This document shows, in pieces, positions 1 to 52,070 of a DNA stretch of 52,070 bases. Position 1 is the stretch's first letter, and every line of letters starts with the position of its first letter. Position numbers and translations under genes: made by a program. The notes under the pieces are model-generated. The model did no database searches. It worked only from the letters and a program-made list of their open reading frames with translations, and was not told where the DNA came from. The DNA comes from a virus, in IMG/VR virus record IMGVR_UViG_3300036852_000324, positions 1 to 52,070 of that record; one strand, written 5' to 3'.

Positions 1-36
1 CCGAGCGTCCCCTCACCACAAGTGGTACTCCAAAGA

Positions 37-89
37 GTGTAGGATTTTCCAACATGTAACGTTTCGTTACATGTCGCGTTTTCCTACAC
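37..89. repeat. two-part perfect dyad (operator/origin-like)
   Basis: The inner arms ACATGTAACG (52-61) and CGTTACATGT (65-74) are perfect inverted repeats around TTT. The outer arms GTGTAGGA (37-44) and TCCTACAC (82-89) are also perfect. Each outer arm is separated from its inner arm by exactly 7 unpaired bases, so the element is symmetric about base 63. Such a nested dyad suits a dimer-of-dimers operator, a replication or partition site, or a cruciform. Its function is not shown. Confidence 0.7.
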
Positions 90-201
90 GACATTTTTGT
101 CCGTATGGTCACGTAGTACTTTCTCTCAATATCCCTGATCGGATCCCGGTCGGTCCTGGCCTCAAATCCAGCTTTCTACTCTAACGTGACTTCTTCCCCC
201 T

Positions 202-239
202 TCTCTCTCTCCCACTCCCTTCAGGGTGGGAGAGAGAGA
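202..239 (+). terminator. long GA/CT hairpin, terminator-like
   Basis: TCTCTCTCTCCCAC (202-215) pairs perfectly with GTGGGAGAGAGAGA (226-239) across a 10-base loop. The sequence TCTTATTG follows, a weak T-rich tail for rightward transcripts. With no gene upstream, it may end a transcript crossing the origin region or attenuate a short leader RNA. Confidence 0.45.
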
Positions 240-324
240 GTCTTATTGTGCTAGACCTGAAGACCCTTGAGTACTATGTCAGTTATCTAGGATCATATCG
301 CCGGGTCATTTTTAGCCTTAACCC

Positions 325-344
325 GTCATATCCAAGCGTATGAC
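325..344. promoter_or_regulatory. operator-like inverted repeat
   Basis: GTCATA (325-330) and TATGAC (339-344) are inverted copies with an 8-base spacer, about 70 bases before the XRE-type regulator at 413. The spacing is compatible with a small HTH dimer and could be autoregulatory. A TACTAA -10-like box at 398-403 lies 9 bases before the start codon. Confidence 0.3.
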
Positions 345-412
345 TTAGTATTGGAACAATCACTAGGCTGTTTTCTCTTGATACGCTCGACTACCGATAC
401 TAAGGTGTCCTC

Positions 413-946
413 ATGGAATCCAAACCAAAGAGTGACTTCGCGAAGATGTGCCGGACGCTGCGTGTCCAGAAAGGCCTTAAACAAAGAGAGGTTGCGGAGG
501 GAATCGGCGTCAAGCCTTCGACCTACGGGAACATCGAGTCAAGTCCCTGGAAAGTCGTAGGTATCGAGAAGGTCGAGCGGATGATCCAGCTCTACGGATT
601 GGGGCCTCCGCGGTCCGATGAGCTGCGGGATGCCTGGTCCCGTGTTCCGCTTTCCGCCTACGGTGAGAAGCAACGTCAGACATGGGAGCGCCGCAATCGT
701 CAGCGCTCCAAGGCCAAGCACCACGACCGCCTCAAGCGATCGCTCTGCGAGGTTCTCGGTCTATTGCTGCCCGAGTACCCGCACACGGTCTGCGCCTGCT
801 CCTTCGACCGGGAAGAACCCTGCGAGGTCTGCATGGCATTCGAGAACCTCGGGCTTCCCCCGTTCAAGGACATGCCGACCGCGATCCGGGATCTCGCCAA
901 GCTGCAGGACAAGCTGGTCACTTCGGCATCGACGGAGGTGTCGTGA
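413..946 (+). CDS. XRE-family helix-turn-helix regulator
   Basis: A 177-residue protein with an N-terminal HTH of the XRE/Cro type (about residues 8-60). The recognition region is around KQREVAEGIGVKPSTYGNIE, and the 'S-TYGNIE' pattern is typical of helix 3. A basic middle segment (residues about 83-103) follows, then a Cys-rich stretch CACSFDREEPCEVC that may bind zinc. AAGGTG at 402-407 could serve as Shine-Dalgarno. First gene of the long rightward early operon and the best candidate for its regulator or a lysis-lysogeny repressor. No CI-type peptidase domain is present. The target is unknown. Confidence 0.8.
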   Translation: MESKPKSDFAKMCRTLRVQKGLKQREVAEGIGVKPSTYGNIESSPWKVVGIEKVERMIQLYGLGPPRSDELRDAWSRVPLSAYGEKQRQTWERRNRQRSKAKHHDRLKRSLCEVLGLLLPEYPHTVCACSFDREEPCEVCMAFENLGLPPFKDMPTAIRDLAKLQDKLVTSASTEVS

Positions 947-1221
947 TGGCGGACGTCGACCAGGTCGAACTCGAAAGACTCGCCCTCGGGTATCCGCCAT
1001 CCAGATCGGACCACGAGGAAGTCATTATCGCCATCGCGAAGGAGCTGATCCGCCATCGCTCCGCCGTGGCCGCGGACAGGGAGCGGGTGATTCAGGTGGT
1101 GCGAGAGCAGATCACGAAGCAACGCAAGATTTTCGAGCACGGCTATCACACCACAGTCCACGAGATGGACGACGCCATCGCCATCCGCTCCGCTGATCAG
1201 CTCGCCGGGGCGGCGCCATGA
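946..1221 (+). CDS. small helical protein, function unknown
   Basis: A 91-residue charged, mostly helical protein (MADVDQVELERLAL...). Its start overlaps the TGA of the preceding regulator; a GTG one codon earlier (943) is equally possible. It overlaps the next gene by ATGA. No motif recognised. The tight coupling suggests co-translation with the regulator. Confidence 0.65.
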   Translation: MADVDQVELERLALGYPPSRSDHEEVIIAIAKELIRHRSAVAADRERVIQVVREQITKQRKIFEHGYHTTVHEMDDAIAIRSADQLAGAAP

Positions 1222-1433
1222 TCCAGGAGGTCGTGTACATGGAGTACGACACCGACGAAGGACCGACGGCTGATGTGTTCGACATCGATCCGCCGCTCGC
1301 CCCCGGAGAGTTCGAGATCAACACCGACTTCGATCTCGACCTGACGCCGCCCGATCTGTCTCGGCTTCCGACGAAGCCCATGGATCCGATCACGCTGAAC
1401 GACCTGTGCTCGTGGTGTCGAGGTGACGGATGA
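1218..1433 (+). CDS. acidic small protein, function unknown
   Basis: A 71-residue, strongly acidic protein (many D/E, for example DIDPPLAPGEFEINTDFDLD). It starts with ATG overlapping the previous stop and ends overlapping the next start (ATGA). Small acidic early phage proteins sometimes mimic DNA or bind host factors, but nothing here shows this. C65 and C68 (CSWC) form an isolated Cys pair. Confidence 0.6.
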   Translation: MIQEVVYMEYDTDEGPTADVFDIDPPLAPGEFEINTDFDLDLTPPDLSRLPTKPMDPITLNDLCSWCRGDG

Positions 1434-1597
1434 GCGATGTCATGGAGATGAACGCGATCGAGCAGGCGGTGTACGCAGCCGCTTTCGTCGATGCATTCAG
1501 GGTGATGTTCGAAGGTCGTCCACTGGAGGAACGAACTCGTCTGGCAAAGGCGGAGGCTGCGTTTATGATCCAATGCTTTCGCATGGGGCCGTCATGA
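1430..1597 (+). CDS. 55-residue helical protein, function unknown
   Basis: A short gene fitting exactly between its neighbours with ATGA overlaps at both ends (1430-1433 and 1594-1597). It encodes MSDVMEMNAIEQAVYAAAFV and onward, an amphipathic helical protein with no Cys cluster. The precise overlap on both sides is the main evidence that it is real. Confidence 0.6.
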   Translation: MSDVMEMNAIEQAVYAAAFVDAFRVMFEGRPLEERTRLAKAEAAFMIQCFRMGPS

Positions 1598-1890
1598 GCC
1601 TCGGCGACGGAATCCTCTGTCCGGTCTGCTCCGGTCAGACCGGCGTCATCGAGACCCGCCCCCTAGTCGGCGAGATCCGGCGCCGCCGGCGATGCCTCGA
1701 CCGGGGATGTTCCGGGAGAGTCTCAACCGTCGAGAAATCCGTCGAATGGGTAGCGCCAGACATGGTCCTCGTGTCCCGTCGTGCCCTGAAGCGCCTCCGG
1801 CTGATCGTTAGCGAGCTGAATTCCTCGTCGGTCCTACGCGAAAGCTCTTGCGCATCACCGGAGGAGTCTGCTATTCCGGTGATCGAATGA
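1594..1890 (+). CDS. NrdR-like zinc-ribbon protein
   Basis: A 98-residue protein. Residues about 8-45 (CPVC...ETRPLVGEIRRRRRCLDRGC...STVE) closely match the zinc-ribbon half of NrdR, the bacterial repressor of ribonucleotide reductase genes, which reads CPxC...DSR...IRRRRxCxxC...TTYE. The ATP-cone half of NrdR is absent. It could be a stand-alone zinc DNA-binding protein, possibly affecting nucleotide metabolism; that role is inferred. Overlaps both neighbours. Confidence 0.7.
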   Translation: MSLGDGILCPVCSGQTGVIETRPLVGEIRRRRRCLDRGCSGRVSTVEKSVEWVAPDMVLVSRRALKRLRLIVSELNSSSVLRESSCASPEESAIPVIE

Positions 1891-2375
1891 TCACGCTGGT
1901 TGCAGTCGACCCAGGGAACAACGAGAGCGCGGCCGTCGCCATGGAGGAAAGTCAGATATTTGACTTCGGAAAATTCCCAAACGAGGAATTCCTGAAAAAG
2001 CTGGACTACATCAGAATCAGCTCTACCGACCTCACCGTTCTTGTGATCGAAATGGTCCAGTCCTATGGGATGCCTGTCGGTGGCGAGGTATTCCAGACCT
2101 GTGTCTGGATCGGAAGATTCATCGAGCGCTGGCGGGGTCGTCACGACACCATATTCCGGCAGACGGTGAAGGCCAGGTTGTGTAATGACGTCAGGGCCAA
2201 AGACTCCAATGTCCGCGCCGCGATAATCGAGCGATACGGCGGCAAGATGGCCGCCATCGGTAACGCCAGGAAGCCCGGTCCGCTCCACGGCGTGACCGGG
2301 GACGTCTGGGCCGCCCTGGCCGTCGCTGTCACGTACCGCGCCGACGTTGGATCCGGCCTCGGGTTGCTCGCATGA
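1887..2375 (+). CDS. RuvC-like Holliday-junction resolvase/RNase H-fold nuclease
   Basis: A 162-residue protein with the RuvC/RNase H-like acidic pattern: VAVDPGNNES near the N-terminus (first Asp in strand 1), VIEMVQ (Glu in strand 4), and GDVWAALAVAV near the C-terminus (final Asp before a helix). RuvC-type phage enzymes resolve replication and recombination junctions before packaging. Start ATG at 1887 overlaps the previous stop. It probably works with RecT and the exonuclease encoded at 41.8-45.3 kb. Confidence 0.75.
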   Translation: MITLVAVDPGNNESAAVAMEESQIFDFGKFPNEEFLKKLDYIRISSTDLTVLVIEMVQSYGMPVGGEVFQTCVWIGRFIERWRGRHDTIFRQTVKARLCNDVRAKDSNVRAAIIERYGGKMAAIGNARKPGPLHGVTGDVWAALAVAVTYRADVGSGLGLLA

Positions 2376-2554
2376 TTTCTGACGAAACCCCGATTTCCGA
2401 CGAACTGGCGCGCTGGATGAGCGCCTCGGATGGGAAACTCGAACTCACGACGTCCGAGATCCGAAGGGTGGGTTTGGAGCTTATTACCCTGCGTAGGCGT
2501 GTGGCCGATCTCCAGTCAATAATCGATGAGCTTCGTAGCAGGTACTTGCCGTGA
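2372..2554 (+). CDS. small coiled-coil protein
   Basis: A 60-residue protein. The C-terminal half (EIRRVGLELITLRRRVADLQSI and on) has a heptad pattern typical of a short coiled coil. ATGA overlap with the resolvase gene. Function unknown. Confidence 0.55.
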   Translation: MISDETPISDELARWMSASDGKLELTTSEIRRVGLELITLRRRVADLQSIIDELRSRYLP

Positions 2555-2766
2555 GCTACCCAGTCGACGGAATTCTTCCTATTCCGAGATGTACCTTCGT
2601 CCTGGTCCACGGAGCTACCTCGAGCCGGTTCCGCCGGGTCGGTCCAAGGGGCGGCGGATTGAGCAATAGTCGTGCCCCGCGGAAGGGGAACCCAAATCGA
2701 TCCGCCCTCACCAAGCCTAGGCGCCGATCACGAACGGTCTCGGCCAGAATCCCCAAGGTCGCATGA
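2551..2766 (+). CDS. basic small protein, weak gene call
   Basis: A GTG-start, 71-residue, Arg/Lys/Pro-rich frame linking two better-supported genes, with overlap at each end (GTGA at 2551, ATGA at 2763). The composition is not clearly protein-like and no motif is seen. The overlaps alone favour it; translational read-over or a spacer is the alternative. Confidence 0.35.
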   Translation: MSYPVDGILPIPRCTFVLVHGATSSRFRRVGPRGGGLSNSRAPRKGNPNRSALTKPRRRSRTVSARIPKVA

Positions 2767-2993
2767 AGCGTCCCCCGGTCGGATCCGAGGAGTGGAAGCG
2801 TATCCACCGCCAGGTGATGGCGGAGCTGCGTGAATTCAGAAAGCTCGCAGGTGGATGCCGGCAATGCTCCCGTCCGGCCAAGATCGGAAGGGACGGAAAG
2901 CCGATGTCGGCTTGCCAATTTCATCTCGACGAGGACAAGGCCAGGGTCGCTCGCGCGGCATCGAAGGCCAGAAAGGCAAAGATCCGTGGATAG
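2763..2993 (+). CDS. putative zinc-binding basic protein
   Basis: A 76-residue protein with a CRQC...CQFH arrangement (residues about 33-55) that could form a small zinc finger, followed by a Lys/Arg/Ala-rich helix suited to nucleic-acid contact. Shares ATGA with the preceding frame and overlaps the next gene by 8 bases. Confidence 0.6.
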   Translation: MKRPPVGSEEWKRIHRQVMAELREFRKLAGGCRQCSRPAKIGRDGKPMSACQFHLDEDKARVARAASKARKAKIRG

Positions 2994-3147
2994 CTCGCTG
3001 GTTTCCGACGATGTCATCGAGGCGGCCGTTCGCGTCGTAATCGCCTGCTGGTACGCGGTAGCGGTGTCCGTGACCTACCGGGCGATGTGGGCGGATCAGA
3101 CCAGGGTCATTCCCCTCGCTATCGTCGTTCGGAGGTGGTTTCGATGA
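2986..3147 (+). CDS. 53-residue protein with hydrophobic segment
   Basis: GTG start at 2986 inside the end of the previous gene. Encodes VDSSLVSDDVIEAAVRVVIA and onward, with a moderately hydrophobic central region that could be membrane-associated. Ends in ATGA overlap with the next gene. Function unknown. Confidence 0.45.
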   Translation: MDSSLVSDDVIEAAVRVVIACWYAVAVSVTYRAMWADQTRVIPLAIVVRRWFR

Positions 3148-3569
3148 GCAACGATTGCCAGAAGTGCGGACCGAATCCGCAGGAGTGTCCTGTTGTGCTG
3201 TGCTCCCCATGCGCGCTCAGTGAATCATCAACCATCAGCATCAGTGAGCTGGAGGCGCTGCACGCGGCGATGAGCGCTGGTGAGTTCCGCTATGTCGAGC
3301 AGACCGGACGAGTCGAGGCGACGAATACGACATCTGCCCTTCGGCTGCCAAAGGACATCTGCGAGATGGACATCTGCGAGATGTTCGTCGGAAACGCCTT
3401 CAACAACGCCCACGGCATCGTCGCCGAGCATAACGCCATGCCGGTACTGTTGGAGGTCGTGAAGGCGGCACTGGCGTGGCAGGAGTCGCGTCAGGATGCC
3501 GAGACTGATTATGAGGTTTCAGTGGCCGATGGAGAACTCGCCGACGCGCTCGCCAAGGTCCGGCCATGA
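3144..3569 (+). CDS. Cys-rich N-terminus protein with DICEM repeat
   Basis: A 141-residue protein. The N-terminus carries CQKC...CPVVLCSPC, a likely zinc-binding site. The centre contains the pentapeptide DICEM twice in tandem, from a 15-base perfect direct repeat at about 3354-3383, a sign of recent slippage. The C-terminal half is helical. Several phages have similar small proteins of unknown function. ATGA overlaps on both sides. Confidence 0.6.
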   Translation: MSNDCQKCGPNPQECPVVLCSPCALSESSTISISELEALHAAMSAGEFRYVEQTGRVEATNTTSALRLPKDICEMDICEMFVGNAFNNAHGIVAEHNAMPVLLEVVKAALAWQESRQDAETDYEVSVADGELADALAKVRP

Positions 3570-3757
3570 AGGTCATCGTTTGTAAAGACGAGGATGCCGT
3601 TGCTCTCATCGACAGAATGAAACTCAAAGAGCATGAACTCGTCAACATGTTCGGCCAGCAGGACCAACAGCAGCGTTACGTGGCAGTGGAAACCGTGCGC
3701 GGTCTGATGTTCGTGTTGATCGACTGGCTAAAAACTCAGGGGTTCAAAATCACATGA
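3566..3757 (+). CDS. 63-residue protein, function unknown
   Basis: A small, folded-looking protein (MKVIVCKDEDAVALIDRMKL and on) with alternating hydrophobic positions. ATGA overlap with both neighbours. No recognised motif. Confidence 0.55.
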   Translation: MKVIVCKDEDAVALIDRMKLKEHELVNMFGQQDQQQRYVAVETVRGLMFVLIDWLKTQGFKIT

Positions 3758-3921
3758 CCCGCCTTATCCTGACCACCTCCGCCGCCCTCTGGCTCGCGCT
3801 CGCGTTCCTCGCACCGGGAGATCTGCTGCTCGTGCTGGGTATCGGCGTGGCGATCGGACTTGGCGTGATCGGCTGGGTGACCGGATGGAGCGATAGACCA
3901 GAAGACAGGAGGATGCAATGA
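3754..3921 (+). CDS. small two-helix membrane protein
   Basis: A 55-residue protein with two hydrophobic segments (TTSAALWLALAFLA and LLLVLGIGVAIGLGVIGWV) separated by APGD, and a charged tail. A small inner-membrane hairpin. Fits between neighbours with ATGA overlaps. An early membrane microprotein could act in superinfection exclusion or membrane remodelling; untested. Confidence 0.6.
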   Translation: MTRLILTTSAALWLALAFLAPGDLLLVLGIGVAIGLGVIGWVTGWSDRPEDRRMQ

Positions 3922-4262
3922 GCGGTCAGTGCACAGCAACGCACAATTTCTCAGATGAGCCGATATCTTGTACTCGTCAATGCAGCCTTCAGCAGGGTCA
4001 CGATGGGACACATATCACCTACGACGATCGGTGGTGGTCAACGTTCGTGGCCCCACAGCCGGATCCGAAGCCCAACGGCAATCCCGCTATTGTCGATCTC
4101 GTTCTTGCTGATTTTCGCGAGCGCGATCGGATCGGACAACAGCGCTATGGCACCCGCCTGCAGGCGCGCAACGGTCGCGATGCCCTGCGTGATGCGTACG
4201 AGGAGGCGCTTGACCTGGCCATTTACCTTCGACAGGTGATCGCCGAGCGAGACGGAACATGA
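3918..4262 (+). CDS. phage protein with MazG-like helical C-terminus
   Basis: A 114-residue protein. An N-terminal Cys/His portion (CTATH, CTRQCSLQQGHDGTH) resembles a zinc site. The C-terminal half (IGQQRYGTRLQARNGRDALR followed by a helix rich in E/D) matches a domain common in actinobacterial and proteobacterial phages, sometimes labelled as a MazG-like nucleotide pyrophosphohydrolase. The full MazG metal-binding set is not evident, so catalysis is uncertain. Confidence 0.55.
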   Translation: MSGQCTATHNFSDEPISCTRQCSLQQGHDGTHITYDDRWWSTFVAPQPDPKPNGNPAIVDLVLADFRERDRIGQQRYGTRLQARNGRDALRDAYEEALDLAIYLRQVIAERDGT

Positions 4263-4408
4263 TCACCCTCCGCTCCCTCGAACCCCACCCACCGGCACCG
4301 CGCCAGCTCGTGTTGGCGTTCATGGCCGGGCTGTCGATGGCCGCGGGACTGTCGGTAGTCGCGGGGATGTATCTAGACGAGCTGATGGCGGAGATGGCTC
4401 CCGAGTGA
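4259..4408 (+). CDS. small single-span membrane protein
   Basis: A 49-residue protein. A Pro-rich N-terminus is followed by one hydrophobic helix (LVLAFMAGLSMAAGLSVVAG) and an acidic end. ATGA/GTGA overlaps with neighbours. Function unknown. Confidence 0.55.
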   Translation: MITLRSLEPHPPAPRQLVLAFMAGLSMAAGLSVVAGMYLDELMAEMAPE

Positions 4409-4839
4409 CCTCGGTCCATGCTCCATGTATCGCCTGCGGCGGCTCCGGCGGACGCTATAGCCCGAACGTCTGGGACCGATGTGGATCCTGCGATGGAATC
4501 GGTCGTTCGTGGGCACCTGGCGCCCCGAGATACGGGTGCTCGATTCTCCTCTCCGACCGGGATCCCGGGGAGATCGTCACGCTCGGAAACGGAGACCGCG
4601 GCAAGATCCTTTGGCACATGCCGCGACGAAAAAAGAAGGTCATACCGCAGACCACGTTTCTTTCGCTGTTCGACGAATTCACCGAACGAGAAAACCATCA
4701 GCCGATCGCGTTCCCGTCATGCGTCGGAGTCGCCTCCGTCGATGTGGCGAGAACGATCGTTGACCGCGATATCCACGACGAAAAGAGCCTCGACTACAAC
4801 GATCCCGTGCACCGGCAAATGGCCGGCCGTCTGATGTGA
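4405..4839 (+). CDS. DnaJ-type zinc-finger-like protein
   Basis: A 144-residue GTG-start protein. The N-terminus carries CIACGGSG and CGSCDGIG, the CxxCxGxG repeats of the DnaJ cysteine-rich domain, here only two instead of four. No J-domain. A basic segment PRRKKK follows and the rest is unassigned. May bind zinc and unfolded protein or nucleic acid. Confidence 0.65.
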   Translation: MTSVHAPCIACGGSGGRYSPNVWDRCGSCDGIGRSWAPGAPRYGCSILLSDRDPGEIVTLGNGDRGKILWHMPRRKKKVIPQTTFLSLFDEFTERENHQPIAFPSCVGVASVDVARTIVDRDIHDEKSLDYNDPVHRQMAGRLM

Positions 4840-4852
4840 CCAAGGAGCCACC

Positions 4853-5269
4853 ATGCCAAAGCCAGATCCAAGATTTCGCGCTCTCGGTGAACCCCGTATC
4901 GCCACCATTTCCTCGACCTTGACCGAATCCGAGATCGAGGCACAACGCCAACAGGTCTGCGTCATCCAGGACCGCCAGGACTCCCTGAAACGTGGCAAGG
5001 CGGCGGCCATGCAGAAGTTCAAGGCGCGCGCGGCCGAGCTGGAGTCGATGAAGGAAATCGCCCTTCGACAGGTTTCGACCGGAAAGCGCGATGCCGAGAT
5101 CCTGGTCCAGGACTTCATGACGCCGTCCAACGAGGTCGTTTCGATCCGGTTCGACAGCGAGAGCCAGGAGATCGTCGAGCGCCGGACGGCGACCGCTGAG
5201 GAGCTACAGGAGGAGCTGTTCGGCGCCGATTCGGAAGATCCCACCGGATTCGCCACCAGGCCGTCCTGA
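4853..5269 (+). CDS. coiled-coil protein, function unknown
   Basis: A 138-residue protein starting after a clear AAGGAG Shine-Dalgarno. Residues about 24-75 are strongly helical and charged, compatible with coiled coil; the C-terminus is acidic. Not overlapped with the previous gene, so its own ribosome binding site decides the start. Confidence 0.65.
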   Translation: MPKPDPRFRALGEPRIATISSTLTESEIEAQRQQVCVIQDRQDSLKRGKAAAMQKFKARAAELESMKEIALRQVSTGKRDAEILVQDFMTPSNEVVSIRFDSESQEIVERRTATAEELQEELFGADSEDPTGFATRPS

Positions 5270-5305
5270 CTCCGGTGTATGATTCCGAGATCGGAGGACC
5301 GCGAA

Positions 5306-5611
5306 ATGTCAAGACCTACCTGCAAGGACTGTCATCGGAATGTCGTGCTCGTTCGGGTCGGAGATGGACTGGTCGCGACCGACCCGGAGCTGATCATGGT
5401 GATACCCGCGAGCAACAGAGTTCCGTCTCAGGATACCGCGCAGGATCTTCCCAGGATCGTCATGGCGTCCCGGCAGACCTTCGCACGGCGGCTACATTCC
5501 GAGCTGTGTCAGTCCTATCAGGATCGCGCTCGCCGGGAGCGCATCGCCGACGAGCAGCGAGCGTACAACAAGAAAAACGGAAAATCACCGAGGAGGAACA
5601 GCGGTCTATGA
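5306..5611 (+). CDS. small CxxC protein
   Basis: A 101-residue protein beginning MSRPTCKDC. I chose this start over the upstream ATG at 5279 because GGAGGA (5293-5298) sits 7 bases before it. A single CxxC pair and a later Cys could bind metal as a dimer. The C-terminus is basic. Function unknown. Confidence 0.55.
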   Translation: MSRPTCKDCHRNVVLVRVGDGLVATDPELIMVIPASNRVPSQDTAQDLPRIVMASRQTFARRLHSELCQSYQDRARRERIADEQRAYNKKNGKSPRRNSGL

Positions 5612-5799
5612 TCACGGTAGTAATCGGATTTCTTCGGGAGCTATGTATCCAGCTGAACGTTCGCGCCGATGGCTGGGCGGAATCCGCGGGCCTCGCGGCG
5701 GTCTCCGGCATGGGCGAGCAGTTCGCGCTGCGCGCGTCGGTCCTTCGGGAGGTCGCCACCTCGATCGAGACCGCCATGAAAAAGACGCTACTCGCGTGA
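5608..5799 (+). CDS. 63-residue helical protein
   Basis: Starts ATG overlapping the previous stop (ATGA). Encodes MITVVIGFLRELCIQLNVRA and a helical remainder. No motif. Overlaps the next gene by GTGA. Confidence 0.55.
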   Translation: MITVVIGFLRELCIQLNVRADGWAESAGLAAVSGMGEQFALRASVLREVATSIETAMKKTLLA

Positions 5800-6056
5800 G
5801 CGTCGCGGAGATGCAGGCCGAGGTCAAAGCCAGGGTCGACGCTTCCATGAAGCCCACCCTCGACCTCTATCGAGAGCGTTGCTGGCTCTGGCGCCTGACC
5901 TGTCTACTCGAGCTACGCGACCTAGAGCGCCTGAATGGAATCCTTCGCCGGTTGTCGGAGACCGACCTGAAACGCGTGGCCGCCTTCGCCGAGGGGCTTG
6001 CCGAATGGGCGGAACCGGTGTTACAATCACCGGATGCCAAGATCTCGGACGGGTAG
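5796..6056 (+). CDS. 86-residue helical protein upstream of terminase
   Basis: GTG start at 5796 overlapping the prior TGA. Helical, charged protein with a Trp/Leu-rich centre (CWLWRLTCLLEL). Overlaps the terminase small subunit gene by 23 bases. Function unknown; its position next to TerS hints at late-gene control or packaging, unproven. Confidence 0.5.
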   Translation: MSVAEMQAEVKARVDASMKPTLDLYRERCWLWRLTCLLELRDLERLNGILRRLSETDLKRVAAFAEGLAEWAEPVLQSPDAKISDG

Positions 6057-6522
6057 ACCGCGCGGACGTCCGCGAAAAAATCCACTACCCGCGCCGGATG
6101 ATGCCGGGTTCGGCTGGGATCCGAAGACCGATACCGAGTCCCAGCTGATTCCGGCGATGCCGTTCATGGGAGAGCAGCCGACCGCTCCTGACCCGGAGTT
6201 GGTCGCGCTCGGTCTGCCTCCGTCCGACGCCGCCGGCATCCAGAAGTGGAACTACCAGGTCCTGAGCACCATGGCCGCTCTGGTCCTGCGCAGCGACAAG
6301 ATCGGCGACGAGACGCGCATGAAGCGCGTGGCCGCGCTGACGATGGCCGCCGCCCGGCACTATCCCGAGGCCGCGAAATGGGACCTTGCCCAGAAGATCG
6401 CGGCCGATGCGGCCGAGGTCATGGGTCGCCGCCGCGCAAAGGCTGCAGCCAAGATGGAGCGTAGGCCAGCGGCGGGCGGGGCGAAGGTGATCCCGATTCG
6501 GCGCGATGCCCAAGGCAGCTGA
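6034..6522 (+). CDS. terminase small subunit
   Basis: A 162-residue protein directly upstream of and overlapping the large terminase, the usual place for the DNA-recognition subunit. The N-terminus carries GRPRGRPRKNP, an AT-hook-like double GRP motif that would contact the minor groove. A helical core follows and the tail is basic. Start ATG at 6034 is preferred over 5998 because the AT-hook begins there and CACCGG precedes it weakly. Position matches Mu gp27. Confidence 0.75.
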   Translation: MPRSRTGRPRGRPRKNPLPAPDDAGFGWDPKTDTESQLIPAMPFMGEQPTAPDPELVALGLPPSDAAGIQKWNYQVLSTMAALVLRSDKIGDETRMKRVAALTMAAARHYPEAAKWDLAQKIAADAAEVMGRRRAKAAAKMERRPAAGGAKVIPIRRDAQGS

Positions 6523-8293
6523 GACCCGCGCGATCGAGCAGCGCCGCCGGCATGGCGACGACAGCGCAAACTTGGTCGATATGCGCCTCGACATGGAGCT
6601 AAACGATCAGCTCCTGCTGGCGTGCGGTGGGCGCTGGAATCGAAGGCTGAACGACTGGGAGGGCGATGTCGACGCCTGCGAGAACGCGGTTGTCGCGCGG
6701 CTGCACCCCGGTCAACTCAAGGCCACGCAGTGGTTCGCTGGATGGATCGGTGTTCACGCCGGCCGGCGCGACAATCCGCCGGGAGACGCCGAGCTGAACG
6801 ACGAGGACATCAGCACCGATCCCTTCGAGGTCTACTCCGCCCTGGTCGCTGGTGGCCGGCGTGGTGGAAAGACGTTCTGGGCGGCCGTCGCCGTCGTTGC
6901 ATACGCGGTCCAGTTCCCCGGTGCGATCATCTGGTGTGTCAGCCCGAGCCGTGGACGAGACGACACCAAGGCCGACGAGATCCGACGCTACATGGTCCCG
7001 CTGATCGCGCCGGAATGGATCCGGCGGCAGACCGTGGCGACGGGATGGGAGCTGATCAACGGTTCCACGATCATGCTCAAGAGCGCCCACATTGGGACGG
7101 ACTCCGACGCCATCAAGGAGGGTCAGGCGGACCTGGTGTGGATGAACGAGTCACAGAAGATGGCGAAGCGGGTCTACGTGGTCGCCCGCGGCGCGATCTC
7201 TGATAAGTCGGGGCTCGTGCTGTGCTGCGCCAACCCGCCGGTCGAAGCCAAGGATCAGCAGTGGGTCTCGGACTTCGCGGCGGACACCGATTCGGGACGC
7301 CGCGCGAGCGTTCACCTCCCGTTCAATCCCCTCGACAACCCCCACATCGACCGGCGCGCGTTGCTCGCGATGGCCGCCGAGCTGGACGAGCGAACATTTC
7401 AGATCGAAGTGCTCGGCATGTTCATGCCGGCGATCGACTGCGTCGCATACAACTGGCTGCGCAAGGAGAACGAAATCCGCACGCCCCAGCCGACGGTCGA
7501 CGGCCACCGGCAGGTCCCATGCCCCCGGACCGGGCTCGTAGACGTCACCGCCGAGTTTCTGCAAGGCGAGGAGGAGGGCGAGGGCATCACGAAGCTGATC
7601 GGTCTCGACGTCCAGCGCATCCCCTATATCGGGGGGCCGGTCTACAAGTTCTTCGACGAGCCTGGCAGGCGGCCGACCCGGGAAACCGTGTCCGCATGGA
7701 TCGTTGGCGAGGAGATCCTCGACGGCGGCGACGAGGAGGAGTGGTGCTACACGCTCCACGAGGCGAAGTACGATCCGACGAAGACCCTGATCGTGTGCGA
7801 CGCCACTGGCGAATATCAGCACAGCCGGCGCCGCGCGGCGGACAGCCCCCCACCGACCTGGACCGGGCGTGGAAGCTTCGATCTGATCCGCGGTGCGGGG
7901 TTTCGCCGGATCGTTCCCCCCTCGCGCCGGTTCCATCGCAAGAACCCGGAAATCGTCGACCGAATCCGGTCGTTCACGTCCATGATCTGCAACAAGCTCG
8001 GGGTTCGGCGTCTATTCGCCGATCCCGACCTTGCTCCGAAGACATGCAAGGCGATCCACGAGTGGAAGGCGATCAACGGCAAGCCGTCGCGCTCGCAGGA
8101 CGTGGCCCACCTGGGGGATGGGATCAGCTACCCGCTGATCCGCCTCTTCCCAAGAATCCTTCGATCTGGCAACACCGTACCTATGGATCCTGTGACAGAG
8201 CGCGTCGATCGCCCGCGGGCGGACGCCGGAGATCGATTCTTCGGAGCCCCGACGCCGGCGGCGCGCCGGCCTCCGCGAAACCGTGGGCTGTAG
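6506..8293 (+). CDS. terminase large subunit (Mu gp28-like)
   Basis: A 595-residue packaging motor. The ATPase domain has Walker A GGRRGGKT (residues 116-123) and Walker B ADLVWMNES (about 208-216, Glu215 catalytic). The RNase H-like nuclease domain shows acidic residues in GLDVQ (Asp368), VCDATG (Asp432) and HLGDGISY (Asp538). It cuts replicated DNA and pumps it into the prohead at the portal. Headful versus cos packaging cannot be told from sequence alone; Mu relatives use headful. Confidence 0.93.
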   Translation: MPKAAETRAIEQRRRHGDDSANLVDMRLDMELNDQLLLACGGRWNRRLNDWEGDVDACENAVVARLHPGQLKATQWFAGWIGVHAGRRDNPPGDAELNDEDISTDPFEVYSALVAGGRRGGKTFWAAVAVVAYAVQFPGAIIWCVSPSRGRDDTKADEIRRYMVPLIAPEWIRRQTVATGWELINGSTIMLKSAHIGTDSDAIKEGQADLVWMNESQKMAKRVYVVARGAISDKSGLVLCCANPPVEAKDQQWVSDFAADTDSGRRASVHLPFNPLDNPHIDRRALLAMAAELDERTFQIEVLGMFMPAIDCVAYNWLRKENEIRTPQPTVDGHRQVPCPRTGLVDVTAEFLQGEEEGEGITKLIGLDVQRIPYIGGPVYKFFDEPGRRPTRETVSAWIVGEEILDGGDEEEWCYTLHEAKYDPTKTLIVCDATGEYQHSRRRAADSPPPTWTGRGSFDLIRGAGFRRIVPPSRRFHRKNPEIVDRIRSFTSMICNKLGVRRLFADPDLAPKTCKAIHEWKAINGKPSRSQDVAHLGDGISYPLIRLFPRILRSGNTVPMDPVTERVDRPRADAGDRFFGAPTPAARRPPRNRGL

Positions 8294-8296
8294 CTC

Positions 8297-9628
8297 GTGA
8301 GCGCCGCCCTAGCTGCCCGTCCGTATCTCCGTCAGCCGTCTCCGGCGTGCCTCCTCAACGAGAACGGTCGTCCGCTGCCAGCGTCTGGGCGCCGCCCGGT
8401 CGCGCCGATGGCCGTTGCGGCGGAGACCTACAACACGCACCCGGCCTTCGACCTGACGCTGGAGATGCTGCTGTCGTACTACCGTAACGCGGAGCGCGGT
8501 CAGCCATTGCGCCAGATGGATTGCTTCCACGACATCATCGAGATGGATCCGGATCTTCGATCGAAGATCAACGACCGCATCGAGAGCGTATCCGGCTGCG
8601 ACTGGGTTGTGATGTCGGGCGGAACCGACAAGCCGAGCGAGATGGCGGCGGCGGAGCTGAACTATCGCCTCCAGAACCAGATCAAGTTCCGCACGTATCT
8701 GACGCACCAGCTGACCGCGGTCGCGTACGGCTTCGCTCCAACCAACATCGTTTGGGATATGGAGGAGGGCGTCGTTTGCCCGTGCGACTTCGTGAATCCC
8801 GCTGCGCGCCGCTTCGCGTCACCCGGGTCCGATCGCGCGGCCGAGCTGTGGCTGTTCGACCCGGATCGCAGCCAGCTGATCGAGCTGACGCCGGGCCTGT
8901 GGTCGACCAGCATCTACCGGAACATCCTGTCGAGGAACCCGTATGCCGGCGGGCTCATGCGGTCGGGCGCCGTGTGGGCGATGTTCAAGAGATGGGGGGT
9001 TCGCGACTGGCAGATCTTCGCGGCCATGTTCGGGATCCCGATGGCGATCGGGTACTACGAGGAGGGCGCCGGCGGAGAGTCTCGGCTGGCACTGGAGAAC
9101 GCGGTTCGATCGATCGGCCAGGACGGCTACGCGATCCTTAGCGCGCTGACCGAGGTCGTGGTCAAGGAGACCGCGCGCGGCGGAGATTCCTCGACGGTCT
9201 ATCCACAGATCATCAAGCTCTGTGAAGAACAGATCGCGAAGCTGTTCACGGGCGGCACGCTCAACACCGACGTGGCCGGAGTCGGCTCGTACAACGCGGC
9301 ATCGGTCCACGAGAGCCGGTCGTACGCCCAGAAGTGCTACGACGCGCAGATGCTGCAGGAGACGTTCACCGCAACGATCGCCTGCTACTTCAATGCGTGG
9401 AACGGCTACGACCGCGCGGCGCCGCCGCGCCTGAAGATCAAGATCCGCCGGGATGCCCTGCAGTGGGCGCAGACCCTCGAGATCCTCGGGATGGCCGTCC
9501 CTCTGTCGAAGTCCCAGATCCAGGAGGACTTCAACCTCCGCGAGCCCTCGGGTCCCGACGACACCGTGAAGTTCGAGGCGACCAAGCCACCCGACCCGGG
9601 TCACGCTCGGGAGGAGAAGAAGCGATGA
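8297..9628 (+). CDS. portal protein (Mu gp29, DUF935 family)
   Basis: A 443-residue GTG-start protein. Mu-like portal features include the early DPDLRSKINDRIESVSGCDW region (repeated hydrophobic/acidic pattern around substrate-channel helices), GGLMRSGAVWAMFKRWGVRDW, and the FGIPMAIGYYEEGA stretch. It forms the dodecameric ring for DNA entry, terminase docking and tail joining. The Mu-type minor head gene gpF normally following the portal is missing here. Confidence 0.9.
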   Translation: MSAALAARPYLRQPSPACLLNENGRPLPASGRRPVAPMAVAAETYNTHPAFDLTLEMLLSYYRNAERGQPLRQMDCFHDIIEMDPDLRSKINDRIESVSGCDWVVMSGGTDKPSEMAAAELNYRLQNQIKFRTYLTHQLTAVAYGFAPTNIVWDMEEGVVCPCDFVNPAARRFASPGSDRAAELWLFDPDRSQLIELTPGLWSTSIYRNILSRNPYAGGLMRSGAVWAMFKRWGVRDWQIFAAMFGIPMAIGYYEEGAGGESRLALENAVRSIGQDGYAILSALTEVVVKETARGGDSSTVYPQIIKLCEEQIAKLFTGGTLNTDVAGVGSYNAASVHESRSYAQKCYDAQMLQETFTATIACYFNAWNGYDRAAPPRLKIKIRRDALQWAQTLEILGMAVPLSKSQIQEDFNLREPSGPDDTVKFEATKPPDPGHAREEKKR

Positions 9629-10950
9629 GCCGATCCGAGAGTCCCAGGATTGTTGCGTGCCGAGGAGACGAGGAGCTACTCGTCGAGCGCACGGCCGGCG
9701 GATTGTCGTTCCTGTCCGATATCGAGATCTATGGGCAAGCGCCGCCCGTTCGCGAACTTAAGGCCGGCGGCGGCGAGGACGTGAATGCTCATCGGCTGGA
9801 GGTCATCCAGGCGGTCTCGGACGGAAAGCGCCTCGAGCTGGTCGTGAAGCGCGCGCTGGCGTACCGGCAGCCCAAGGGCAAGCCAAACCGCAGACATCTG
9901 CGGTTTGCTGAGGATCAGCTCGAACCGAACGCGTCGAGCTGGAAGGGCCAGCCGTTCCTGGTCGACCACAACACCTACGAGCAGTCCGCTCGGAAGGGGT
10001 CGATCCTGACCAGCGAGTTCGACCTCGACGGCAAGGGCGCCCCGGCGCTGTTCATGGGGTTCTCGGTCGTGAAGCCCGACGCCATCATCTCGGTCCTGGA
10101 CGGAACCATCGACCGGTTCTCCATCGGCTGGTTCTCTACCGGTCCGGTTCTTTGCTCGGTCCACGGCTGCGACGTGAAGTCCGCCGATGCCTGTCACTGC
10201 TGGCCCGGAGATTCGGTCAAGCTTGACGGGAAAGAAAAAATCGTCGAATACGAATACCAGGCCTTCAAGGGCAAGGAACTTTCAGCCGTCAACGTCCCCG
10301 CCGTCATCGGCACCAGGATCGAAGAATTTCATGCGGCGCTGACCGCCGAGCTTGACCTACCACCCCGCAGAACGACGACACCCAAGGAGAGATCGATGGC
10401 ATTCAACAAGCTCGCGGCGGCCCTGGCGCTGACCGCATTGGCCGAGGGTCCCGACGAGGACCGCGCGGTCACCGCAGTGGAGGGCCTGCGACAACGCGCC
10501 TCCGCCGCGGAGCTGGACGCCGGCACCCTCCGCAAGGAGAACGAGCGTCTTACCGCGGAGCTGGGGATCCAGACCGCGCTGGCCGCTCGCGCCGCCACCG
10601 AGGCTGTCGACGCCTTGATCGCTGACGGCTACAAGACCGGCAAGCTGTCCTACGGCAAGGACGCCGAGGGCAAGAACACGCCAGACGCCCTCGAGCCCCT
10701 CCTTCGCGACTACGGCAAGGCCGCGGGTCGAGATGCCCTGGCGGCGAAGCTGACCGCGATGCGGTCGGTCGTCCCCATCGGACAGCGCCCGCTGGAAGGC
10801 GTGTCCGAGCCCGCGAAGACGACGCTCTCGTCGGTCCCGAGCGATGCCCAGCTCGCCGCAACGGCCGCGCAGCTCAACGTACCGCTCAACGACCTCCGCG
10901 CCCAATACGGCCTCGCCCCAGTCGGTCAGGTCGCAGGGGGTGCGCGATGA
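9625..10950 (+). CDS. prohead protease-scaffold fusion (Mu gpI-like)
   Basis: A 441-residue protein overlapping the portal stop by ATGA. The N-terminal roughly 240 residues correspond to the Mu gpI-type maturation protease (region FLVDHNTYEQSA...FSIGWFSTGP...HCWPGD); the C-terminal roughly 185 residues are an Ala/Glu-rich helical scaffold. The junction carries a strong internal ribosome site. In Mu the protease and scaffold share the C-terminus in the same way. It would guide capsid assembly then cleave scaffold. Confidence 0.82.
   Translation: MSRSESPRIVACRGDEELLVERTAGGLSFLSDIEIYGQAPPVRELKAGGGEDVNAHRLEVIQAVSDGKRLELVVKRALAYRQPKGKPNRRHLRFAEDQLEPNASSWKGQPFLVDHNTYEQSARKGSILTSEFDLDGKGAPALFMGFSVVKPDAIISVLDGTIDRFSIGWFSTGPVLCSVHGCDVKSADACHCWPGDSVKLDGKEKIVEYEYQAFKGKELSAVNVPAVIGTRIEEFHAALTAELDLPPRRTTTPKERSMAFNKLAAALALTALAEGPDEDRAVTAVEGLRQRASAAELDAGTLRKENERLTAELGIQTALAARAATEAVDALIADGYKTGKLSYGKDAEGKNTPDALEPLLRDYGKAAGRDALAAKLTAMRSVVPIGQRPLEGVSEPAKTTLSSVPSDAQLAATAAQLNVPLNDLRAQYGLAPVGQVAGGAR
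10384..10390 (+). promoter_or_regulatory. internal Shine-Dalgarno for nested scaffold
   Basis: AAGGAGA lies 5 bases before an in-frame ATG at 10396 inside the protease gene. It is a near-perfect ribosome binding site where none is needed for the full-length product, so an independent internal start is likely. Confidence 0.75.
10396..10950 (+). CDS. scaffold protein from internal start (Mu gpZ-like)
   Basis: A 184-residue C-terminal product of the protease frame, starting MAFNKLAAALALTALAEGPD. Ala/Glu-rich, helical, with a coiled-coil-like segment near residues 35-55. It would be the abundant free scaffold, with the fused form supplying protease inside the prohead. Evidence is the strong internal Shine-Dalgarno and the known Mu arrangement. 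Confidence 0.7.
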   Translation: MAFNKLAAALALTALAEGPDEDRAVTAVEGLRQRASAAELDAGTLRKENERLTAELGIQTALAARAATEAVDALIADGYKTGKLSYGKDAEGKNTPDALEPLLRDYGKAAGRDALAAKLTAMRSVVPIGQRPLEGVSEPAKTTLSSVPSDAQLAATAAQLNVPLNDLRAQYGLAPVGQVAGGAR

Positions 10951-11372
10951 CCGCCACCACGGTCGACCGCTCCACCAAGGAGTCATGGTCGGACGGCATG
11001 ATCTGGCCGATCCCACTGACGGCCTCCACGAAGATCCCGCGCGGCGTGATCGTCATGGTGATCTCGGGGACTGGTACCGCGCTGAACGGCGCCGACACGG
11101 CGAACGGGATCGTGATGGGGATCTCGACCCAGCTGGTCGATACGGTCCTCGGCCATACCGTATGCCCGGTCAAGAAGGGTCGGTTCTGGTTCGCCAACGA
11201 CGGGACGGTCCTGGCGGCCAATATCGGCCAGCAGGCGACCGTTCTGGACAACCAGACCGTATCGATCGCGGCGACCACCACGAACGACATCATCTGCGGT
11301 GTCATCCTGGCGGTGGACTCCATCGACGGGGTCCTGATCGACATGGCCGGCAACAAGATCGGAGCGGTGTAG
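10947..11372 (+). CDS. capsid decoration/head-stabilising protein candidate
   Basis: A 141-residue beta-rich protein between scaffold and major capsid, where many phages encode a decoration protein. Short hydrophobic strands alternate with Gly/Thr/Asp turns (RGVIVMVISG, VLIDMAG), as in small beta-barrel or DUF2190-like capsid spikes. No direct motif proof. Overlaps the scaffold stop by ATGA. Confidence 0.6.
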   Translation: MTATTVDRSTKESWSDGMIWPIPLTASTKIPRGVIVMVISGTGTALNGADTANGIVMGISTQLVDTVLGHTVCPVKKGRFWFANDGTVLAANIGQQATVLDNQTVSIAATTTNDIICGVILAVDSIDGVLIDMAGNKIGAV

Positions 11373-11375
11373 CTC

Positions 11376-12500
11376 ATGGGCATGCAACTCCAGGATGAGA
11401 TCGTTCGCTCCGGCCCCGCGCTGCGTCCGGTGTTCCGTCGCGCGCTACTGGGCCACGGCGGATCGGCGCTCGACCTCGCATCACAGCGACTTCCGGCCAG
11501 CCTCCCCCAGCTCGCCGACACCACGGTCAACACCGGCATCCGCATCGGCGGCAGCTCGCCGGACGAGCAGAAGGTGGAGGCTGCGTATGTCGGGTTCAAT
11601 ACCCGACTAAACGGCCGGATGCAGACCTACGAGAGCTTCTTCGCGAAGCTCGCGACCGTGGTCGACTCCCCCAATCTGATCGACCGGACGATCTGGCTCA
11701 ACGCGCTGCCCGTGATGCGCCTGTGGACCGGCCCGAAGGTCGTCGACCGGGTCTCGGCCGAGTCACATCCGATCGTGACCAGGCCGCACGAGGCGTCGCT
11801 CGGCATCGGCAAGGGCACGCTGCTCAACGACCAGCTCGGTCTGTATGGCCGCGCGATCGATGGTCTCGCGGACGCGTATCCCAACGCTCTCGATGATCTG
11901 GTCGTCACGATGCTCTGCGCCGGAATTCAGGGAACGGCGCTGGGCGCCACCTACGATGGGCAGAACCTGATCGACACCGATCACACGTTCCGCTCGGCGG
12001 ACACCGGCGTGGCGGCGTTCCAGTACTCCAACAAGGAGACCGGGGCGTTCTCGGCGGCGGTGTTCCAGTCGGCCGTCAACAAGTACAAGCTGCTGAAGAA
12101 CGAGAAGGGGATCCCGGTCAACGTCGGCAAGGGCCAGATGATGCTGGTCCACGGTCCGGCGAACCGCATCCCGGTCCGCAATGTCCTGAAGCAGGACATC
12201 GCCACCGGCCTGGTCCAGAACCTGGACAAGGACACCGCGATCCCGGTCGAGGTCCCCTGGATCCAGGCCCGCACGACCCGCGTCCTCGGCACCAGCGTCA
12301 CCCTGACCGGGCTCGAGTGGTTCCTGATGCCAATGGGATCGACCGCTGTCATCCTTCAGCGCAAGCGGGCCGTCGAGTTCCTGTCGGTCGAAGAGGGCTA
12401 CCAGGCCTTCATGACCGGCGAGTACTACTACGGAATCGAAGCGGAATTCGGCGCGGCCTACGGACTTCCGCAAGAGATCGTGGGCGGTCCCGGCTCGTAG
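11376..12500 (+). CDS. major capsid protein (Mu gpT-like)
   Basis: A 374-residue protein. Mu gpT-like elements include the N-terminal assembly domain with TYESFFAKLA, the central LDDLVVTMLCAGIQGTALGA, the LIDTDHTF motif, and LVHGPANRIPVRNVLKQDIA near the C-terminus. It would build the HK97-fold shell. A 84-base non-coding gap follows, the largest in the head module, suggesting a separate expression boundary after this abundant protein. Confidence 0.9.
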   Translation: MGMQLQDEIVRSGPALRPVFRRALLGHGGSALDLASQRLPASLPQLADTTVNTGIRIGGSSPDEQKVEAAYVGFNTRLNGRMQTYESFFAKLATVVDSPNLIDRTIWLNALPVMRLWTGPKVVDRVSAESHPIVTRPHEASLGIGKGTLLNDQLGLYGRAIDGLADAYPNALDDLVVTMLCAGIQGTALGATYDGQNLIDTDHTFRSADTGVAAFQYSNKETGAFSAAVFQSAVNKYKLLKNEKGIPVNVGKGQMMLVHGPANRIPVRNVLKQDIATGLVQNLDKDTAIPVEVPWIQARTTRVLGTSVTLTGLEWFLMPMGSTAVILQRKRAVEFLSVEEGYQAFMTGEYYYGIEAEFGAAYGLPQEIVGGPGS

Positions 12501-12584
12501 TCATTACTGGTCAAAAAACCTGAAGTGACCGCGTATTTTTGAGGGCGACCCGACATACAAGCGAAGCGGTATAACCGGAGCACC

Positions 12585-13154
12585 ATGAATCAATTCGTCC
12601 AAGTAGAAGTGCTCGACCCCGAGGAGGCTGCCCGTCGCCTGGCCGAGCAACAGGCCGCCCAGGAGACAAGAGAGCGCGCCCGACTCGCCGCCGAGAATCG
12701 CGCCAAGGGATACGCCAAGCCATCGCCCGGCGACCACCTGTACGTCATGTCGGCCCGGGGAATTCCGCAGCGTTCGCGCGCGGGCTGCACCTTCAACCAC
12801 GACAAGCGCGTCGAGGTCGTGGTGGTGGAGGACGGTCAGCCGATCGGTCCCACGATGGACGGCGCGACCCACACCGGTGGATACTCGGTCGACGTCAACG
12901 GCGCAGAGATGATCCTCGCCGACAACGCCCTGTCAGTGACGACACAGGGCGCCACCGAGTTCGATGCTAGCGAGCTGCGCAAGCAGCTGGCAGCCAAGGA
13001 CGCCGAGATCGAGCGCCTCAAGGCTACCCACGCGCGCGAGCTGCGCGATGCGCGGATGGGGGCGAAGGACACCGGAGACGGCCGGCCCGCGCGGCTCGAC
13101 GCCGCCCGCAAGGTCAAGGGCGGGACCGATCCCGACTTCGGGGCGGACAAGTAG
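12585..13154 (+). CDS. head-associated protein in the Mu gp35 position
   Basis: A 189-residue protein starting after CCGGAG. The N-terminus is a charged helix (EEAARRLAEQQAAQETRERA), the middle a small beta region (VEVVVVEDGQPIGP), and residues about 127-150 form another charged coiled-coil segment. It sits between capsid and gp36 genes, as does gp35 in Mu-like phages. Function unresolved. Confidence 0.55.
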   Translation: MNQFVQVEVLDPEEAARRLAEQQAAQETRERARLAAENRAKGYAKPSPGDHLYVMSARGIPQRSRAGCTFNHDKRVEVVVVEDGQPIGPTMDGATHTGGYSVDVNGAEMILADNALSVTTQGATEFDASELRKQLAAKDAEIERLKATHARELRDARMGAKDTGDGRPARLDAARKVKGGTDPDFGADK

Positions 13155-13160
13155 TTCACC

Positions 13161-13607
13161 ATGGCGTACTGCACGCAGGCGGACGTTCAGGTCGCGGTGG
13201 GCGGAGCGATCAAGCTCGCCCAGCTGTCGGACCAGGACAACCTGCTTGCGGGCGGCGTCAATACGTCCGCGGTCTCCGCCGCGATCGCCGAGGCCTGCGC
13301 GGAGATGGACTCGTACATCGGTCATCGCTATGCGGTCCCGCTGTCTCCGGTTCCGCTGACCGTCGCCTCCAAGGCGGCGGCGTGGGCCGCTCGCGTGCTC
13401 CGGCGTAACGCATACAACGGCCAGCCGCTCATCGACGACATCGACCGGGAGAAGATCGATCGCGAGTGGCTCGATGGCGTCGCCGACGGGACCATTTCGC
13501 TCGGCATCGAGCCGACGCCAGTCAAGGCCTCGATCGTCAACGACAAGGCCGGCCTACGAGACCCGACCCTGATCGTCTCTCGCCTGCGCCTCCGGGGATA
13601 CGCGTGA
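13161..13607 (+). CDS. head-tail connector, Mu gp36 (DUF1320) family
   Basis: A 148-residue protein opening MAYCTQADVQVAVGGAIKL, then a helical part with SYIGHRYAVPLSPVP, which is diagnostic for the DUF1320/gp36 adaptor family ('I..RY..P'). It forms a ring beneath the portal that seals packaged DNA. Overlaps the gpG-like gene by 4 bases. Confidence 0.88.
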   Translation: MAYCTQADVQVAVGGAIKLAQLSDQDNLLAGGVNTSAVSAAIAEACAEMDSYIGHRYAVPLSPVPLTVASKAAAWAARVLRRNAYNGQPLIDDIDREKIDREWLDGVADGTISLGIEPTPVKASIVNDKAGLRDPTLIVSRLRLRGYA

Positions 13608-14086
13608 GGCTGGCCGATATCAGGGCCGTGGTCCGATTCGGTTCGGTCCTGAACATGTTCGATCGCCTGCGCAAGGTCGACATCAAGGACGCGTTCCTCG
13701 AGCTGCGCGGCCCCGCGGTCTTCGATCAGCGTCATCACTGGCGCAAGGACGAAGCCCCCGACGGACGATGGCCGGGACTGGCCGCCAGTACCCTCGAGAG
13801 ACGAACGCGCAAGCGGGGCCGGGCGAAGAACGGGAGACAGCAGAGCTGGCCAAGGAAGCTCCTCGGCCGGTTCCCCACGGCCATGCAGTCGATCGCGACC
13901 ACGAGGTCCCTGATCGTGCGCTCGCGCGTCAAGCGCTTCTCGATGGTCCACCAGGAGGGCGGTCGGGCCGGACACGGAGCGCGCATCCCGCGCCGCCAGT
14001 ACATGTGGATCTCGGATTGGCTACGCGCTCAGGCGGTTGAGCGATTCAAGAAGGCCCTCGTGCTCGCCGCCCGACGGGGGACTTGA
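13604..14086 (+). CDS. virion morphogenesis protein, Mu gpG-like
   Basis: A 160-residue GTG-start basic protein. Features of the phage virion morphogenesis family: N-terminal helix, WPGLAASTLERR (the 'W..L...T...K' motif), then basic strands and a C-terminal helix after RRQYMWISD ('P.R.f.g.s'). In Mu gpG acts at the head-tail junction or tail completion. Gene order here (after gp36) differs from Mu, where gpG precedes the protease. Confidence 0.78.
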   Translation: MRLADIRAVVRFGSVLNMFDRLRKVDIKDAFLELRGPAVFDQRHHWRKDEAPDGRWPGLAASTLERRTRKRGRAKNGRQQSWPRKLLGRFPTAMQSIATTRSLIVRSRVKRFSMVHQEGGRAGHGARIPRRQYMWISDWLRAQAVERFKKALVLAARRGT

Positions 14087-14757
14087 TGTCCCACCAGTTC
14101 GATACCGCGGCACTCCGTCCGCAGCGCACGCGGATCCAGCAGGGCGCCGTTACCACGCTGGCGGGACTGAAGAAGTCCAACGGCGGATACCTCGTCGAGG
14201 TGATGCCGTTCCCGATCACGCTGCACCGCGACAGCCACCCCGAGGAGGTCGCCCAGTTCGTCCTCGCGCTCAGTCGGGCCCCGTCGATTGCCGTTGCCTT
14301 GGGCGACCGGGATAGTCAGGTCCGATCGATCGGTGGTTACAGCGAATGGGGCGACATCTCGGTGCACGTCTACTTCTCCTCGACCAACGCCCGCAACCCG
14401 CAGGTCGGTCGCCAGGAGACGGACACCGCCGGCCTGGCCAACGACCAGGCCGACCCGGGGTTGCACGTCATCCTCGACCACGCCAAGGAGTTGCTCATCG
14501 GTCAGCGCTTCGCCGCCGGCACGGACATCAAGCAATGCCGTCCGCACATGGAACGGCAGCTCATCAGCGAGCAGCAGATCACGATCTGGGAGCAGATCTA
14601 CAAGGTCGCGGTCATGGTCCAGATCTCGGAATTCCGCACGGTCTCGCAGCTGCTGACATCTCTCCGATTCCGTACCGCCATTGAGCCGACCGAGGTCCCG
14701 CTTCCCGCGACCAAGATCGATCACGCAACCGTCGACATCAACGTGGACCTCACGTAG
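14086..14757 (+). CDS. neck/tail terminator protein, Mu gp37-like
   Basis: A 223-residue protein in the gp37 slot (DUF1834-like). Strands around RSIGGYSEWGDISVHVYFSS, then a helical LHVILDHAKELLIGQRF typical of tail-terminator folds. ATG at 14086 is preferred over TTG at 14083. It probably caps the tail tube and docks it to the connector. Confidence 0.68.
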   Translation: MSHQFDTAALRPQRTRIQQGAVTTLAGLKKSNGGYLVEVMPFPITLHRDSHPEEVAQFVLALSRAPSIAVALGDRDSQVRSIGGYSEWGDISVHVYFSSTNARNPQVGRQETDTAGLANDQADPGLHVILDHAKELLIGQRFAAGTDIKQCRPHMERQLISEQQITIWEQIYKVAVMVQISEFRTVSQLLTSLRFRTAIEPTEVPLPATKIDHATVDINVDLT

Positions 14758-14764
14758 GAGCACA

Positions 14765-15130
14765 ATGCCTGCCCCCGAATACATCACCGTCACTGCGCCG
14801 CCTGGCCGCCAGACCCCGGTCCACAAGTCCGACGGCGTGGAGTTCGGCGGAGGAGGTCTGCTCTACGTGATCGCTGGCCAGGTCGTCCGGGTCCGCTACG
14901 CCAAGTCACAGACCATTCGCCGCTCGATCGGTCGCGGCGACCTCATCCCATGCGACATGAACGGAGCCGCCTGTGGCGTCGAGCTGGCGGCGGCGCCCGA
15001 GGAGCTTCCCGATGGGAGGATCGTCCTGAACGAGAAGGAGCCCGCGACCGTCATGGCCGAGGAATTCACTCCGGCGCGGTCTCGCGCCATGGCTGATACC
15101 ATGTCCTCGACCGGAAGGACCCCGAAGTGA
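14765..15130 (+). CDS. Mu gp38-like small protein (DUF2635 type)
   Basis: A 121-residue protein between gp37-like and sheath genes, exactly as gp38 in Mu. The N-terminus has ITVTAPPGRQTPVHKSDG and a beta-rich first half; the second half is a variable extension, longer than the usual roughly 60-80 residues. Overlaps the sheath gene by 4 bases. Role in tail assembly unknown. Confidence 0.6.
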   Translation: MPAPEYITVTAPPGRQTPVHKSDGVEFGGGGLLYVIAGQVVRVRYAKSQTIRRSIGRGDLIPCDMNGAACGVELAAAPEELPDGRIVLNEKEPATVMAEEFTPARSRAMADTMSSTGRTPK

Positions 15131-16599
15131 GCATCCAGACCAACGTTCCGAACAGCCTCCTGCGACCGCAGACGTTCCACACGTTCACGTTCCTCCGAGC
15201 ATCGGGCAAGCTGACCAACGTGCCCATCCGGGTCGCCCTGATCGGCGCGAAGCTCACGACCGGCGCGACCGCCACGGCCGGTGTGGTCTACGACATGACC
15301 GGTCTCACTGCGACCGACGGAGATGCGCTGTTCGGAATCAGCTCCGAGCTTGCGCTGATGCACCGCCAGTCGATCGCATCGGCAAGCCTTCACGGCGCTG
15401 GCCCGCGCGTGTTCTGCGTCCCGGTCGCCGAGTCGGTCGGTGTGGCCAACGTCCAGACGATCACGTGCGTCGGGACCGCCACCGTGGACGGAAACCAGAC
15501 GATCGTGGTGGCCGGACGGGTATTCATCGTCGGTGTCCCGAGCGGGACCACGCAGAACAACAACGCCGCCGCGATCTCGAACGCGCTCAAGGCGCGCGCG
15601 GCCGAGCTTCCGGTGATCGTCACGGTCGCCACCAACGTCGTCACGCTGACCCACGCCACCAAGGGCATCAACGGCGTGGACGTCAAGGTGACCGTGAACC
15701 AGCAGGTCACCGGCATCGTGGCGACCGTGGCCACCACGGTCTCGGGGACCTCCGTAACCGACCACCAGCCGGCGCTCGATGCGCTCGCGCCGCTGCGCTA
15801 CGACGGGATCGTGTTCGCGAACCACGCGAGCGCCGACATCACCGAGATCAACTCGGACATCCTGGTCCGCTGGGGTGCATCGTCCAAGACGTGGGCGATC
15901 TACTTCGTCGGAGAACCCGGCACCATCGGAACGGCGACCGCGCTCGCCGCGGCGGCCAACGACAAGGCCGTCCAGATCGCGAGCATGGAGGGATGCCTGA
16001 ACACGGCCGGCGAGATGGCAACCGCGCACTGCATGATGGTGTACTCGCGCGAGCGCCTCAACGCGTCGTACGACGGCGTGAAGGTCCCACTGTACCCGCC
16101 CGCGATCGGACTGATCTACACGCCAGCGGAGGTCGAGACCGCGCTCGCCGCCGGGCTGACGCCGTTCACGGCGGTCCTGGATTCGACCGGGTCCCTTACG
16201 CTGAACCGCGCCAAGTGCGAACGGGCCGTCACCTCGCACACCACGCAGTCCTCGCAGCCCGATGACAAGGTCCGAGATATCGCCATGCCTCGCACGGTCG
16301 TCGGAATCGCGATCCAGATCGACATCGCCGCGGAGGAGCGGTTCGGATCGGACGCTAACCCGAACGGGGTTCGCCAGAGCACGGACACCGACAAGCTCAT
16401 CAAGAAGATGTGGGCCGCTATCGCCCGTGCCGAGGCTGCCGATCAGGTCCTCGATCCCGACCAGGTCGAGGCTGACATCGCCGCCACCGAGGTCGAGCAC
16501 GACAGCGTCGTCGGAGGCCGTTCGAATACGGCGATCTTCTATCACATCCTCGGAAGCCAGCATCAAATCGTCTGGCAGCACAACGTCACGGTTCCGTAA
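15127..16599 (+). CDS. tail sheath protein (Mu gpL-like)
   Basis: A 490-residue contractile sheath subunit. The N-terminal portion contains PNSLLRPQTFHTF; the middle has an inserted beta domain (TITCVGTATVDGNQTIVVAG...) of the gpL/Phage_sheath type; the C-terminus has RERLNASYDGVKVPLYPPAIGL-like conserved sheath core and final SRQ-type contacts. Contraction drives tube injection. The next gene encodes its tube partner. Confidence 0.9.
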   Translation: MSIQTNVPNSLLRPQTFHTFTFLRASGKLTNVPIRVALIGAKLTTGATATAGVVYDMTGLTATDGDALFGISSELALMHRQSIASASLHGAGPRVFCVPVAESVGVANVQTITCVGTATVDGNQTIVVAGRVFIVGVPSGTTQNNNAAAISNALKARAAELPVIVTVATNVVTLTHATKGINGVDVKVTVNQQVTGIVATVATTVSGTSVTDHQPALDALAPLRYDGIVFANHASADITEINSDILVRWGASSKTWAIYFVGEPGTIGTATALAAAANDKAVQIASMEGCLNTAGEMATAHCMMVYSRERLNASYDGVKVPLYPPAIGLIYTPAEVETALAAGLTPFTAVLDSTGSLTLNRAKCERAVTSHTTQSSQPDDKVRDIAMPRTVVGIAIQIDIAAEERFGSDANPNGVRQSTDTDKLIKKMWAAIARAEAADQVLDPDQVEADIAATEVEHDSVVGGRSNTAIFYHILGSQHQIVWQHNVTVP

Positions 16600-16608
16600 A
16601 GGAGCAGC

Positions 16609-17028
16609 ATGGCCGGTCCAGTACCAGCGAACTTCGTTTCACAGGGCAAGATCTTCGTCGACATGCCCGGTCCGCGCGGCGCGTCCAAGCAGCTCCTCAC
16701 CGTCTCCAAGTTCGACGCCAAGGAGGACGGCTCGGTCGATGTCGTGACCACGATCGGCGTGAACGGCGGTGCCGGATGGCGTAAGAAACAGGGCGGTTTC
16801 AAGATCTCAATGACGTGCATCCGAACGGTCGGACAGGCCCCTGAAGTCGACTGGGACTACGCCAAGGAGACCGACAAGGTGTTCACGATCTCGACGGAGG
16901 ACGAGCTGGACGGCCGCATCAGGAACTACCTGTGCAGGGTCAGCAAGACCGACTCGTCCGAGGACGATCAAGGCGCGTTCGAGGATCAGATCGAGCTGGC
17001 GGCGCTCTCTCGAGTCAACGACCAATAG
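16609..17028 (+). CDS. tail tube protein (Mu gpM-like)
   Basis: A 139-residue protein after a strong AAAGGAG site, directly following the sheath. Beta-rich small tube fold; KIFVDMPGPRGASKQLLTVS and a C-terminal acidic portion (SEDDQGAFEDQIELAALSRV). Stacked hexamers would form the inner tube. Size and position match gpM. Confidence 0.85.
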   Translation: MAGPVPANFVSQGKIFVDMPGPRGASKQLLTVSKFDAKEDGSVDVVTTIGVNGGAGWRKKQGGFKISMTCIRTVGQAPEVDWDYAKETDKVFTISTEDELDGRIRNYLCRVSKTDSSEDDQGAFEDQIELAALSRVNDQ

Positions 17029-17031
17029 CCC

Positions 17032-17610
17032 ATGACCCTCCTCGCCAGAAAGCAAGCAGAGGCCAAGGCCGCCGCGGTGACCGCGGAGCCCGAGACCATG
17101 CTGTCTCGCGCCCGCGCCACCACGCCGCGCGGCGAGCTGACGACCATGCCCCTCCTGGGTCCAGTCTGGATCGAGCTGGCCGGAGAGATGGTGGTCGACG
17201 AAATCGAAGGCGCCGTGTTCGCCGCCATGAAGGCTCTGGACCTCCCGCCCAATGGGATCAACGCGCTGACCTACGACAACCGGCGCACCGCGCTCACGCT
17301 CGCGTGGGCGGTCCGCGATCCCAACAACCACGAGGTCCGCGCCGGCACGCAAGAGCAGTGGACTTCGATGGACATTGATCTCCTGACCGCATGCGGGTTC
17401 GTCTACAACGACGTGCGCGAGCGGCTGAACCCGGTAGGGATGCCCACCCTGACCCGGGATCTTCTGGACCAGATCCGCTACGGGATCGAAAAAAAAAATC
17501 CAATGCTCTTGCGGTCTGTCGGCGTCGTTGCGCTGTCGCTCTATCTGCTTACTGGGGTCGACCCGCCTGCGAGCTTACCGACGATGCCGTCCTCGACTGG
17601 GGAATCGTAG
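17032..17610 (+). CDS. tail assembly chaperone, unshifted form (Mu gp41-like)
   Basis: A 192-residue product read in the zero frame. Residues 1-152 are shared with the longer form; beyond the A10 run the tail (NPMLLRSVGVVALSLYLLTG and on) is short and hydrophobic. In Mu-like and lambdoid phages the short form is produced in excess and coats the tape measure during tail assembly. Confidence 0.8.
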   Translation: MTLLARKQAEAKAAAVTAEPETMLSRARATTPRGELTTMPLLGPVWIELAGEMVVDEIEGAVFAAMKALDLPPNGINALTYDNRRTALTLAWAVRDPNNHEVRAGTQEQWTSMDIDLLTACGFVYNDVRERLNPVGMPTLTRDLLDQIRYGIEKKNPMLLRSVGVVALSLYLLTGVDPPASLPTMPSSTGES

Positions 17611-17729
17611 TCGGCGAGATCCCCACGGTCGCCGAGTCCCGCAAGGGTCGGGGATCGAGCGATGAGGAGCCTCCACCGGGCGTACGCCGGTTCATCAACA
17701 CGGCGTTCGACGGAATGGCTGGCGCATGA
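17032..17729 (+). CDS. tail assembly chaperone, -1 frameshift form (gp41-gp42 fusion)
   Basis: Slipping back one base on the A10 run at 17489-17498 joins the gp41-like frame to a second frame that reads KSNALAVCRRRCAVALSAYW...FDGMAGA and stops at 17729, overlapping the tape measure start by ATGA. The second frame has no ribosome site of its own. Position directly before the tape measure and the slippery run match the conserved G/GT-type programmed frameshift in long-tailed phages. Confidence 0.82.
17489..17498 (+). promoter_or_regulatory. A10 slippery run, programmed -1 frameshift
   Basis: Ten consecutive A residues (GAA AAA AAA AAT in the zero frame) near the end of the shared chaperone frame. 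Both tRNA-Lys re-pairings are perfect in the -1 frame. Long A-runs are otherwise avoided in this GC-rich genome. Confidence 0.8.
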
Positions 17730-19504
17730 CTGACGCCAGAGCCCAGATCGAAATCACCGCGAGCACGGCACGGCTGCCGGCTACGCTGCGGACCGCGGTC
17801 AAGATGGTGGAGGGATTTGCCATCTCCGCCGGTCGCGCGCTGCTCGGTATCAAGGGCGACCGCGGTGACGAGAAGAAGGGCGTTGGGGCGTGGGGGCAGC
17901 ACGCCATGGGGCAGGTCGTTGGCGGACTGGCTACTCGGGGCATCGACCTCATGGTCAAGCAGGCGACCGACGTGATGGACTTCGAGCGCGAGCTGGTTCG
18001 ATTCGGCATCGACCTTCGCAAGATGCCAGGAGACATGCAGGATATCGGAAAGGGTATACGCGAGATCTCGAACCAGACTGGACTGGGCGCGATGGAGGTG
18101 CTCAAGGCCGGACGCGCGTACGCCGATCTGGCCGGCGCCGAGGCCTTCACGATGGAGAAGATGTCGCTGATCAGTCGCGCCGCGACAGCGTCCGGCGCCG
18201 ACGTCAAGGACATGGCGGAGCTTCTATTCACGCTGACCGAGAACATGAAGGTCCCGCCGGGCGAGCTGGAGAACACGATCGGTGGCCTGATCAACCAGGC
18301 CAAGGACGGGTCGATCCACTTCAAGGAGCTGTCGCATGAGCTGGTTGCGCTCGGTCCGGTCTACGCGCAGTTCGGCATCACCGGCCGGGAGGGCGCCATC
18401 CAGCTGGGCGCCATGATGCAGGTCGCGCGCCGCGGATTCGGATCGGCGTCCGAGGCGGGGACCGGCGTACTTCGAATTCTGCGATCGATTCCGCAGCACG
18501 CCTCGAAGTTCAGGAAGTTCGGTATCGAGGTGTTCCAGCCGGGATCGAAGACGAACCTCGACCAATTCCTGAACATCATCAACAAAATACGGGACCCCAA
18601 GAACAAGCTCTCCCTCGACCGGGAAGCCCTCATCAAGGCGTTCGGCCGGACCGAGGGAGAGCGCTTCTATCAGCTCCTCGTACAGAGCAACGAGCAGTTC
18701 ATGAAGCTGATCGACGCCGGCAGGGAGAACGGTACCGTCCTCAAGGACATGACCACCATGGTGACCTCTGCGCCTGGTCGATTCGATGTGGCCATCGAGC
18801 ATCTGAAAAACAAGGTGGCCGCTGCGTTCACCCCGGAGCGCATCGACAATTTCGTGACTGCCATCGAGGACGCCGCCCACAGCATCGAGCCATTGGTCAA
18901 GGCGGTGGGCTTCATCGGAGACGTGCTCGGCGGCATATACAACACCGGCAAGAAAATCCGCGGCGCGTTCACGCCCGACGACAGCAGGATCACGGCATTC
19001 AGCCCCGAGCAGATCGAGGCCGAGGCCAAGCAAAAGGGGATCTCTCCGTACGAGGCGATGATGCGACTCCAGGGTCGGCATGGCCGGTGGCTCGGTGCCA
19101 AGCAGGCGATCTCGGCGGCCATGGTGGACGACAGGACGACGCCGGCATCCGACAAGCTGGCAGTCGCCGCCGCGTTTGACGCGCGCGACGTGCACGGAGA
19201 GGGCGCCTCCTCGGCGGGTACCGCCTATATCGAGGCCGCTGGCCTAACGCCCGAGAGAGTCGCCGCGATATTGAAGCAGGTGGTCGCCGAGCGAGTCGAC
19301 GCCGACATCGCCAAGGGCAAGGGTCGGACGGCCGGTCAGGCGGACATGGTCGCCGCGTTCAACTCCGCCATCAAGGAGACGCTCGCGCCGGCAGTTAGCC
19401 GCGCCATTGTCGACGCCGTAAATACGCGACCCTCTGTCCTCCAGGTCGACGGCAACTCGATTGCGACCGCCGCCGGCAACGCGACCAACGCGAGGCGCAG
19501 GTAG
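17726..19504 (+). CDS. tail tape measure protein
   Basis: A 592-residue protein following the chaperone frames. Long alpha-helical with a TP901-type tape-measure core: FERELVRFGIDLRKMPGDMQ, LISRAATASGADVKDMAELL, and a Gly-rich phase about residues 195-240. Fairly short for a tape measure, predicting a short contractile tail. It also often carries membrane-active segments used at DNA entry. Confidence 0.85.
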   Translation: MTDARAQIEITASTARLPATLRTAVKMVEGFAISAGRALLGIKGDRGDEKKGVGAWGQHAMGQVVGGLATRGIDLMVKQATDVMDFERELVRFGIDLRKMPGDMQDIGKGIREISNQTGLGAMEVLKAGRAYADLAGAEAFTMEKMSLISRAATASGADVKDMAELLFTLTENMKVPPGELENTIGGLINQAKDGSIHFKELSHELVALGPVYAQFGITGREGAIQLGAMMQVARRGFGSASEAGTGVLRILRSIPQHASKFRKFGIEVFQPGSKTNLDQFLNIINKIRDPKNKLSLDREALIKAFGRTEGERFYQLLVQSNEQFMKLIDAGRENGTVLKDMTTMVTSAPGRFDVAIEHLKNKVAAAFTPERIDNFVTAIEDAAHSIEPLVKAVGFIGDVLGGIYNTGKKIRGAFTPDDSRITAFSPEQIEAEAKQKGISPYEAMMRLQGRHGRWLGAKQAISAAMVDDRTTPASDKLAVAAAFDARDVHGEGASSAGTAYIEAAGLTPERVAAILKQVVAERVDADIAKGKGRTAGQADMVAAFNSAIKETLAPAVSRAIVDAVNTRPSVLQVDGNSIATAAGNATNARRR

Positions 19505-20767
19505 ATGGCGAACGCTAACGAGCTTCTGGAGTGCAGCTGGGGAAGCATCCGGCTATTCGCGAGCCAGGTCCATACCGACAGCGGTCGAACCCAGGTCGTG
19601 CACGAGCTGTCTTCCGGCGATTCCCATCCGGTCCAGGACCGTGGCCTCCGTGTGCGCCGTGTTCGCGTCAGGCTGCAGTTCGACGACTTCCCGGGCGCCC
19701 CGGCACCCCTGGAGGCCGCGCGCGCCCTGGAGGCCGCCAAGAACACCGGGCAGACCGCGATCTTTCAGCATCCGGTGCTGGGTCGGTACCTGGCCTCGAT
19801 CGGCGAGTTCAACAGCGAGGTCGACGAAAGCTCGGTCATCAGCGCAGAGTGCGAGTTCATTCAGGAAGCTGCCGACCTGGGAGTCCTGCCGACCGGACCG
19901 ACGACCGGGGGATTCTCCGGAGAGGCCTCGGTCGCCGCCGCCGCCGCCGCGCTAGACGGCGAGCTGGCGAAGGTCGGCCAGCTCAAGATGTCCGGCGAGG
20001 CTGCGTCGACCCTGATGGCTCGGGTCCCCGGCGGGGTCTCGCTTTCCCGTGTCCGAGGAACCGTCGACCTGACCGCGGCCGAGGCCTCCGCCATGGTTGC
20101 TGGTCTGGCCAATTCGGTGAAGGCCAACGCGGACTCCCTTGCGACGGAGGCAGCGAGCATCGGATCTATTCCTATTACGACGGAATTTTCCTTCAACGGA
20201 GCGCTGGCAGCTCTCAGGCCGATCGCCGAGGGAACCTCCCAGCTGGTCACACCGCTCACGGTGCGGGCCGTGGATGTCTTCGCCGGGTCGTCCGGGGATC
20301 CGTCAACCAGCTTGGCATCGGTCGCCAGCTCGGAGGCGGAGGCCGGCCTGTTCACGGCGACCACCATCGACGCCCGGATCGCGGTCGCCAACTGGTCGGA
20401 GGGTGAGATCTCCACGCGTCAGATCATGATCGATGCTGCCAGGATCTCCACCAATATAGCTACGATGATCGAGGTTGGCGGTCTCGAGCTGGACCTGGCG
20501 TTGTGGCCGGCCTTCCGGGCCGCCATCATGCTGGGCGATGCGGTGCGCGCCGCTGCGGTCGCCGCCACCTCCGAGGTCCCCAGCGTGTTCGTGATGCGCA
20601 TCCAGGAGCGCACCGCGTTGCTGCCGTTGGCCGCCCGCGTGTACGGCGGCGCCGAGGCCATTGACCGCGCTCGCCAGATCGCGGCGCTGAACGACATCTC
20701 GACGCCGGGGTGGCTGTCGCCTGGCGACTACCTGGTACCAACCAGGCTCACGCCGGCGGCGTTCTAG
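19505..20767 (+). CDS. DNA circularisation/tail protein (Mu gpN-like)
   Basis: A 420-residue protein with the N-terminal SSGDSHPVQDRGLRVRRVRV portion typical of the DNA circularisation (gpN) family, where 'P...DlG...r...v...' is conserved, and a helical C-terminal half ending in ALNDISTPGWLSPGDYLV. In Mu, gpN sits at the baseplate-tube junction. Abuts the tape measure with no gap. Confidence 0.83.
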   Translation: MANANELLECSWGSIRLFASQVHTDSGRTQVVHELSSGDSHPVQDRGLRVRRVRVRLQFDDFPGAPAPLEAARALEAAKNTGQTAIFQHPVLGRYLASIGEFNSEVDESSVISAECEFIQEAADLGVLPTGPTTGGFSGEASVAAAAAALDGELAKVGQLKMSGEAASTLMARVPGGVSLSRVRGTVDLTAAEASAMVAGLANSVKANADSLATEAASIGSIPITTEFSFNGALAALRPIAEGTSQLVTPLTVRAVDVFAGSSGDPSTSLASVASSEAEAGLFTATTIDARIAVANWSEGEISTRQIMIDAARISTNIATMIEVGGLELDLALWPAFRAAIMLGDAVRAAAVAATSEVPSVFVMRIQERTALLPLAARVYGGAEAIDRARQIAALNDISTPGWLSPGDYLVPTRLTPAAF

Positions 20768-21910
20768 GTGGGGAATTCCCATGAGATACGCATTGTTACC
20801 AACGGCGCTGTGATCGGTGGATGGACCGGCTACCACGTCGAGGCCTCGATGCTCAAGCCGGCCGACTCGTTCGAGCTGCGCCGACCGTTCAGCTCCGAGG
20901 CCTGGAATATCATTCGTCGGGACGCTGACGTCCTGATCGAGATCGACGGAACGCCGATCATGCGTGGGTTCGTCGATAAGCGCGAGCGTCACGCCAAGGC
21001 TGGCACGATGACGATCACGGGTCGAGACCGGGCCGGCCGACTGGCCGACGAGCCGGCACCTTCGATCGACTACAGCGGCATGACGATCCTGCAGGCGTTC
21101 AAGCTGCTCGCTGATCCGTGGTTCCAGACCGTTACCCTGTCAGACGCTCGCAACCGTCGACTCCGGCGTGGCAGGGGTAAGCGGGTAGCGGCGACCTCCG
21201 AGCCGGTGGTCACGATCAACGTGCGAGTCCCGCGGCGGGGCCTGGTTCATCCCGGCGAGAAGCGATCCCAGGTCATGCACGAGATCGCGGCTCGGGCAGG
21301 TCTGATCTGGTGGTCGTCGTGTGATGGTCGGGAGATCTTCGTCGGAAAGCCGAACCACAACCAGGCCCCGCAGTTCACCTTGGCTCACGTCAAAACGGGA
21401 TCCGCCACCGTGGCCACGGTCAAGGACCTGACGATCACCGAGGACGACGGCGACCGCTACTCCGTGATCATGTGCGCGGGCGTCGGCGGAGCCACGCCGC
21501 ATGACTACGGCCGCAATGTCACCGACCGGCGAGGCGTGGTCTACGACAACATCGGGAACCGAATCAACGGGACCGGTCGGGACTTCATCCATCCCAAGCG
21601 CCTCTTCCTTCCTGAGCGCGACTTCGAGAGCTACGGCGATGCACAGCGCGTTGCCGAGAACGAGCGCGATCGGCGCGACTACAAGCGCCACCTGGTCAGC
21701 GTGAACGCGGCCAACCACGGCCAGTTCTTCGGAGGCGGTCCCGCCACGCTGTTTGCGCCGAACACGGTGGCTCGCGTGATAGACGAGGAGATGGATCCCG
21801 TCCTCGACGACACCTATCTGATCGTCAGCTGCGCGTTCTCGTCGAACCACGAGCAGGGCGAGACCACCACGATGCACCTGGTGCCGACCGGGACTCCGAT
21901 CATTCTATAG
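20768..21910 (+). CDS. baseplate hub protein (Mu gpP/gp44-like)
   Basis: A 380-residue GTG-start protein beginning immediately after the gpN stop. Contains RDADVLIEIDGTPIMRGFVD, GRDRAGRLADEPAPS and the phage late-D-type core ('ITGRD...DL.D'), which is diagnostic for gpP/gpD hub proteins. It trimerises at the centre of the baseplate and joins tube and spike. Confidence 0.88.
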   Translation: MGNSHEIRIVTNGAVIGGWTGYHVEASMLKPADSFELRRPFSSEAWNIIRRDADVLIEIDGTPIMRGFVDKRERHAKAGTMTITGRDRAGRLADEPAPSIDYSGMTILQAFKLLADPWFQTVTLSDARNRRLRRGRGKRVAATSEPVVTINVRVPRRGLVHPGEKRSQVMHEIAARAGLIWWSSCDGREIFVGKPNHNQAPQFTLAHVKTGSATVATVKDLTITEDDGDRYSVIMCAGVGGATPHDYGRNVTDRRGVVYDNIGNRINGTGRDFIHPKRLFLPERDFESYGDAQRVAENERDRRDYKRHLVSVNAANHGQFFGGGPATLFAPNTVARVIDEEMDPVLDDTYLIVSCAFSSNHEQGETTTMHLVPTGTPIIL

Positions 21911-21920
21911 CGAGGAAAAC

Positions 21921-22496
21921 ATGGGCAGCTCCACCGACAACACGACGAAGGAATGGCGAGACGAGACCTCGCCCGAGCGGCGCGGAATGATGGGCTCGGT
22001 CCGGTACATGGCGGTCAAGTTGACCGAGGGGGCGACCTGGCAGGTGCTCGGCCATCTCCTGCCAGACGCCAAAACCCCGGAGGCCCGCCAGGCCCAGCAC
22101 TTCTCCGGGATCGGATTCTTCGCGCGTCCCGCCGCCGGCGCCAACGCGGAGGCCGTGGTGGTTTTTCCAGGCGGCGCCTCGAACCCGATCATCGTGGCGA
22201 CTCGCGACGAGGACGCGCGCAAGGCCATCGCCGAGCTGCCGCAGAACTCCACCGCGATGTTCAACCGCCTGACGATCGTCATCATCAAGCCGGACGGAAC
22301 CGTAGAGATCCGAGCATCCGGCGGCACGGCCTCTCCGCTCGCCACCAAGGCGGACATCGATGCCCTGAAGGCGTGGGCAGCCAGCCATACGCACGTCGTC
22401 GCTGGTATCACGGCGGGCGGCGCCGCGGTCACCTCGGCGACCCCGCTGCCGGTCGCCCCGGTCGCCGCGGGGACCACCGTCCTGAAGGCCCAGTAG
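21921..22496 (+). CDS. baseplate spike protein (Mu gp45/gpV-like)
   Basis: A 191-residue protein with an N-terminal OB-fold-like region around QAQHFSGIGFFARPAAGANA (Mu gp45 'e..qpyGf.s.P..G') and a beta-helix-like C-terminal part (LTIVIIKPDGTVEIRASG). The end contains SHTHVVAG, His residues that could hold an iron ion at the spike tip as in gp45. Pierces the outer membrane. Confidence 0.85.
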   Translation: MGSSTDNTTKEWRDETSPERRGMMGSVRYMAVKLTEGATWQVLGHLLPDAKTPEARQAQHFSGIGFFARPAAGANAEAVVVFPGGASNPIIVATRDEDARKAIAELPQNSTAMFNRLTIVIIKPDGTVEIRASGGTASPLATKADIDALKAWAASHTHVVAGITAGGAAVTSATPLPVAPVAAGTTVLKAQ

Positions 22497-22527
22497 ACCC
22501 TATCGCCGCGATCGAGTAACACGAAGC

Positions 22528-22962
22528 ATGCCCACCACATTCGGAAGCGGATACTCGTTCGCACCGGAGACTGGTCAGCTCGACCAGGTGATCGATCCAG
22601 TCTCGGGCGACTACGTGAGGAACGACGTGGGGGAGTGGGAGGAGGAGGGCGACTCCCGGACCACGGTTCTCCTGATGATCTCGATCGAGCTGGGCGCATC
22701 GCCGTTCGATCCCGACGATGGGACCACAATCGCAGCCATGCTCCGCGACGGAGACCCGGTCACCCCCGAGGACCTACGGGCGGAGACGCTGCGCGCGGTG
22801 GGAATTCTCCAGACCGCCGGCATTATCACCGACCTGGATGTCACCGTCCGGGACTCGTTCGGGGATGTCCTCCGCGACCAGTCCGGCCGGACCCTGGTGC
22901 GGACCAGCTGGCGGGACCTGGCCAGCGGGGCATCCGCCGATCTCATCCTCCAGCCAGGATAG
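22528..22962 (+). CDS. baseplate wedge protein (Mu gp46-like)
   Basis: A 144-residue protein with VSGDYVRNDVGEWEEEGDSR followed by a predicted helix, matching the DUF1768/gp46 wedge family that precedes gp47. It likely acts as the gp25-like component linking sheath to the baseplate. Four bases separate it from the next gene. Confidence 0.75.
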   Translation: MPTTFGSGYSFAPETGQLDQVIDPVSGDYVRNDVGEWEEEGDSRTTVLLMISIELGASPFDPDDGTTIAAMLRDGDPVTPEDLRAETLRAVGILQTAGIITDLDVTVRDSFGDVLRDQSGRTLVRTSWRDLASGASADLILQPG

Positions 22963-22965
22963 TCG

Positions 22966-24510
22966 ATGCCATTCCAGATCCCATCAATGGACGAAGCCCG
23001 CGAGTTCATCGTGGCGCTCGGCAAGGCCCTGTTTCCGACGAGGAACTTCGGGTCTCGCCGGTCGTACCACGGTCGACGCGTCACGATTATCGCGGGTGCC
23101 ACCACGCAGCTCCACTCGCACGTGGACGGCGTTGCTCGAGATTCCCATCCGCTGACCGCTGGTCCAGGAAAGCCCATCCTGAACTGGGGCGAGGCCGCTG
23201 GAGTGGTCATCAAGACGGCAACGCCGGCGCGTAAGGCCGCCGCCGCGCGGGTTCGTGGCGCGGCGACCGCGACCGCCTCGATCGGGGACCTCCTCCGTCA
23301 TGAGTCCTCCGGGTTGCTCTACGAGCTGGCCAGCGCGGTGACCATCCCCGGTATCATCTCGGACCCGGACTCCTTCGTGGATGCCGACATCGTGGCGTCG
23401 GAGGCCAACGGATCTGTCGGGTCCCAGACCCGGCTCGACGTGGGTGAGACCCTGAACTTCGTCACCACGCCGGTCGGCATCCAGACCGCGGTGGTCCTTC
23501 AGCTCGCCCTGGACGAGGACGGGTTCGACGCCGAGCAGTTCGGCAGCTACCGGGCCCGCGTGCTCGCCACGTTCTCACAGTCCCCCTCGGGCGGGAACCA
23601 GAGCGACTTCGTGAAGTGGGCGCTCGCGAGCCTGAACACGGTCGCCGCTGCCTTCGCGTACCCGAATCGCGCTGGCCGCGGGACGATCGATGTCGTCGGG
23701 TTCTACAACGGAACCGGTACCGCGCGGTCTCTAACCCCCGACGACCGGGATACCGTCCAGGCGTATATCGAGACCCAGGCCCCGTTCAACATATCGGGAG
23801 ATGGCGGTGGCCTTCGGATCCTCACGACCGTGGCCGATCCGAGAAACGTCGAGATTCTCCTCGAGCCCAACGGTCAGGCCGCGTTCGCCTTCGACTGGGA
23901 CGACACCGTCGCCATGGTCGTGTTGAGCTGGACCGCCGCGACCCGCGCGCTTCGGTTCACCACGCCGCTTCCGGCTTCGATGCGCGCTGGCCATCGCCTG
24001 GTCCTGGTCGCCGTCGCCAGCGCACAGGACGGCACCGAGTACCGGATCGAATCGATCTCCTCGTCGGACACCGTGATCCTCGAGAAGACCCCGCCGATCG
24101 CCCCGGTCGCAACTGATCTGGTGTACAGCGGCGGACCGCTGGTGACCCCGGTCAGGGCTGCGATCGTGGCCCACATGAACGGCGAGATCGTCTACGCCGG
24201 GCGCGGCCTCACGCCGGTCCCGGCCAGCGTGGCGGCATCGAGCGGCCTATCGATCGTTGGCCTGGACATCCTGGCCGATGGCATCGGTCCGGCGAACCCC
24301 GGCGGCATCTACAACTCGACCAACGGCCCGCAGTGGAGCGGCGCCATCATCCGAGCCCAGCTATTCGGCATCGCGAAGTACAAGGCCGGCGTGCGGAACG
24401 TGACGATCGTGACGCCGGCTGCCGACTACGAGGCCGTGGACGACGCCTTCCCGAACGACTCACAGATCCACTACATCACGCCAGGCGCGGTCGTGGTGAG
24501 GAGCGCGTAG
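22966..24510 (+). CDS. baseplate J-like protein (Mu gp47-like)
   Basis: A 514-residue wedge protein longer than the usual roughly 360-residue gp47. N-terminal and central parts contain baseplate-J elements (ASAVTIPGIISDPDSFVDAD...GNQSDFVKWALASLNTVAAA...VDVVGFYNGTG); the second half includes an inserted beta domain (residues about 300-400) before the C-terminal arm. It builds the wedge ring that triggers sheath contraction. Confidence 0.85.
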   Translation: MPFQIPSMDEAREFIVALGKALFPTRNFGSRRSYHGRRVTIIAGATTQLHSHVDGVARDSHPLTAGPGKPILNWGEAAGVVIKTATPARKAAAARVRGAATATASIGDLLRHESSGLLYELASAVTIPGIISDPDSFVDADIVASEANGSVGSQTRLDVGETLNFVTTPVGIQTAVVLQLALDEDGFDAEQFGSYRARVLATFSQSPSGGNQSDFVKWALASLNTVAAAFAYPNRAGRGTIDVVGFYNGTGTARSLTPDDRDTVQAYIETQAPFNISGDGGGLRILTTVADPRNVEILLEPNGQAAFAFDWDDTVAMVVLSWTAATRALRFTTPLPASMRAGHRLVLVAVASAQDGTEYRIESISSSDTVILEKTPPIAPVATDLVYSGGPLVTPVRAAIVAHMNGEIVYAGRGLTPVPASVAASSGLSIVGLDILADGIGPANPGGIYNSTNGPQWSGAIIRAQLFGIAKYKAGVRNVTIVTPAADYEAVDDAFPNDSQIHYITPGAVVVRSA

Positions 24511-24513
24511 TCG

Positions 24514-26325
24514 ATGCAGAATCTGACCAGCAGACGCAAGCTCGTGATGAGCGGGACCAAGATCCTGGTCGTCGTAGGGCAGTCGAACGGGAACGGGTTT
24601 GCGTTCACCGCGAACCAGATCGCGGTTCCCAATATCAGCTTCCCATATGCGGCCGTGAAGGAGATCGACCACGGCGCCACCATCAACGGCGATCCGCTCG
24701 TGTGGACGTTCGATCGTCCGGTCACGCTCGGAAACACCCTGCCGTCTCCGGTGGGCGTGGTTCCCGTTTCGCTGTCTCCTCGCACCGGAGACGCGAACGG
24801 GGATTCGGGTGTCGAGCTGTCGCTTATGCGCCGGCTAGATCGGGCATGGCCGGGACGCTGGGCGCTCGCGAAAATGTGCATCCCATCGTCTTCGATGCTC
24901 AACTGGATCGCGCCGCCAGACACGAGCGCGTACCCGACCGCGACGCCGCACCTATGGGATCAGTGGCTCGCGTTCCTGACGTTCTGCGAGGTCGTGTTCA
25001 ACGGAAAGATTTGGGCAGTCAATGACCACCAGGGCGAGAGCGATGCCCAGACCGCGCCGCTCTCCTCGACATGGGAGGCGCGCAAGATCAACTTCATCGT
25101 TGGTACGCGCAACTTCCTAGCGCGAACTACTCCGTGGTTCCTGCCGAGACTGCACTCGACCTCTCCGGGCTCGTTCAACGCGACCATCCGTACGGCGACG
25201 GCGAACATCGCGAATAACACGACCGGTAATACGCCGCGCTGTAAGATGATCGACATCGATTCGGTTGGGGTCACGACGCTGCACTACACCGACGACCAGT
25301 ATGCGGTCGCGGGCGTGGTCGAGTCGCGGGATGTGATCTCGTTCCTCGATCTGACCGAGCCGCCGGCGTCGTTGTTCTCTTGGTCCTGGTCGGGGACGAC
25401 CGTCACGTTCACCGATGCGTCGGTGGCCGGCGTTGGTCGCACGATAGTCTCGAGACTATACGACTTCGGGGACGCCTCTACGAGCACATCGACGAACCCC
25501 GTGCACGTCTACAGCGTACTGGGGACCTACACGGTCACGCTCAAGACCACCGATGACCGCGGCTCGATCGATATCTGCACCCGCCTGGTGACCTGTGCCG
25601 CCGGCAACTGGACCGTCGATGCAAAGAGCGGCAGGGCGGTTCCTGCAACGTCCGGCGAGGTCGCTGCGCTTTTTGCTGCAGCCGGACTCGGGTTCTCTCC
25701 GACCTCGGCCTATCTACCTGGCACCCCTACAGCCACTCCGATAGCGGATATCGTCGGGGCGTTTCCGCTCACAGTCGCCGGAGCGACGGTCGAGTTTCAG
25801 TCGACGGTTCCGAACTGGAACACGAAGGCGCTTCGCACGATCAACAACGTGACGGACGGCGCGTCTACGACCGATGCAGCACTTCCAGATGTCCTGACGA
25901 CTTCATGCCTCGCGATCGTTCAGGCGGCGATCTGGACGACACCAACGTCTACCCGCGGCGTGGTCGCGATGGGAACCACGGAGACGCAGCTGAGTTTCAA
26001 CAACGCCAACCCGCCGCGTATGCTCGTCAGGTCGAACACGCAAAGCACGACCGGTACCGCGGACGTCAATAACGACGTGCATCTGTTGATGCTGCGCCAC
26101 AACCGAACGGCTTCGACGTGCAAGATGATCACAGACCTCGAGCCCCCGGTTACCTGCACGTTCGCCACGAGCGTGACCGGTAAGCGGTTCAGGATCGGTC
26201 TCACAAGCTCGGCATCGCCTGGCGCGCAATTTGTTCACGTCATGAGAATCGACGGCGCGAACTCCGAGCTGTCGGACGCGCAGTGCAAGACCCTCGGCAA
26301 TGTCATGGGCTACGTGATGCCATGA
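24514..26325 (+). CDS. GQSN acetylesterase-PKD-LamG tail protein
   Basis: A 603-residue multidomain protein. Residues about 10-265: a SASA/DUF303-type SGNH esterase with VVVGQSNGNG (Ser in GQSN nucleophile block) and DHQGESDAQ (GESD block). Residues about 285-365: a PKD domain (YDFGDASTSTSTNPVHVYS...GTYTVTL). The C-terminal roughly 220 residues are concanavalin-like. It would deacetylate host surface polysaccharide as a receptor-processing spike. An alternative start is ATG at 24547. Confidence 0.8.
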   Translation: MQNLTSRRKLVMSGTKILVVVGQSNGNGFAFTANQIAVPNISFPYAAVKEIDHGATINGDPLVWTFDRPVTLGNTLPSPVGVVPVSLSPRTGDANGDSGVELSLMRRLDRAWPGRWALAKMCIPSSSMLNWIAPPDTSAYPTATPHLWDQWLAFLTFCEVVFNGKIWAVNDHQGESDAQTAPLSSTWEARKINFIVGTRNFLARTTPWFLPRLHSTSPGSFNATIRTATANIANNTTGNTPRCKMIDIDSVGVTTLHYTDDQYAVAGVVESRDVISFLDLTEPPASLFSWSWSGTTVTFTDASVAGVGRTIVSRLYDFGDASTSTSTNPVHVYSVLGTYTVTLKTTDDRGSIDICTRLVTCAAGNWTVDAKSGRAVPATSGEVAALFAAAGLGFSPTSAYLPGTPTATPIADIVGAFPLTVAGATVEFQSTVPNWNTKALRTINNVTDGASTTDAALPDVLTTSCLAIVQAAIWTTPTSTRGVVAMGTTETQLSFNNANPPRMLVRSNTQSTTGTADVNNDVHLLMLRHNRTASTCKMITDLEPPVTCTFATSVTGKRFRIGLTSSASPGAQFVHVMRIDGANSELSDAQCKTLGNVMGYVMP

Positions 26326-26341
26326 GCGAAGGAGCGTAACC

Positions 26342-26908
26342 ATGCAGCGCATCAAGCAATCAGATCCCCGAGCGGCCTTCCGTCGCATTTACTTCATGTG
26401 CGTTGACGTCAACAACCTGCAGACCCGGCTGCAGGCGTCGGACATGTCGACGTTCACGGTCCGAATCAGCAAGAACGGTGCAGCCGCCGGCGCGGCAGCA
26501 GCGGCGGCCCCGACCGAGATCGACGCGACCAACGCCAAGGGGATGTTCTATGTGGAGCTTGCCGTGGCCGACATCGGGACCGCGGGTCACGCCGTCCTGG
26601 TGATCACCAACGCAGGCGGCACGAAGACGATGGAGCGCCTGGAGATCACCCTGGAGGTCCAGCAGGCGATCGTTGCGAGCGCGATAACGGGCACGCTGAC
26701 GACCTCGACGTTCACCACGGACCGGACCGAGGCCACCACCGATTACTGGAAGGACGCCCTTGTCCTATTCCTGACCGGTAATCTGGCCGGACAGGTCAAG
26801 GAGGTTGGCGCGTACAACGGGACCACCAAGATGTTCACGTTGACCTCCGGCCTGGTCTTCACGGCGGCGCCGGCCAACGGCGACGTGTTCGAGATCATCA
26901 ACCGGTAG
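26342..26908 (+). CDS. tail/baseplate accessory protein
   Basis: A 188-residue beta-rich protein between the esterase and the gp48-like gene. The N-terminal region (RRIYFMCVDVNNLQTRLQAS...STFTVRISKNG) resembles small phage-tail beta-sandwich domains that handle polymeric parameters, followed by a repeat-like strand pattern. Probably links adhesin to wedge. No specific family proven. Confidence 0.55.
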   Translation: MQRIKQSDPRAAFRRIYFMCVDVNNLQTRLQASDMSTFTVRISKNGAAAGAAAAAAPTEIDATNAKGMFYVELAVADIGTAGHAVLVITNAGGTKTMERLEITLEVQQAIVASAITGTLTTSTFTTDRTEATTDYWKDALVLFLTGNLAGQVKEVGAYNGTTKMFTLTSGLVFTAAPANGDVFEIINR

Positions 26909-26909
26909 C

Positions 26910-28910
26910 ATGTCGAGGATCCTCTTCAGGGCGTTCGGCGGAGCGCCTCTGGCTCCGGTCCCACTTCCACTTGCCGGCAGTGGGAAGATCATCGAATTCG
27001 ATCCGCCGGGTGCGATCGGTCTCCCGCTCCGTGATGCGGTCGTGCTGTTCCGGTTCGATGAGACTGACCTCGTCTCCGGTCCGGCCGATGCGGCGCGCAC
27101 CGTAGGGGACCTTCTACCGTTCTCCGGCGGTGTCATCCCGGTCGTGGGGGATGGCGTCTGCGGGCGAACTAGGGTGTTCGTGCCTTCGCCGGCCGCCGCA
27201 TTCATCGGAGATGACCTCGCCGACAAGTCCTCCCTGCTGACTCGGGACATGACCATACAGGTAATCCTGTCGATGGACGCCGCAGCGCAGAGCGCCTCCG
27301 GTCACGCCGGCATGGTTGTGGCCCGCGGGACTGGTTCCGCGGCTGCGCAGTACCGGTGCTATGGTCTCGAGATCGTAGTCGATAGTGCCACGTCCTTCCT
27401 GTTCACGATGCGGTGGGTCTGGCAGGACACCGCGGGCGTCGACAAGACGCAGACCGGCGCGCAGTTCTCGATGCCGCCGCCCCTCGGTACCGACTTCACC
27501 ATGCTCACCGCGACTCGCCGGTGGGTCTCGCCGACCGAGGTCGTACTTCGCTACTACATCGGGGACCTCTTCCTCGGCGAGGTCGTCAGCGCGGACGGCT
27601 CGATCGGCGGCGGCACCCTGGGGAGGTTCCTGGTCGGGGCGGCTCCGTCCTCCGGCAACAACCGGGAGTTCGCTGGCGCGATCGACGAGCTTCTGATCCT
27701 CGACCACGAGATCTCGCACGAGGAAGTGGAGGCCACGTGGCTGCGCATCACCAGGTGGCAACCCCTGGGATATCAGCTGATTAGAGAGCTTCACGACAAG
27801 GGGCACCCGAACAGTCCTGACCCGGGAACCGATGTCCAGCTCGACCTCCGCATGACCGGCAATGCGCTCGGCTACGCCGCCGCAAGAGCGGAGGACGTAC
27901 GCGCCAACATCCTTCCCCAGCGCGCCTACGGGTCTGTACTCGAGGACTGGGAGGAGGTCGTCCGGGTCACACCTGAGCCCCAGCAGGACATCGATACGCG
28001 GCGCGCGCGCGTCCTGGCCAAGATCCGTCAGCGCCTGGGCAGCTCGCTCCCTGGGTTCGGTGATGCGCTCGCGGGCCTACTCGGCGGCGGCGCCATCACC
28101 GACCTGGAATTCCTGGCGTTCTCCAACCAGATCGACACCGACTTCGCTACCATCGATCCCCTGCGATGGGACGAGACGCCTACCACGGCGTTCTCGGTCG
28201 TCTCTGGCGCGGCGTCCTGTCAGCCCGGTGCTGGAACGTTCCTGATGAACGGAGTTACGCGGACCTGGGTGACCCTGCGCCAGACGGTAGGCGGAGACGC
28301 CAAGCAGGCGCATGCGCTGACGAAGCTCGTGTTTACGACGCCCCAGTCGGTGGCTGAGGCCGGGATCTACTTCGAGAATGCCGGAGCGGGCAACTACCTT
28401 CTGCTCGGACTACGGGACGACGCGGGCTCGTTCAAGATCCAGACGGAGATATTCCTGGGCGGCGTCTCGCAGGGCCTGGTTCTCCAGGCGACCCTGGGCG
28501 CCAACCCGGCGGCGGTGTGGCTTCACCTCTACCAGACCGTGGTCGATGGTACGTGGAAGGCGGAGTGGTCGGTCACCAGCGGAACCACCGGCTTCACGTC
28601 CTCGGCAAACATCACGTTCCCGACCGCGGCGCACTGGACCGGATGCTATCTGCGCTCGACCGGGGCCATCGCCGCTCCGCGCGCCGACTTCGACGACCAC
28701 AAGCTCTACGAGCCGTTCAGCGGTCGGCCATTCAACGCGTACATCTTGCTCGATCGTTCGCTCGGTTTCTCGCCGGACATCGACGGCGCAAACGATGTCA
28801 TCTCCGCGATCAAGCACGGATTTGTGCATGGCGCGTTCATCACGAATCCGGTCCTTCTGGCGGACGATCCTGACGGCGGTGCGGATGTCGCACCTACCGG
28901 TGGGTACTGA
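26910..28910 (+). CDS. LamG-gp48 fusion tail protein
   Basis: A 666-residue protein. Residues about 60-285 form a LamG/concanavalin-like domain; about 290-430 match the Mu gp48 (DUF2313) baseplate protein (LIRELHDKGHPNSPDPGTD...ILPQRAYGSVLEDWEEVVRV); then a second concanavalin-like beta domain runs to about residue 600. The gp48 domain attaches to the wedge; the beta domains would bind host sugar. Its first nine codons are nearly repeated at 35343. Confidence 0.78.
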   Translation: MSRILFRAFGGAPLAPVPLPLAGSGKIIEFDPPGAIGLPLRDAVVLFRFDETDLVSGPADAARTVGDLLPFSGGVIPVVGDGVCGRTRVFVPSPAAAFIGDDLADKSSLLTRDMTIQVILSMDAAAQSASGHAGMVVARGTGSAAAQYRCYGLEIVVDSATSFLFTMRWVWQDTAGVDKTQTGAQFSMPPPLGTDFTMLTATRRWVSPTEVVLRYYIGDLFLGEVVSADGSIGGGTLGRFLVGAAPSSGNNREFAGAIDELLILDHEISHEEVEATWLRITRWQPLGYQLIRELHDKGHPNSPDPGTDVQLDLRMTGNALGYAAARAEDVRANILPQRAYGSVLEDWEEVVRVTPEPQQDIDTRRARVLAKIRQRLGSSLPGFGDALAGLLGGGAITDLEFLAFSNQIDTDFATIDPLRWDETPTTAFSVVSGAASCQPGAGTFLMNGVTRTWVTLRQTVGGDAKQAHALTKLVFTTPQSVAEAGIYFENAGAGNYLLLGLRDDAGSFKIQTEIFLGGVSQGLVLQATLGANPAAVWLHLYQTVVDGTWKAEWSVTSGTTGFTSSANITFPTAAHWTGCYLRSTGAIAAPRADFDDHKLYEPFSGRPFNAYILLDRSLGFSPDIDGANDVISAIKHGFVHGAFITNPVLLADDPDGGADVAPTGGY

Positions 28911-28925
28911 AGCATCATGATGCAC

Positions 28926-28953
28926 TTGACATCAAAAGATGCAATTGTTAACA
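28926..28953 (+). promoter_or_regulatory. sigma70-like promoter of lipoprotein gene
   Basis: TTGACA (28926-28931), 16-base spacer, TTAACA (28948-28953). The GTG start of the lipoprotein is only 8 bases beyond the -10 box, so the transcript should start at or beside the codon and be leaderless. Confidence 0.7.
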
Positions 28954-28961
28954 GTGTGCAC

Positions 28962-29636
28962 GTGAAGACCTCTCTCGTCGTGTTACTTGCCGTGTTGTCA
29001 TCCTGCGGAGATGACCTCATTGGGCATCCCGATTCCGCTTTACCGACCGAAGATGCGGTCATCGACAACTCTGTCGAGCAAGGATGCATGGGTAATCTAC
29101 CGACGAGTCGCACTGTGACCATCAACCCGGGGGATCCGATCCCCGGTACTATCATAAACGAGCTTCAGGACATGGTGGTCGGAGGACGACGCCCTTCCTA
29201 TACGGTCAAGATCCCGTTCAGGTCCCTGGTGCAGACCTCCTCCACTGGAGCCCTTACAGTGGTCGACAATCCATCTGGAGGGACACAGCCATTTCAGGTA
29301 GTGAAATTCATATCCCCTGGATCCCTGGGTTGTCGAATAGCTCTACCGTTCACGATCGGGGATACGCTAACGGCGTTCTCCATGGACGTATACGGTAACG
29401 GTGTGGTCGACTCCAACGCGGATCTCGAGGTCAGGGACCAGGCCGGCGCATCCGTTGCTTCCCTGGCTACGGTATCCTCAGGCGCTCTACCTGCGTCTTG
29501 GTCGGTCATATCGGTCGCAACATCCTCCACCCTTCCCAGGGTCATGCTGATCACCGATGTCCTCGTGATTCGTCCATTTACTGCAGCAGCCGGAACCCTG
29601 CACTACGGACACGCCTACCTGACCTTCAGGAGATAG
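28962..29636 (+). CDS. putative phage-encoded lipoprotein A
   Basis: A 224-residue protein. GTG start at 28962 gives MKTSLVVLLAVLSSC, a textbook lipoprotein signal peptide with lipobox LSSC; starting at the upstream ATG (28917) would bury it behind a polar tail and lacks a ribosome site. The mature region has GDPIP...NELQDM, GDT, YGNG...DLEVRD, LPASW and ends in LTF. It would be anchored in host membrane and face the periplasm or surface. Paralogue of the next gene. Superinfection exclusion or host-surface alteration are possible roles. Confidence 0.72.
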   Translation: MKTSLVVLLAVLSSCGDDLIGHPDSALPTEDAVIDNSVEQGCMGNLPTSRTVTINPGDPIPGTIINELQDMVVGGRRPSYTVKIPFRSLVQTSSTGALTVVDNPSGGTQPFQVVKFISPGSLGCRIALPFTIGDTLTAFSMDVYGNGVVDSNADLEVRDQAGASVASLATVSSGALPASWSVISVATSSTLPRVMLITDVLVIRPFTAAAGTLHYGHAYLTFRR

Positions 29637-29644
29637 TTAGCAAT

Positions 29645-29672
29645 ATACGTACCCAATTACATGGGTACGTAT
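29645..29672. repeat. 11-bp perfect hairpin between lipoprotein genes
   Basis: ATACGTACCCA (29645-29655) and TGGGTACGTAT (62-72 of that block) pair perfectly around a 6-base loop, 9 bases after the lipoprotein A stop. No T-run follows, so it looks more like an operator or mRNA 3' hairpin than a classic terminator. A promoter-like sequence starts 14 bases downstream. Confidence 0.6.
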
Positions 29673-29685
29673 GTGCAATAGGTAG

Positions 29686-29712
29686 TTGACGCCACGCACA
29701 CCGCAGTACTAG
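29686..29712 (+). promoter_or_regulatory. promoter-like sequence before lipoprotein B
   Basis: TTGACG (29686-29691) is followed after 15 bases by TACTAG, or after 18 by TAGGTA (29710-29715). The start ATG at 29722 lies within 7-10 bases of either box, again predicting a leaderless transcript. Spacing is not ideal. Confidence 0.5.
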
Positions 29713-29721
29713 GTATCAGGC

Positions 29722-30459
29722 ATGCCAGCAAAATACCTAGTAGCCATGTGCGTGGCGTCCTGTTCTACATATCAATCATCATCACCGGACGCAAGGGTCG
29801 GACCGGTGAGGGGGCTAGATAGAGCCGAGACCGACTGCGGGATAGTTCCCTGCTGTTGGCCGGGAGGTCCACCGGACGAGGGCAACTGCCCTCCTCGTCC
29901 TGCCAATGCGTACGTGCCGAACCTTCCCGACGGAAGAAGCGTCACCCTGAATTCGGGAGATCCGATCCCGGTCGAACTTCTCAACGAGCTTCAGGACATG
30001 ATCGTAGGATCGAGGAGGACCACATTTGTATCCAGGATACCGATGCGGTCCCTGGTCCAGTCCTCGCCTGACGGCCGGATTACTTTGGCGACCAATCCAG
30101 CCGTAGGGGCATCCGCGCAGGTTGTGAAATTCACCACCACGGGAGGCGAGTTCGAGAGAGTTTGCATCCCGACCGAGGTAGGCGACACCATCATGTCCGG
30201 CGCGATCGAGGTCTGGGGCAACGGAGCGATGGATCCGCTCATAGACCTGAAGGTCAGGGACAAGAACGACGCCCTCGTTCAATTCGTTGCCCAGTCCAGC
30301 TCATTCAACCTCCCGGCTTCGTGGACCAACGTGTCGATAGTCAATCAGGTGTCCACCAGAACCCTGCTGGCTACCGATGTTCTGTGTCTTGACTTCGGTT
30401 TCACCACTTCACCGGGATCGCTTTACCTCAACAATCTGTATCTTACGTTCGTCCACTAG
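29722..30459 (+). CDS. putative phage-encoded lipoprotein B, paralogue of A
   Basis: A 245-residue protein starting MPAKYLVAMCVASC, a short lipoprotein signal with lipobox VASC. After a Pro/Cys-rich spacer it aligns along its length with protein A: GDPIP...NELQDMIVG.RR, SLVQ, GDT, WGNG...DLKVRD, LPASW, LYLTF. The two share an ancestor by tandem duplication and have diverged strongly, especially at the N-terminus. Same inferred role as A. Confidence 0.68.
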   Translation: MPAKYLVAMCVASCSTYQSSSPDARVGPVRGLDRAETDCGIVPCCWPGGPPDEGNCPPRPANAYVPNLPDGRSVTLNSGDPIPVELLNELQDMIVGSRRTTFVSRIPMRSLVQSSPDGRITLATNPAVGASAQVVKFTTTGGEFERVCIPTEVGDTIMSGAIEVWGNGAMDPLIDLKVRDKNDALVQFVAQSSSFNLPASWTNVSIVNQVSTRTLLATDVLCLDFGFTTSPGSLYLNNLYLTFVH

Positions 30460-30510
30460 GGCGGAATCTTCTTCTTGTGCCTACCGTCCGGTGCATGTAA
30501 CCAGGATGGG

Positions 30511-30975
30511 ATGGCTCACCGATCCCGCACCCCACCAATAGGGATGCCCGTCTCCATTTCACCGGTCGGACCGGATGACCCGGTGGAGACGATGCGCATC
30601 CTCACTCGCAGATCTCACGACACGCAGCGCAACACCGAGACGACGCTCGACCGGGTAGACGGTCTTCGAATCGAGCTAGGTGGACGCATCGACCAGCTCG
30701 ATGCGCAGATCGCGGAGGTCGCGGTCGGTAGCGCCAGGGTCGAGGGCAAGCTCGACATCCTGGTCGGCGCCGTCAGCCGATCGCTTGACGCACAAAGCCA
30801 GGGCCACATTTCAGCAATCACGGCCAGGATCGAGATGGAGCGAACTGACCAGCTGGCATCCATCAACGCCCGCAGGGAGCGTTGGAAGCTTGCCCAAAAC
30901 GTAATCATCAAGGCCATCGCCGGCATTGGTGTAGCGTGGGCCGCAATTGCCACCGCCATCGCGAAGGGATGCTGA
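30511..30975 (+). CDS. XhlA-like coiled-coil membrane protein
   Basis: A 154-residue protein with a long charged helix (residues about 40-125, heptad pattern) and a C-terminal hydrophobic segment (VIIKAIAGIGVAWAAIATAIA). This layout matches XhlA-type lysis accessory proteins that sit on the membrane with a holin. Start ATG at 30511 follows AGGATG; the earlier TTG at 30475 is possible but lacks a site. Confidence 0.55.
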   Translation: MAHRSRTPPIGMPVSISPVGPDDPVETMRILTRRSHDTQRNTETTLDRVDGLRIELGGRIDQLDAQIAEVAVGSARVEGKLDILVGAVSRSLDAQSQGHISAITARIEMERTDQLASINARRERWKLAQNVIIKAIAGIGVAWAAIATAIAKGC

Positions 30976-31442
30976 TGCTGTTCGAGATCCTAGCTGGCGT
31001 CGGCGCAGTCGGTACCGCGGCAGGATGGCTATTCGCCTGGAGATCTCGCGGAGAAGCTCTGGCGGCCCGCGGCGATGCCAACGCGGCAGGTGAGCGGGCC
31101 AGGATGGCCGAGGTCAAGTCCGCCGCCATGGAGCAGCAAGCCCTCGACGCGGAGTCCCGTGCGGCCGTCGCCGTCATTCAATACAAGTCCACAGCGACCG
31201 ACCTCGAGATCACACAGCAGGACCTCCTTCGGGAGCGAATCCTAAGAGGAGATCTACTTGATAAGCTTGCAAAACTTGGCGCTCCTGTCGGCGATGAGCT
31301 GCTGGACAGCACCATCCGCCGGCTGTACGAGAACCGTCACCGTCCGGGAAACGCAAACAGTCCGAGTCCCGGTGCCGGTGGAGATCTATCGGGTGTGCCC
31401 AGCGACCCTGCCAAGCCTCCCGCCGCCACCGGAAAGAGCTGA
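30975..31442 (+). CDS. inner-membrane spanin candidate (Rz-like)
   Basis: A 155-residue protein with one N-terminal transmembrane helix (MLFEILAGVGAVGTAAGWLFAW) followed by a long charged helical region, then a Pro-rich tail, the standard i-spanin layout. AAGGG precedes the start. A second lysis gene is embedded out of frame in its 3' half, the usual Rz/Rz1 arrangement. It would fuse inner and outer membranes at the end of lysis. Confidence 0.72.
   Translation: MLFEILAGVGAVGTAAGWLFAWRSRGEALAARGDANAAGERARMAEVKSAAMEQQALDAESRAAVAVIQYKSTATDLEITQQDLLRERILRGDLLDKLAKLGAPVGDELLDSTIRRLYENRHRPGNANSPSPGAGGDLSGVPSDPAKPPAATGKS
31243..31250 (+). promoter_or_regulatory. strong Shine-Dalgarno for embedded TTG start
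   Basis: AAGAGGAG lies 7 bases before a TTG codon at 31258, inside the i-spanin frame. It decides the start of the o-spanin. Confidence 0.72.
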
Positions 31443-31581
31443 TGGCGTTCGCTGTACGGAAGCGTTCGGCAAGGGGTCGGCTTGCTATAACCCCGAGGGC
31501 TCCATTCGCATGGCGGCCCTCCTGATGGTCCTGACCGGGGTGTACGAAGCCCGCGAGGCCTGCGGCACTGCCAAACCGTAG
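31258..31581 (+). CDS. outer-membrane spanin candidate (Rz1-like), TTG start
   Basis: A 107-residue protein nested out of frame in the i-spanin gene and extending beyond it. TTG start supported by AAGAGGAG. N-terminus MISLQNLALLSAMSCWTAPS then AGC, giving possible lipoboxes at AMSC or SAGC. Then TVTVRETQTVRVPVPVEIYR, the Val/Pro strand typical of o-spanins, and a PSLPPPP stretch. The rest is an unusual C-terminal extension with three more Cys. It would be the lipoprotein partner in the spanin complex. Confidence 0.7.
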   Translation: MISLQNLALLSAMSCWTAPSAGCTRTVTVRETQTVRVPVPVEIYRVCPATLPSLPPPPERADGVRCTEAFGKGSACYNPEGSIRMAALLMVLTGVYEAREACGTAKP

Positions 31582-31621
31582 ACTGGACTCCGACCACCGG
31601 ATCGTGGCAACACCGGAGTAC

Positions 31622-32059
31622 ATGACCAAACGAATCCTGCAGTCACTTGGAGTACTCGCCGTTCTGGCCCTGTACGTGGGAACCGCGCTGGCCGCCGATG
31701 CCCCACCGAGCCCGGACGCTGACGCCGCCGGATGGATCAAGGCCCTCTACGAGGCGGTCACCAGTAAGAACTGGGGCCTCGTGGCCGGCGTGGTCCTGAT
31801 CGGCCTGGTGTATCCGCTGCGCCGGTTCGGTCCGTCGATATTCAAGACGGGATTTGGCGGGATTGTTCTGGCGTTTCTGACGTCTCTGGCCGGCACGTTC
31901 GGCATCGCCCTGGCCGCGGGAGCGAAGCCCAACCTGGCCATGATCGTAACCGCCGTAACCACCGCGGCGACGGCCGCCGGGTTATGGCAATGGATCAAGG
32001 ACCACATCCCTGGGATGCAGGAGGTCGCCGACAAGGCGGTCGAGAAGAAGGCGTCGTGA
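31622..32059 (+). CDS. holin candidate, multi-span membrane protein
   Basis: A 145-residue protein starting ATG at 31622 after CCGGAG. A signal-like N-terminus (ILQSLGVLAVLALYVGTALA) is followed by WGLVAGVVLIGLVYPL, IVLAFLTSLAGTFGIALAAG and MIVTAVTTAATAAGLWQW, giving 3-4 membrane segments, then a charged tail. Immediately upstream of the muramidase, it is the best holin candidate. Not matched to a defined holin family. Confidence 0.62.
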   Translation: MTKRILQSLGVLAVLALYVGTALAADAPPSPDADAAGWIKALYEAVTSKNWGLVAGVVLIGLVYPLRRFGPSIFKTGFGGIVLAFLTSLAGTFGIALAAGAKPNLAMIVTAVTTAATAAGLWQWIKDHIPGMQEVADKAVEKKAS

Positions 32060-32793
32060 AGATCGATCCACTGTTCATCGACACCTACGCGGGCGATAGG
32101 CCCTGCGACTGGGCGCGTTTTATCGCCGCGGGTCCGCCCTGGCATGGCGCCATCTTCAAGATGTCCGAGGGCCTTCGATACGAATACGCGGCCTGGGTCA
32201 GTCGACAGCGCGCCCTGTTCGTGGCCAGCGAGCGCTATGGCGTCGACCTGTTCGACGGGCTCTACCACTACCTCGACATTGGCGCGAGCGGAGCCATGCA
32301 GGCGGAGTGGTTCTGGTCCCTGACGCAGAACGCCGGCGGAGAGAAGATCGGAACCCTGTGGGGGATGGTTGACGTGGAGCGCTCCGGGCAGCGCGTTCCG
32401 TTGACCAGGTCCCGGGTCACCGACTGCATCGGATCCTTCGCAAACCGGTACGAGCAGCTCGCGGGCCGCAAGGCCACGCTGTACGGCGGAGAGCTGCTGC
32501 GCGCGATCGGCGCGCAGGGCCTGTACGGCTGCGGGCGTTCGGCGGTTGCCATGTACTCCACCGAGCTGCACGGCAAGGGCGAGTCAACCGAGCACTTCCT
32601 ACGCCGAACGGGAACCGACCTGGCGCACCTGCTGTTCTGGCAGTACGACGGCACCGAGGCTAGCACTGGCCCGGTCGGGTACCCGCGCGCGGCTCCCGGA
32701 TGCCCGAATGTCGACATCTCGGCGCTGGTAGTGCCCCAGGGAATTGCGGGGCTGCGTTCTATGATCTGGCCTGAAGATCCCGCGGGCCGCTAG
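32056..32793 (+). CDS. GH25-type muramidase endolysin
   Basis: A 245-residue GTG-start protein overlapping the holin-candidate stop. GH25 hallmarks: early IDTYAGD (first catalytic Asp region), FDGLYHYLDIG (strand with conserved Tyr-His), and MVDVERSG (DxE catalytic pair), then ATLYGGELLR and WQYDGTE near the C-terminus. It would cleave peptidoglycan MurNAc-GlcNAc bonds. No signal peptide, so it depends on the holin. Confidence 0.82.
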   Translation: MKIDPLFIDTYAGDRPCDWARFIAAGPPWHGAIFKMSEGLRYEYAAWVSRQRALFVASERYGVDLFDGLYHYLDIGASGAMQAEWFWSLTQNAGGEKIGTLWGMVDVERSGQRVPLTRSRVTDCIGSFANRYEQLAGRKATLYGGELLRAIGAQGLYGCGRSAVAMYSTELHGKGESTEHFLRRTGTDLAHLLFWQYDGTEASTGPVGYPRAAPGCPNVDISALVVPQGIAGLRSMIWPEDPAGR

Positions 32794-33210
32794 CTCCGCC
32801 CTCTTCTTCTGAATCCTGGCCCTCCGCAGATCGTTACCGCGCTGTTTCACGTAGCGTATATACGTATCCGGGTCGGCCGCTTTCATCTTCGCCGCTTGGT
32901 GGTCTGGATGATATCGACGGTCGGTTCCGGGCATGCCGCACTTGGAGCATCGAATACGACCGTCAATGGGGGGAATTACGGCCCCCCTGACCCGGATATA
33001 CCTGCGTTCTCCAATAAACTTGGCGCCCCGGAACGTCACGCATCCAACATCAATCAGCCACGCCAGTACATACCAACACTGACGCTCACCATAGGATCCG
33101 TAGTCCGATCGGAAGTCCTCGAAGATCTCGTGGGCCGTCTTTCCGAACCGGTCGACGTGTTCGAGCATGATCTCCCGCTTCATGCGGGCCTCACTACGGG
33201 TCGGCATCAT
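32599..33210 (-). CDS. zinc-finger protein overlapping endolysin
   Basis: A 203-residue leftward protein. The N-terminal half includes a helical FGKTAHEIFEDFRSDYGSYG (winged-helix-like) and a CSKCG...HPDHQ motif, suggesting an HNH-like or zinc-finger domain. Its 3' end runs 195 bases into the convergent endolysin gene with no earlier stop. Last gene of the leftward operon at 33-35 kb, overlapping upstream by ATGA. Function unknown; DNA binding is plausible. Confidence 0.6.
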   Translation of the reverse strand: MMPTRSEARMKREIMLEHVDRFGKTAHEIFEDFRSDYGSYGERQCWYVLAWLIDVGCVTFRGAKFIGERRYIRVRGAVIPPIDGRIRCSKCGMPGTDRRYHPDHQAAKMKAADPDTYIRYVKQRGNDLRRARIQKKRAELAARGIFRPDHRTQPRNSLGHYQRRDVDIRASGSRARVPDRASASLGAVVLPEQQVRQVGSRSA

Positions 33211-33533
33211 CCCTCCACGATCTGGATGACGCTAGCTCCTGCATCCTGTCGGAGGCGATCGATCTCCCTTTCGCATCGAGCGAGCGCCTTGACCAGGGCT
33301 CCGATCTGGTCCCCTAGATCCTGAACCTCCCAGTCGAGGGAGTCGATCAACTCACTGGCCATGCGCTTCTCGATCTTGGCGGACTCGAGTGACCGATGAT
33401 ACATCTCCTCGAACAGGTCAGCGCTGGCGGCGTTCTCGACTGCGACCGAGGACCAGTTCTCGGCGATCTCTGTCAGGGCTTGGTGCTGTTCCGCGAGTTC
33501 ATCAAGAAAATGTGGGCCGATATCGTCGCTCAT
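33207..33533 (-). CDS. coiled-coil protein, function unknown
   Basis: A 108-residue, almost entirely helical protein starting MSDDIGPHFLDELAEQHQAL. A long heptad-rich region continues to the C-terminus. Start selected because its ATGA overlaps the prior stop and GGAGG precedes it. Confidence 0.62.
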   Translation of the reverse strand: MSDDIGPHFLDELAEQHQALTEIAENWSSVAVENAASADLFEEMYHRSLESAKIEKRMASELIDSLDWEVQDLGDQIGALVKALARCEREIDRLRQDAGASVIQIVEG

Positions 33534-33958
33534 CTCGGCCTCCGCTCTGAGGCCGCGATGACGGCGGAGATGGCGGCGGCCACCTCTTCCTCGGACTTCC
33601 ATAGGGGATGGTGGTTCTCTCGGTCCACGGTTCCGAATGCGTTTCTCAGTCGGGCGATATCCGCCGCCCGCTTGGCGCGCATCGCAAGCCATCGTCTTCC
33701 GGCGTCGATCACGGTGACGACTGGACCGAGTAGCATGCCGAGATCGTTCAGGGCGCTCTGGGAGATTTCAAGCTGCCGTGAGTCCTCGGCGTGCATCTGC
33801 TCGAGGGTCTTGATTCTCTTCTCTGTATGCTCAAGGCACTTCTCGGTGGTGTGCCCATCGAAGACATGCTTGGCGATGGCTCCGTCGACAACGCACGTCA
33901 TCTCCAGGATCGCCTGGCACAGTGGGCAGCGCTTGCGACCGATCGGCGTCGTGCTCAT
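33530..33958 (-). CDS. zinc-finger/coiled-coil protein
   Basis: A 142-residue protein starting MSTTPIGRKRCPLCQAILEM. CPLC plus downstream His pairs (VFDGHTTEKCLEH) could form a C2H2-type finger. A coiled coil follows. ATGA overlaps on both sides. Function unknown. Confidence 0.6.
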   Translation of the reverse strand: MSTTPIGRKRCPLCQAILEMTCVVDGAIAKHVFDGHTTEKCLEHTEKRIKTLEQMHAEDSRQLEISQSALNDLGMLLGPVVTVIDAGRRWLAMRAKRAADIARLRNAFGTVDRENHHPLWKSEEEVAAAISAVIAASERRPR

Positions 33959-34155
33959 ACCGGACTCCTGAATGCGCCGGTTCCCGTCGGACGCACGAGA
34001 GACATCTCCTCGGGCACGACGATGATCCGCACGAGCCTTGCGCCCTTGCCCGGAGGCGTGATGGTGGTTTGCAGTTGCGTTATCTCTCCGCTCGTCGCGG
34101 CGTCCAGCATCGCGGCGATCAGCAGAGATTCGAATTCCTGGGCTGCTGTGCTCAT
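33955..34155 (-). CDS. 66-residue protein, function unknown
   Basis: Starts MSTAAQEFESLLIAAMLDAA at 34155, overlapping the upstream stop (ATGA). An N-terminal helix then short strands. No recognised family. Confidence 0.55.
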   Translation of the reverse strand: MSTAAQEFESLLIAAMLDAATSGEITQLQTTITPPGKGARLVRIIVVPEEMSLVRPTGTGAFRSPV

Positions 34156-34397
34156 GGTCTCCGCCTTATGCTGGGAACCGACCACCAGTCCTGCGCCATC
34201 CGCCGCTTACCGGTGATCCGGATACGATCGATAATCCGGTCCGCGTAGTCGTTATTGCTCTCGCCGGGCCACTTCCCGACGCCGAACTCCCTGCCCAGCT
34301 TATCGAGCGCCTTGGTGCGCGAGGCGTGCCGCCATGCGATGAGGGTGCACAGCCCGGAGATCGCCACCAAGAGGCAAGCAATGGCGATGCCGATCAT
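34152..34397 (-). CDS. single-span membrane protein
   Basis: An 81-residue protein: MIGIAIACLLVAISGLCTLI forms a signal-anchor helix, then a charged cytoplasmic or periplasmic domain with KWPGESNNDYADRIIDRIRI. ATGA overlap with both neighbours. Possible membrane-anchored regulator; unknown. Confidence 0.6.
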   Translation of the reverse strand: MIGIAIACLLVAISGLCTLIAWRHASRTKALDKLGREFGVGKWPGESNNDYADRIIDRIRITGKRRMAQDWWSVPSIRRRP

Positions 34398-34738
34398 TCT
34401 GACCCCTCCCTGTCTGGAGTCTCTGAGTAGTTGCTCTGACCGAACATCATCACGCGGATACTCTGGCGATCTCGAGCAGTCGAACATTCTTCGACCGGGA
34501 TCAGGAGGTTCACCGAGAAGATCTCGATGCGCGCCACGGTCAGGCCATCACTCGGTTCATCGAGCGCTACCGCATGACAGCCAGCTGGAACCACCAGGTT
34601 GGACTTCAGGATCTCCCGAACCGGAGACGGCCTGAGGACGCGGTCTAGCGCCTCGATCCGGCCGGCGGTCTCCGTGATGGTCCCCGTGCGGCCCTGGTGC
34701 TCGCCGCGGGCGATCTTGACGCGGTCTCCGACCTTCAT
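34394..34738 (-). CDS. KOW-motif-like protein
   Basis: A 114-residue protein with MKVGDRVKIARGEHQGRTGT at the N-terminus, a clear KOW motif (as in NusG and ribosomal L24) that contacts RNA or RNA polymerase. The rest is unassigned beta-rich sequence. It may bind phage transcripts or translation/transcription machinery. ATGA overlaps. Confidence 0.65.
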   Translation of the reverse strand: MKVGDRVKIARGEHQGRTGTITETAGRIEALDRVLRPSPVREILKSNLVVPAGCHAVALDEPSDGLTVARIEIFSVNLLIPVEECSTARDRQSIRVMMFGQSNYSETPDREGSE

Positions 34739-35001
34739 CGCAGACCATCCAGCAGCTGGCGAGCGAAATTTCCGATAGCCTCCGGCGGTCGGTCGCTGAT
34801 GGCGGCCTCCATTCGGAGTGCGGCCTCGAGCTTGCGCAACCTGGGAAAGCTCTGCACGGCATGCTTCGCATAGGCCCCGATCTTGACGGGTACCCCCGAC
34901 CCAGCCAGGTCCCGGCGGTCGTGCTCCAATGGCGCGATCTCCTCCCCCGTGAATCGTAGGGTGATGGCCTTGGCTTTCTTCTTTGGTTTCTTTTGTGGCA
35001 T
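34735..35001 (-). CDS. first gene of leftward accessory operon, unknown
   Basis: An 88-residue protein with a very basic N-terminus (MPQKKPKKKAKAITLRFTGE), then an amphipathic helix with a pattern similar to small RHH/HTH DNA-binding proteins. It lies 8 bases from the -10 box of its promoter, so its transcript is predicted leaderless. Possible operon regulator; not shown. Confidence 0.6.
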   Translation of the reverse strand: MPQKKPKKKAKAITLRFTGEEIAPLEHDRRDLAGSGVPVKIGAYAKHAVQSFPRLRKLEAALRMEAAISDRPPEAIGNFARQLLDGLR

Positions 35002-35009
35002 GAGATGAC

Positions 35010-35037
35010 TATGTATTCACATTGCATCAAATGTCAA
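35010..35037 (-). promoter_or_regulatory. leftward promoter, near-consensus
   Basis: On the minus strand TTGACA (35037-35032), 16-base spacer, TACATA (35015-35010). The ATG of the first operon gene begins 8 bases beyond the -10. No Shine-Dalgarno fits between. A weaker rightward -10 (TGGTACGCT, extended, 35050-35058) serves the divergent gene at 35065. Confidence 0.72.
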
Positions 35038-35064
35038 CACTCGCATCTGTGGTACGCTGACGCC

Positions 35065-35259
35065 ATGTCCTACGTCCTGCCTCCCAACAACGCCATCGCC
35101 GCCATCACGGACCTGAACCAGCCGGAGTCCGTTCGCCGGGCGATCTATGAGACCGATCTCGAGCTGCAGCTCGCGGACTACAACAACACGCCGGAGGGAT
35201 CCGGTCCGGTGCGTGGGTGGGGTGGCCGTGGCCACCGGACTGGAGCGCATCGCCGATGA
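35065..35259 (+). CDS. 64-residue protein, first gene of rightward island
   Basis: Starts MSYVLPPNNAIAAITDLNQP. Helical first half, Gly/Arg-rich tail. The ATG is 6 bases after an extended -10 (TGGTACGCT), again a leaderless layout. Overlaps the next microgene by ATGA. Function unknown. Confidence 0.5.
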   Translation: MSYVLPPNNAIAAITDLNQPESVRRAIYETDLELQLADYNNTPEGSGPVRGWGGRGHRTGAHRR

Positions 35260-35333
35260 AGGCCGTAGGCATGCTGGCGGTCCTCGCTGGATGCCTTTTG
35301 GTCGTGCTTCAGATCTGGGCGATGTTTCAGTAA
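35256..35333 (+). CDS. 25-residue membrane microprotein
   Basis: MKAVGMLAVLAGCLLVVLQI plus WAMFQ: a single hydrophobic helix, possibly lipid-modified at LAGC. ATGA overlap with the preceding gene. Too short to classify; evidence is the overlap and hydrophobicity. Confidence 0.45.
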   Translation: MKAVGMLAVLAGCLLVVLQIWAMFQ

Positions 35334-35342
35334 CCTGCAACG

Positions 35343-35459
35343 ATGTCCAGGATCCTGTTCAAGGCGTTCTCGGTGACGCTCGTGTCTCTTCCGGCTGGCC
35401 TGCAGGCTACGGTCACCGCAAAGGCCAGCTACCCTCTGACGATCAGGGCAAAAATATGA
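35343..35459 (+). CDS. 38-residue peptide duplicating gp48-gene N-terminus
   Basis: Encodes MSRILFKAFSVTLVSLPAGL and a short beta-like remainder. The first 27 bases differ at only 3 positions from the start of the LamG-gp48 gene (26910, MSRILFRAF). Overlaps the next gene by ATGA. Either a remnant of a duplicated tail gene or a leader peptide for coupling. Confidence 0.5.
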   Translation: MSRILFKAFSVTLVSLPAGLQATVTAKASYPLTIRAKI

Positions 35460-35827
35460 ATGTGTACCTGCAGTTGTACCGAGGAGAGACCCGCGTCATC
35501 CGCCTGTCGGTGACCGACACGGACACCGGGCTGGCGGTCGACCTGACCACAGGGGCCTGGGAGATCGACGCCATCGAGTGGCAGATGAAGACCCAGCTGG
35601 GCGGCGCCGACCCCGGCGTCCTGACCAAGGCGCTCGGCACTGGCATCACCATTCAGTCGGGCGCGGTCGCTGACCAGATCGCCATCACCCTCGACCCGGC
35701 GGATACGTCGGCCCTCGCCCTCGGTGGCTACATGCACGATTGCGTGGCCACCTTCGCCTCTGGCCCCCGGCTGTACCTGATACAGCCCAGCGGCGCGCAG
35801 CTCCTCGACGTTGTGAACCAGCTGTAG
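35456..35827 (+). CDS. BppU-like tail beta-sandwich domain
   Basis: A 123-residue protein, MNVYLQLYRGETRVIRLSVT then LAVDLTTGAWEIDAIEWQMK, the layout of N-terminal phage tail/BppU-type domains that anchor receptor-binding subunits ('Q G d t.. l.. t.v D.tg...i.wq'). It lies far from the main tail cluster, so it is probably a separate fibre-anchor or displaced tail part. Confidence 0.62.
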   Translation: MNVYLQLYRGETRVIRLSVTDTDTGLAVDLTTGAWEIDAIEWQMKTQLGGADPGVLTKALGTGITIQSGAVADQIAITLDPADTSALALGGYMHDCVATFASGPRLYLIQPSGAQLLDVVNQL

Positions 35828-35857
35828 CCCGCGGCCGTTCTGCGGTAACACCGATCC

Positions 35858-36310
35858 ATGAATGAAGAATTCGACGGTCAGGCATGGTCGGTCACAGGGT
35901 CGACCGGGACCATGGCGGCGTCCCTGGCGCAGGATGCGATCGTGTTCGCGATGGGGGCCATCGCTGACGATGCCACCAGGCCGAACCTGCCACCGAGGGC
36001 GCCCCTGGAGATCGAGGGCCTTCGCCTGACCTTCACATGCATCGTGGCCTCCGCGGCGCCAGCGACCGCCGGGCGCGCGCTGCGCCTGTTCAAGGGCAGC
36101 AACAACACGCAGGCGATGCCGACCGGCGGGACAGCGCTGACGCCCCTTCCGAAGCGAACCCTGGACGCCGGATCCGACACGGGCCTGACTGGGGGCGTGG
36201 CCAGGATCTCCACGACCGCGGGCCTCACCGCCGGCACGTTCACGCGGGGCACGGTCCCCCTGGCTACGTTCGACCTGGTCGGCGGCGGCGCGGCCAAGGA
36301 CCGCCTGTAG
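35858..36310 (+). CDS. tail jelly-roll-like protein truncated by amber codon
   Basis: A 150-residue product (MNEEFDGQAWSVTGSTGTMA and on), beta-rich, resembling small phage tail adhesin subunits. The frame stops at TAG (36308-36310) yet continues open for 48 more codons with plausible protein sequence (next entry). The neighbouring gene is tail-like, supporting a fibre role. Confidence 0.6.
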   Translation: MNEEFDGQAWSVTGSTGTMAASLAQDAIVFAMGAIADDATRPNLPPRAPLEIEGLRLTFTCIVASAAPATAGRALRLFKGSNNTQAMPTGGTALTPLPKRTLDAGSDTGLTGGVARISTTAGLTAGTFTRGTVPLATFDLVGGGAAKDRL

Positions 36311-36457
36311 TTCGAGCTGTTCTCGCTGTCAAACGGGGCCTCCCTCTGGCTCGACCCGGGGGAAATCCTGGTCGTGTCCAACCCGGCGGCGTTAGAGGCC
36401 ACGATGACCTGGCAGCTGACCGTCAACGTCGACTACCGCCGCCGCGACAACCGCTAG
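36311..36457 (+). pseudogene. in-frame C-terminal continuation after amber codon
   Basis: Reading past the TAG gives FELFSLSNGASLWLDPGEIL, VVSNPAALEATMTWQLTVNV and DYRRRDNR, ending at TAG 36455-36457. WLDPGE and the TWQLTV...Y strand are typical final strands of tail jelly-roll proteins, so this looks like the true C-terminus. Either a nonsense mutation, suppression/readthrough, or sequence error. Confidence 0.62.
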
Positions 36458-36663
36458 TTGTCCTGCCAGGGTCGGCCCTGAAAGTACTCGGCATCTTCTG
36501 TGGTCATCGACGCGCAGATCTCGACGTGAATGGCCCGGAACGACCGCGACTGTTCCTCGATCCTGACGAAGACTCGGACGTTTTCCAGGCCTGAGATCTC
36601 CGCCTCGGCCTTGGTGGCGTCCGCGATCCGCGCGCGCAGCGCATCGAGGTTGACCCAGCTCAT
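36454..36663 (-). CDS. 69-residue protein, function unknown
   Basis: MSWVNLDALRARIADATKAE then a beta-rich part. Last gene of the leftward replication operon. Its stop codon shares CTAG with the convergent tail-like gene. ATGA overlap upstream. Confidence 0.55.
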   Translation of the reverse strand: MSWVNLDALRARIADATKAEAEISGLENVRVFVRIEEQSRSFRAIHVEICASMTTEDAEYFQGRPWQDN

Positions 36664-36866
36664 CGCGGAACCTCATGGCCGCAGCCGGGGTGCCAGAAGG
36701 TCCACGCGCCAGACGATCTGACGTATTCTTCACGGGAATCCCACCCGTCAGCCCACGCCTGACACAGCGCCGCGGCCACGGCCAGATTGCCGGCGAGGTA
36801 GCCGGCCCAGAGGATGCCGTCGATCCATTGCTCTTCGGTAACTGGGAGATGGATGACCTCGATCAC
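36660..36866 (-). CDS. 68-residue protein, function unknown
   Basis: GTG start at 36866 overlapping the helicase stop (GTGA); an ATG at 36884 is the alternative. Sequence VIEVIHLPVTEEQWIDGILW and a Cys/His end (FWHPGCGHEVPR). No family recognised. Confidence 0.5.
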   Translation of the reverse strand: MIEVIHLPVTEEQWIDGILWAGYLAGNLAVAAALCQAWADGWDSREEYVRSSGAWTFWHPGCGHEVPR

Positions 36867-38161
36867 CGCGTCACCGCCCGCCATCGCCCCGCAGCACGCT
36901 CGACGAGGCCAGCCTGTTCCAGCTCTGCGAGGTTCTGTAGGAGCCCGGCACCACGCGAGATGCCGCGGAGGTCCCGCATCGCATACTGCGCCAGGCCGGT
37001 GGCGCCGGCGCGCGTGATGAGCTTGAGCAGCTCGGCCCGGCGCTTCGCGTCCTCGGTACCCGCGCGACCGGCGGACAGCTCGGCACGGATCTCGACCTTG
37101 CCGCGCGCCGGGGCCGTGCGGTTCTTGTCCTTCTTCTCGGCCTCCTCGGCGGCCTTGACCTCGCCGGGGGTCGGAGGGAGGTGGCCGGTCTCCGACCACA
37201 CGCCACCCGGCTTGCTGTACTCCGTCCCGACCTGGCCCTCTGCGCCGGTCCAGCGCGCCTTCGCAATGAGGTCTCGTCCCTGTAGCACCATGGCATCGTC
37301 CTCCTTGTACAGCTGCGAAACTATTACGTTGCTGCACACCTGCTGCATGATACTGCTCTCCGCGGCGGCGCCGATCGCGTCGGCCGCGCTCTCGATCTCG
37401 ACCTTCCCGGTCAGGAGCTGCTGCCCCGACTTCGTACCCTGCGCCAGCAGGAGGCCCCAGCACTTTGTCTCGAGGGCGATCTTCTCGAACCTCTTGCCGT
37501 AGCGCAGCATCTCACCGCGGATGTTGTCGCTCTCGCAGATCAGCTGACCGATGTGGTCGACGACGAAAAGCGGCGGCAGCCGGTAGATGCGCCAGGTCAC
37601 CTCGATGCAGTCCCGGATGGCGGCGATCTGCACCTCCGGGTCGTCGTACCTGTCGACGAAGTGCCACATGTCCGTGACGGCGGAGATCTGGTGCCGGATG
37701 CGGCCCTCGTCCCATTCGTCCAGAACATGCATCGCGTGCTCCCCGTTCATGTTGCCGAGGATTCTCGCGATCAGCTGCTCCTTGCCCAGCTCCAGCGGGG
37801 CCCAGATGACAGGCAGCCCCGCCCCGGATACCGCACGGGCGAGCTGAATTCCGCGTTGCGTCTTGCCGCCGCCGATCGATCCGACGAACGCGTTGCACTC
37901 TCCCACGTAGGTCCGGCAGCGCCGCGCCAGCTCGGGCCACTCCGCCGGCCACGGCATCTTGGGCATACCGCGCATCTTGACGAGCGCGTCCACGACATCC
38001 GCCGGCGAGACAAACTGGTGCTTGGTCTGCGCCTTGCGATTCGAGGCCTCGACCTCGCGCGCCCACGCCTCGGACAGCTTCGCGTTGGGCCGCATCGACG
38101 GGAACGGGATCACGTTGTCGGGCGCCGGGTCCGCTCCGAACAGGCCGTCATCATCGGGCAT
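36863..38161 (-). CDS. replicative DnaB-like/RecA-fold helicase
   Basis: A 432-residue ATPase. Walker A VGSIGGGKT (residues about 93-101), Walker B FVVDHIG (Asp202), then LLLAQGTKSGQQ sensor region and a C-terminal winged-helix-like segment (RAGATGLAQYAMRDLRGISR). Immediately downstream of the primase in the same operon, it is the likely replisome motor. N-terminal primase-binding domain is short compared with DnaB (about 450-470 residues). Confidence 0.8.
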   Translation of the reverse strand: MPDDDGLFGADPAPDNVIPFPSMRPNAKLSEAWAREVEASNRKAQTKHQFVSPADVVDALVKMRGMPKMPWPAEWPELARRCRTYVGECNAFVGSIGGGKTQRGIQLARAVSGAGLPVIWAPLELGKEQLIARILGNMNGEHAMHVLDEWDEGRIRHQISAVTDMWHFVDRYDDPEVQIAAIRDCIEVTWRIYRLPPLFVVDHIGQLICESDNIRGEMLRYGKRFEKIALETKCWGLLLAQGTKSGQQLLTGKVEIESAADAIGAAAESSIMQQVCSNVIVSQLYKEDDAMVLQGRDLIAKARWTGAEGQVGTEYSKPGGVWSETGHLPPTPGEVKAAEEAEKKDKNRTAPARGKVEIRAELSAGRAGTEDAKRRAELLKLITRAGATGLAQYAMRDLRGISRGAGLLQNLAELEQAGLVERAAGRWRAVTR

Positions 38162-38652
38162 CACCGGGATGGCCCCAGGACGCACATCAGCGCTTTCCGC
38201 GCTGCGACCTGGATTCCCGGCTCCCTGCTCTCCCTCGGTCCAGCCACGTTCAGGCAGTAGATCCGATTGACGTTGAGCCAATCGGATGCCACCTGCCACG
38301 TGTACGGAGACACGTACTCGCCAGCCTTGGCGACCATGATGTGCAGTATCGGCATGCCAATCTTTCGCGCCGTGATCGCGGTCAGCATGGAACCGCTGTC
38401 ACGGGACAGCTCACCGAACGAGATTATCAGCGTGCCGTCGGACTTCATGATGTTCTGGACCGTCCTCACCTTGTAGGTGGGAGACTTCGTCTCTCGCATA
38501 CCAACGCGATAGACCTCGGGGATGATGCCGTCCTCGGCGCGCCATCCGTGAGGGGCCCATCCACCGCGCTCGATATGGAGGTCACCGGCGGCGTCCAGTC
38601 CACCGCGGTCGGCCCCGGTCTGGCCGCCGGATATGATCTTCTGGACGATCAT
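38161..38652 (-). CDS. SLOG-fold protein (putative molybdenum-carrier family)
   Basis: A 163-residue protein starting MIVQKIISGGQTGADRGGLD. GGQTGAD is the nucleotide-binding loop of the SLOG/'putative molybdenum carrier' family; AEDGIIPEVYRV, SPTYKVRTVQN and GTLIISFGEL also fit. SLOG proteins bind nucleotide-derived ligands. Between primase and helicase, overlapping both, it could regulate nucleotide use or intercept host nucleotide signals; the role is inferred. Confidence 0.75.
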   Translation of the reverse strand: MIVQKIISGGQTGADRGGLDAAGDLHIERGGWAPHGWRAEDGIIPEVYRVGMRETKSPTYKVRTVQNIMKSDGTLIISFGELSRDSGSMLTAITARKIGMPILHIMVAKAGEYVSPYTWQVASDWLNVNRIYCLNVAGPRESREPGIQVAARKALMCVLGPSR

Positions 38653-39857
38653 GGAAGCTCTACCCACCATTTCGCCATCGCTCGCGTGATGTCGGCGCCG
38701 CGCCGGCGGAATAGGTCGTTCAGGTCCTTGAGTTTGACTTCGCCGTCCTTGCAGAACAACCATCCGACCCGCTTTGGACCGAGTATGCGCACCGCCACCT
38801 TGGTGGCCGCGTTGACGTCCTCGTTGACGCTGCGGTCCGCGGCAGCGCCGGCGCCGTCGTTCTGCTCGACGATCAGGAGCTTGCCACCGGGGTAGTCAGC
38901 GAGCCCCCGCGCGGCGTGGGCCGCCACCAGGTTCAGGGTACCGGCGTCGACTGCACCGAGAACCTGGGCATCCGGCCACACACAGAGTCCGGTCAGGTAG
39001 TCCATTGCACCTTCACAGACGACCACCATACGACTGGGTCCGGGGTCAATGCAATGCGGGTTTCCGTAGCACCCCACCAGCTGGCGCGGCCTGCCGCCCT
39101 CCGCGGGCCCGGCAGTGACTCCGCCAAGCATTCCAATGATCTTTGGCTGGCCATCTCTGGGCTCGAATCTACGGACTCGGACGTCGACCAGTTCCCCGTC
39201 CAGGATATGGCGCACGGGCAGGGCAACTCCCGGGGTCGCGAACATGAAGGACAGCGTCTTGAGGTCCGCGCTCTTGCAGCTCTCCTGCGGGGTGATGCGC
39301 ATGGGGGTCTCACGCAGCTCCTCGAGCTTGCGTAGGACGACAGGGTCGAGTCCGCGCTCCAGGGCCAGGTAGGAATCGGCCACCGACTTGCGTCCTGGCT
39401 GCCCCCATTCGGTAGTACGTGCCATGTCGTCCCACTTGAACAGCCTGCTCCACACCCATGCGGCGCGCTTCTTCGCGAGCGCCACGCGCTGGGCGAGCGG
39501 AGGGACCGGAGGCAACGGATCGCGCGCCTTGGCCGGTGGCTTCGGGCTGGCGCCAAAGCTCTCCTCGTCGTCTACGCCGGCGATGGCGGCGGCGATCTCC
39601 AGGATGCGCGGGAAGTCCGCGCGCATGTCGAGCTTCTCGCCGACCGCGACGAGTCGCAGAAGGTCGCCGCCCTTGTCGCAGGCCCAGCAATGCCAGTGCC
39701 CGTCTCGAGCTATTCCGAACGCCTCGGTGTCGTGGTCGCCCAGTGCACAGCGAGACGAGCGCAGCCAGCGCCCGCGCCACTGCCCCGGGATCGCGAAATG
39801 CTGGGTAACATCCTCGGCCCTGAGAGCAGCCAGGACCGTCGCGCGGTCGAGGGTCAT
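38649..39857 (-). CDS. CHC2/TOPRIM DNA primase
   Basis: A 402-residue primase. Zinc-binding CHC2-like site with C37, H42, C57 and C60 (region SRCALGDHDTEAFGIARDGH then CWACDKGGD). TOPRIM domain: MVVVCEGAMDYLTGL (Glu282) and EQNDGAG (about 331-337). Shorter than DnaG because the helicase-binding region is reduced. TAATG overlap with the ParB-like gene. It would lay RNA primers for phage DNA. Confidence 0.85.
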   Translation of the reverse strand: MTLDRATVLAALRAEDVTQHFAIPGQWRGRWLRSSRCALGDHDTEAFGIARDGHWHCWACDKGGDLLRLVAVGEKLDMRADFPRILEIAAAIAGVDDEESFGASPKPPAKARDPLPPVPPLAQRVALAKKRAAWVWSRLFKWDDMARTTEWGQPGRKSVADSYLALERGLDPVVLRKLEELRETPMRITPQESCKSADLKTLSFMFATPGVALPVRHILDGELVDVRVRRFEPRDGQPKIIGMLGGVTAGPAEGGRPRQLVGCYGNPHCIDPGPSRMVVVCEGAMDYLTGLCVWPDAQVLGAVDAGTLNLVAAHAARGLADYPGGKLLIVEQNDGAGAAADRSVNEDVNAATKVAVRILGPKRVGWLFCKDGEVKLKDLNDLFRRRGADITRAMAKWWVELP

Positions 39858-40759
39858 TACGACCCGAACTCCGGCTCATTCTCCGTGCTGGCGGCCATCT
39901 CCGACATCGTTCCGTCGTGCACGACCGAGGTCGATAGCGCCACCATCCTGATCTTGAGGAGCGCGGATCGAGCCTCCACAAATGTCGGGCTCACCCCGGT
40001 GTCGTTCAGGATCTTCTCGATCGCCCTGATGCGCTGCGCTGGAGTCTGCACCGGCGCCTTTCCGTTGCCCTCGCGGATCTTGTTGGTGACCGCCCGAGCC
40101 GTGGGCTTCGCACCGTCCGCCGTGATGAGGGCGATCTTGGCGACCTGCTCCGACCGGGGAAGCTTCGCGAGCTTCGCCGCCGCGCCGACGGCCATTCCCT
40201 TCTCGACCAGGCGCTGCACCTTGGGGTCCAGCGACAGCAACGAAAGCCACTCGCGCATCGTGGGTAGCGTGACCCCGAAGGCGATGGCGGCCTCCTCCTC
40301 GCTGCGACCCATGTCGATCAGGCGCTGCGCGTTGCGTGCCTGCGCCATCGGCGAATCGTCCGGGCGGTGCGTGTTGGCGGCGCGCGAGACGCCGTACAAC
40401 ATGGCTCCGTCGCCGCGCTTCGGGATTCCGGGAACGACCAGAACCTCCTCGCCGGCGGCCTTTTGTAGCCTTGCGGCGCAGCGAGCCCATCGGACGCGCG
40501 TGCGACCATCGACGACTAGTATCCGATCGCCGTCGCGCTCGAACAGAATCGGCTTGAGCACGCCGAACGTGCGGACGTTGGCGATGTTGGCCGTGTCCTT
40601 CTCGGCCGGGTGCTCGTTGCTCTCCGGGTCGAACAGCGGATGGGACCGGTCTGCCGTGGTGTCGATGCCGACGATGATGACCTCGAACGGGTCGAACACG
40701 AAATAGCTTCGCCGCGTGCCCTCGGCCTGGGACCCAGACTTCTTCTTTGCCTTGCTCAT
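39857..40759 (-). CDS. ParB/Srx-domain protein
   Basis: A 300-residue protein. Residues about 55-115 (VRTFGVLKPILFERDGDRIL...DGRTR) match the ParB/Srx nuclease-like domain; about 145-200 (EEEAAIAFGVTLPTMREWLS) form a DNA-binding HTH. No ParA ATPase is present, so classical partition is unlikely. Phage ParB-type proteins often act as CTPase/nicking or gene-regulating factors; iteron-like repeats at the right end are a possible target. Confidence 0.8.
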   Translation of the reverse strand: MSKAKKKSGSQAEGTRRSYFVFDPFEVIIVGIDTTADRSHPLFDPESNEHPAEKDTANIANVRTFGVLKPILFERDGDRILVVDGRTRVRWARCAARLQKAAGEEVLVVPGIPKRGDGAMLYGVSRAANTHRPDDSPMAQARNAQRLIDMGRSEEEAAIAFGVTLPTMREWLSLLSLDPKVQRLVEKGMAVGAAAKLAKLPRSEQVAKIALITADGAKPTARAVTNKIREGNGKAPVQTPAQRIRAIEKILNDTGVSPTFVEARSALLKIRMVALSTSVVHDGTMSEMAASTENEPEFGS

Positions 40760-41064
40760 GCTCCGAGCCTTTCCAATACGGCGGTCACCGCCGCGATTCT
40801 GAATTCTTCGTTGTCCAGATCTTCAGGATTCCACTGGATGTCATGGAAGTTGCCATCCCGATCGATGACCCCCTCATCCATGTCCTGGCCCGCGAGTCTG
40901 GCGCCGATCAGTTCAGCGCGGAGCGCCAGCCTATCCCATCGAGCGCGCCACTCATCTCGCTTCGATGCGAGCAGGAGATTTTCTGCGACCTTTGACTCTG
41001 CGATTTTCATCCTGGCCGCGTGTCCAGCTTGGTACTCGCAGATCTTCCCCTCGTCGGCCATCAT
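40756..41064 (-). CDS. coiled-coil protein, function unknown
   Basis: A 102-residue helical protein (MMADEGKICEYQAGHAARMK and on), acidic C-terminus. ATGA overlaps both neighbours in the replication operon. No motif recognised. Confidence 0.58.
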   Translation of the reverse strand: MMADEGKICEYQAGHAARMKIAESKVAENLLLASKRDEWRARWDRLALRAELIGARLAGQDMDEGVIDRDGNFHDIQWNPEDLDNEEFRIAAVTAVLERLGA

Positions 41065-41330
41065 CGCCTCACGATCAGTTGGCTGGTTCTGGTCTCCAGG
41101 AGTAGAACGATCAGGCGGTCTAGGGTGCCGCCTGGGAGCGATTCGACCAGGGCATCGCGTATCGCGCGCGCCTCGAAGTCGAAATCGATACGATCGACGA
41201 TCTTCGGTGGATCGTCCGGTGGATTGATTCCCACCAGTAGCGGGTTATCAAGTCCCACCTGTATTGTAGTAGTTGGGATATTCTGGTGACCGATTGGTTC
41301 CGCCTTGTGCACCCTGACGATGGCAATCAC
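41061..41330 (-). CDS. 89-residue protein, function unknown
   Basis: GTG start overlapping the previous TGA. Beta-rich N-terminal half with NPPDDPPKIVDRIDF, then helix. Possibly nucleic-acid associated given its operon. No family recognised. Confidence 0.55.
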   Translation of the reverse strand: MIAIVRVHKAEPIGHQNIPTTTIQVGLDNPLLVGINPPDDPPKIVDRIDFDFEARAIRDALVESLPGGTLDRLIVLLLETRTSQLIVRR

Positions 41331-41584
41331 GGAATCACCTCGAACCTTCCATCTTTGTTGCGCAGCACATAGCCCTTGCTCTCGGCCGAGAGCAGTGCGC
41401 TACGCACCGCGGTGTTGCTGCGCGGGGGTCGACACAGCGCTGCGAGCTGGTCGCAGGTCGGCGCCTCCTTGCGGTACTCGTACCATCGCATCAGGACCAG
41501 CATGTAGTACTGCTCTCGACGAGAAAGCGTCTCGCGCGCGGGCCGAGGGGGCGGCGGGATCTTGGGTAGCGTCGGATTCTTCAC
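41327..41584 (-). CDS. winged-helix DNA-binding protein
   Basis: An 85-residue protein with GTG start at 41584, chosen because GGAGGAG lies 9 bases upstream and the codon overlaps the preceding TGA. Residues about 20-80 (LSRREQYYMLVLMRWYEYRK, TCDQLAALC, SALLSAESKGYV) form a LexA/MarR-like winged helix. Plausible regulator of the replication operon or the divergent RecT operon. Confidence 0.65.
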   Translation of the reverse strand: MKNPTLPKIPPPPRPARETLSRREQYYMLVLMRWYEYRKEAPTCDQLAALCRPPRSNTAVRSALLSAESKGYVLRNKDGRFEVIP

Positions 41585-41718
41585 TTGCGGTAGCTCCTCC
41601 TTCCCTCCCTGAATGCAATTAAGAAGTCTCGCCACATCCACTGTGGCCACCAATAAATGCACATCGGGATCGCGAGAGCGAACACGGCGATTGTGCGAAG
41701 CCTCGTCTTGCGGTCCAT
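41581..41718 (-). CDS. 45-residue membrane protein, leaderless operon start
   Basis: MDRKTRLRTIAVFALAIPMC then IYWWPQWMWRDFLIAFREGR, one hydrophobic span with a Trp-rich interface and basic ends. First gene of the replication operon, its ATG lies 9 bases beyond the promoter -10. It may tether the replication apparatus to the membrane; untested. Confidence 0.55.
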   Translation of the reverse strand: MDRKTRLRTIAVFALAIPMCIYWWPQWMWRDFLIAFREGRRSYRK

Positions 41719-41727
41719 GCTAGAAAA

Positions 41728-41756
41728 GTAGTACACAGCTTTCACGCGGACGTCAA
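41728..41756 (-). promoter_or_regulatory. leftward replication promoter
   Basis: Minus strand TTGACG (41756-41751), exactly 17 bases, TACTAC (41733-41728), then 9 bases to the ATG at 41718, with no Shine-Dalgarno. The segment CTGTGTACTACTTTTCT is nearly repeated upstream of the gene ending at 47657 (CTATGTACTAGTTTTCT). Confidence 0.72.
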
Positions 41757-41782
41757 CCACCGCAACCTGGAGCACCGAGATC

Positions 41783-43234
41783 GTGACCACACCGAACGAG
41801 TCCAACCCCTCAACGTCGCTCGCGCTTTCCGAGCGAAACCAAAAACTGCAACACGTGCGCGATGAGATGGCGCCCGGCGCGCGTCCTGGCGCGATCGTGC
41901 CGCGCTCCTTCGCGGAGCTGGAGCTGATGTGCAAAGCGCTGGCTGCCGCTGACCTTGCGCCCAAGCACCTGCGCGGAAAACCGACGGACATGGCGCTCGT
42001 CATCATGACCGGCGCCGAGGTCGGACTTCCCCCGATGGCCTCCCTGCGGCTTTATACGACCTGGGACGGCGTCCCCCGGCTGATGGCCGAGGGCATGCGA
42101 GCCATCATCCTGGCCCACCCTGAATGCGAGTGGTTCCGTCGGGTGCGCGGGGACGAGACGCAGAGCGTGTGGTCGACGAAGCGCCGCGGGCAGCCGGAGC
42201 AGACCGTTACGTGGACGATCGAGCGGGCCAAGCGCGCGGGCCTCCTCGGCAAGGAGAACTGGATGAAGTACCCCGAGGACATGCTTTCCGCGCGCGCGTC
42301 CATGCAGCTCGCTCGGCTCGAGTGGCCGGATGTCGTGGCCGGCATGGTGTCGCGCGAGGAGGCGTTCGACGGAGACTTCATCGACGTCACGGAGTCCCGG
42401 TCGAACGGGCAAGCATTCACGGCACCGATCGCCATGGCCCCGTCGGTCGACAGCATGGAACTTCGCGCTGCAGTGGCGCAGCTTCCGAAGGACGCGGGCC
42501 GGATTGTCGCGGAGCCGGCGCCGGTTCAGGTCCATGCCCTCGGGGTCGCTGGTCCGGTGGGAACCACGGCGCCGACGCCCCAGGAGGGCGTACCCGTCCA
42601 GAAGGGCAAGCGCGCCGCGACCCCTACTCCGCCGGCGACCTCGAGCGCACCCTCCGGTTCGCCGGCTCCCTCGTCGTCTCCTGCCTCAAGCGCCTCGGCG
42701 TCGACCCCGGCAGCTGCCGCATTGTCCGCGGCGACGGCGACACCTACGACATCGTCGCCGAGTAAGCTCGAATCGGCCATCGCGACGGTCGAGGCGAAGG
42801 ACCGATTCGGGCAGACGATCGCGGTGGACCCTACGCCGCCCGGTTCGAGCACGGGGCCTACGCCGTCGACCGGATCGGCATCACCATCGACCGGGAATCC
42901 TCCCTCTGGTGCCGCCCCGGGCCCCGCATCTGCGCCGACTGCCCCAACAACCTCTCTTGCTGTCGAAGACGAGGGCGGATTCGCCGATGACCCGGAGGAC
43001 TCGGCACCGCCGGTGGATGCCCAGGTTCCGCTCGGGAAGCTCCTCGTCGATTTCCACAAATGGCTGGCGGAATGCAAGACCCAGCGAGATCTCCAGGCCG
43101 GCTTCCCGAAGTGGAAGCTGTGGACCAAGGAGCGGGTCCAGCAGCACAACGACGACCGCTTCACCAAGGAGGGCGCCGGTACGGAGATGATGCAGGTTGC
43201 TTATGCGACCAGAAAGAGCCAGGTTCCGGCATGA
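41783..43234 (+). CDS. RecT-family single-strand annealing protein
   Basis: A 483-residue GTG-start protein. RecT core in residues about 1-200: MTGAEVGLPPMASLRLYTTW, then ENWMKYPEDMLSARASMQLA. A Pro/Ser/Thr/Ala-rich disordered stretch of about 150 residues follows, then a C-terminal helical domain (VDFHKWLAECKTQRDLQAGF). It would anneal resected ends made by the exonuclease four genes downstream. GGAG lies about 10 bases before the start. Confidence 0.85.
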   Translation: MTTPNESNPSTSLALSERNQKLQHVRDEMAPGARPGAIVPRSFAELELMCKALAAADLAPKHLRGKPTDMALVIMTGAEVGLPPMASLRLYTTWDGVPRLMAEGMRAIILAHPECEWFRRVRGDETQSVWSTKRRGQPEQTVTWTIERAKRAGLLGKENWMKYPEDMLSARASMQLARLEWPDVVAGMVSREEAFDGDFIDVTESRSNGQAFTAPIAMAPSVDSMELRAAVAQLPKDAGRIVAEPAPVQVHALGVAGPVGTTAPTPQEGVPVQKGKRAATPTPPATSSAPSGSPAPSSSPASSASASTPAAAALSAATATPTTSSPSKLESAIATVEAKDRFGQTIAVDPTPPGSSTGPTPSTGSASPSTGNPPSGAAPGPASAPTAPTTSLAVEDEGGFADDPEDSAPPVDAQVPLGKLLVDFHKWLAECKTQRDLQAGFPKWKLWTKERVQQHNDDRFTKEGAGTEMMQVAYATRKSQVPA

Positions 43235-43425
43235 CGCTTGGAGAGAAGATGGTATGGGCTGTTGCGTTTGTGAGCGGCTGCCGGGACAGCTATCTGCATC
43301 CCGGCGACGCATGTGATCTCGCGGATTCCCTCGTCGCAAAACTCCGGTTTGGAGGACGCGGGGATGGCTGGTCTGAGATGGTCGAGACCGCGGATGCGGC
43401 CTCAGATCGAGGGGATAAGTCATGA
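43231..43425 (+). CDS. 64-residue protein, function unknown
   Basis: MTLGEKMVWAVAFVSGCRDS, then a short helix and a charged tail. Fits between neighbours by ATGA overlaps. The N-terminal pattern is common in small phage proteins of unknown function. Confidence 0.55.
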   Translation: MTLGEKMVWAVAFVSGCRDSYLHPGDACDLADSLVAKLRFGGRGDGWSEMVETADAASDRGDKS

Positions 43426-43907
43426 CCCGTGCCGTCCTATACATGGCGCATGCGCTCCGCCCGTCAGAGGACGAGATCAAGGCGCAGGAGTCCATACTCG
43501 CGCCAGATCGCACCCCCGACCGGGCCATCGAGATGGCGTACGAGGCCAATATCCGACGATCGATGAGATGGCTCACCTGGCTCCGCCGGAGCTTTCCGGA
43601 GACCACGTTCATAGCTCCGTGGATCGCAGCGGTTCAGTCCGGCGAGGATGACTCCGACACAGCACAGCGCGAGTCTGGCCTCGTGGACGCGTGCGCCGTC
43701 ATCGAGCGCTGCGACGGGATCGTGCTGTGCGGAGGTCGGATCTCGATGGGGATGCGGAGAGAGATGGAGCACGGCACGAAACGAGACGAGGAAGATCGTG
43801 TACCGTTCGAGGTCTACGACCTGACACGGTGGTCGATGATCGATCCCGGTCCTCCGCTGCGTCCGGCGATAGACTTCGCTCAGTGGTATAGCGAGTTCGG
43901 GTCATGA
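43422..43907 (+). CDS. SLOG/deoxyribosyltransferase-like protein
   Basis: A 161-residue protein. N-terminal strand AVLYMAHALRPSED and later DGIVLCGGRISMGMRREMEH resemble the nucleoside 2-deoxyribosyltransferase/SLOG (DUF4406-type) fold, where the Gly loop binds nucleotides. It sits inside the recombination operon. It is a second SLOG-like gene in this genome. Possible nucleotide salvage or signal-binding role. Confidence 0.62.
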   Translation: MTRAVLYMAHALRPSEDEIKAQESILAPDRTPDRAIEMAYEANIRRSMRWLTWLRRSFPETTFIAPWIAAVQSGEDDSDTAQRESGLVDACAVIERCDGIVLCGGRISMGMRREMEHGTKRDEEDRVPFEVYDLTRWSMIDPGPPLRPAIDFAQWYSEFGS

Positions 43908-43984
43908 GGGTGAAGATCTTCGGATACCTCGACGCCTGGCAGAGCGTGCGGAACCGCATGCGGCATCGGTGGAGCTGGGCGTGA
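43904..43984 (+). CDS. 26-residue basic microprotein
   Basis: MRVKIFGYLDAWQSVRNRMR then HRWSWA. ATGA overlap at its start and GTGA overlap with the exonuclease at its end. Aromatic and basic, perhaps nucleic-acid binding or just a coupling peptide that delivers ribosomes to the next GTG. Confidence 0.42.
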   Translation: MRVKIFGYLDAWQSVRNRMRHRWSWA

Positions 43985-45252
43985 GGATCACGGGATCTAA
44001 GGTCCACCGCGTATGGAAGTGCCAGGCCTCCGCCGTGCTGCCTCAGCTCGAGACCGATGATAGCCGGTTCGAGCCCGCAAGAAACAAGGGCAAGGCGATC
44101 CACGCGTTCCTGGAGACGGTAAAAACGCTGGGGAGATCCGGGGCGCTCGCCGCTGCCCCCGAGGATCTCCTGCCGCTGCTGGAGGCGCTGGATCTGGAAG
44201 ACCTCCCGGTCGGCCTGGCTTGCGAGGTCGCCTTCGCCTGGAACTGGCGAGACCACACCGCGCGCGAGCTGGGGCGAAGCCCGAATCTTCCGAGGCGAGT
44301 CGACGGCGGGGTCGACTACGACGCCATGGGCGTGAACTGGGGGTGCGAGATCCCGGGGACATACGACGTGGTGGGGGTACAGGGCGAGTTCGGCGAGGCC
44401 CAGACACGCGGATACCTCGGAGACTACAAGAGCGGGCATTCGAAGCATCCCGCGCCTGACATGTTCGGCCAGACCCTACTCGGCGCGCTGTGCGTACGCG
44501 CCGTGTACGGCTGCGACGCTGTGGTGGTCGAACTGATCCATATCCACGACAACGGCGGCCACTACAAGGCACGCCGGACCGTCAACGAGTGGGACCTCGA
44601 CATCTTCGCGCGCGAGATCGAGAACGCCATGTCCCCGTACGCTACTCCGACTCCGCGCGAGGGACCGCACTGCGACTACTGCCCGGCTTTCAAGGCGTGC
44701 CCCGCGAAGATCGGACTCGTTCGGAGCATCCCGGAGAAGCTTCTCGAGCTGGGTATCCGACCGGGGTCCGTCGTGGACGAGGCCGGCGTCGAGCAGAATG
44801 CTCTGGTCTTGACGCCGGGCATGCTGACGATCCGCAATGCCGCAGCGGCCTGGATGACGCTCGAGCTGATCGCGGACGTCGTGAACCGGGCCAAGGACGA
44901 GGTCATCGGAATCGCGGCCATGGAGGAGATCCCGTTGCCCGACGGACGAGTCATCGGTCGCCTGGTGACCGAGAAGCGGTCGGTCGACGGCAGGATCGCG
45001 GCCGAGGTCCTCGAGTCACGCTACGGACGGGAGACCAGGGACGAGTTCGTAGAGCCGCACGTGACCATGACCTCGTTGAGACAGGCGGCGGTCAAGAACA
45101 AGGCTGCTTCGGAGAAGATCGCGACCAAGAACAAGACGGGAGCCTTCGACAAGCTACTGCTCGCGATCGAGCAGAAGGGGGGCGTCCAGGTCAACGTGAC
45201 CGACGCGATCAGGCCCCACGTCCCGAAGAAAAAGCGGCTGACGGGCGGCTAG
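43981..45252 (+). CDS. PD-(D/E)XK exonuclease (RecB/Cas4-like)
   Basis: A 423-residue GTG-start nuclease. GYLGDYKSGH is the D...(E/D)xK active-site motif; the early RNKGKAIHAFLETV helix (H-x3 motif) and CDYCPAFKACP match RecB-family nucleases with a C-terminal Fe-S-like cysteine cluster. Paired with RecT it would resect double-strand ends for annealing recombination and concatemer formation. Its stop shares CTAG with the convergent RiPP-like gene. Confidence 0.82.
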   Translation: MRITGSKVHRVWKCQASAVLPQLETDDSRFEPARNKGKAIHAFLETVKTLGRSGALAAAPEDLLPLLEALDLEDLPVGLACEVAFAWNWRDHTARELGRSPNLPRRVDGGVDYDAMGVNWGCEIPGTYDVVGVQGEFGEAQTRGYLGDYKSGHSKHPAPDMFGQTLLGALCVRAVYGCDAVVVELIHIHDNGGHYKARRTVNEWDLDIFAREIENAMSPYATPTPREGPHCDYCPAFKACPAKIGLVRSIPEKLLELGIRPGSVVDEAGVEQNALVLTPGMLTIRNAAAAWMTLELIADVVNRAKDEVIGIAAMEEIPLPDGRVIGRLVTEKRSVDGRIAAEVLESRYGRETRDEFVEPHVTMTSLRQAAVKNKAASEKIATKNKTGAFDKLLLAIEQKGGVQVNVTDAIRPHVPKKKRLTGG

Positions 45253-45446
45253 CCGTCGATCCCGCAGCTCGATGCGCAGCTGCGCTGGATGCTGGTGTTG
45301 GATGGGCACCAGTAGACGATCGATTCGATCTCGGTATTGGTGACGACGTCCCCGTCGCCTCCGACCACTACTCTGAGCTGCGCCGCCGACAGGTCACGAA
45401 TCGTATCGCTCGTCAGGGCCAGCCTTGCCACCTTGGTCTTTTTCAT
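45249..45446 (-). CDS. RiPP (class I lanthipeptide-like) precursor peptide
   Basis: A 65-residue peptide. Residues about 6-30 (VARLALTSDTIRDLSAAQLR then VVVGG) match the leader type 'L.L...TIR.Ls..eL..v.GG' found on class I lanthipeptide and related precursors, ending in double Gly. The putative core has Cys at 47, 57 and 61 amid many Ser/Thr (WCPSNTSIQRSCASSCGIDG). No LanB, LanC, protease or transporter is present here, so host enzymes would be needed. Upstream gene ends 22 bases before. Ribosome site is weak. Confidence 0.72.
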   Translation of the reverse strand: MKKTKVARLALTSDTIRDLSAAQLRVVVGGDGDVVTNTEIESIVYWCPSNTSIQRSCASSCGIDG

Positions 45447-45468
45447 GCGTCGGCATGTTGCCACCGAC

Positions 45469-45783
45469 CTACAGCATTGGTCGACAGCGCCATGCGGCAA
45501 TCTGATCCCGATAGGGAACGTCGAGACTCCTTAGCCAGATCGCGGACTTACCGACCGCCATAGGCGCGGGGCCGACCACCCAGTGCTCGCCGCGGGCCAG
45601 TCCATCTGCAATCTGGTCGACCGGGGCTCCGTTGTGCCACCCGATCAGTACAGGCCAGCGCTCGTAAATCGGTAGCGCCGGCGTTCGTAGCGTGTGGTCG
45701 TAGATCCGTGTATTGACCCGTGGGGCCTGAACTGGATCATCTTCGTAGTCGTATAGGACTGGCAGCCTGGACGTCCTAGCCAT
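45469..45783 (-). CDS. 104-residue protein next to RiPP-like gene
   Basis: MARTSRLPVLYDYEDDPVQA, then a beta/helix mix with HWVVGPAPMAVGKSAIWLRS. Start follows AAAGGA inside the previous gene. Immediately upstream of and probably co-transcribed with the RiPP-like precursor. Not recognised as a RiPP enzyme. Confidence 0.55.
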   Translation of the reverse strand: MARTSRLPVLYDYEDDPVQAPRVNTRIYDHTLRTPALPIYERWPVLIGWHNGAPVDQIADGLARGEHWVVGPAPMAVGKSAIWLRSLDVPYRDQIAAWRCRPML

Positions 45784-45958
45784 TGGCCAATCCTTTCAGA
45801 TCCTGAGGGATTACAATCTCTGCGATTCGACGCGCCTCCATGGAGATCTGATTCATGGAATATTCAGAACCTGTGGACTTTAGTAAAATATGGCAAGCAT
45901 GAGATAGAAGGTCTGCGCACAAGCGAACCTCTGTTATCTGAGCTGGGGTTAGTTTCAT
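45776..45958 (-). CDS. 60-residue helical protein
   Basis: MKLTPAQITEVRLCADLLSH, fully helical. Starts ATGG overlapping the prior stop region; the AAGGAG ribosome site is encoded in the 3' end of the upstream gene. No family. Confidence 0.55.
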   Translation of the reverse strand: MKLTPAQITEVRLCADLLSHACHILLKSTGSEYSMNQISMEARRIAEIVIPQDLKGLANG

Positions 45959-46164
45959 GGCGACTCCTTCGCGGCGCGGGCGTTGATGATGTCGACACAC
46001 CTCCGCCGGTTTGCTTGCTTGCCTCGTTCGGTCCGCGACCACAGCGCGCGATGGGCAATGACGTGAATCGGGATCCCCCGCCACAACTCGCGCCTGAAAT
46101 CAGACTGACCAAGATTCCGCACCATCGCGTCCGTCAGCGTCTCCGGTGTGACTGGCCTACCCAC
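45955..46164 (-). CDS. 69-residue basic protein with INARAAKE end
   Basis: GTG start at 46164, preceded by GGAGGT 5 bases away. Basic helix-turn-helix-like stretch (HVIAHRALWSRTERGKQANR). Ends in INARAAKESP, whose codons are duplicated at the end of the next upstream gene. Possible small DNA-binding protein. Confidence 0.55.
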   Translation of the reverse strand: MGRPVTPETLTDAMVRNLGQSDFRRELWRGIPIHVIAHRALWSRTERGKQANRRRCVDIINARAAKESP

Positions 46165-46375
46165 GGTCCACCTCCTTCGCGGCGCGGGCGTTGATGCGAC
46201 CAGCCTCGGCGCCGATCTCATCTGCGATCGCGTCCATCCGATCTGCATCGGCACACAGCGACGCGATTCCCTCTGGGTCGTGTCCCTTGTCGTGGCGGTA
46301 CATGTCGGCGTGGTCGTAGATCGCCGATGCAACTGCCCCGGCGAGGTCGATCGGTATGGCGATCGTGACCTTCAC
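46157..46375 (-). CDS. 72-residue protein with INARAAKE end
   Basis: GTG start at 46375 overlapping the previous TGA (GTGA). Sequence [20 protein letters not shown] then an acidic His/Asp-rich part. Ends in INARAAKEVDRG; a 24-base segment here (46173-46196) is identical to 45965-45988 in the downstream gene. Confidence 0.58.
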   Translation of the reverse strand: MKVTIAIPIDLAGAVASAIYDHADMYRHDKGHDPEGIASLCADADRMDAIADEIGAEAGRINARAAKEVDRG

Positions 46376-46499
46376 TGCCACACCATGTATAGCTGACGCT
46401 GCGCCCATGCCATATACGCGGCCCTGCGAACTGGCTCTCCTGCGTATTCGGTAAGGTTATCGATGGCCACCCACAGGCAGCCGGCAATGAAGTCTGTGA

Positions 46500-46503
<4 letters not shown>
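46372..46503 (-). CDS. 43-residue protein, function unknown
   Basis: [20 protein letters not shown] then [21 protein letters not shown] partly hydrophobic helix followed by a basic helix. ATGA overlap upstream and GTGA downstream. Confidence 0.5.
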
Positions 46504-47080
<577 letters not shown>

Positions 47081-47096
47081 GAATCCTCTTTTGACT

Positions 47097-47167
47097 TGTG
47101 CAATCAAGCACATGGTTTGGTTGACGATCTGGGGTCTGTCGGGAATCGGAGTCGGACTCCGGTGCCC
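47097..47167 (-). promoter_or_regulatory. conserved leader element, copy 1
   Basis: Contains a 5-bp hairpin TGTGC/GCACA (47097-47112), the core GCACATGGTTTGGT (plus-strand notation) and a second stem CGGAG/CTCCG (47147-47161) flanked by GGG...CCC. The same three parts in the same order occur at 49768-49836. It lies just before a start codon and may act as promoter or mRNA leader control. Confidence 0.6.
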
Positions 47168-47181
47168 TGCAGGCTACGAGT

Positions 47182-47496
47182 TCAGTCGATGCGATTCGGC
47201 CGTGCCGCGCTGCGTAGATCCTCGATGTACACGCGGCCAGCCTCGGTGATCTGACGGGCGTATGGGTCGTACTGGTTTCCGCGCGGCTTGGACGTGAGAC
47301 CCTTGGCGTCGAGCGCCTTGATAGAGGCGACAACACCGGCTCCGTGCACGTAGAAATCAGCCACGCTGCCGTCGATGGCGATGTAGCGCTCGGTGCGCTC
47401 CCTTGGTACCCAGTAGCGCTTAACGATTCCATCGTCCCACAGAGTGGCCTCGTCGATTATGCAGAGCATGGCGAGCTGATTCGGCGATAGCTTCAT
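47182..47496 (-). CDS. winged-helix-like protein
   Basis: A 104-residue protein starting MKLSPNQLAMLCIIDEATLW (ATGA overlap upstream). The C-terminal part (DAKGLTSKPRGNQYDPYARQ then ITEAGRVYIEDL) is the wing and terminal helix of a winged-helix fold widespread in phage regulatory genes. Likely DNA binding. Confidence 0.6.
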   Translation of the reverse strand: MKLSPNQLAMLCIIDEATLWDDGIVKRYWVPRERTERYIAIDGSVADFYVHGAGVVASIKALDAKGLTSKPRGNQYDPYARQITEAGRVYIEDLRSAARPNRID

Positions 47497-47657
47497 GGCT
47501 CCTCGCATTCACCGTCGTTGTCCTCCGGCGTGAGGTCCCGGTCGTCCAGGCAATCCCGGTAGTCCTGCAGCGCCTCCGCGCGGGCCATCTGCGCTGGACT
47601 CGGTCTCACCGGTGCCGGGTACAGCAGGGCAAGTATCATAGCTATCGACTTACTCAT
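47493..47657 (-). CDS. 54-residue protein with hydrophobic N-terminus
   Basis: MSKSIAMILALLYPAPVRPS looks like a signal or anchor, followed by an acidic region (DCLDDRDLTPEDNDGECEEP). Possibly secreted or membrane-linked. Start has GGATAGGG ahead of it. Confidence 0.52.
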   Translation of the reverse strand: MSKSIAMILALLYPAPVRPSPAQMARAEALQDYRDCLDDRDLTPEDNDGECEEP

Positions 47658-47707
47658 CGCGTCCACCCTATCCTGGTTTGATGTCAGAAAACTAGTACAT
47701 AGTTTGT

Positions 47708-47757
47708 CTTGCGTTGGTCCAGCGCCGGAAGAGTTCCGGCGCTCGATTGGGCGCAAG
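47708..47757. repeat. strong two-part hairpin between operon segments
   Basis: AGCGCCGGAA (47721-47730) and TTCCGGCGCT (47734-47743) form a perfect 10-bp stem with a GAG loop. CTTGCG (47708-47713) and CGCAAG (47752-47757) form an outer stem. No T-run on either side. May end or attenuate transcription between the genes at 47769 and 47657, or be a processing site. Confidence 0.6.
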
Positions 47758-47768
47758 GCCCGGGTCGG

Positions 47769-47990
47769 CTACGGCTTGAGGATTCCTCTCCTCAGGTAGA
47801 TTGGTCGGCAATACTCGTGAGCATCGTCGGCCGAGTTTCTGCCAATCCGCCATTTGCGGCGGATCAGATAGCCACGCCGATACAGCGCGGCCAGCGTGAC
47901 GCGCTGTCCATTTCCCTCCGCCCGGTGCCATTCGCCGGTCGCATTGGTATGCCCGACCGAATACAACACGGATGCCATTCTCGCGGTCAC
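47769..47990 (-). CDS. small winged-helix-like protein
   Basis: A 73-residue GTG-start protein overlapping the previous TGA (GTGA). TLAALYRRGYLIRRKWRIGR suggests a helix-wing DNA-binding pattern. Function unknown. Confidence 0.52.
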   Translation of the reverse strand: MTARMASVLYSVGHTNATGEWHRAEGNGQRVTLAALYRRGYLIRRKWRIGRNSADDAHEYCRPIYLRRGILKP

Positions 47991-48691
47991 AGCACGCCTC
48001 CCGCGCGTTTGCGGTCAAGCTCGATCTCGTCCCACACCCCGGAGAACCGAGCCGAGATCCCGCTGTAGTCATCCCCGAGCACGGTCTCCAGCTCGATGAC
48101 GGCCTGGCGAACCTGCTCGCGAGCGCTGGCCACGCGCTCCTCTCCGAGGACCTCACCGTAGGCCACGATGCGGGTCCCGACGGCGCGCAGGTCCTTCAGG
48201 AAGGTCTGCGCACGTTTGGGGCCAATGTCGCCTGCCGGTGGATCGCCGTGGGTTCCGGCTCGGATGAATTCGACGCGAGCGGACCGGGCCGGCGCACGCT
48301 CGGTCTCCAGACGTGCCATCAGGGTATCGACCTCGTCGACCAGGCCACGCACGATGCCGTCACGAAGCTGGTCGCTAGTCGCGACCGGGAGCGCCGGGAC
48401 AATCCAATCCGTGCCCCAGATCTGTGACACCGCCCCACATAGCCGGCCAGCGGCCTCGGAGTGCCGTGCGGGGACATACCATCCGACACCGAATCGCACC
48501 GCGTCATAGGCGGACATGAGCGTGCGTCCGAGCCACCCGGTGACGTCAGCGGCCTGGTAGATCTCCTGGTCGACGGCCAGGCGGTATTCGGTCAGCACGC
48601 GAACTCCGATCGCTGCGTTGCCGTCGTACGTCAGCTCGCCGCTGGAGGAGAGCGTGGCGCGCATCTCGACCGAGCCCAGCTCGCTGCCCAC
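47987..48691 (-). CDS. 234-residue protein, possibly 3' half of a frameshifted gene
   Basis: GTG start at 48691 (VGSELGSVEMRATLSSSGEL) lacks a ribosome site. The open frame in fact extends upstream to 48739 with plausible sequence (GSWTVGKVNHKSLVGSELG). A helical C-terminal half (GEERVASAREQVRQAVIELE). The upstream gene enters from another frame at a GGGG run, so the two may form one protein of about 330 residues. Confidence 0.6.
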   Translation of the reverse strand: MGSELGSVEMRATLSSSGELTYDGNAAIGVRVLTEYRLAVDQEIYQAADVTGWLGRTLMSAYDAVRFGVGWYVPARHSEAAGRLCGAVSQIWGTDWIVPALPVATSDQLRDGIVRGLVDEVDTLMARLETERAPARSARVEFIRAGTHGDPPAGDIGPKRAQTFLKDLRAVGTRIVAYGEVLGEERVASAREQVRQAVIELETVLGDDYSGISARFSGVWDEIELDRKRAGGVL

Positions 48692-48983
48692 GAGCGACTT
48701 GTGGTTGACCTTTCCGACGGTCCACGAACCCCTGCGCCGTCAGCGCCGACATGCATCGACCAGCCTGCGACCGAGCCGATGCCGCCGGCGGAGCCTTGAT
48801 TCCCGTTCCCTCGAGCGCCTCGACCAGGGAGCCACGGGTGATTACTACGTTGATGTGCTCGTACTGGTCGTATAGGGCCAGTCGGGCAGCTTCCTGGTCG
48901 GCCCCATGGCGCTCGACGATGAAGCGCTGCTTGACGCCGATTCCACCCTTGCGGCGAGCTTCGATGTTGAACCGGAAGCGCAT
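48546..48983 (-). CDS. 5' part of probable frameshifted gene
   Basis: MRFRFNIEARRKGGIGVKQR, then a folded-looking region to about SALTAQGF (near 48730). Beyond that the frame reads Arg/Gly-rich, non-protein-like sequence until 48546. The downstream gene's frame takes over at GGGG (48729-48732). The protein-like part ends within 4 codons of the point where the other frame opens, supporting a frameshift. Confidence 0.55.
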   Translation of the reverse strand: MRFRFNIEARRKGGIGVKQRFIVERHGADQEAARLALYDQYEHINVVITRGSLVEALEGTGIKAPPAASARSQAGRCMSALTAQGFVDRRKGQPQVARGQRAGLGRDARHALLQRRADVRRQRSDRSSRADRIPPGRRPGDLPGR

Positions 48984-48985
48984 GG

Positions 48986-49282
48986 CTATTCCCCCTCATG
49001 AGCGAAGTAGTAAGACTCACCGGACCAGATGCGCGTACTGCCCTGATAGCGCCCGTCTACGATGTTGGGCCTGTGATCCACGAACTCGACGCGCAGGTCG
49101 CCGCAGTAGTTGCCGATGTGACCAGACGGCTTCGCAATATCGAACCCCAGGCTTGCGGCGACGCGCTCCGCGAACGCGCGGCAATTCATCTTGGTATCGC
49201 CGTCCAGGTTCTCGGTGTAGTACACGATTCCACTGTCGGGGCCTTCGTTGCAGTACACGATGACGTGCATATCGGACAGCAT
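48986..49282 (-). CDS. 98-residue protein, function unknown
   Basis: MLSDMHVIVYCNEGPDSGIV, a beta-rich protein with AFAERVAASLGFDIAKPSGH in the middle. Its start follows the junction GGAGGGCAAGTAGCCATG shared with other genes here. Confidence 0.6.
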   Translation of the reverse strand: MLSDMHVIVYCNEGPDSGIVYYTENLDGDTKMNCRAFAERVAASLGFDIAKPSGHIGNYCGDLRVEFVDHRPNIVDGRYQGSTRIWSGESYYFAHEGE

Positions 49283-49284
49283 GG

Positions 49285-49452
49285 CTACTTGCCCTCCAGG
49301 TTGATGCGGTACTTGGGGTCACACTTATTCCAGCACTCGAGGCACACCGCCCCGACGTACATCAGGCGATGCTTCCCGAGGGCCGTCCGGTTGCAGCCAC
49401 GCTCGCCGTGGTCGCAGGCCAGGTTCTCGCAGTTGCACTTACTGAGCGCCAT
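49285..49452 (-). CDS. 55-residue Cys-rich zinc-binding protein
   Basis: MALSKCNCENLACDHGERGC, then CLECWNKC. Eight Cys and two His fit a double zinc-knuckle. Ends INLEGK. The upstream gene ends with a nearly identical junction. Perhaps RNA or DNA binding. Confidence 0.6.
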   Translation of the reverse strand: MALSKCNCENLACDHGERGCNRTALGKHRLMYVGAVCLECWNKCDPKYRINLEGK

Positions 49453-49454
49453 GG

Positions 49455-49745
49455 CTACTTGCCCTCCGTGACCGGGGCCCGGAACCACGCGCGGTCCGCC
49501 GGGAGGAACAGCTCGGCATCGGCCAGCCAGCTGCGCGGCAGGAATCGGCCGAGACCGTCGCGGGGCTGTGAGCGCACGCCGTCGACCCACGACATGCTGG
49601 GCTGTGCCAGGATGCGGCCGACGAGGGCGGCATTGGCAACCTCGGCAATGGCCATCTTGCGGCGAGCGGCAAAGGCGCGCTCGTAGTCGGCAATGTGACG
49701 GACGGTCGGGAGCGCGGTGAGCACGGATGGGGGCAGGTTGCGCAT
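49455..49745 (-). CDS. 96-residue protein, function unknown
   Basis: MRNLPPSVLTALPTVRHIAD, then a basic helix (FAARRKMAIAEVANAALVGR). Start is preceded by AAGGAG and by the copy-2 leader element. Ends VTEGK at the repeated gene junction. Confidence 0.58.
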   Translation of the reverse strand: MRNLPPSVLTALPTVRHIADYERAFAARRKMAIAEVANAALVGRILAQPSMSWVDGVRSQPRDGLGRFLPRSWLADAELFLPADRAWFRAPVTEGK

Positions 49746-49767
49746 GGGGTCTCCTTTGGGTTTGACA

Positions 49768-49836
49768 TGCTCGAAAGAGCACATGGTTTGGTAGACGATG
49801 GCTGTTCGCGGGACGGAGCGAGTCGTACTCCGTGCC
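49768..49836 (-). promoter_or_regulatory. conserved leader element, copy 2
   Basis: Hairpin TGCTC-GAAA-GAGCA (49768-49781, plus-strand notation), core GCACATGGTTTGGT from 49779, and stem GGGACGGAG/CTCCGTGCC (49810-49836, one mismatch). Same architecture as the element at 47.1 kb, with different but still paired bases in the first stem. Confidence 0.62.
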
Positions 49837-49859
49837 ACTGGCCGGCATCGGCTGGCTAG

Positions 49860-50153
49860 CTACTCTGCTGTCTGCTCTGCCAGCTGGTCGGCCACGCCGT
49901 TGACCAGCTCCCTGGATAGTTCAGTCAGCGTGTTGTCATCGGCGTTGGGATTCAGCTCGATGGCCTCGCATGCAGCGCCATGCTGGGTGTCGTACTGGAC
50001 ATCTCCAGTGGCGAACCACAGCTCGCCGTCGGCGTTGGCGACGAGGCGAACATCGAGCGGTCCGCCGATATCCTTGCTTAGTATGCGCAGCACAGTCTTT
50101 ACCCGTATGGCATTGCGCTCGATGCTGTCTGGATTGGTGTGGTCGAGGAGCAT
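49860..50153 (-). CDS. 97-residue protein, function unknown
   Basis: MLLDHTNPDSIERNAIRVKT, beta-strand rich (DVRLVANADGELWFATGDVQ), acidic C-terminus. Starts after the repeated junction (GGAGGTCAAGTAGCCATG). No family. Confidence 0.58.
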   Translation of the reverse strand: MLLDHTNPDSIERNAIRVKTVLRILSKDIGGPLDVRLVANADGELWFATGDVQYDTQHGAACEAIELNPNADDNTLTELSRELVNGVADQLAEQTAE

Positions 50154-50155
50154 GG

Positions 50156-50539
50156 CTACTTGACCTCCGGGTTGATGGCCTGTTGCAGGTCGGGATCGGA
50201 TGCCAGCTCCGCAGCGCTAGGCACCTCGAGTTCGCAGATGGCCAGGGCTTGCTCGACGGAGACACCATCGACCGGTCCGTTGCGCTCGTCTACGCAGTCC
50301 GAGATCCACTGCTCGAGCTGGAGTCGAGCGAGCGACTTGGCGTACGACGCGCGGGCCTTGGCGAGCTTGAGGCGATGTGAGGCCAGCTTCGCAGCGGCGC
50401 GTGCCTTGACCACGTCAGCCCTGGTTGACTTGACCGAGGCAGTAGCGGATTTGACAGACACACTGGCATCGTGGCGCGGAGAGGCCAATGCAGCGGACGG
50501 GGCTAGGAGTGAGAGCACGAGGGCGAGGCGGGACAGCAT
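50156..50539 (-). CDS. secreted helical protein
   Basis: A 127-residue protein. MLSRLALVLSLLAPSAALAS is a clear signal peptide, cleaved after ALA. The mature part is a long Ala/Lys/Arg helix (VKARAAAKLASHRLKLAKAR), so a periplasmic fibre-like helix. AAGGAGA precedes the start. Ends INPEVK. Could act on the envelope or in exclusion; unknown. Confidence 0.65.
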   Translation of the reverse strand: MLSRLALVLSLLAPSAALASPRHDASVSVKSATASVKSTRADVVKARAAAKLASHRLKLAKARASYAKSLARLQLEQWISDCVDERNGPVDGVSVEQALAICELEVPSAAELASDPDLQQAINPEVK

Positions 50540-50652
50540 GGTGGGTCTCCTTGTTGATGGACGTGGCGTCCGGCGAGGCGGCAGAGAGACGCGCCAGTCG
50601 GGCCCGACTGGATGCTCCCTGTAACCTCGACGGGCACAGCGGCCCTCGTGCG

Positions 50653-51075
50653 CTACCGCATGCCCGGGTTGGCAGAGCGGATGTCCTCGGGGCTGATGTA
50701 ACAGCCCTCTGCCTCGTACACGCGGCTCTTGAGCACGCTCTCGGTTGCGTCCCTGTCGAGGAGCCACTGCTCGCACATGCGCCACGCCGTGAGGTCGCGG
50801 TGCGCGGCGCCGGCGTAGTGGACCAGCTCCTCGCGGCCCGCGGCGCGCATCTGGTCGACCATGGCGTTGACGGTCGGGTGCATCACGTTGGTGGGGCGGA
50901 TGCTGAGGTCGGTTCCCACAGGGCCGGAAACTCGGATCTCGCACGGCTGGCACACCAGGCCATAGGCTGGGTTGCTTGCGTCAAGCTCGGAGTTCCCACA
51001 GTTTCCGCATGCCTTGTAGGCGTCGCCGATGCGGGAGGAGGTGGCGTGGTCAACGGTGTAGGTCTTGGTGGTCAT
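50653..51075 (-). CDS. zinc-finger protein
   Basis: A 140-residue protein. CGNCG...CQPC (residues about 23-46) is a four-Cys zinc ribbon. The C-terminal half is helical. AAAGGA precedes the start. Possibly nucleic-acid binding. Confidence 0.62.
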   Translation of the reverse strand: MTTKTYTVDHATSSRIGDAYKACGNCGNSELDASNPAYGLVCQPCEIRVSGPVGTDLSIRPTNVMHPTVNAMVDQMRAAGREELVHYAGAAHRDLTAWRMCEQWLLDRDATESVLKSRVYEAEGCYISPEDIRSANPGMR

Positions 51076-51096
51076 GGTCGTGGTCCTTTCGTGGGT

Positions 51097-51198
51097 TCAG
51101 TGGGTGACTGCGTAGACGAACAGTGCGATGCAGGGCGACATGGCGGCCAGGGCAGTGGCAGCGGAGAGCAGGTAGTCCTTGATGGTTGGCTTGGTCAT
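51097..51198 (-). CDS. 33-residue membrane microprotein
   Basis: MTKPTIKDYLLSAATALAAM then SPCIALFVYAVTH, one hydrophobic helix with charged N-terminus. No strong ribosome site except GGGAT further up. Start is followed by a gene with its own site. Moderate support. Confidence 0.45.
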   Translation of the reverse strand: MTKPTIKDYLLSAATALAAMSPCIALFVYAVTH

Positions 51199-51271
51199 GG
51201 TCGGTATCCCTGTGTGGTTTGACTAGGTGGCTACTGTAGTGGTTTTGACAGGTAGTGATTACTGTGTAGGG

Positions 51272-51463
51272 CTAGATGGTGATACCCACGGTATCGATCC
51301 CTAGGTACCGCATGCGCTGCGTGTCCATGCGGAGTGCGTCCTGAAGGTGGCACTCCGCAATCTCCTGACCCTCGTGGTGCCAGGCCGCCAGCAGTGCGGC
51401 GGTGAGCGTGAGCGTCTGTGCCAGCAGGGGGAGGGAAGCGTCGAATGCGGTCGGGGTAGGCAT
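51272..51463 (-). CDS. 63-residue protein, rightmost gene
   Basis: MPTPTAFDASLPLLAQTLTL, then a helical His/Glu-rich part. AGGAGAT lies 5 bases before the start. A perfect 14-bp palindrome overlaps its leader. First gene of the right-end leftward transcript. Confidence 0.58.
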   Translation of the reverse strand: MPTPTAFDASLPLLAQTLTLTAALLAAWHHEGQEIAECHLQDALRMDTQRMRYLGIDTVGITI

Positions 51464-51478
51464 GGGGTATCTCCTGGT

Positions 51479-51492
51479 GATTCCCGGGAATC
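51479..51492. promoter_or_regulatory. perfect 14-bp palindrome in 5' leader
   Basis: GATTCCCGGGAATC sits 15 bases before the start of the rightmost gene, next to its Shine-Dalgarno. Likely an operator or translational control hairpin. Confidence 0.5.
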
Positions 51493-51724
51493 TCTCCGGT
51501 GATTTCGAGACTGTGCGAACCGCGTGCCAGACGGGAAATCGCGAGGTTGCGCCTCGGATCCGGTCGGATCCCGTGCCGCCGGTTCACACTGCGACATGTA
51601 GGTGTGAAAATCCTGCCTCGGATCGACCGGCCGGGCCGATCGCCGGCCGAGGATCGCGGCCCGATTTTTCGAGGATCTGAGTCGCGCGATCCCCCGGCTA
51701 CGGAGCCGGAGATACCTGCCCGTC

Positions 51725-51755
51725 GATCGCGCGATGCCCCTGCCATCGCGCGATC
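51725..51755. repeat. GC-rich inverted repeat
   Basis: GATCGCGCGATG (51725-51736) and CATCGCGCGATC (51744-51755) are perfect inverted copies with a 7-base spacer. A third TCGCGCGAT lies at 51682. CCGGCT-ACGG-AGCCGG at 51694-51709 adds another hairpin. Such clusters occur at replication origins. Confidence 0.6.
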
Positions 51756-51767
51756 CCTGCGTGTGGG

Positions 51768-52043
51768 CCGCAGTGCGTACCGCAGTACGTACCGGCATGA
51801 GCTCCCAGGAGATGCGCTCTGCGAGTTCGAGGCTCGGATCGGCCCCAACGTGCGCCCTCGCTCGCTGAACGCGATTCTAGGGCAAGCCAGGCGCGTTTTC
51901 AGGCCTGTTAGGCTGCGATGTCTCGGGCCGTGCGGATTGAAGCTCGGTTCGTAGTGGGTCGCAGTAAGTAGTTCAGTGTGTACTGCACAGAGGCTGCACT
52001 CCTACCGCAGCCTACATGGCTACCGTGTAAGCCGCAGTAAATA
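51768..52043. repeat. iteron-like CCGCAGTRMRTA repeats
   Basis: CCGCAGTGCGTA (51768) and CCGCAGTACGTA (51780) are tandem 12-mers; TCGCAGTAAGTA (51959), CCGCAGCCTACA (52005, degenerate) and CCGCAGTAAATA (52032) follow, and an inverted TGTACTGC lies near 51979. This resembles a Rep, ParB or DnaA-type binding array. Confidence 0.55.
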
Positions 52044-52070
52044 TTGGGGGGTACACCCAGGACAGCCGAG

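What the first reader, a model, noticed from the sequence alone, without database searches (positions are those of the whole stretch)
45249..45446. Orphan lanthipeptide-like (RiPP) precursor in a phage
The peptide has the leader form 'L.L..DTIR.LSaaQL..VVGG' of class I lanthipeptide-type precursors and a Cys/Ser/Thr-rich core, yet no maturation genes exist in the window. A phage-borne precursor that borrows host LanB/LanC enzymes would be a new kind of phage cargo, perhaps giving lysogens or infected cells a competitive product or decoy.
Basis: partly seen in the sequence, partly recalled or inferred. Interest (0 to 1): 0.9.

Follow-up and report, generated by a model that had tools for sequence, protein, structure and literature searches.

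The report
Phage-borne orphan lanthipeptide-type precursor peptide
A soil phage carries a tiny gene whose first half matches the 'address tag' bacteria use to mark peptides for conversion into ring-shaped lanthipeptides, yet carries no conversion enzymes; eight other phage contigs, most of them unrelated, do the same, which suggests that phages supply the raw peptide and borrow the host's enzymes.

Summary
Window 45446..45249 (minus) encodes a 65-aa peptide with a Cys-free leader (LxLxSx5L...GG) and a Cys/Ser/Thr-rich core. NCBIfam lant_leader_L1a (class I lanthipeptide) matches over its full length (E 0.0032, 17.6 bits), below its cut-off of 22. A leader profile built here from bacterial precursors only recovers it (E 0.0015 among 8,821 phage ORFs; best reversed-sequence hit 0.69). 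The record holds no LanB or LanC. It is not a one-off: a related myophage (portal 82%) has its own leader peptide beside the same neighbour gene, and seven further IMG/VR contigs, six with hallmark phage genes, carry lone L1a-like precursors, up to three each, without LanB/LanC. A reversed-motif control scan gave no equivalent. Some Acidobacteriota-type genomes hold 16-26 such precursors, mostly far from their two or three LanB genes, so modification in trans is plausible there. Most likely this is a phage-supplied substrate for host LanB/LanC, giving a thioether peptide product. The phage's host, any modification and the biological role are not shown. New variant of a known kind.

The parts
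45249..45446 (-). 65-aa RiPP (class I lanthipeptide-type) precursor gene, ATG at 45446-45444, stop at 45251-45249
45357..45446 (-). leader, residues 1-30: LxLxSx5L motif, DTIRDLS, ending GG; no Cys
   Evidence: NF038153 profile 1-32/32 on residues 1-30; host-only leader HMM E 0.0015
45252..45356 (-). core, residues 31-65: 3 Cys, 9 Ser/Thr in 35 aa; Ser/Thr lie N-terminal to the Cys
   Evidence: composition test; sequence
45469..45783 (-). same-strand upstream neighbour, 104 aa, unknown function; its homologue (51% identity) also directly neighbours the leader peptide gene of related phage G001
43981..45252 (+). convergent neighbour: phage exonuclease (phrog_69); homologues in G001 (63%) and G002 (58%)
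41783..43234 (+). RecT-like ssDNA annealing protein (context: recombination module)

Best explanation
The gene encodes a complete RiPP precursor (leader plus core) of the class I lanthipeptide L1a type, carried by a contractile-tailed soil phage without maturation genes. During infection the peptide is translated; a host LanB dehydratase is recruited by the LxLxSx5L...DTIRDLS leader and dehydrates core Ser/Thr; host LanC joins them to core Cys; a host GG-peptidase removes the leader. The phage thereby obtains a cyclised peptide product that acts in or from the infected cell. Shown: gene, leader type, core composition, absence of phage enzymes, recurrence in other phages, and existence of bacteria with LanB/LanC plus many dispersed precursors of this type. 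Inferred: that this phage's host is such a bacterium, that LanB/LanC rather than another enzyme acts, the cleavage, and that the product benefits the phage.
For: Full-length L1a leader match and match to a bacterial-only leader profile with a clean reversed control. Related phage G001 has its own leader peptide beside the same neighbour gene, with a very different core. Lone L1a-like precursors occur in IMG/VR contigs G013, G159, G160, G161, G162 (two), G163 (three) and G164; all but G013 have TerL, portal or tail hits, the portal of G163 being weak (E 8e-4). A forward-motif scan gave 19 hits, 8 precursor-like and all 8 with core Cys; a reversed-motif scan gave 11 hits, none with a Cys-containing precursor shape. 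Phage cores are 12% Cys against about 1.1% in phage proteins; bacterial cores are 15.7%. Genomes G005, G006 and G007 hold 25, 16 and 26 precursors but two or three LanB places each, and nearly all precursors lie on other contigs. In two clusters full-length LanB (both Pfam domains) lies beside LanC, once with a precursor adjacent. No LanC profile hit in the nine peptide-bearing virus records, no LanB profile hit in G000, G001, G002, G004, G013, and no convincing tblastn hit of two bacterial LanB and two LanC proteins in any of the nine contigs, with positive controls found.
Against: The peptide scores below NCBIfam's curated cut-off (17.6 against 22), as do all other phage peptides tested. The host is unknown; tetranucleotide comparison is inconclusive. 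The dispersed-precursor pattern is rare: 10 of 147 genomes of the class have any L1a leader at E 0.001, and the genomes studied were found through the leader motif, so they are not a random sample. They also carry long LanC-domain ORFs that may be LanM or class III enzymes, so the acting enzyme is unproven. No strong Shine-Dalgarno sequence. Two related phages, G002 and G004, lack the peptide, so it is accessory.
Confidence: 0.58

Rival explanations
1. Leader decoy or anti-defence: the peptide is expressed to occupy the leader-binding site of host LanB, so that the host cannot mature its own, possibly anti-phage, lanthipeptides. Modification of the phage core is incidental.
For: Anti-phage lanthipeptides acting inside the producing cell have been reported in Streptomyces (reviewed in PMC12360287), so phages could have a motive. 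The leader is conserved while cores differ strongly between phages.
Against: A decoy needs only the leader, yet phage cores are about ten-fold enriched in Cys and keep Ser/Thr. The anti-phage lanthipeptides known come from Actinomycetota, not from the bacteria in which this leader type was found here.
Confidence: 0.15
2. Passenger: a bacterial precursor gene picked up by phages through recombination, with no benefit to them.
For: Accessory: absent from G002 and G004. In G001 it lies in a different slot and orientation beside the same gene. Possible source genomes hold dozens of copies.
Against: Repeated in nine contigs from several phage types, two or three copies in G162 and G163, with intact frames and leader shape. 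G013 and G160 keep the leader (5 silent, 2 replacement codon changes) while the core varies (1 silent, 5 replacement); the numbers are too small to be decisive.
Confidence: 0.14
3. A GG-leader peptide matured by another RiPP enzyme (LanM, class III, radical SAM), or exported unmodified as a class II-type bacteriocin.
For: GG leaders occur in several RiPP classes (PMC7268733). Candidate host-type genomes also hold long LanC-domain ORFs. One phage peptide, G163 at 2907-3182, scores better on TIGR04149 (rSAM-modified) than on L1a.
Against: P0001 hits only L1a in NCBIfam up to E 10. In G007 and G005 several precursors sit beside stand-alone LanC genes, once also LanB.
Confidence: 0.1
4. Chance resemblance, or not a gene.
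For: Below the curated cut-off; no close homologue of the whole peptide in the phage records or IMG/VR.
Against: Independent profile hit with reversed control, recurrence with a motif control, related phage with its own leader peptide, coding score.
Confidence: 0.03

Closest known systems
NCBIfam NF038153 lant_leader_L1a (class I lanthipeptide; GG-type leaders)
   Same: Full-length profile match over the leader, GG at the leader end, Cys/Ser/Thr core
   Different: 17.6 bits, below the curated 22; no biosynthetic genes nearby; in a phage
Class I LanAs with LxLxKx5L leaders, many ending in GG, described from Bacteroidetes (PMC7268733)
   Same: LxLx-x-x5L spacing, GG end, Cys in core
   Different: Ser in place of Lys at the fifth motif position; cognate LanB/LanC absent from the locus
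Prochlorosins / synechococsins: one LanM, many precursors, many of them distant in the genome (PMC7268733, PMC9872173)
   Same: Lone precursors far from their enzyme, conserved leader, highly variable cores
   Different: Class II enzyme and Nif11-type leader; bacterial chromosome rather than phage
Phage- or prophage-borne complete biosynthetic clusters, such as sublancin of SPbeta (own knowledge; the paper 'Phages carry interbacterial weapons' was seen only as a citation in other papers)
   Same: Natural-product gene as phage cargo
   Different: There the phage brings the enzymes; here only the substrate

Membership tests
NCBIfam lant_leader_L1a (NF038153) | Score at or above the curated cut-off of 22 bits | tested here: not met
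   17.6-18.1 bits
NCBIfam lant_leader_L1a (NF038153) | Leader aligned over the whole profile | tested here: met
   profile 1-32/32 on residues 1-30
L1a-like precursors of Acidobacteriota-type genomes (profile built here) | Significant match to a leader HMM built without phage sequences | tested here: met
   E 0.0015 among 8,821 ORFs; reversed best 0.69
Class I LanA with LxLxKx5L...GG leader (PMC7268733) | LxLxKx5L motif and double-Gly end | tested here: inconclusive
   LALTSDTIRDL fits the spacing with Ser for Lys; GG at residues 29-30
Class I lanthipeptide | Cys in the core with Ser/Thr N-terminal to it (S/T x2-7 C) | tested here: met
   SIVYWC and SIQRSC in the core
Class I lanthipeptide | Cognate LanB and LanC in the locus | tested here: not met
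   none in the record
Class I lanthipeptide | Lanthionine rings in the mature product | not testable with these tools
   needs mass spectrometry
TIGR04149 rSAM-modified GG RiPP | Profile match | tested here: not met
   no hit up to E 10 for P0001
Prochlorosin type | Nif11-like leader and LanM (class II) | tested here: not met
   only L1a in NCBIfam, no Pfam hit for the peptide; no LanC domain, hence no LanM, in the record

The most novel reading that the evidence does not exclude
Diverse soil phages carry lone, variable lanthipeptide precursors as infection effectors whose chemistry is completed by the host's own LanB/LanC: a split pathway in which the virus supplies the substrate and the cell the catalysts, possibly to counter or redirect host lanthipeptide defence.
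Probability: 0.4. Interest if true: 0.9.

Novelty: new variant of a known kind. Interest (0 to 1): 0.77.

Why it matters
Phage natural-product cargo is known as whole clusters. A recurrent substrate-only cargo would mean that virus-encoded peptides are turned into modified natural products by host enzymes, a form of parasitism that cluster-based mining cannot see. It would also give a direct test of whether dispersed, promiscuous lanthipeptide systems in soil bacteria take part in phage-host conflict.

Tried and rejected
Close homologues of P0001: none in the phage records or IMG/VR. Host search with the TerL profile: genome-contig scan, 149 genomes of the class of G007, 379 of the phylum of a Polyangiaceae genome, 396 of the phylum of G007: nothing. 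Host by tetranucleotides: inconclusive. The whole window as a DNA query was too long for the tool. The weak L1a hit in G002 was rejected: no leader-shaped short ORF was found there. Apparent excess divergence of the peptide gene between G013 and G160 was dropped, because the upstream gene is more divergent still. phrog_19341 and other weak PHROG hits (E about 0.1 and above) ignored. A faint LanB tblastn hit in G160 (E 0.017, 29% over 148 aa) was not taken as a LanB. Literature: nine searches found no report of phage-encoded orphan lanthipeptide precursors in the held library; most subscription papers are not held, so this is not proof of absence. The marine RiPP-phage study PMC11118758 links host RiPPs to phages by co-expression and, in the passages read, does not describe phage-borne precursors.

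Full report
What is there. The ORF at 45446..45249 (minus) reads MKKTKVARLALTSDTIRDLSAAQLRVVVGG DGDVVTNTEIESIVYWCPSNTSIQRSCASSCGIDG. It lies between a 104-aa same-strand gene (45469-45783) and a convergent exonuclease (43981-45252), next to a RecT-like gene. The window is a whole IMG/VR virus record of 52,070 bases from a contractile-tailed phage: TerL, portal, major head protein, tape measure and baseplate proteins. No tRNA gene was found.

Is it more than chance? NCBIfam's lant_leader_L1a is the only NCBIfam hit up to E 10 (E 0.0032, full profile length, 17.6 bits, cut-off 22); Pfam gives none. Searching the whole record in six frames finds only this place. As a test independent of that model, I collected precursors from four Acidobacteriota-type genomes, built a leader profile from 64 of them with no phage sequence, and searched 8,821 ORFs of nine phage contigs. 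P0001 scored E 0.0015. Seven other phage peptides ranked higher (best 2e-8) and one just below (0.0025); three more were weak (0.2-0.5) and rest on the motif and geometry alone. Reversed sequences gave at best 0.69. The precursors were themselves collected with the NCBIfam model and a motif, so the two tests are related, but the phage peptides were not used in building either. The core is enriched in Cys, Ser and Thr relative to the phage's own proteins.

Relatives. The related phage G001 (TerL 74%, portal 82%, exonuclease 63%) carries MRKTTKLILDRETLRSLETVRMQEVRGG SPDASQNTDCATGSTQAPYACPSDACPTMGPCDLSFGPCV. It lies next to the homologue of the window's 104-aa gene, but on the other side of it and in the opposite orientation. 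Two further relatives, G002 and G004, have none. The peptide is therefore an accessory gene in a shared locus.

Other phages. A back-translated leader pattern scanned over IMG/VR gave 19 hits. Eight are short ORFs with the right geometry, all with Cys in the core; the other eleven are other ORFs. The same pattern reversed gave eleven hits, none with a Cys-containing precursor shape. The precursor contigs are G001, G013, G159, G160, G161, G162, G163 and G164. TerL, portal, tape measure or maturation protease genes were found on G159 to G164, although the portal of G163 is weak (E 8e-4). G013 is a near relative of G160. G162 carries two leader peptides and G163 three. In G162 one lies one gene away from the terminase gene. 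No LanC domain is found in any of these records, no LanB in those searched with the profile, and no convincing tblastn match to bacterial LanB or LanC in any of the nine contigs, while two positive-control loci were found at once.

Bacteria with the same leader. A stricter form of the pattern in bacterial genomes turned up Cys-rich precursors mainly in Acidobacteriota MAGs, plus a few in Planctomycetota and Solirubrobacteraceae. Genomes G005, G006 and G007 hold 25, 16 and 26 leaders at E 0.01 but only two or three LanB places each. Almost all precursors lie on contigs without LanB. Near LanB one finds LanC, and once a precursor. This layout, with few enzymes and many scattered conserved-leader, variable-core substrates, resembles prochlorosins but with class I enzymes. 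It is not general: only 10 of 147 genomes of the class have any L1a leader at E 0.001, and these genomes were found because they carry the motif.

How it likely works. The leader would recruit host LanB in trans; Ser/Thr in the core would be dehydrated, LanC would form thioether rings, and a peptidase would cut after GG. The strong Cys enrichment of phage cores argues that the core matters and that the peptide is not just a leader decoy, though recent capture from bacteria would also leave Cys-rich cores. A decoy role remains open because intracellular anti-phage lanthipeptides exist in Streptomyces (PMC12360287). The host of this phage could not be found, so the decisive link is missing.

Verdict. 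The identification as a class I lanthipeptide-type precursor is well supported in kind but formally sub-threshold in NCBIfam. The functional claim is plausible and untested. I found no earlier report of phage-carried orphan precursors of this type in the searchable literature.

Noticed in passing
G162 (L205-L209; leaders at contig 22128-22334 and 64970-65212) and G163 (L210-L212; 2907-3182, 23332-23532, 57850-58038): Phage contigs with two and three lone L1a-like precursor genes, with strong leader scores (to 2e-8) and up to 10 Cys in one core.
   Followed up: partly
G160 37565-41156; G163 23332-24532; G164 985-2703: In G160/G013, G163 and G164 the precursor lies near genes that look like lysis genes (amidase- or holin-like), and in G160 beside an 1135-aa kinase-like gene; judged by eye, not by profile.
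   Followed up: no
G005, G006, G007: Acidobacteriota-type MAGs with 16-26 dispersed Cys-rich class I lanthipeptide-type precursors and few LanB: a prochlorosin-like layout with class I enzymes.
   Followed up: partly
L025, L028, L050, L051, L063, L069, L072, L080, L113: Methylobacterium-type genomes carry a different GG-leader family (DTIRELNAAELDQVGGG) with Gly/Leu-rich, Cys-free tails, sometimes in tandem pairs.
   Followed up: no
window 46500-46817 (minus): ORF made of near-perfect Gly-Tyr/Gly-Asp/Gly-His repeats (short DNA repeat), open in several frames on both strands.
   Followed up: no
window 43422-43907 (plus): Weak nucleoside 2-deoxyribosyltransferase match (phrog_355, E 2.8e-4) between the RecT-like and exonuclease genes.
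   Followed up: no
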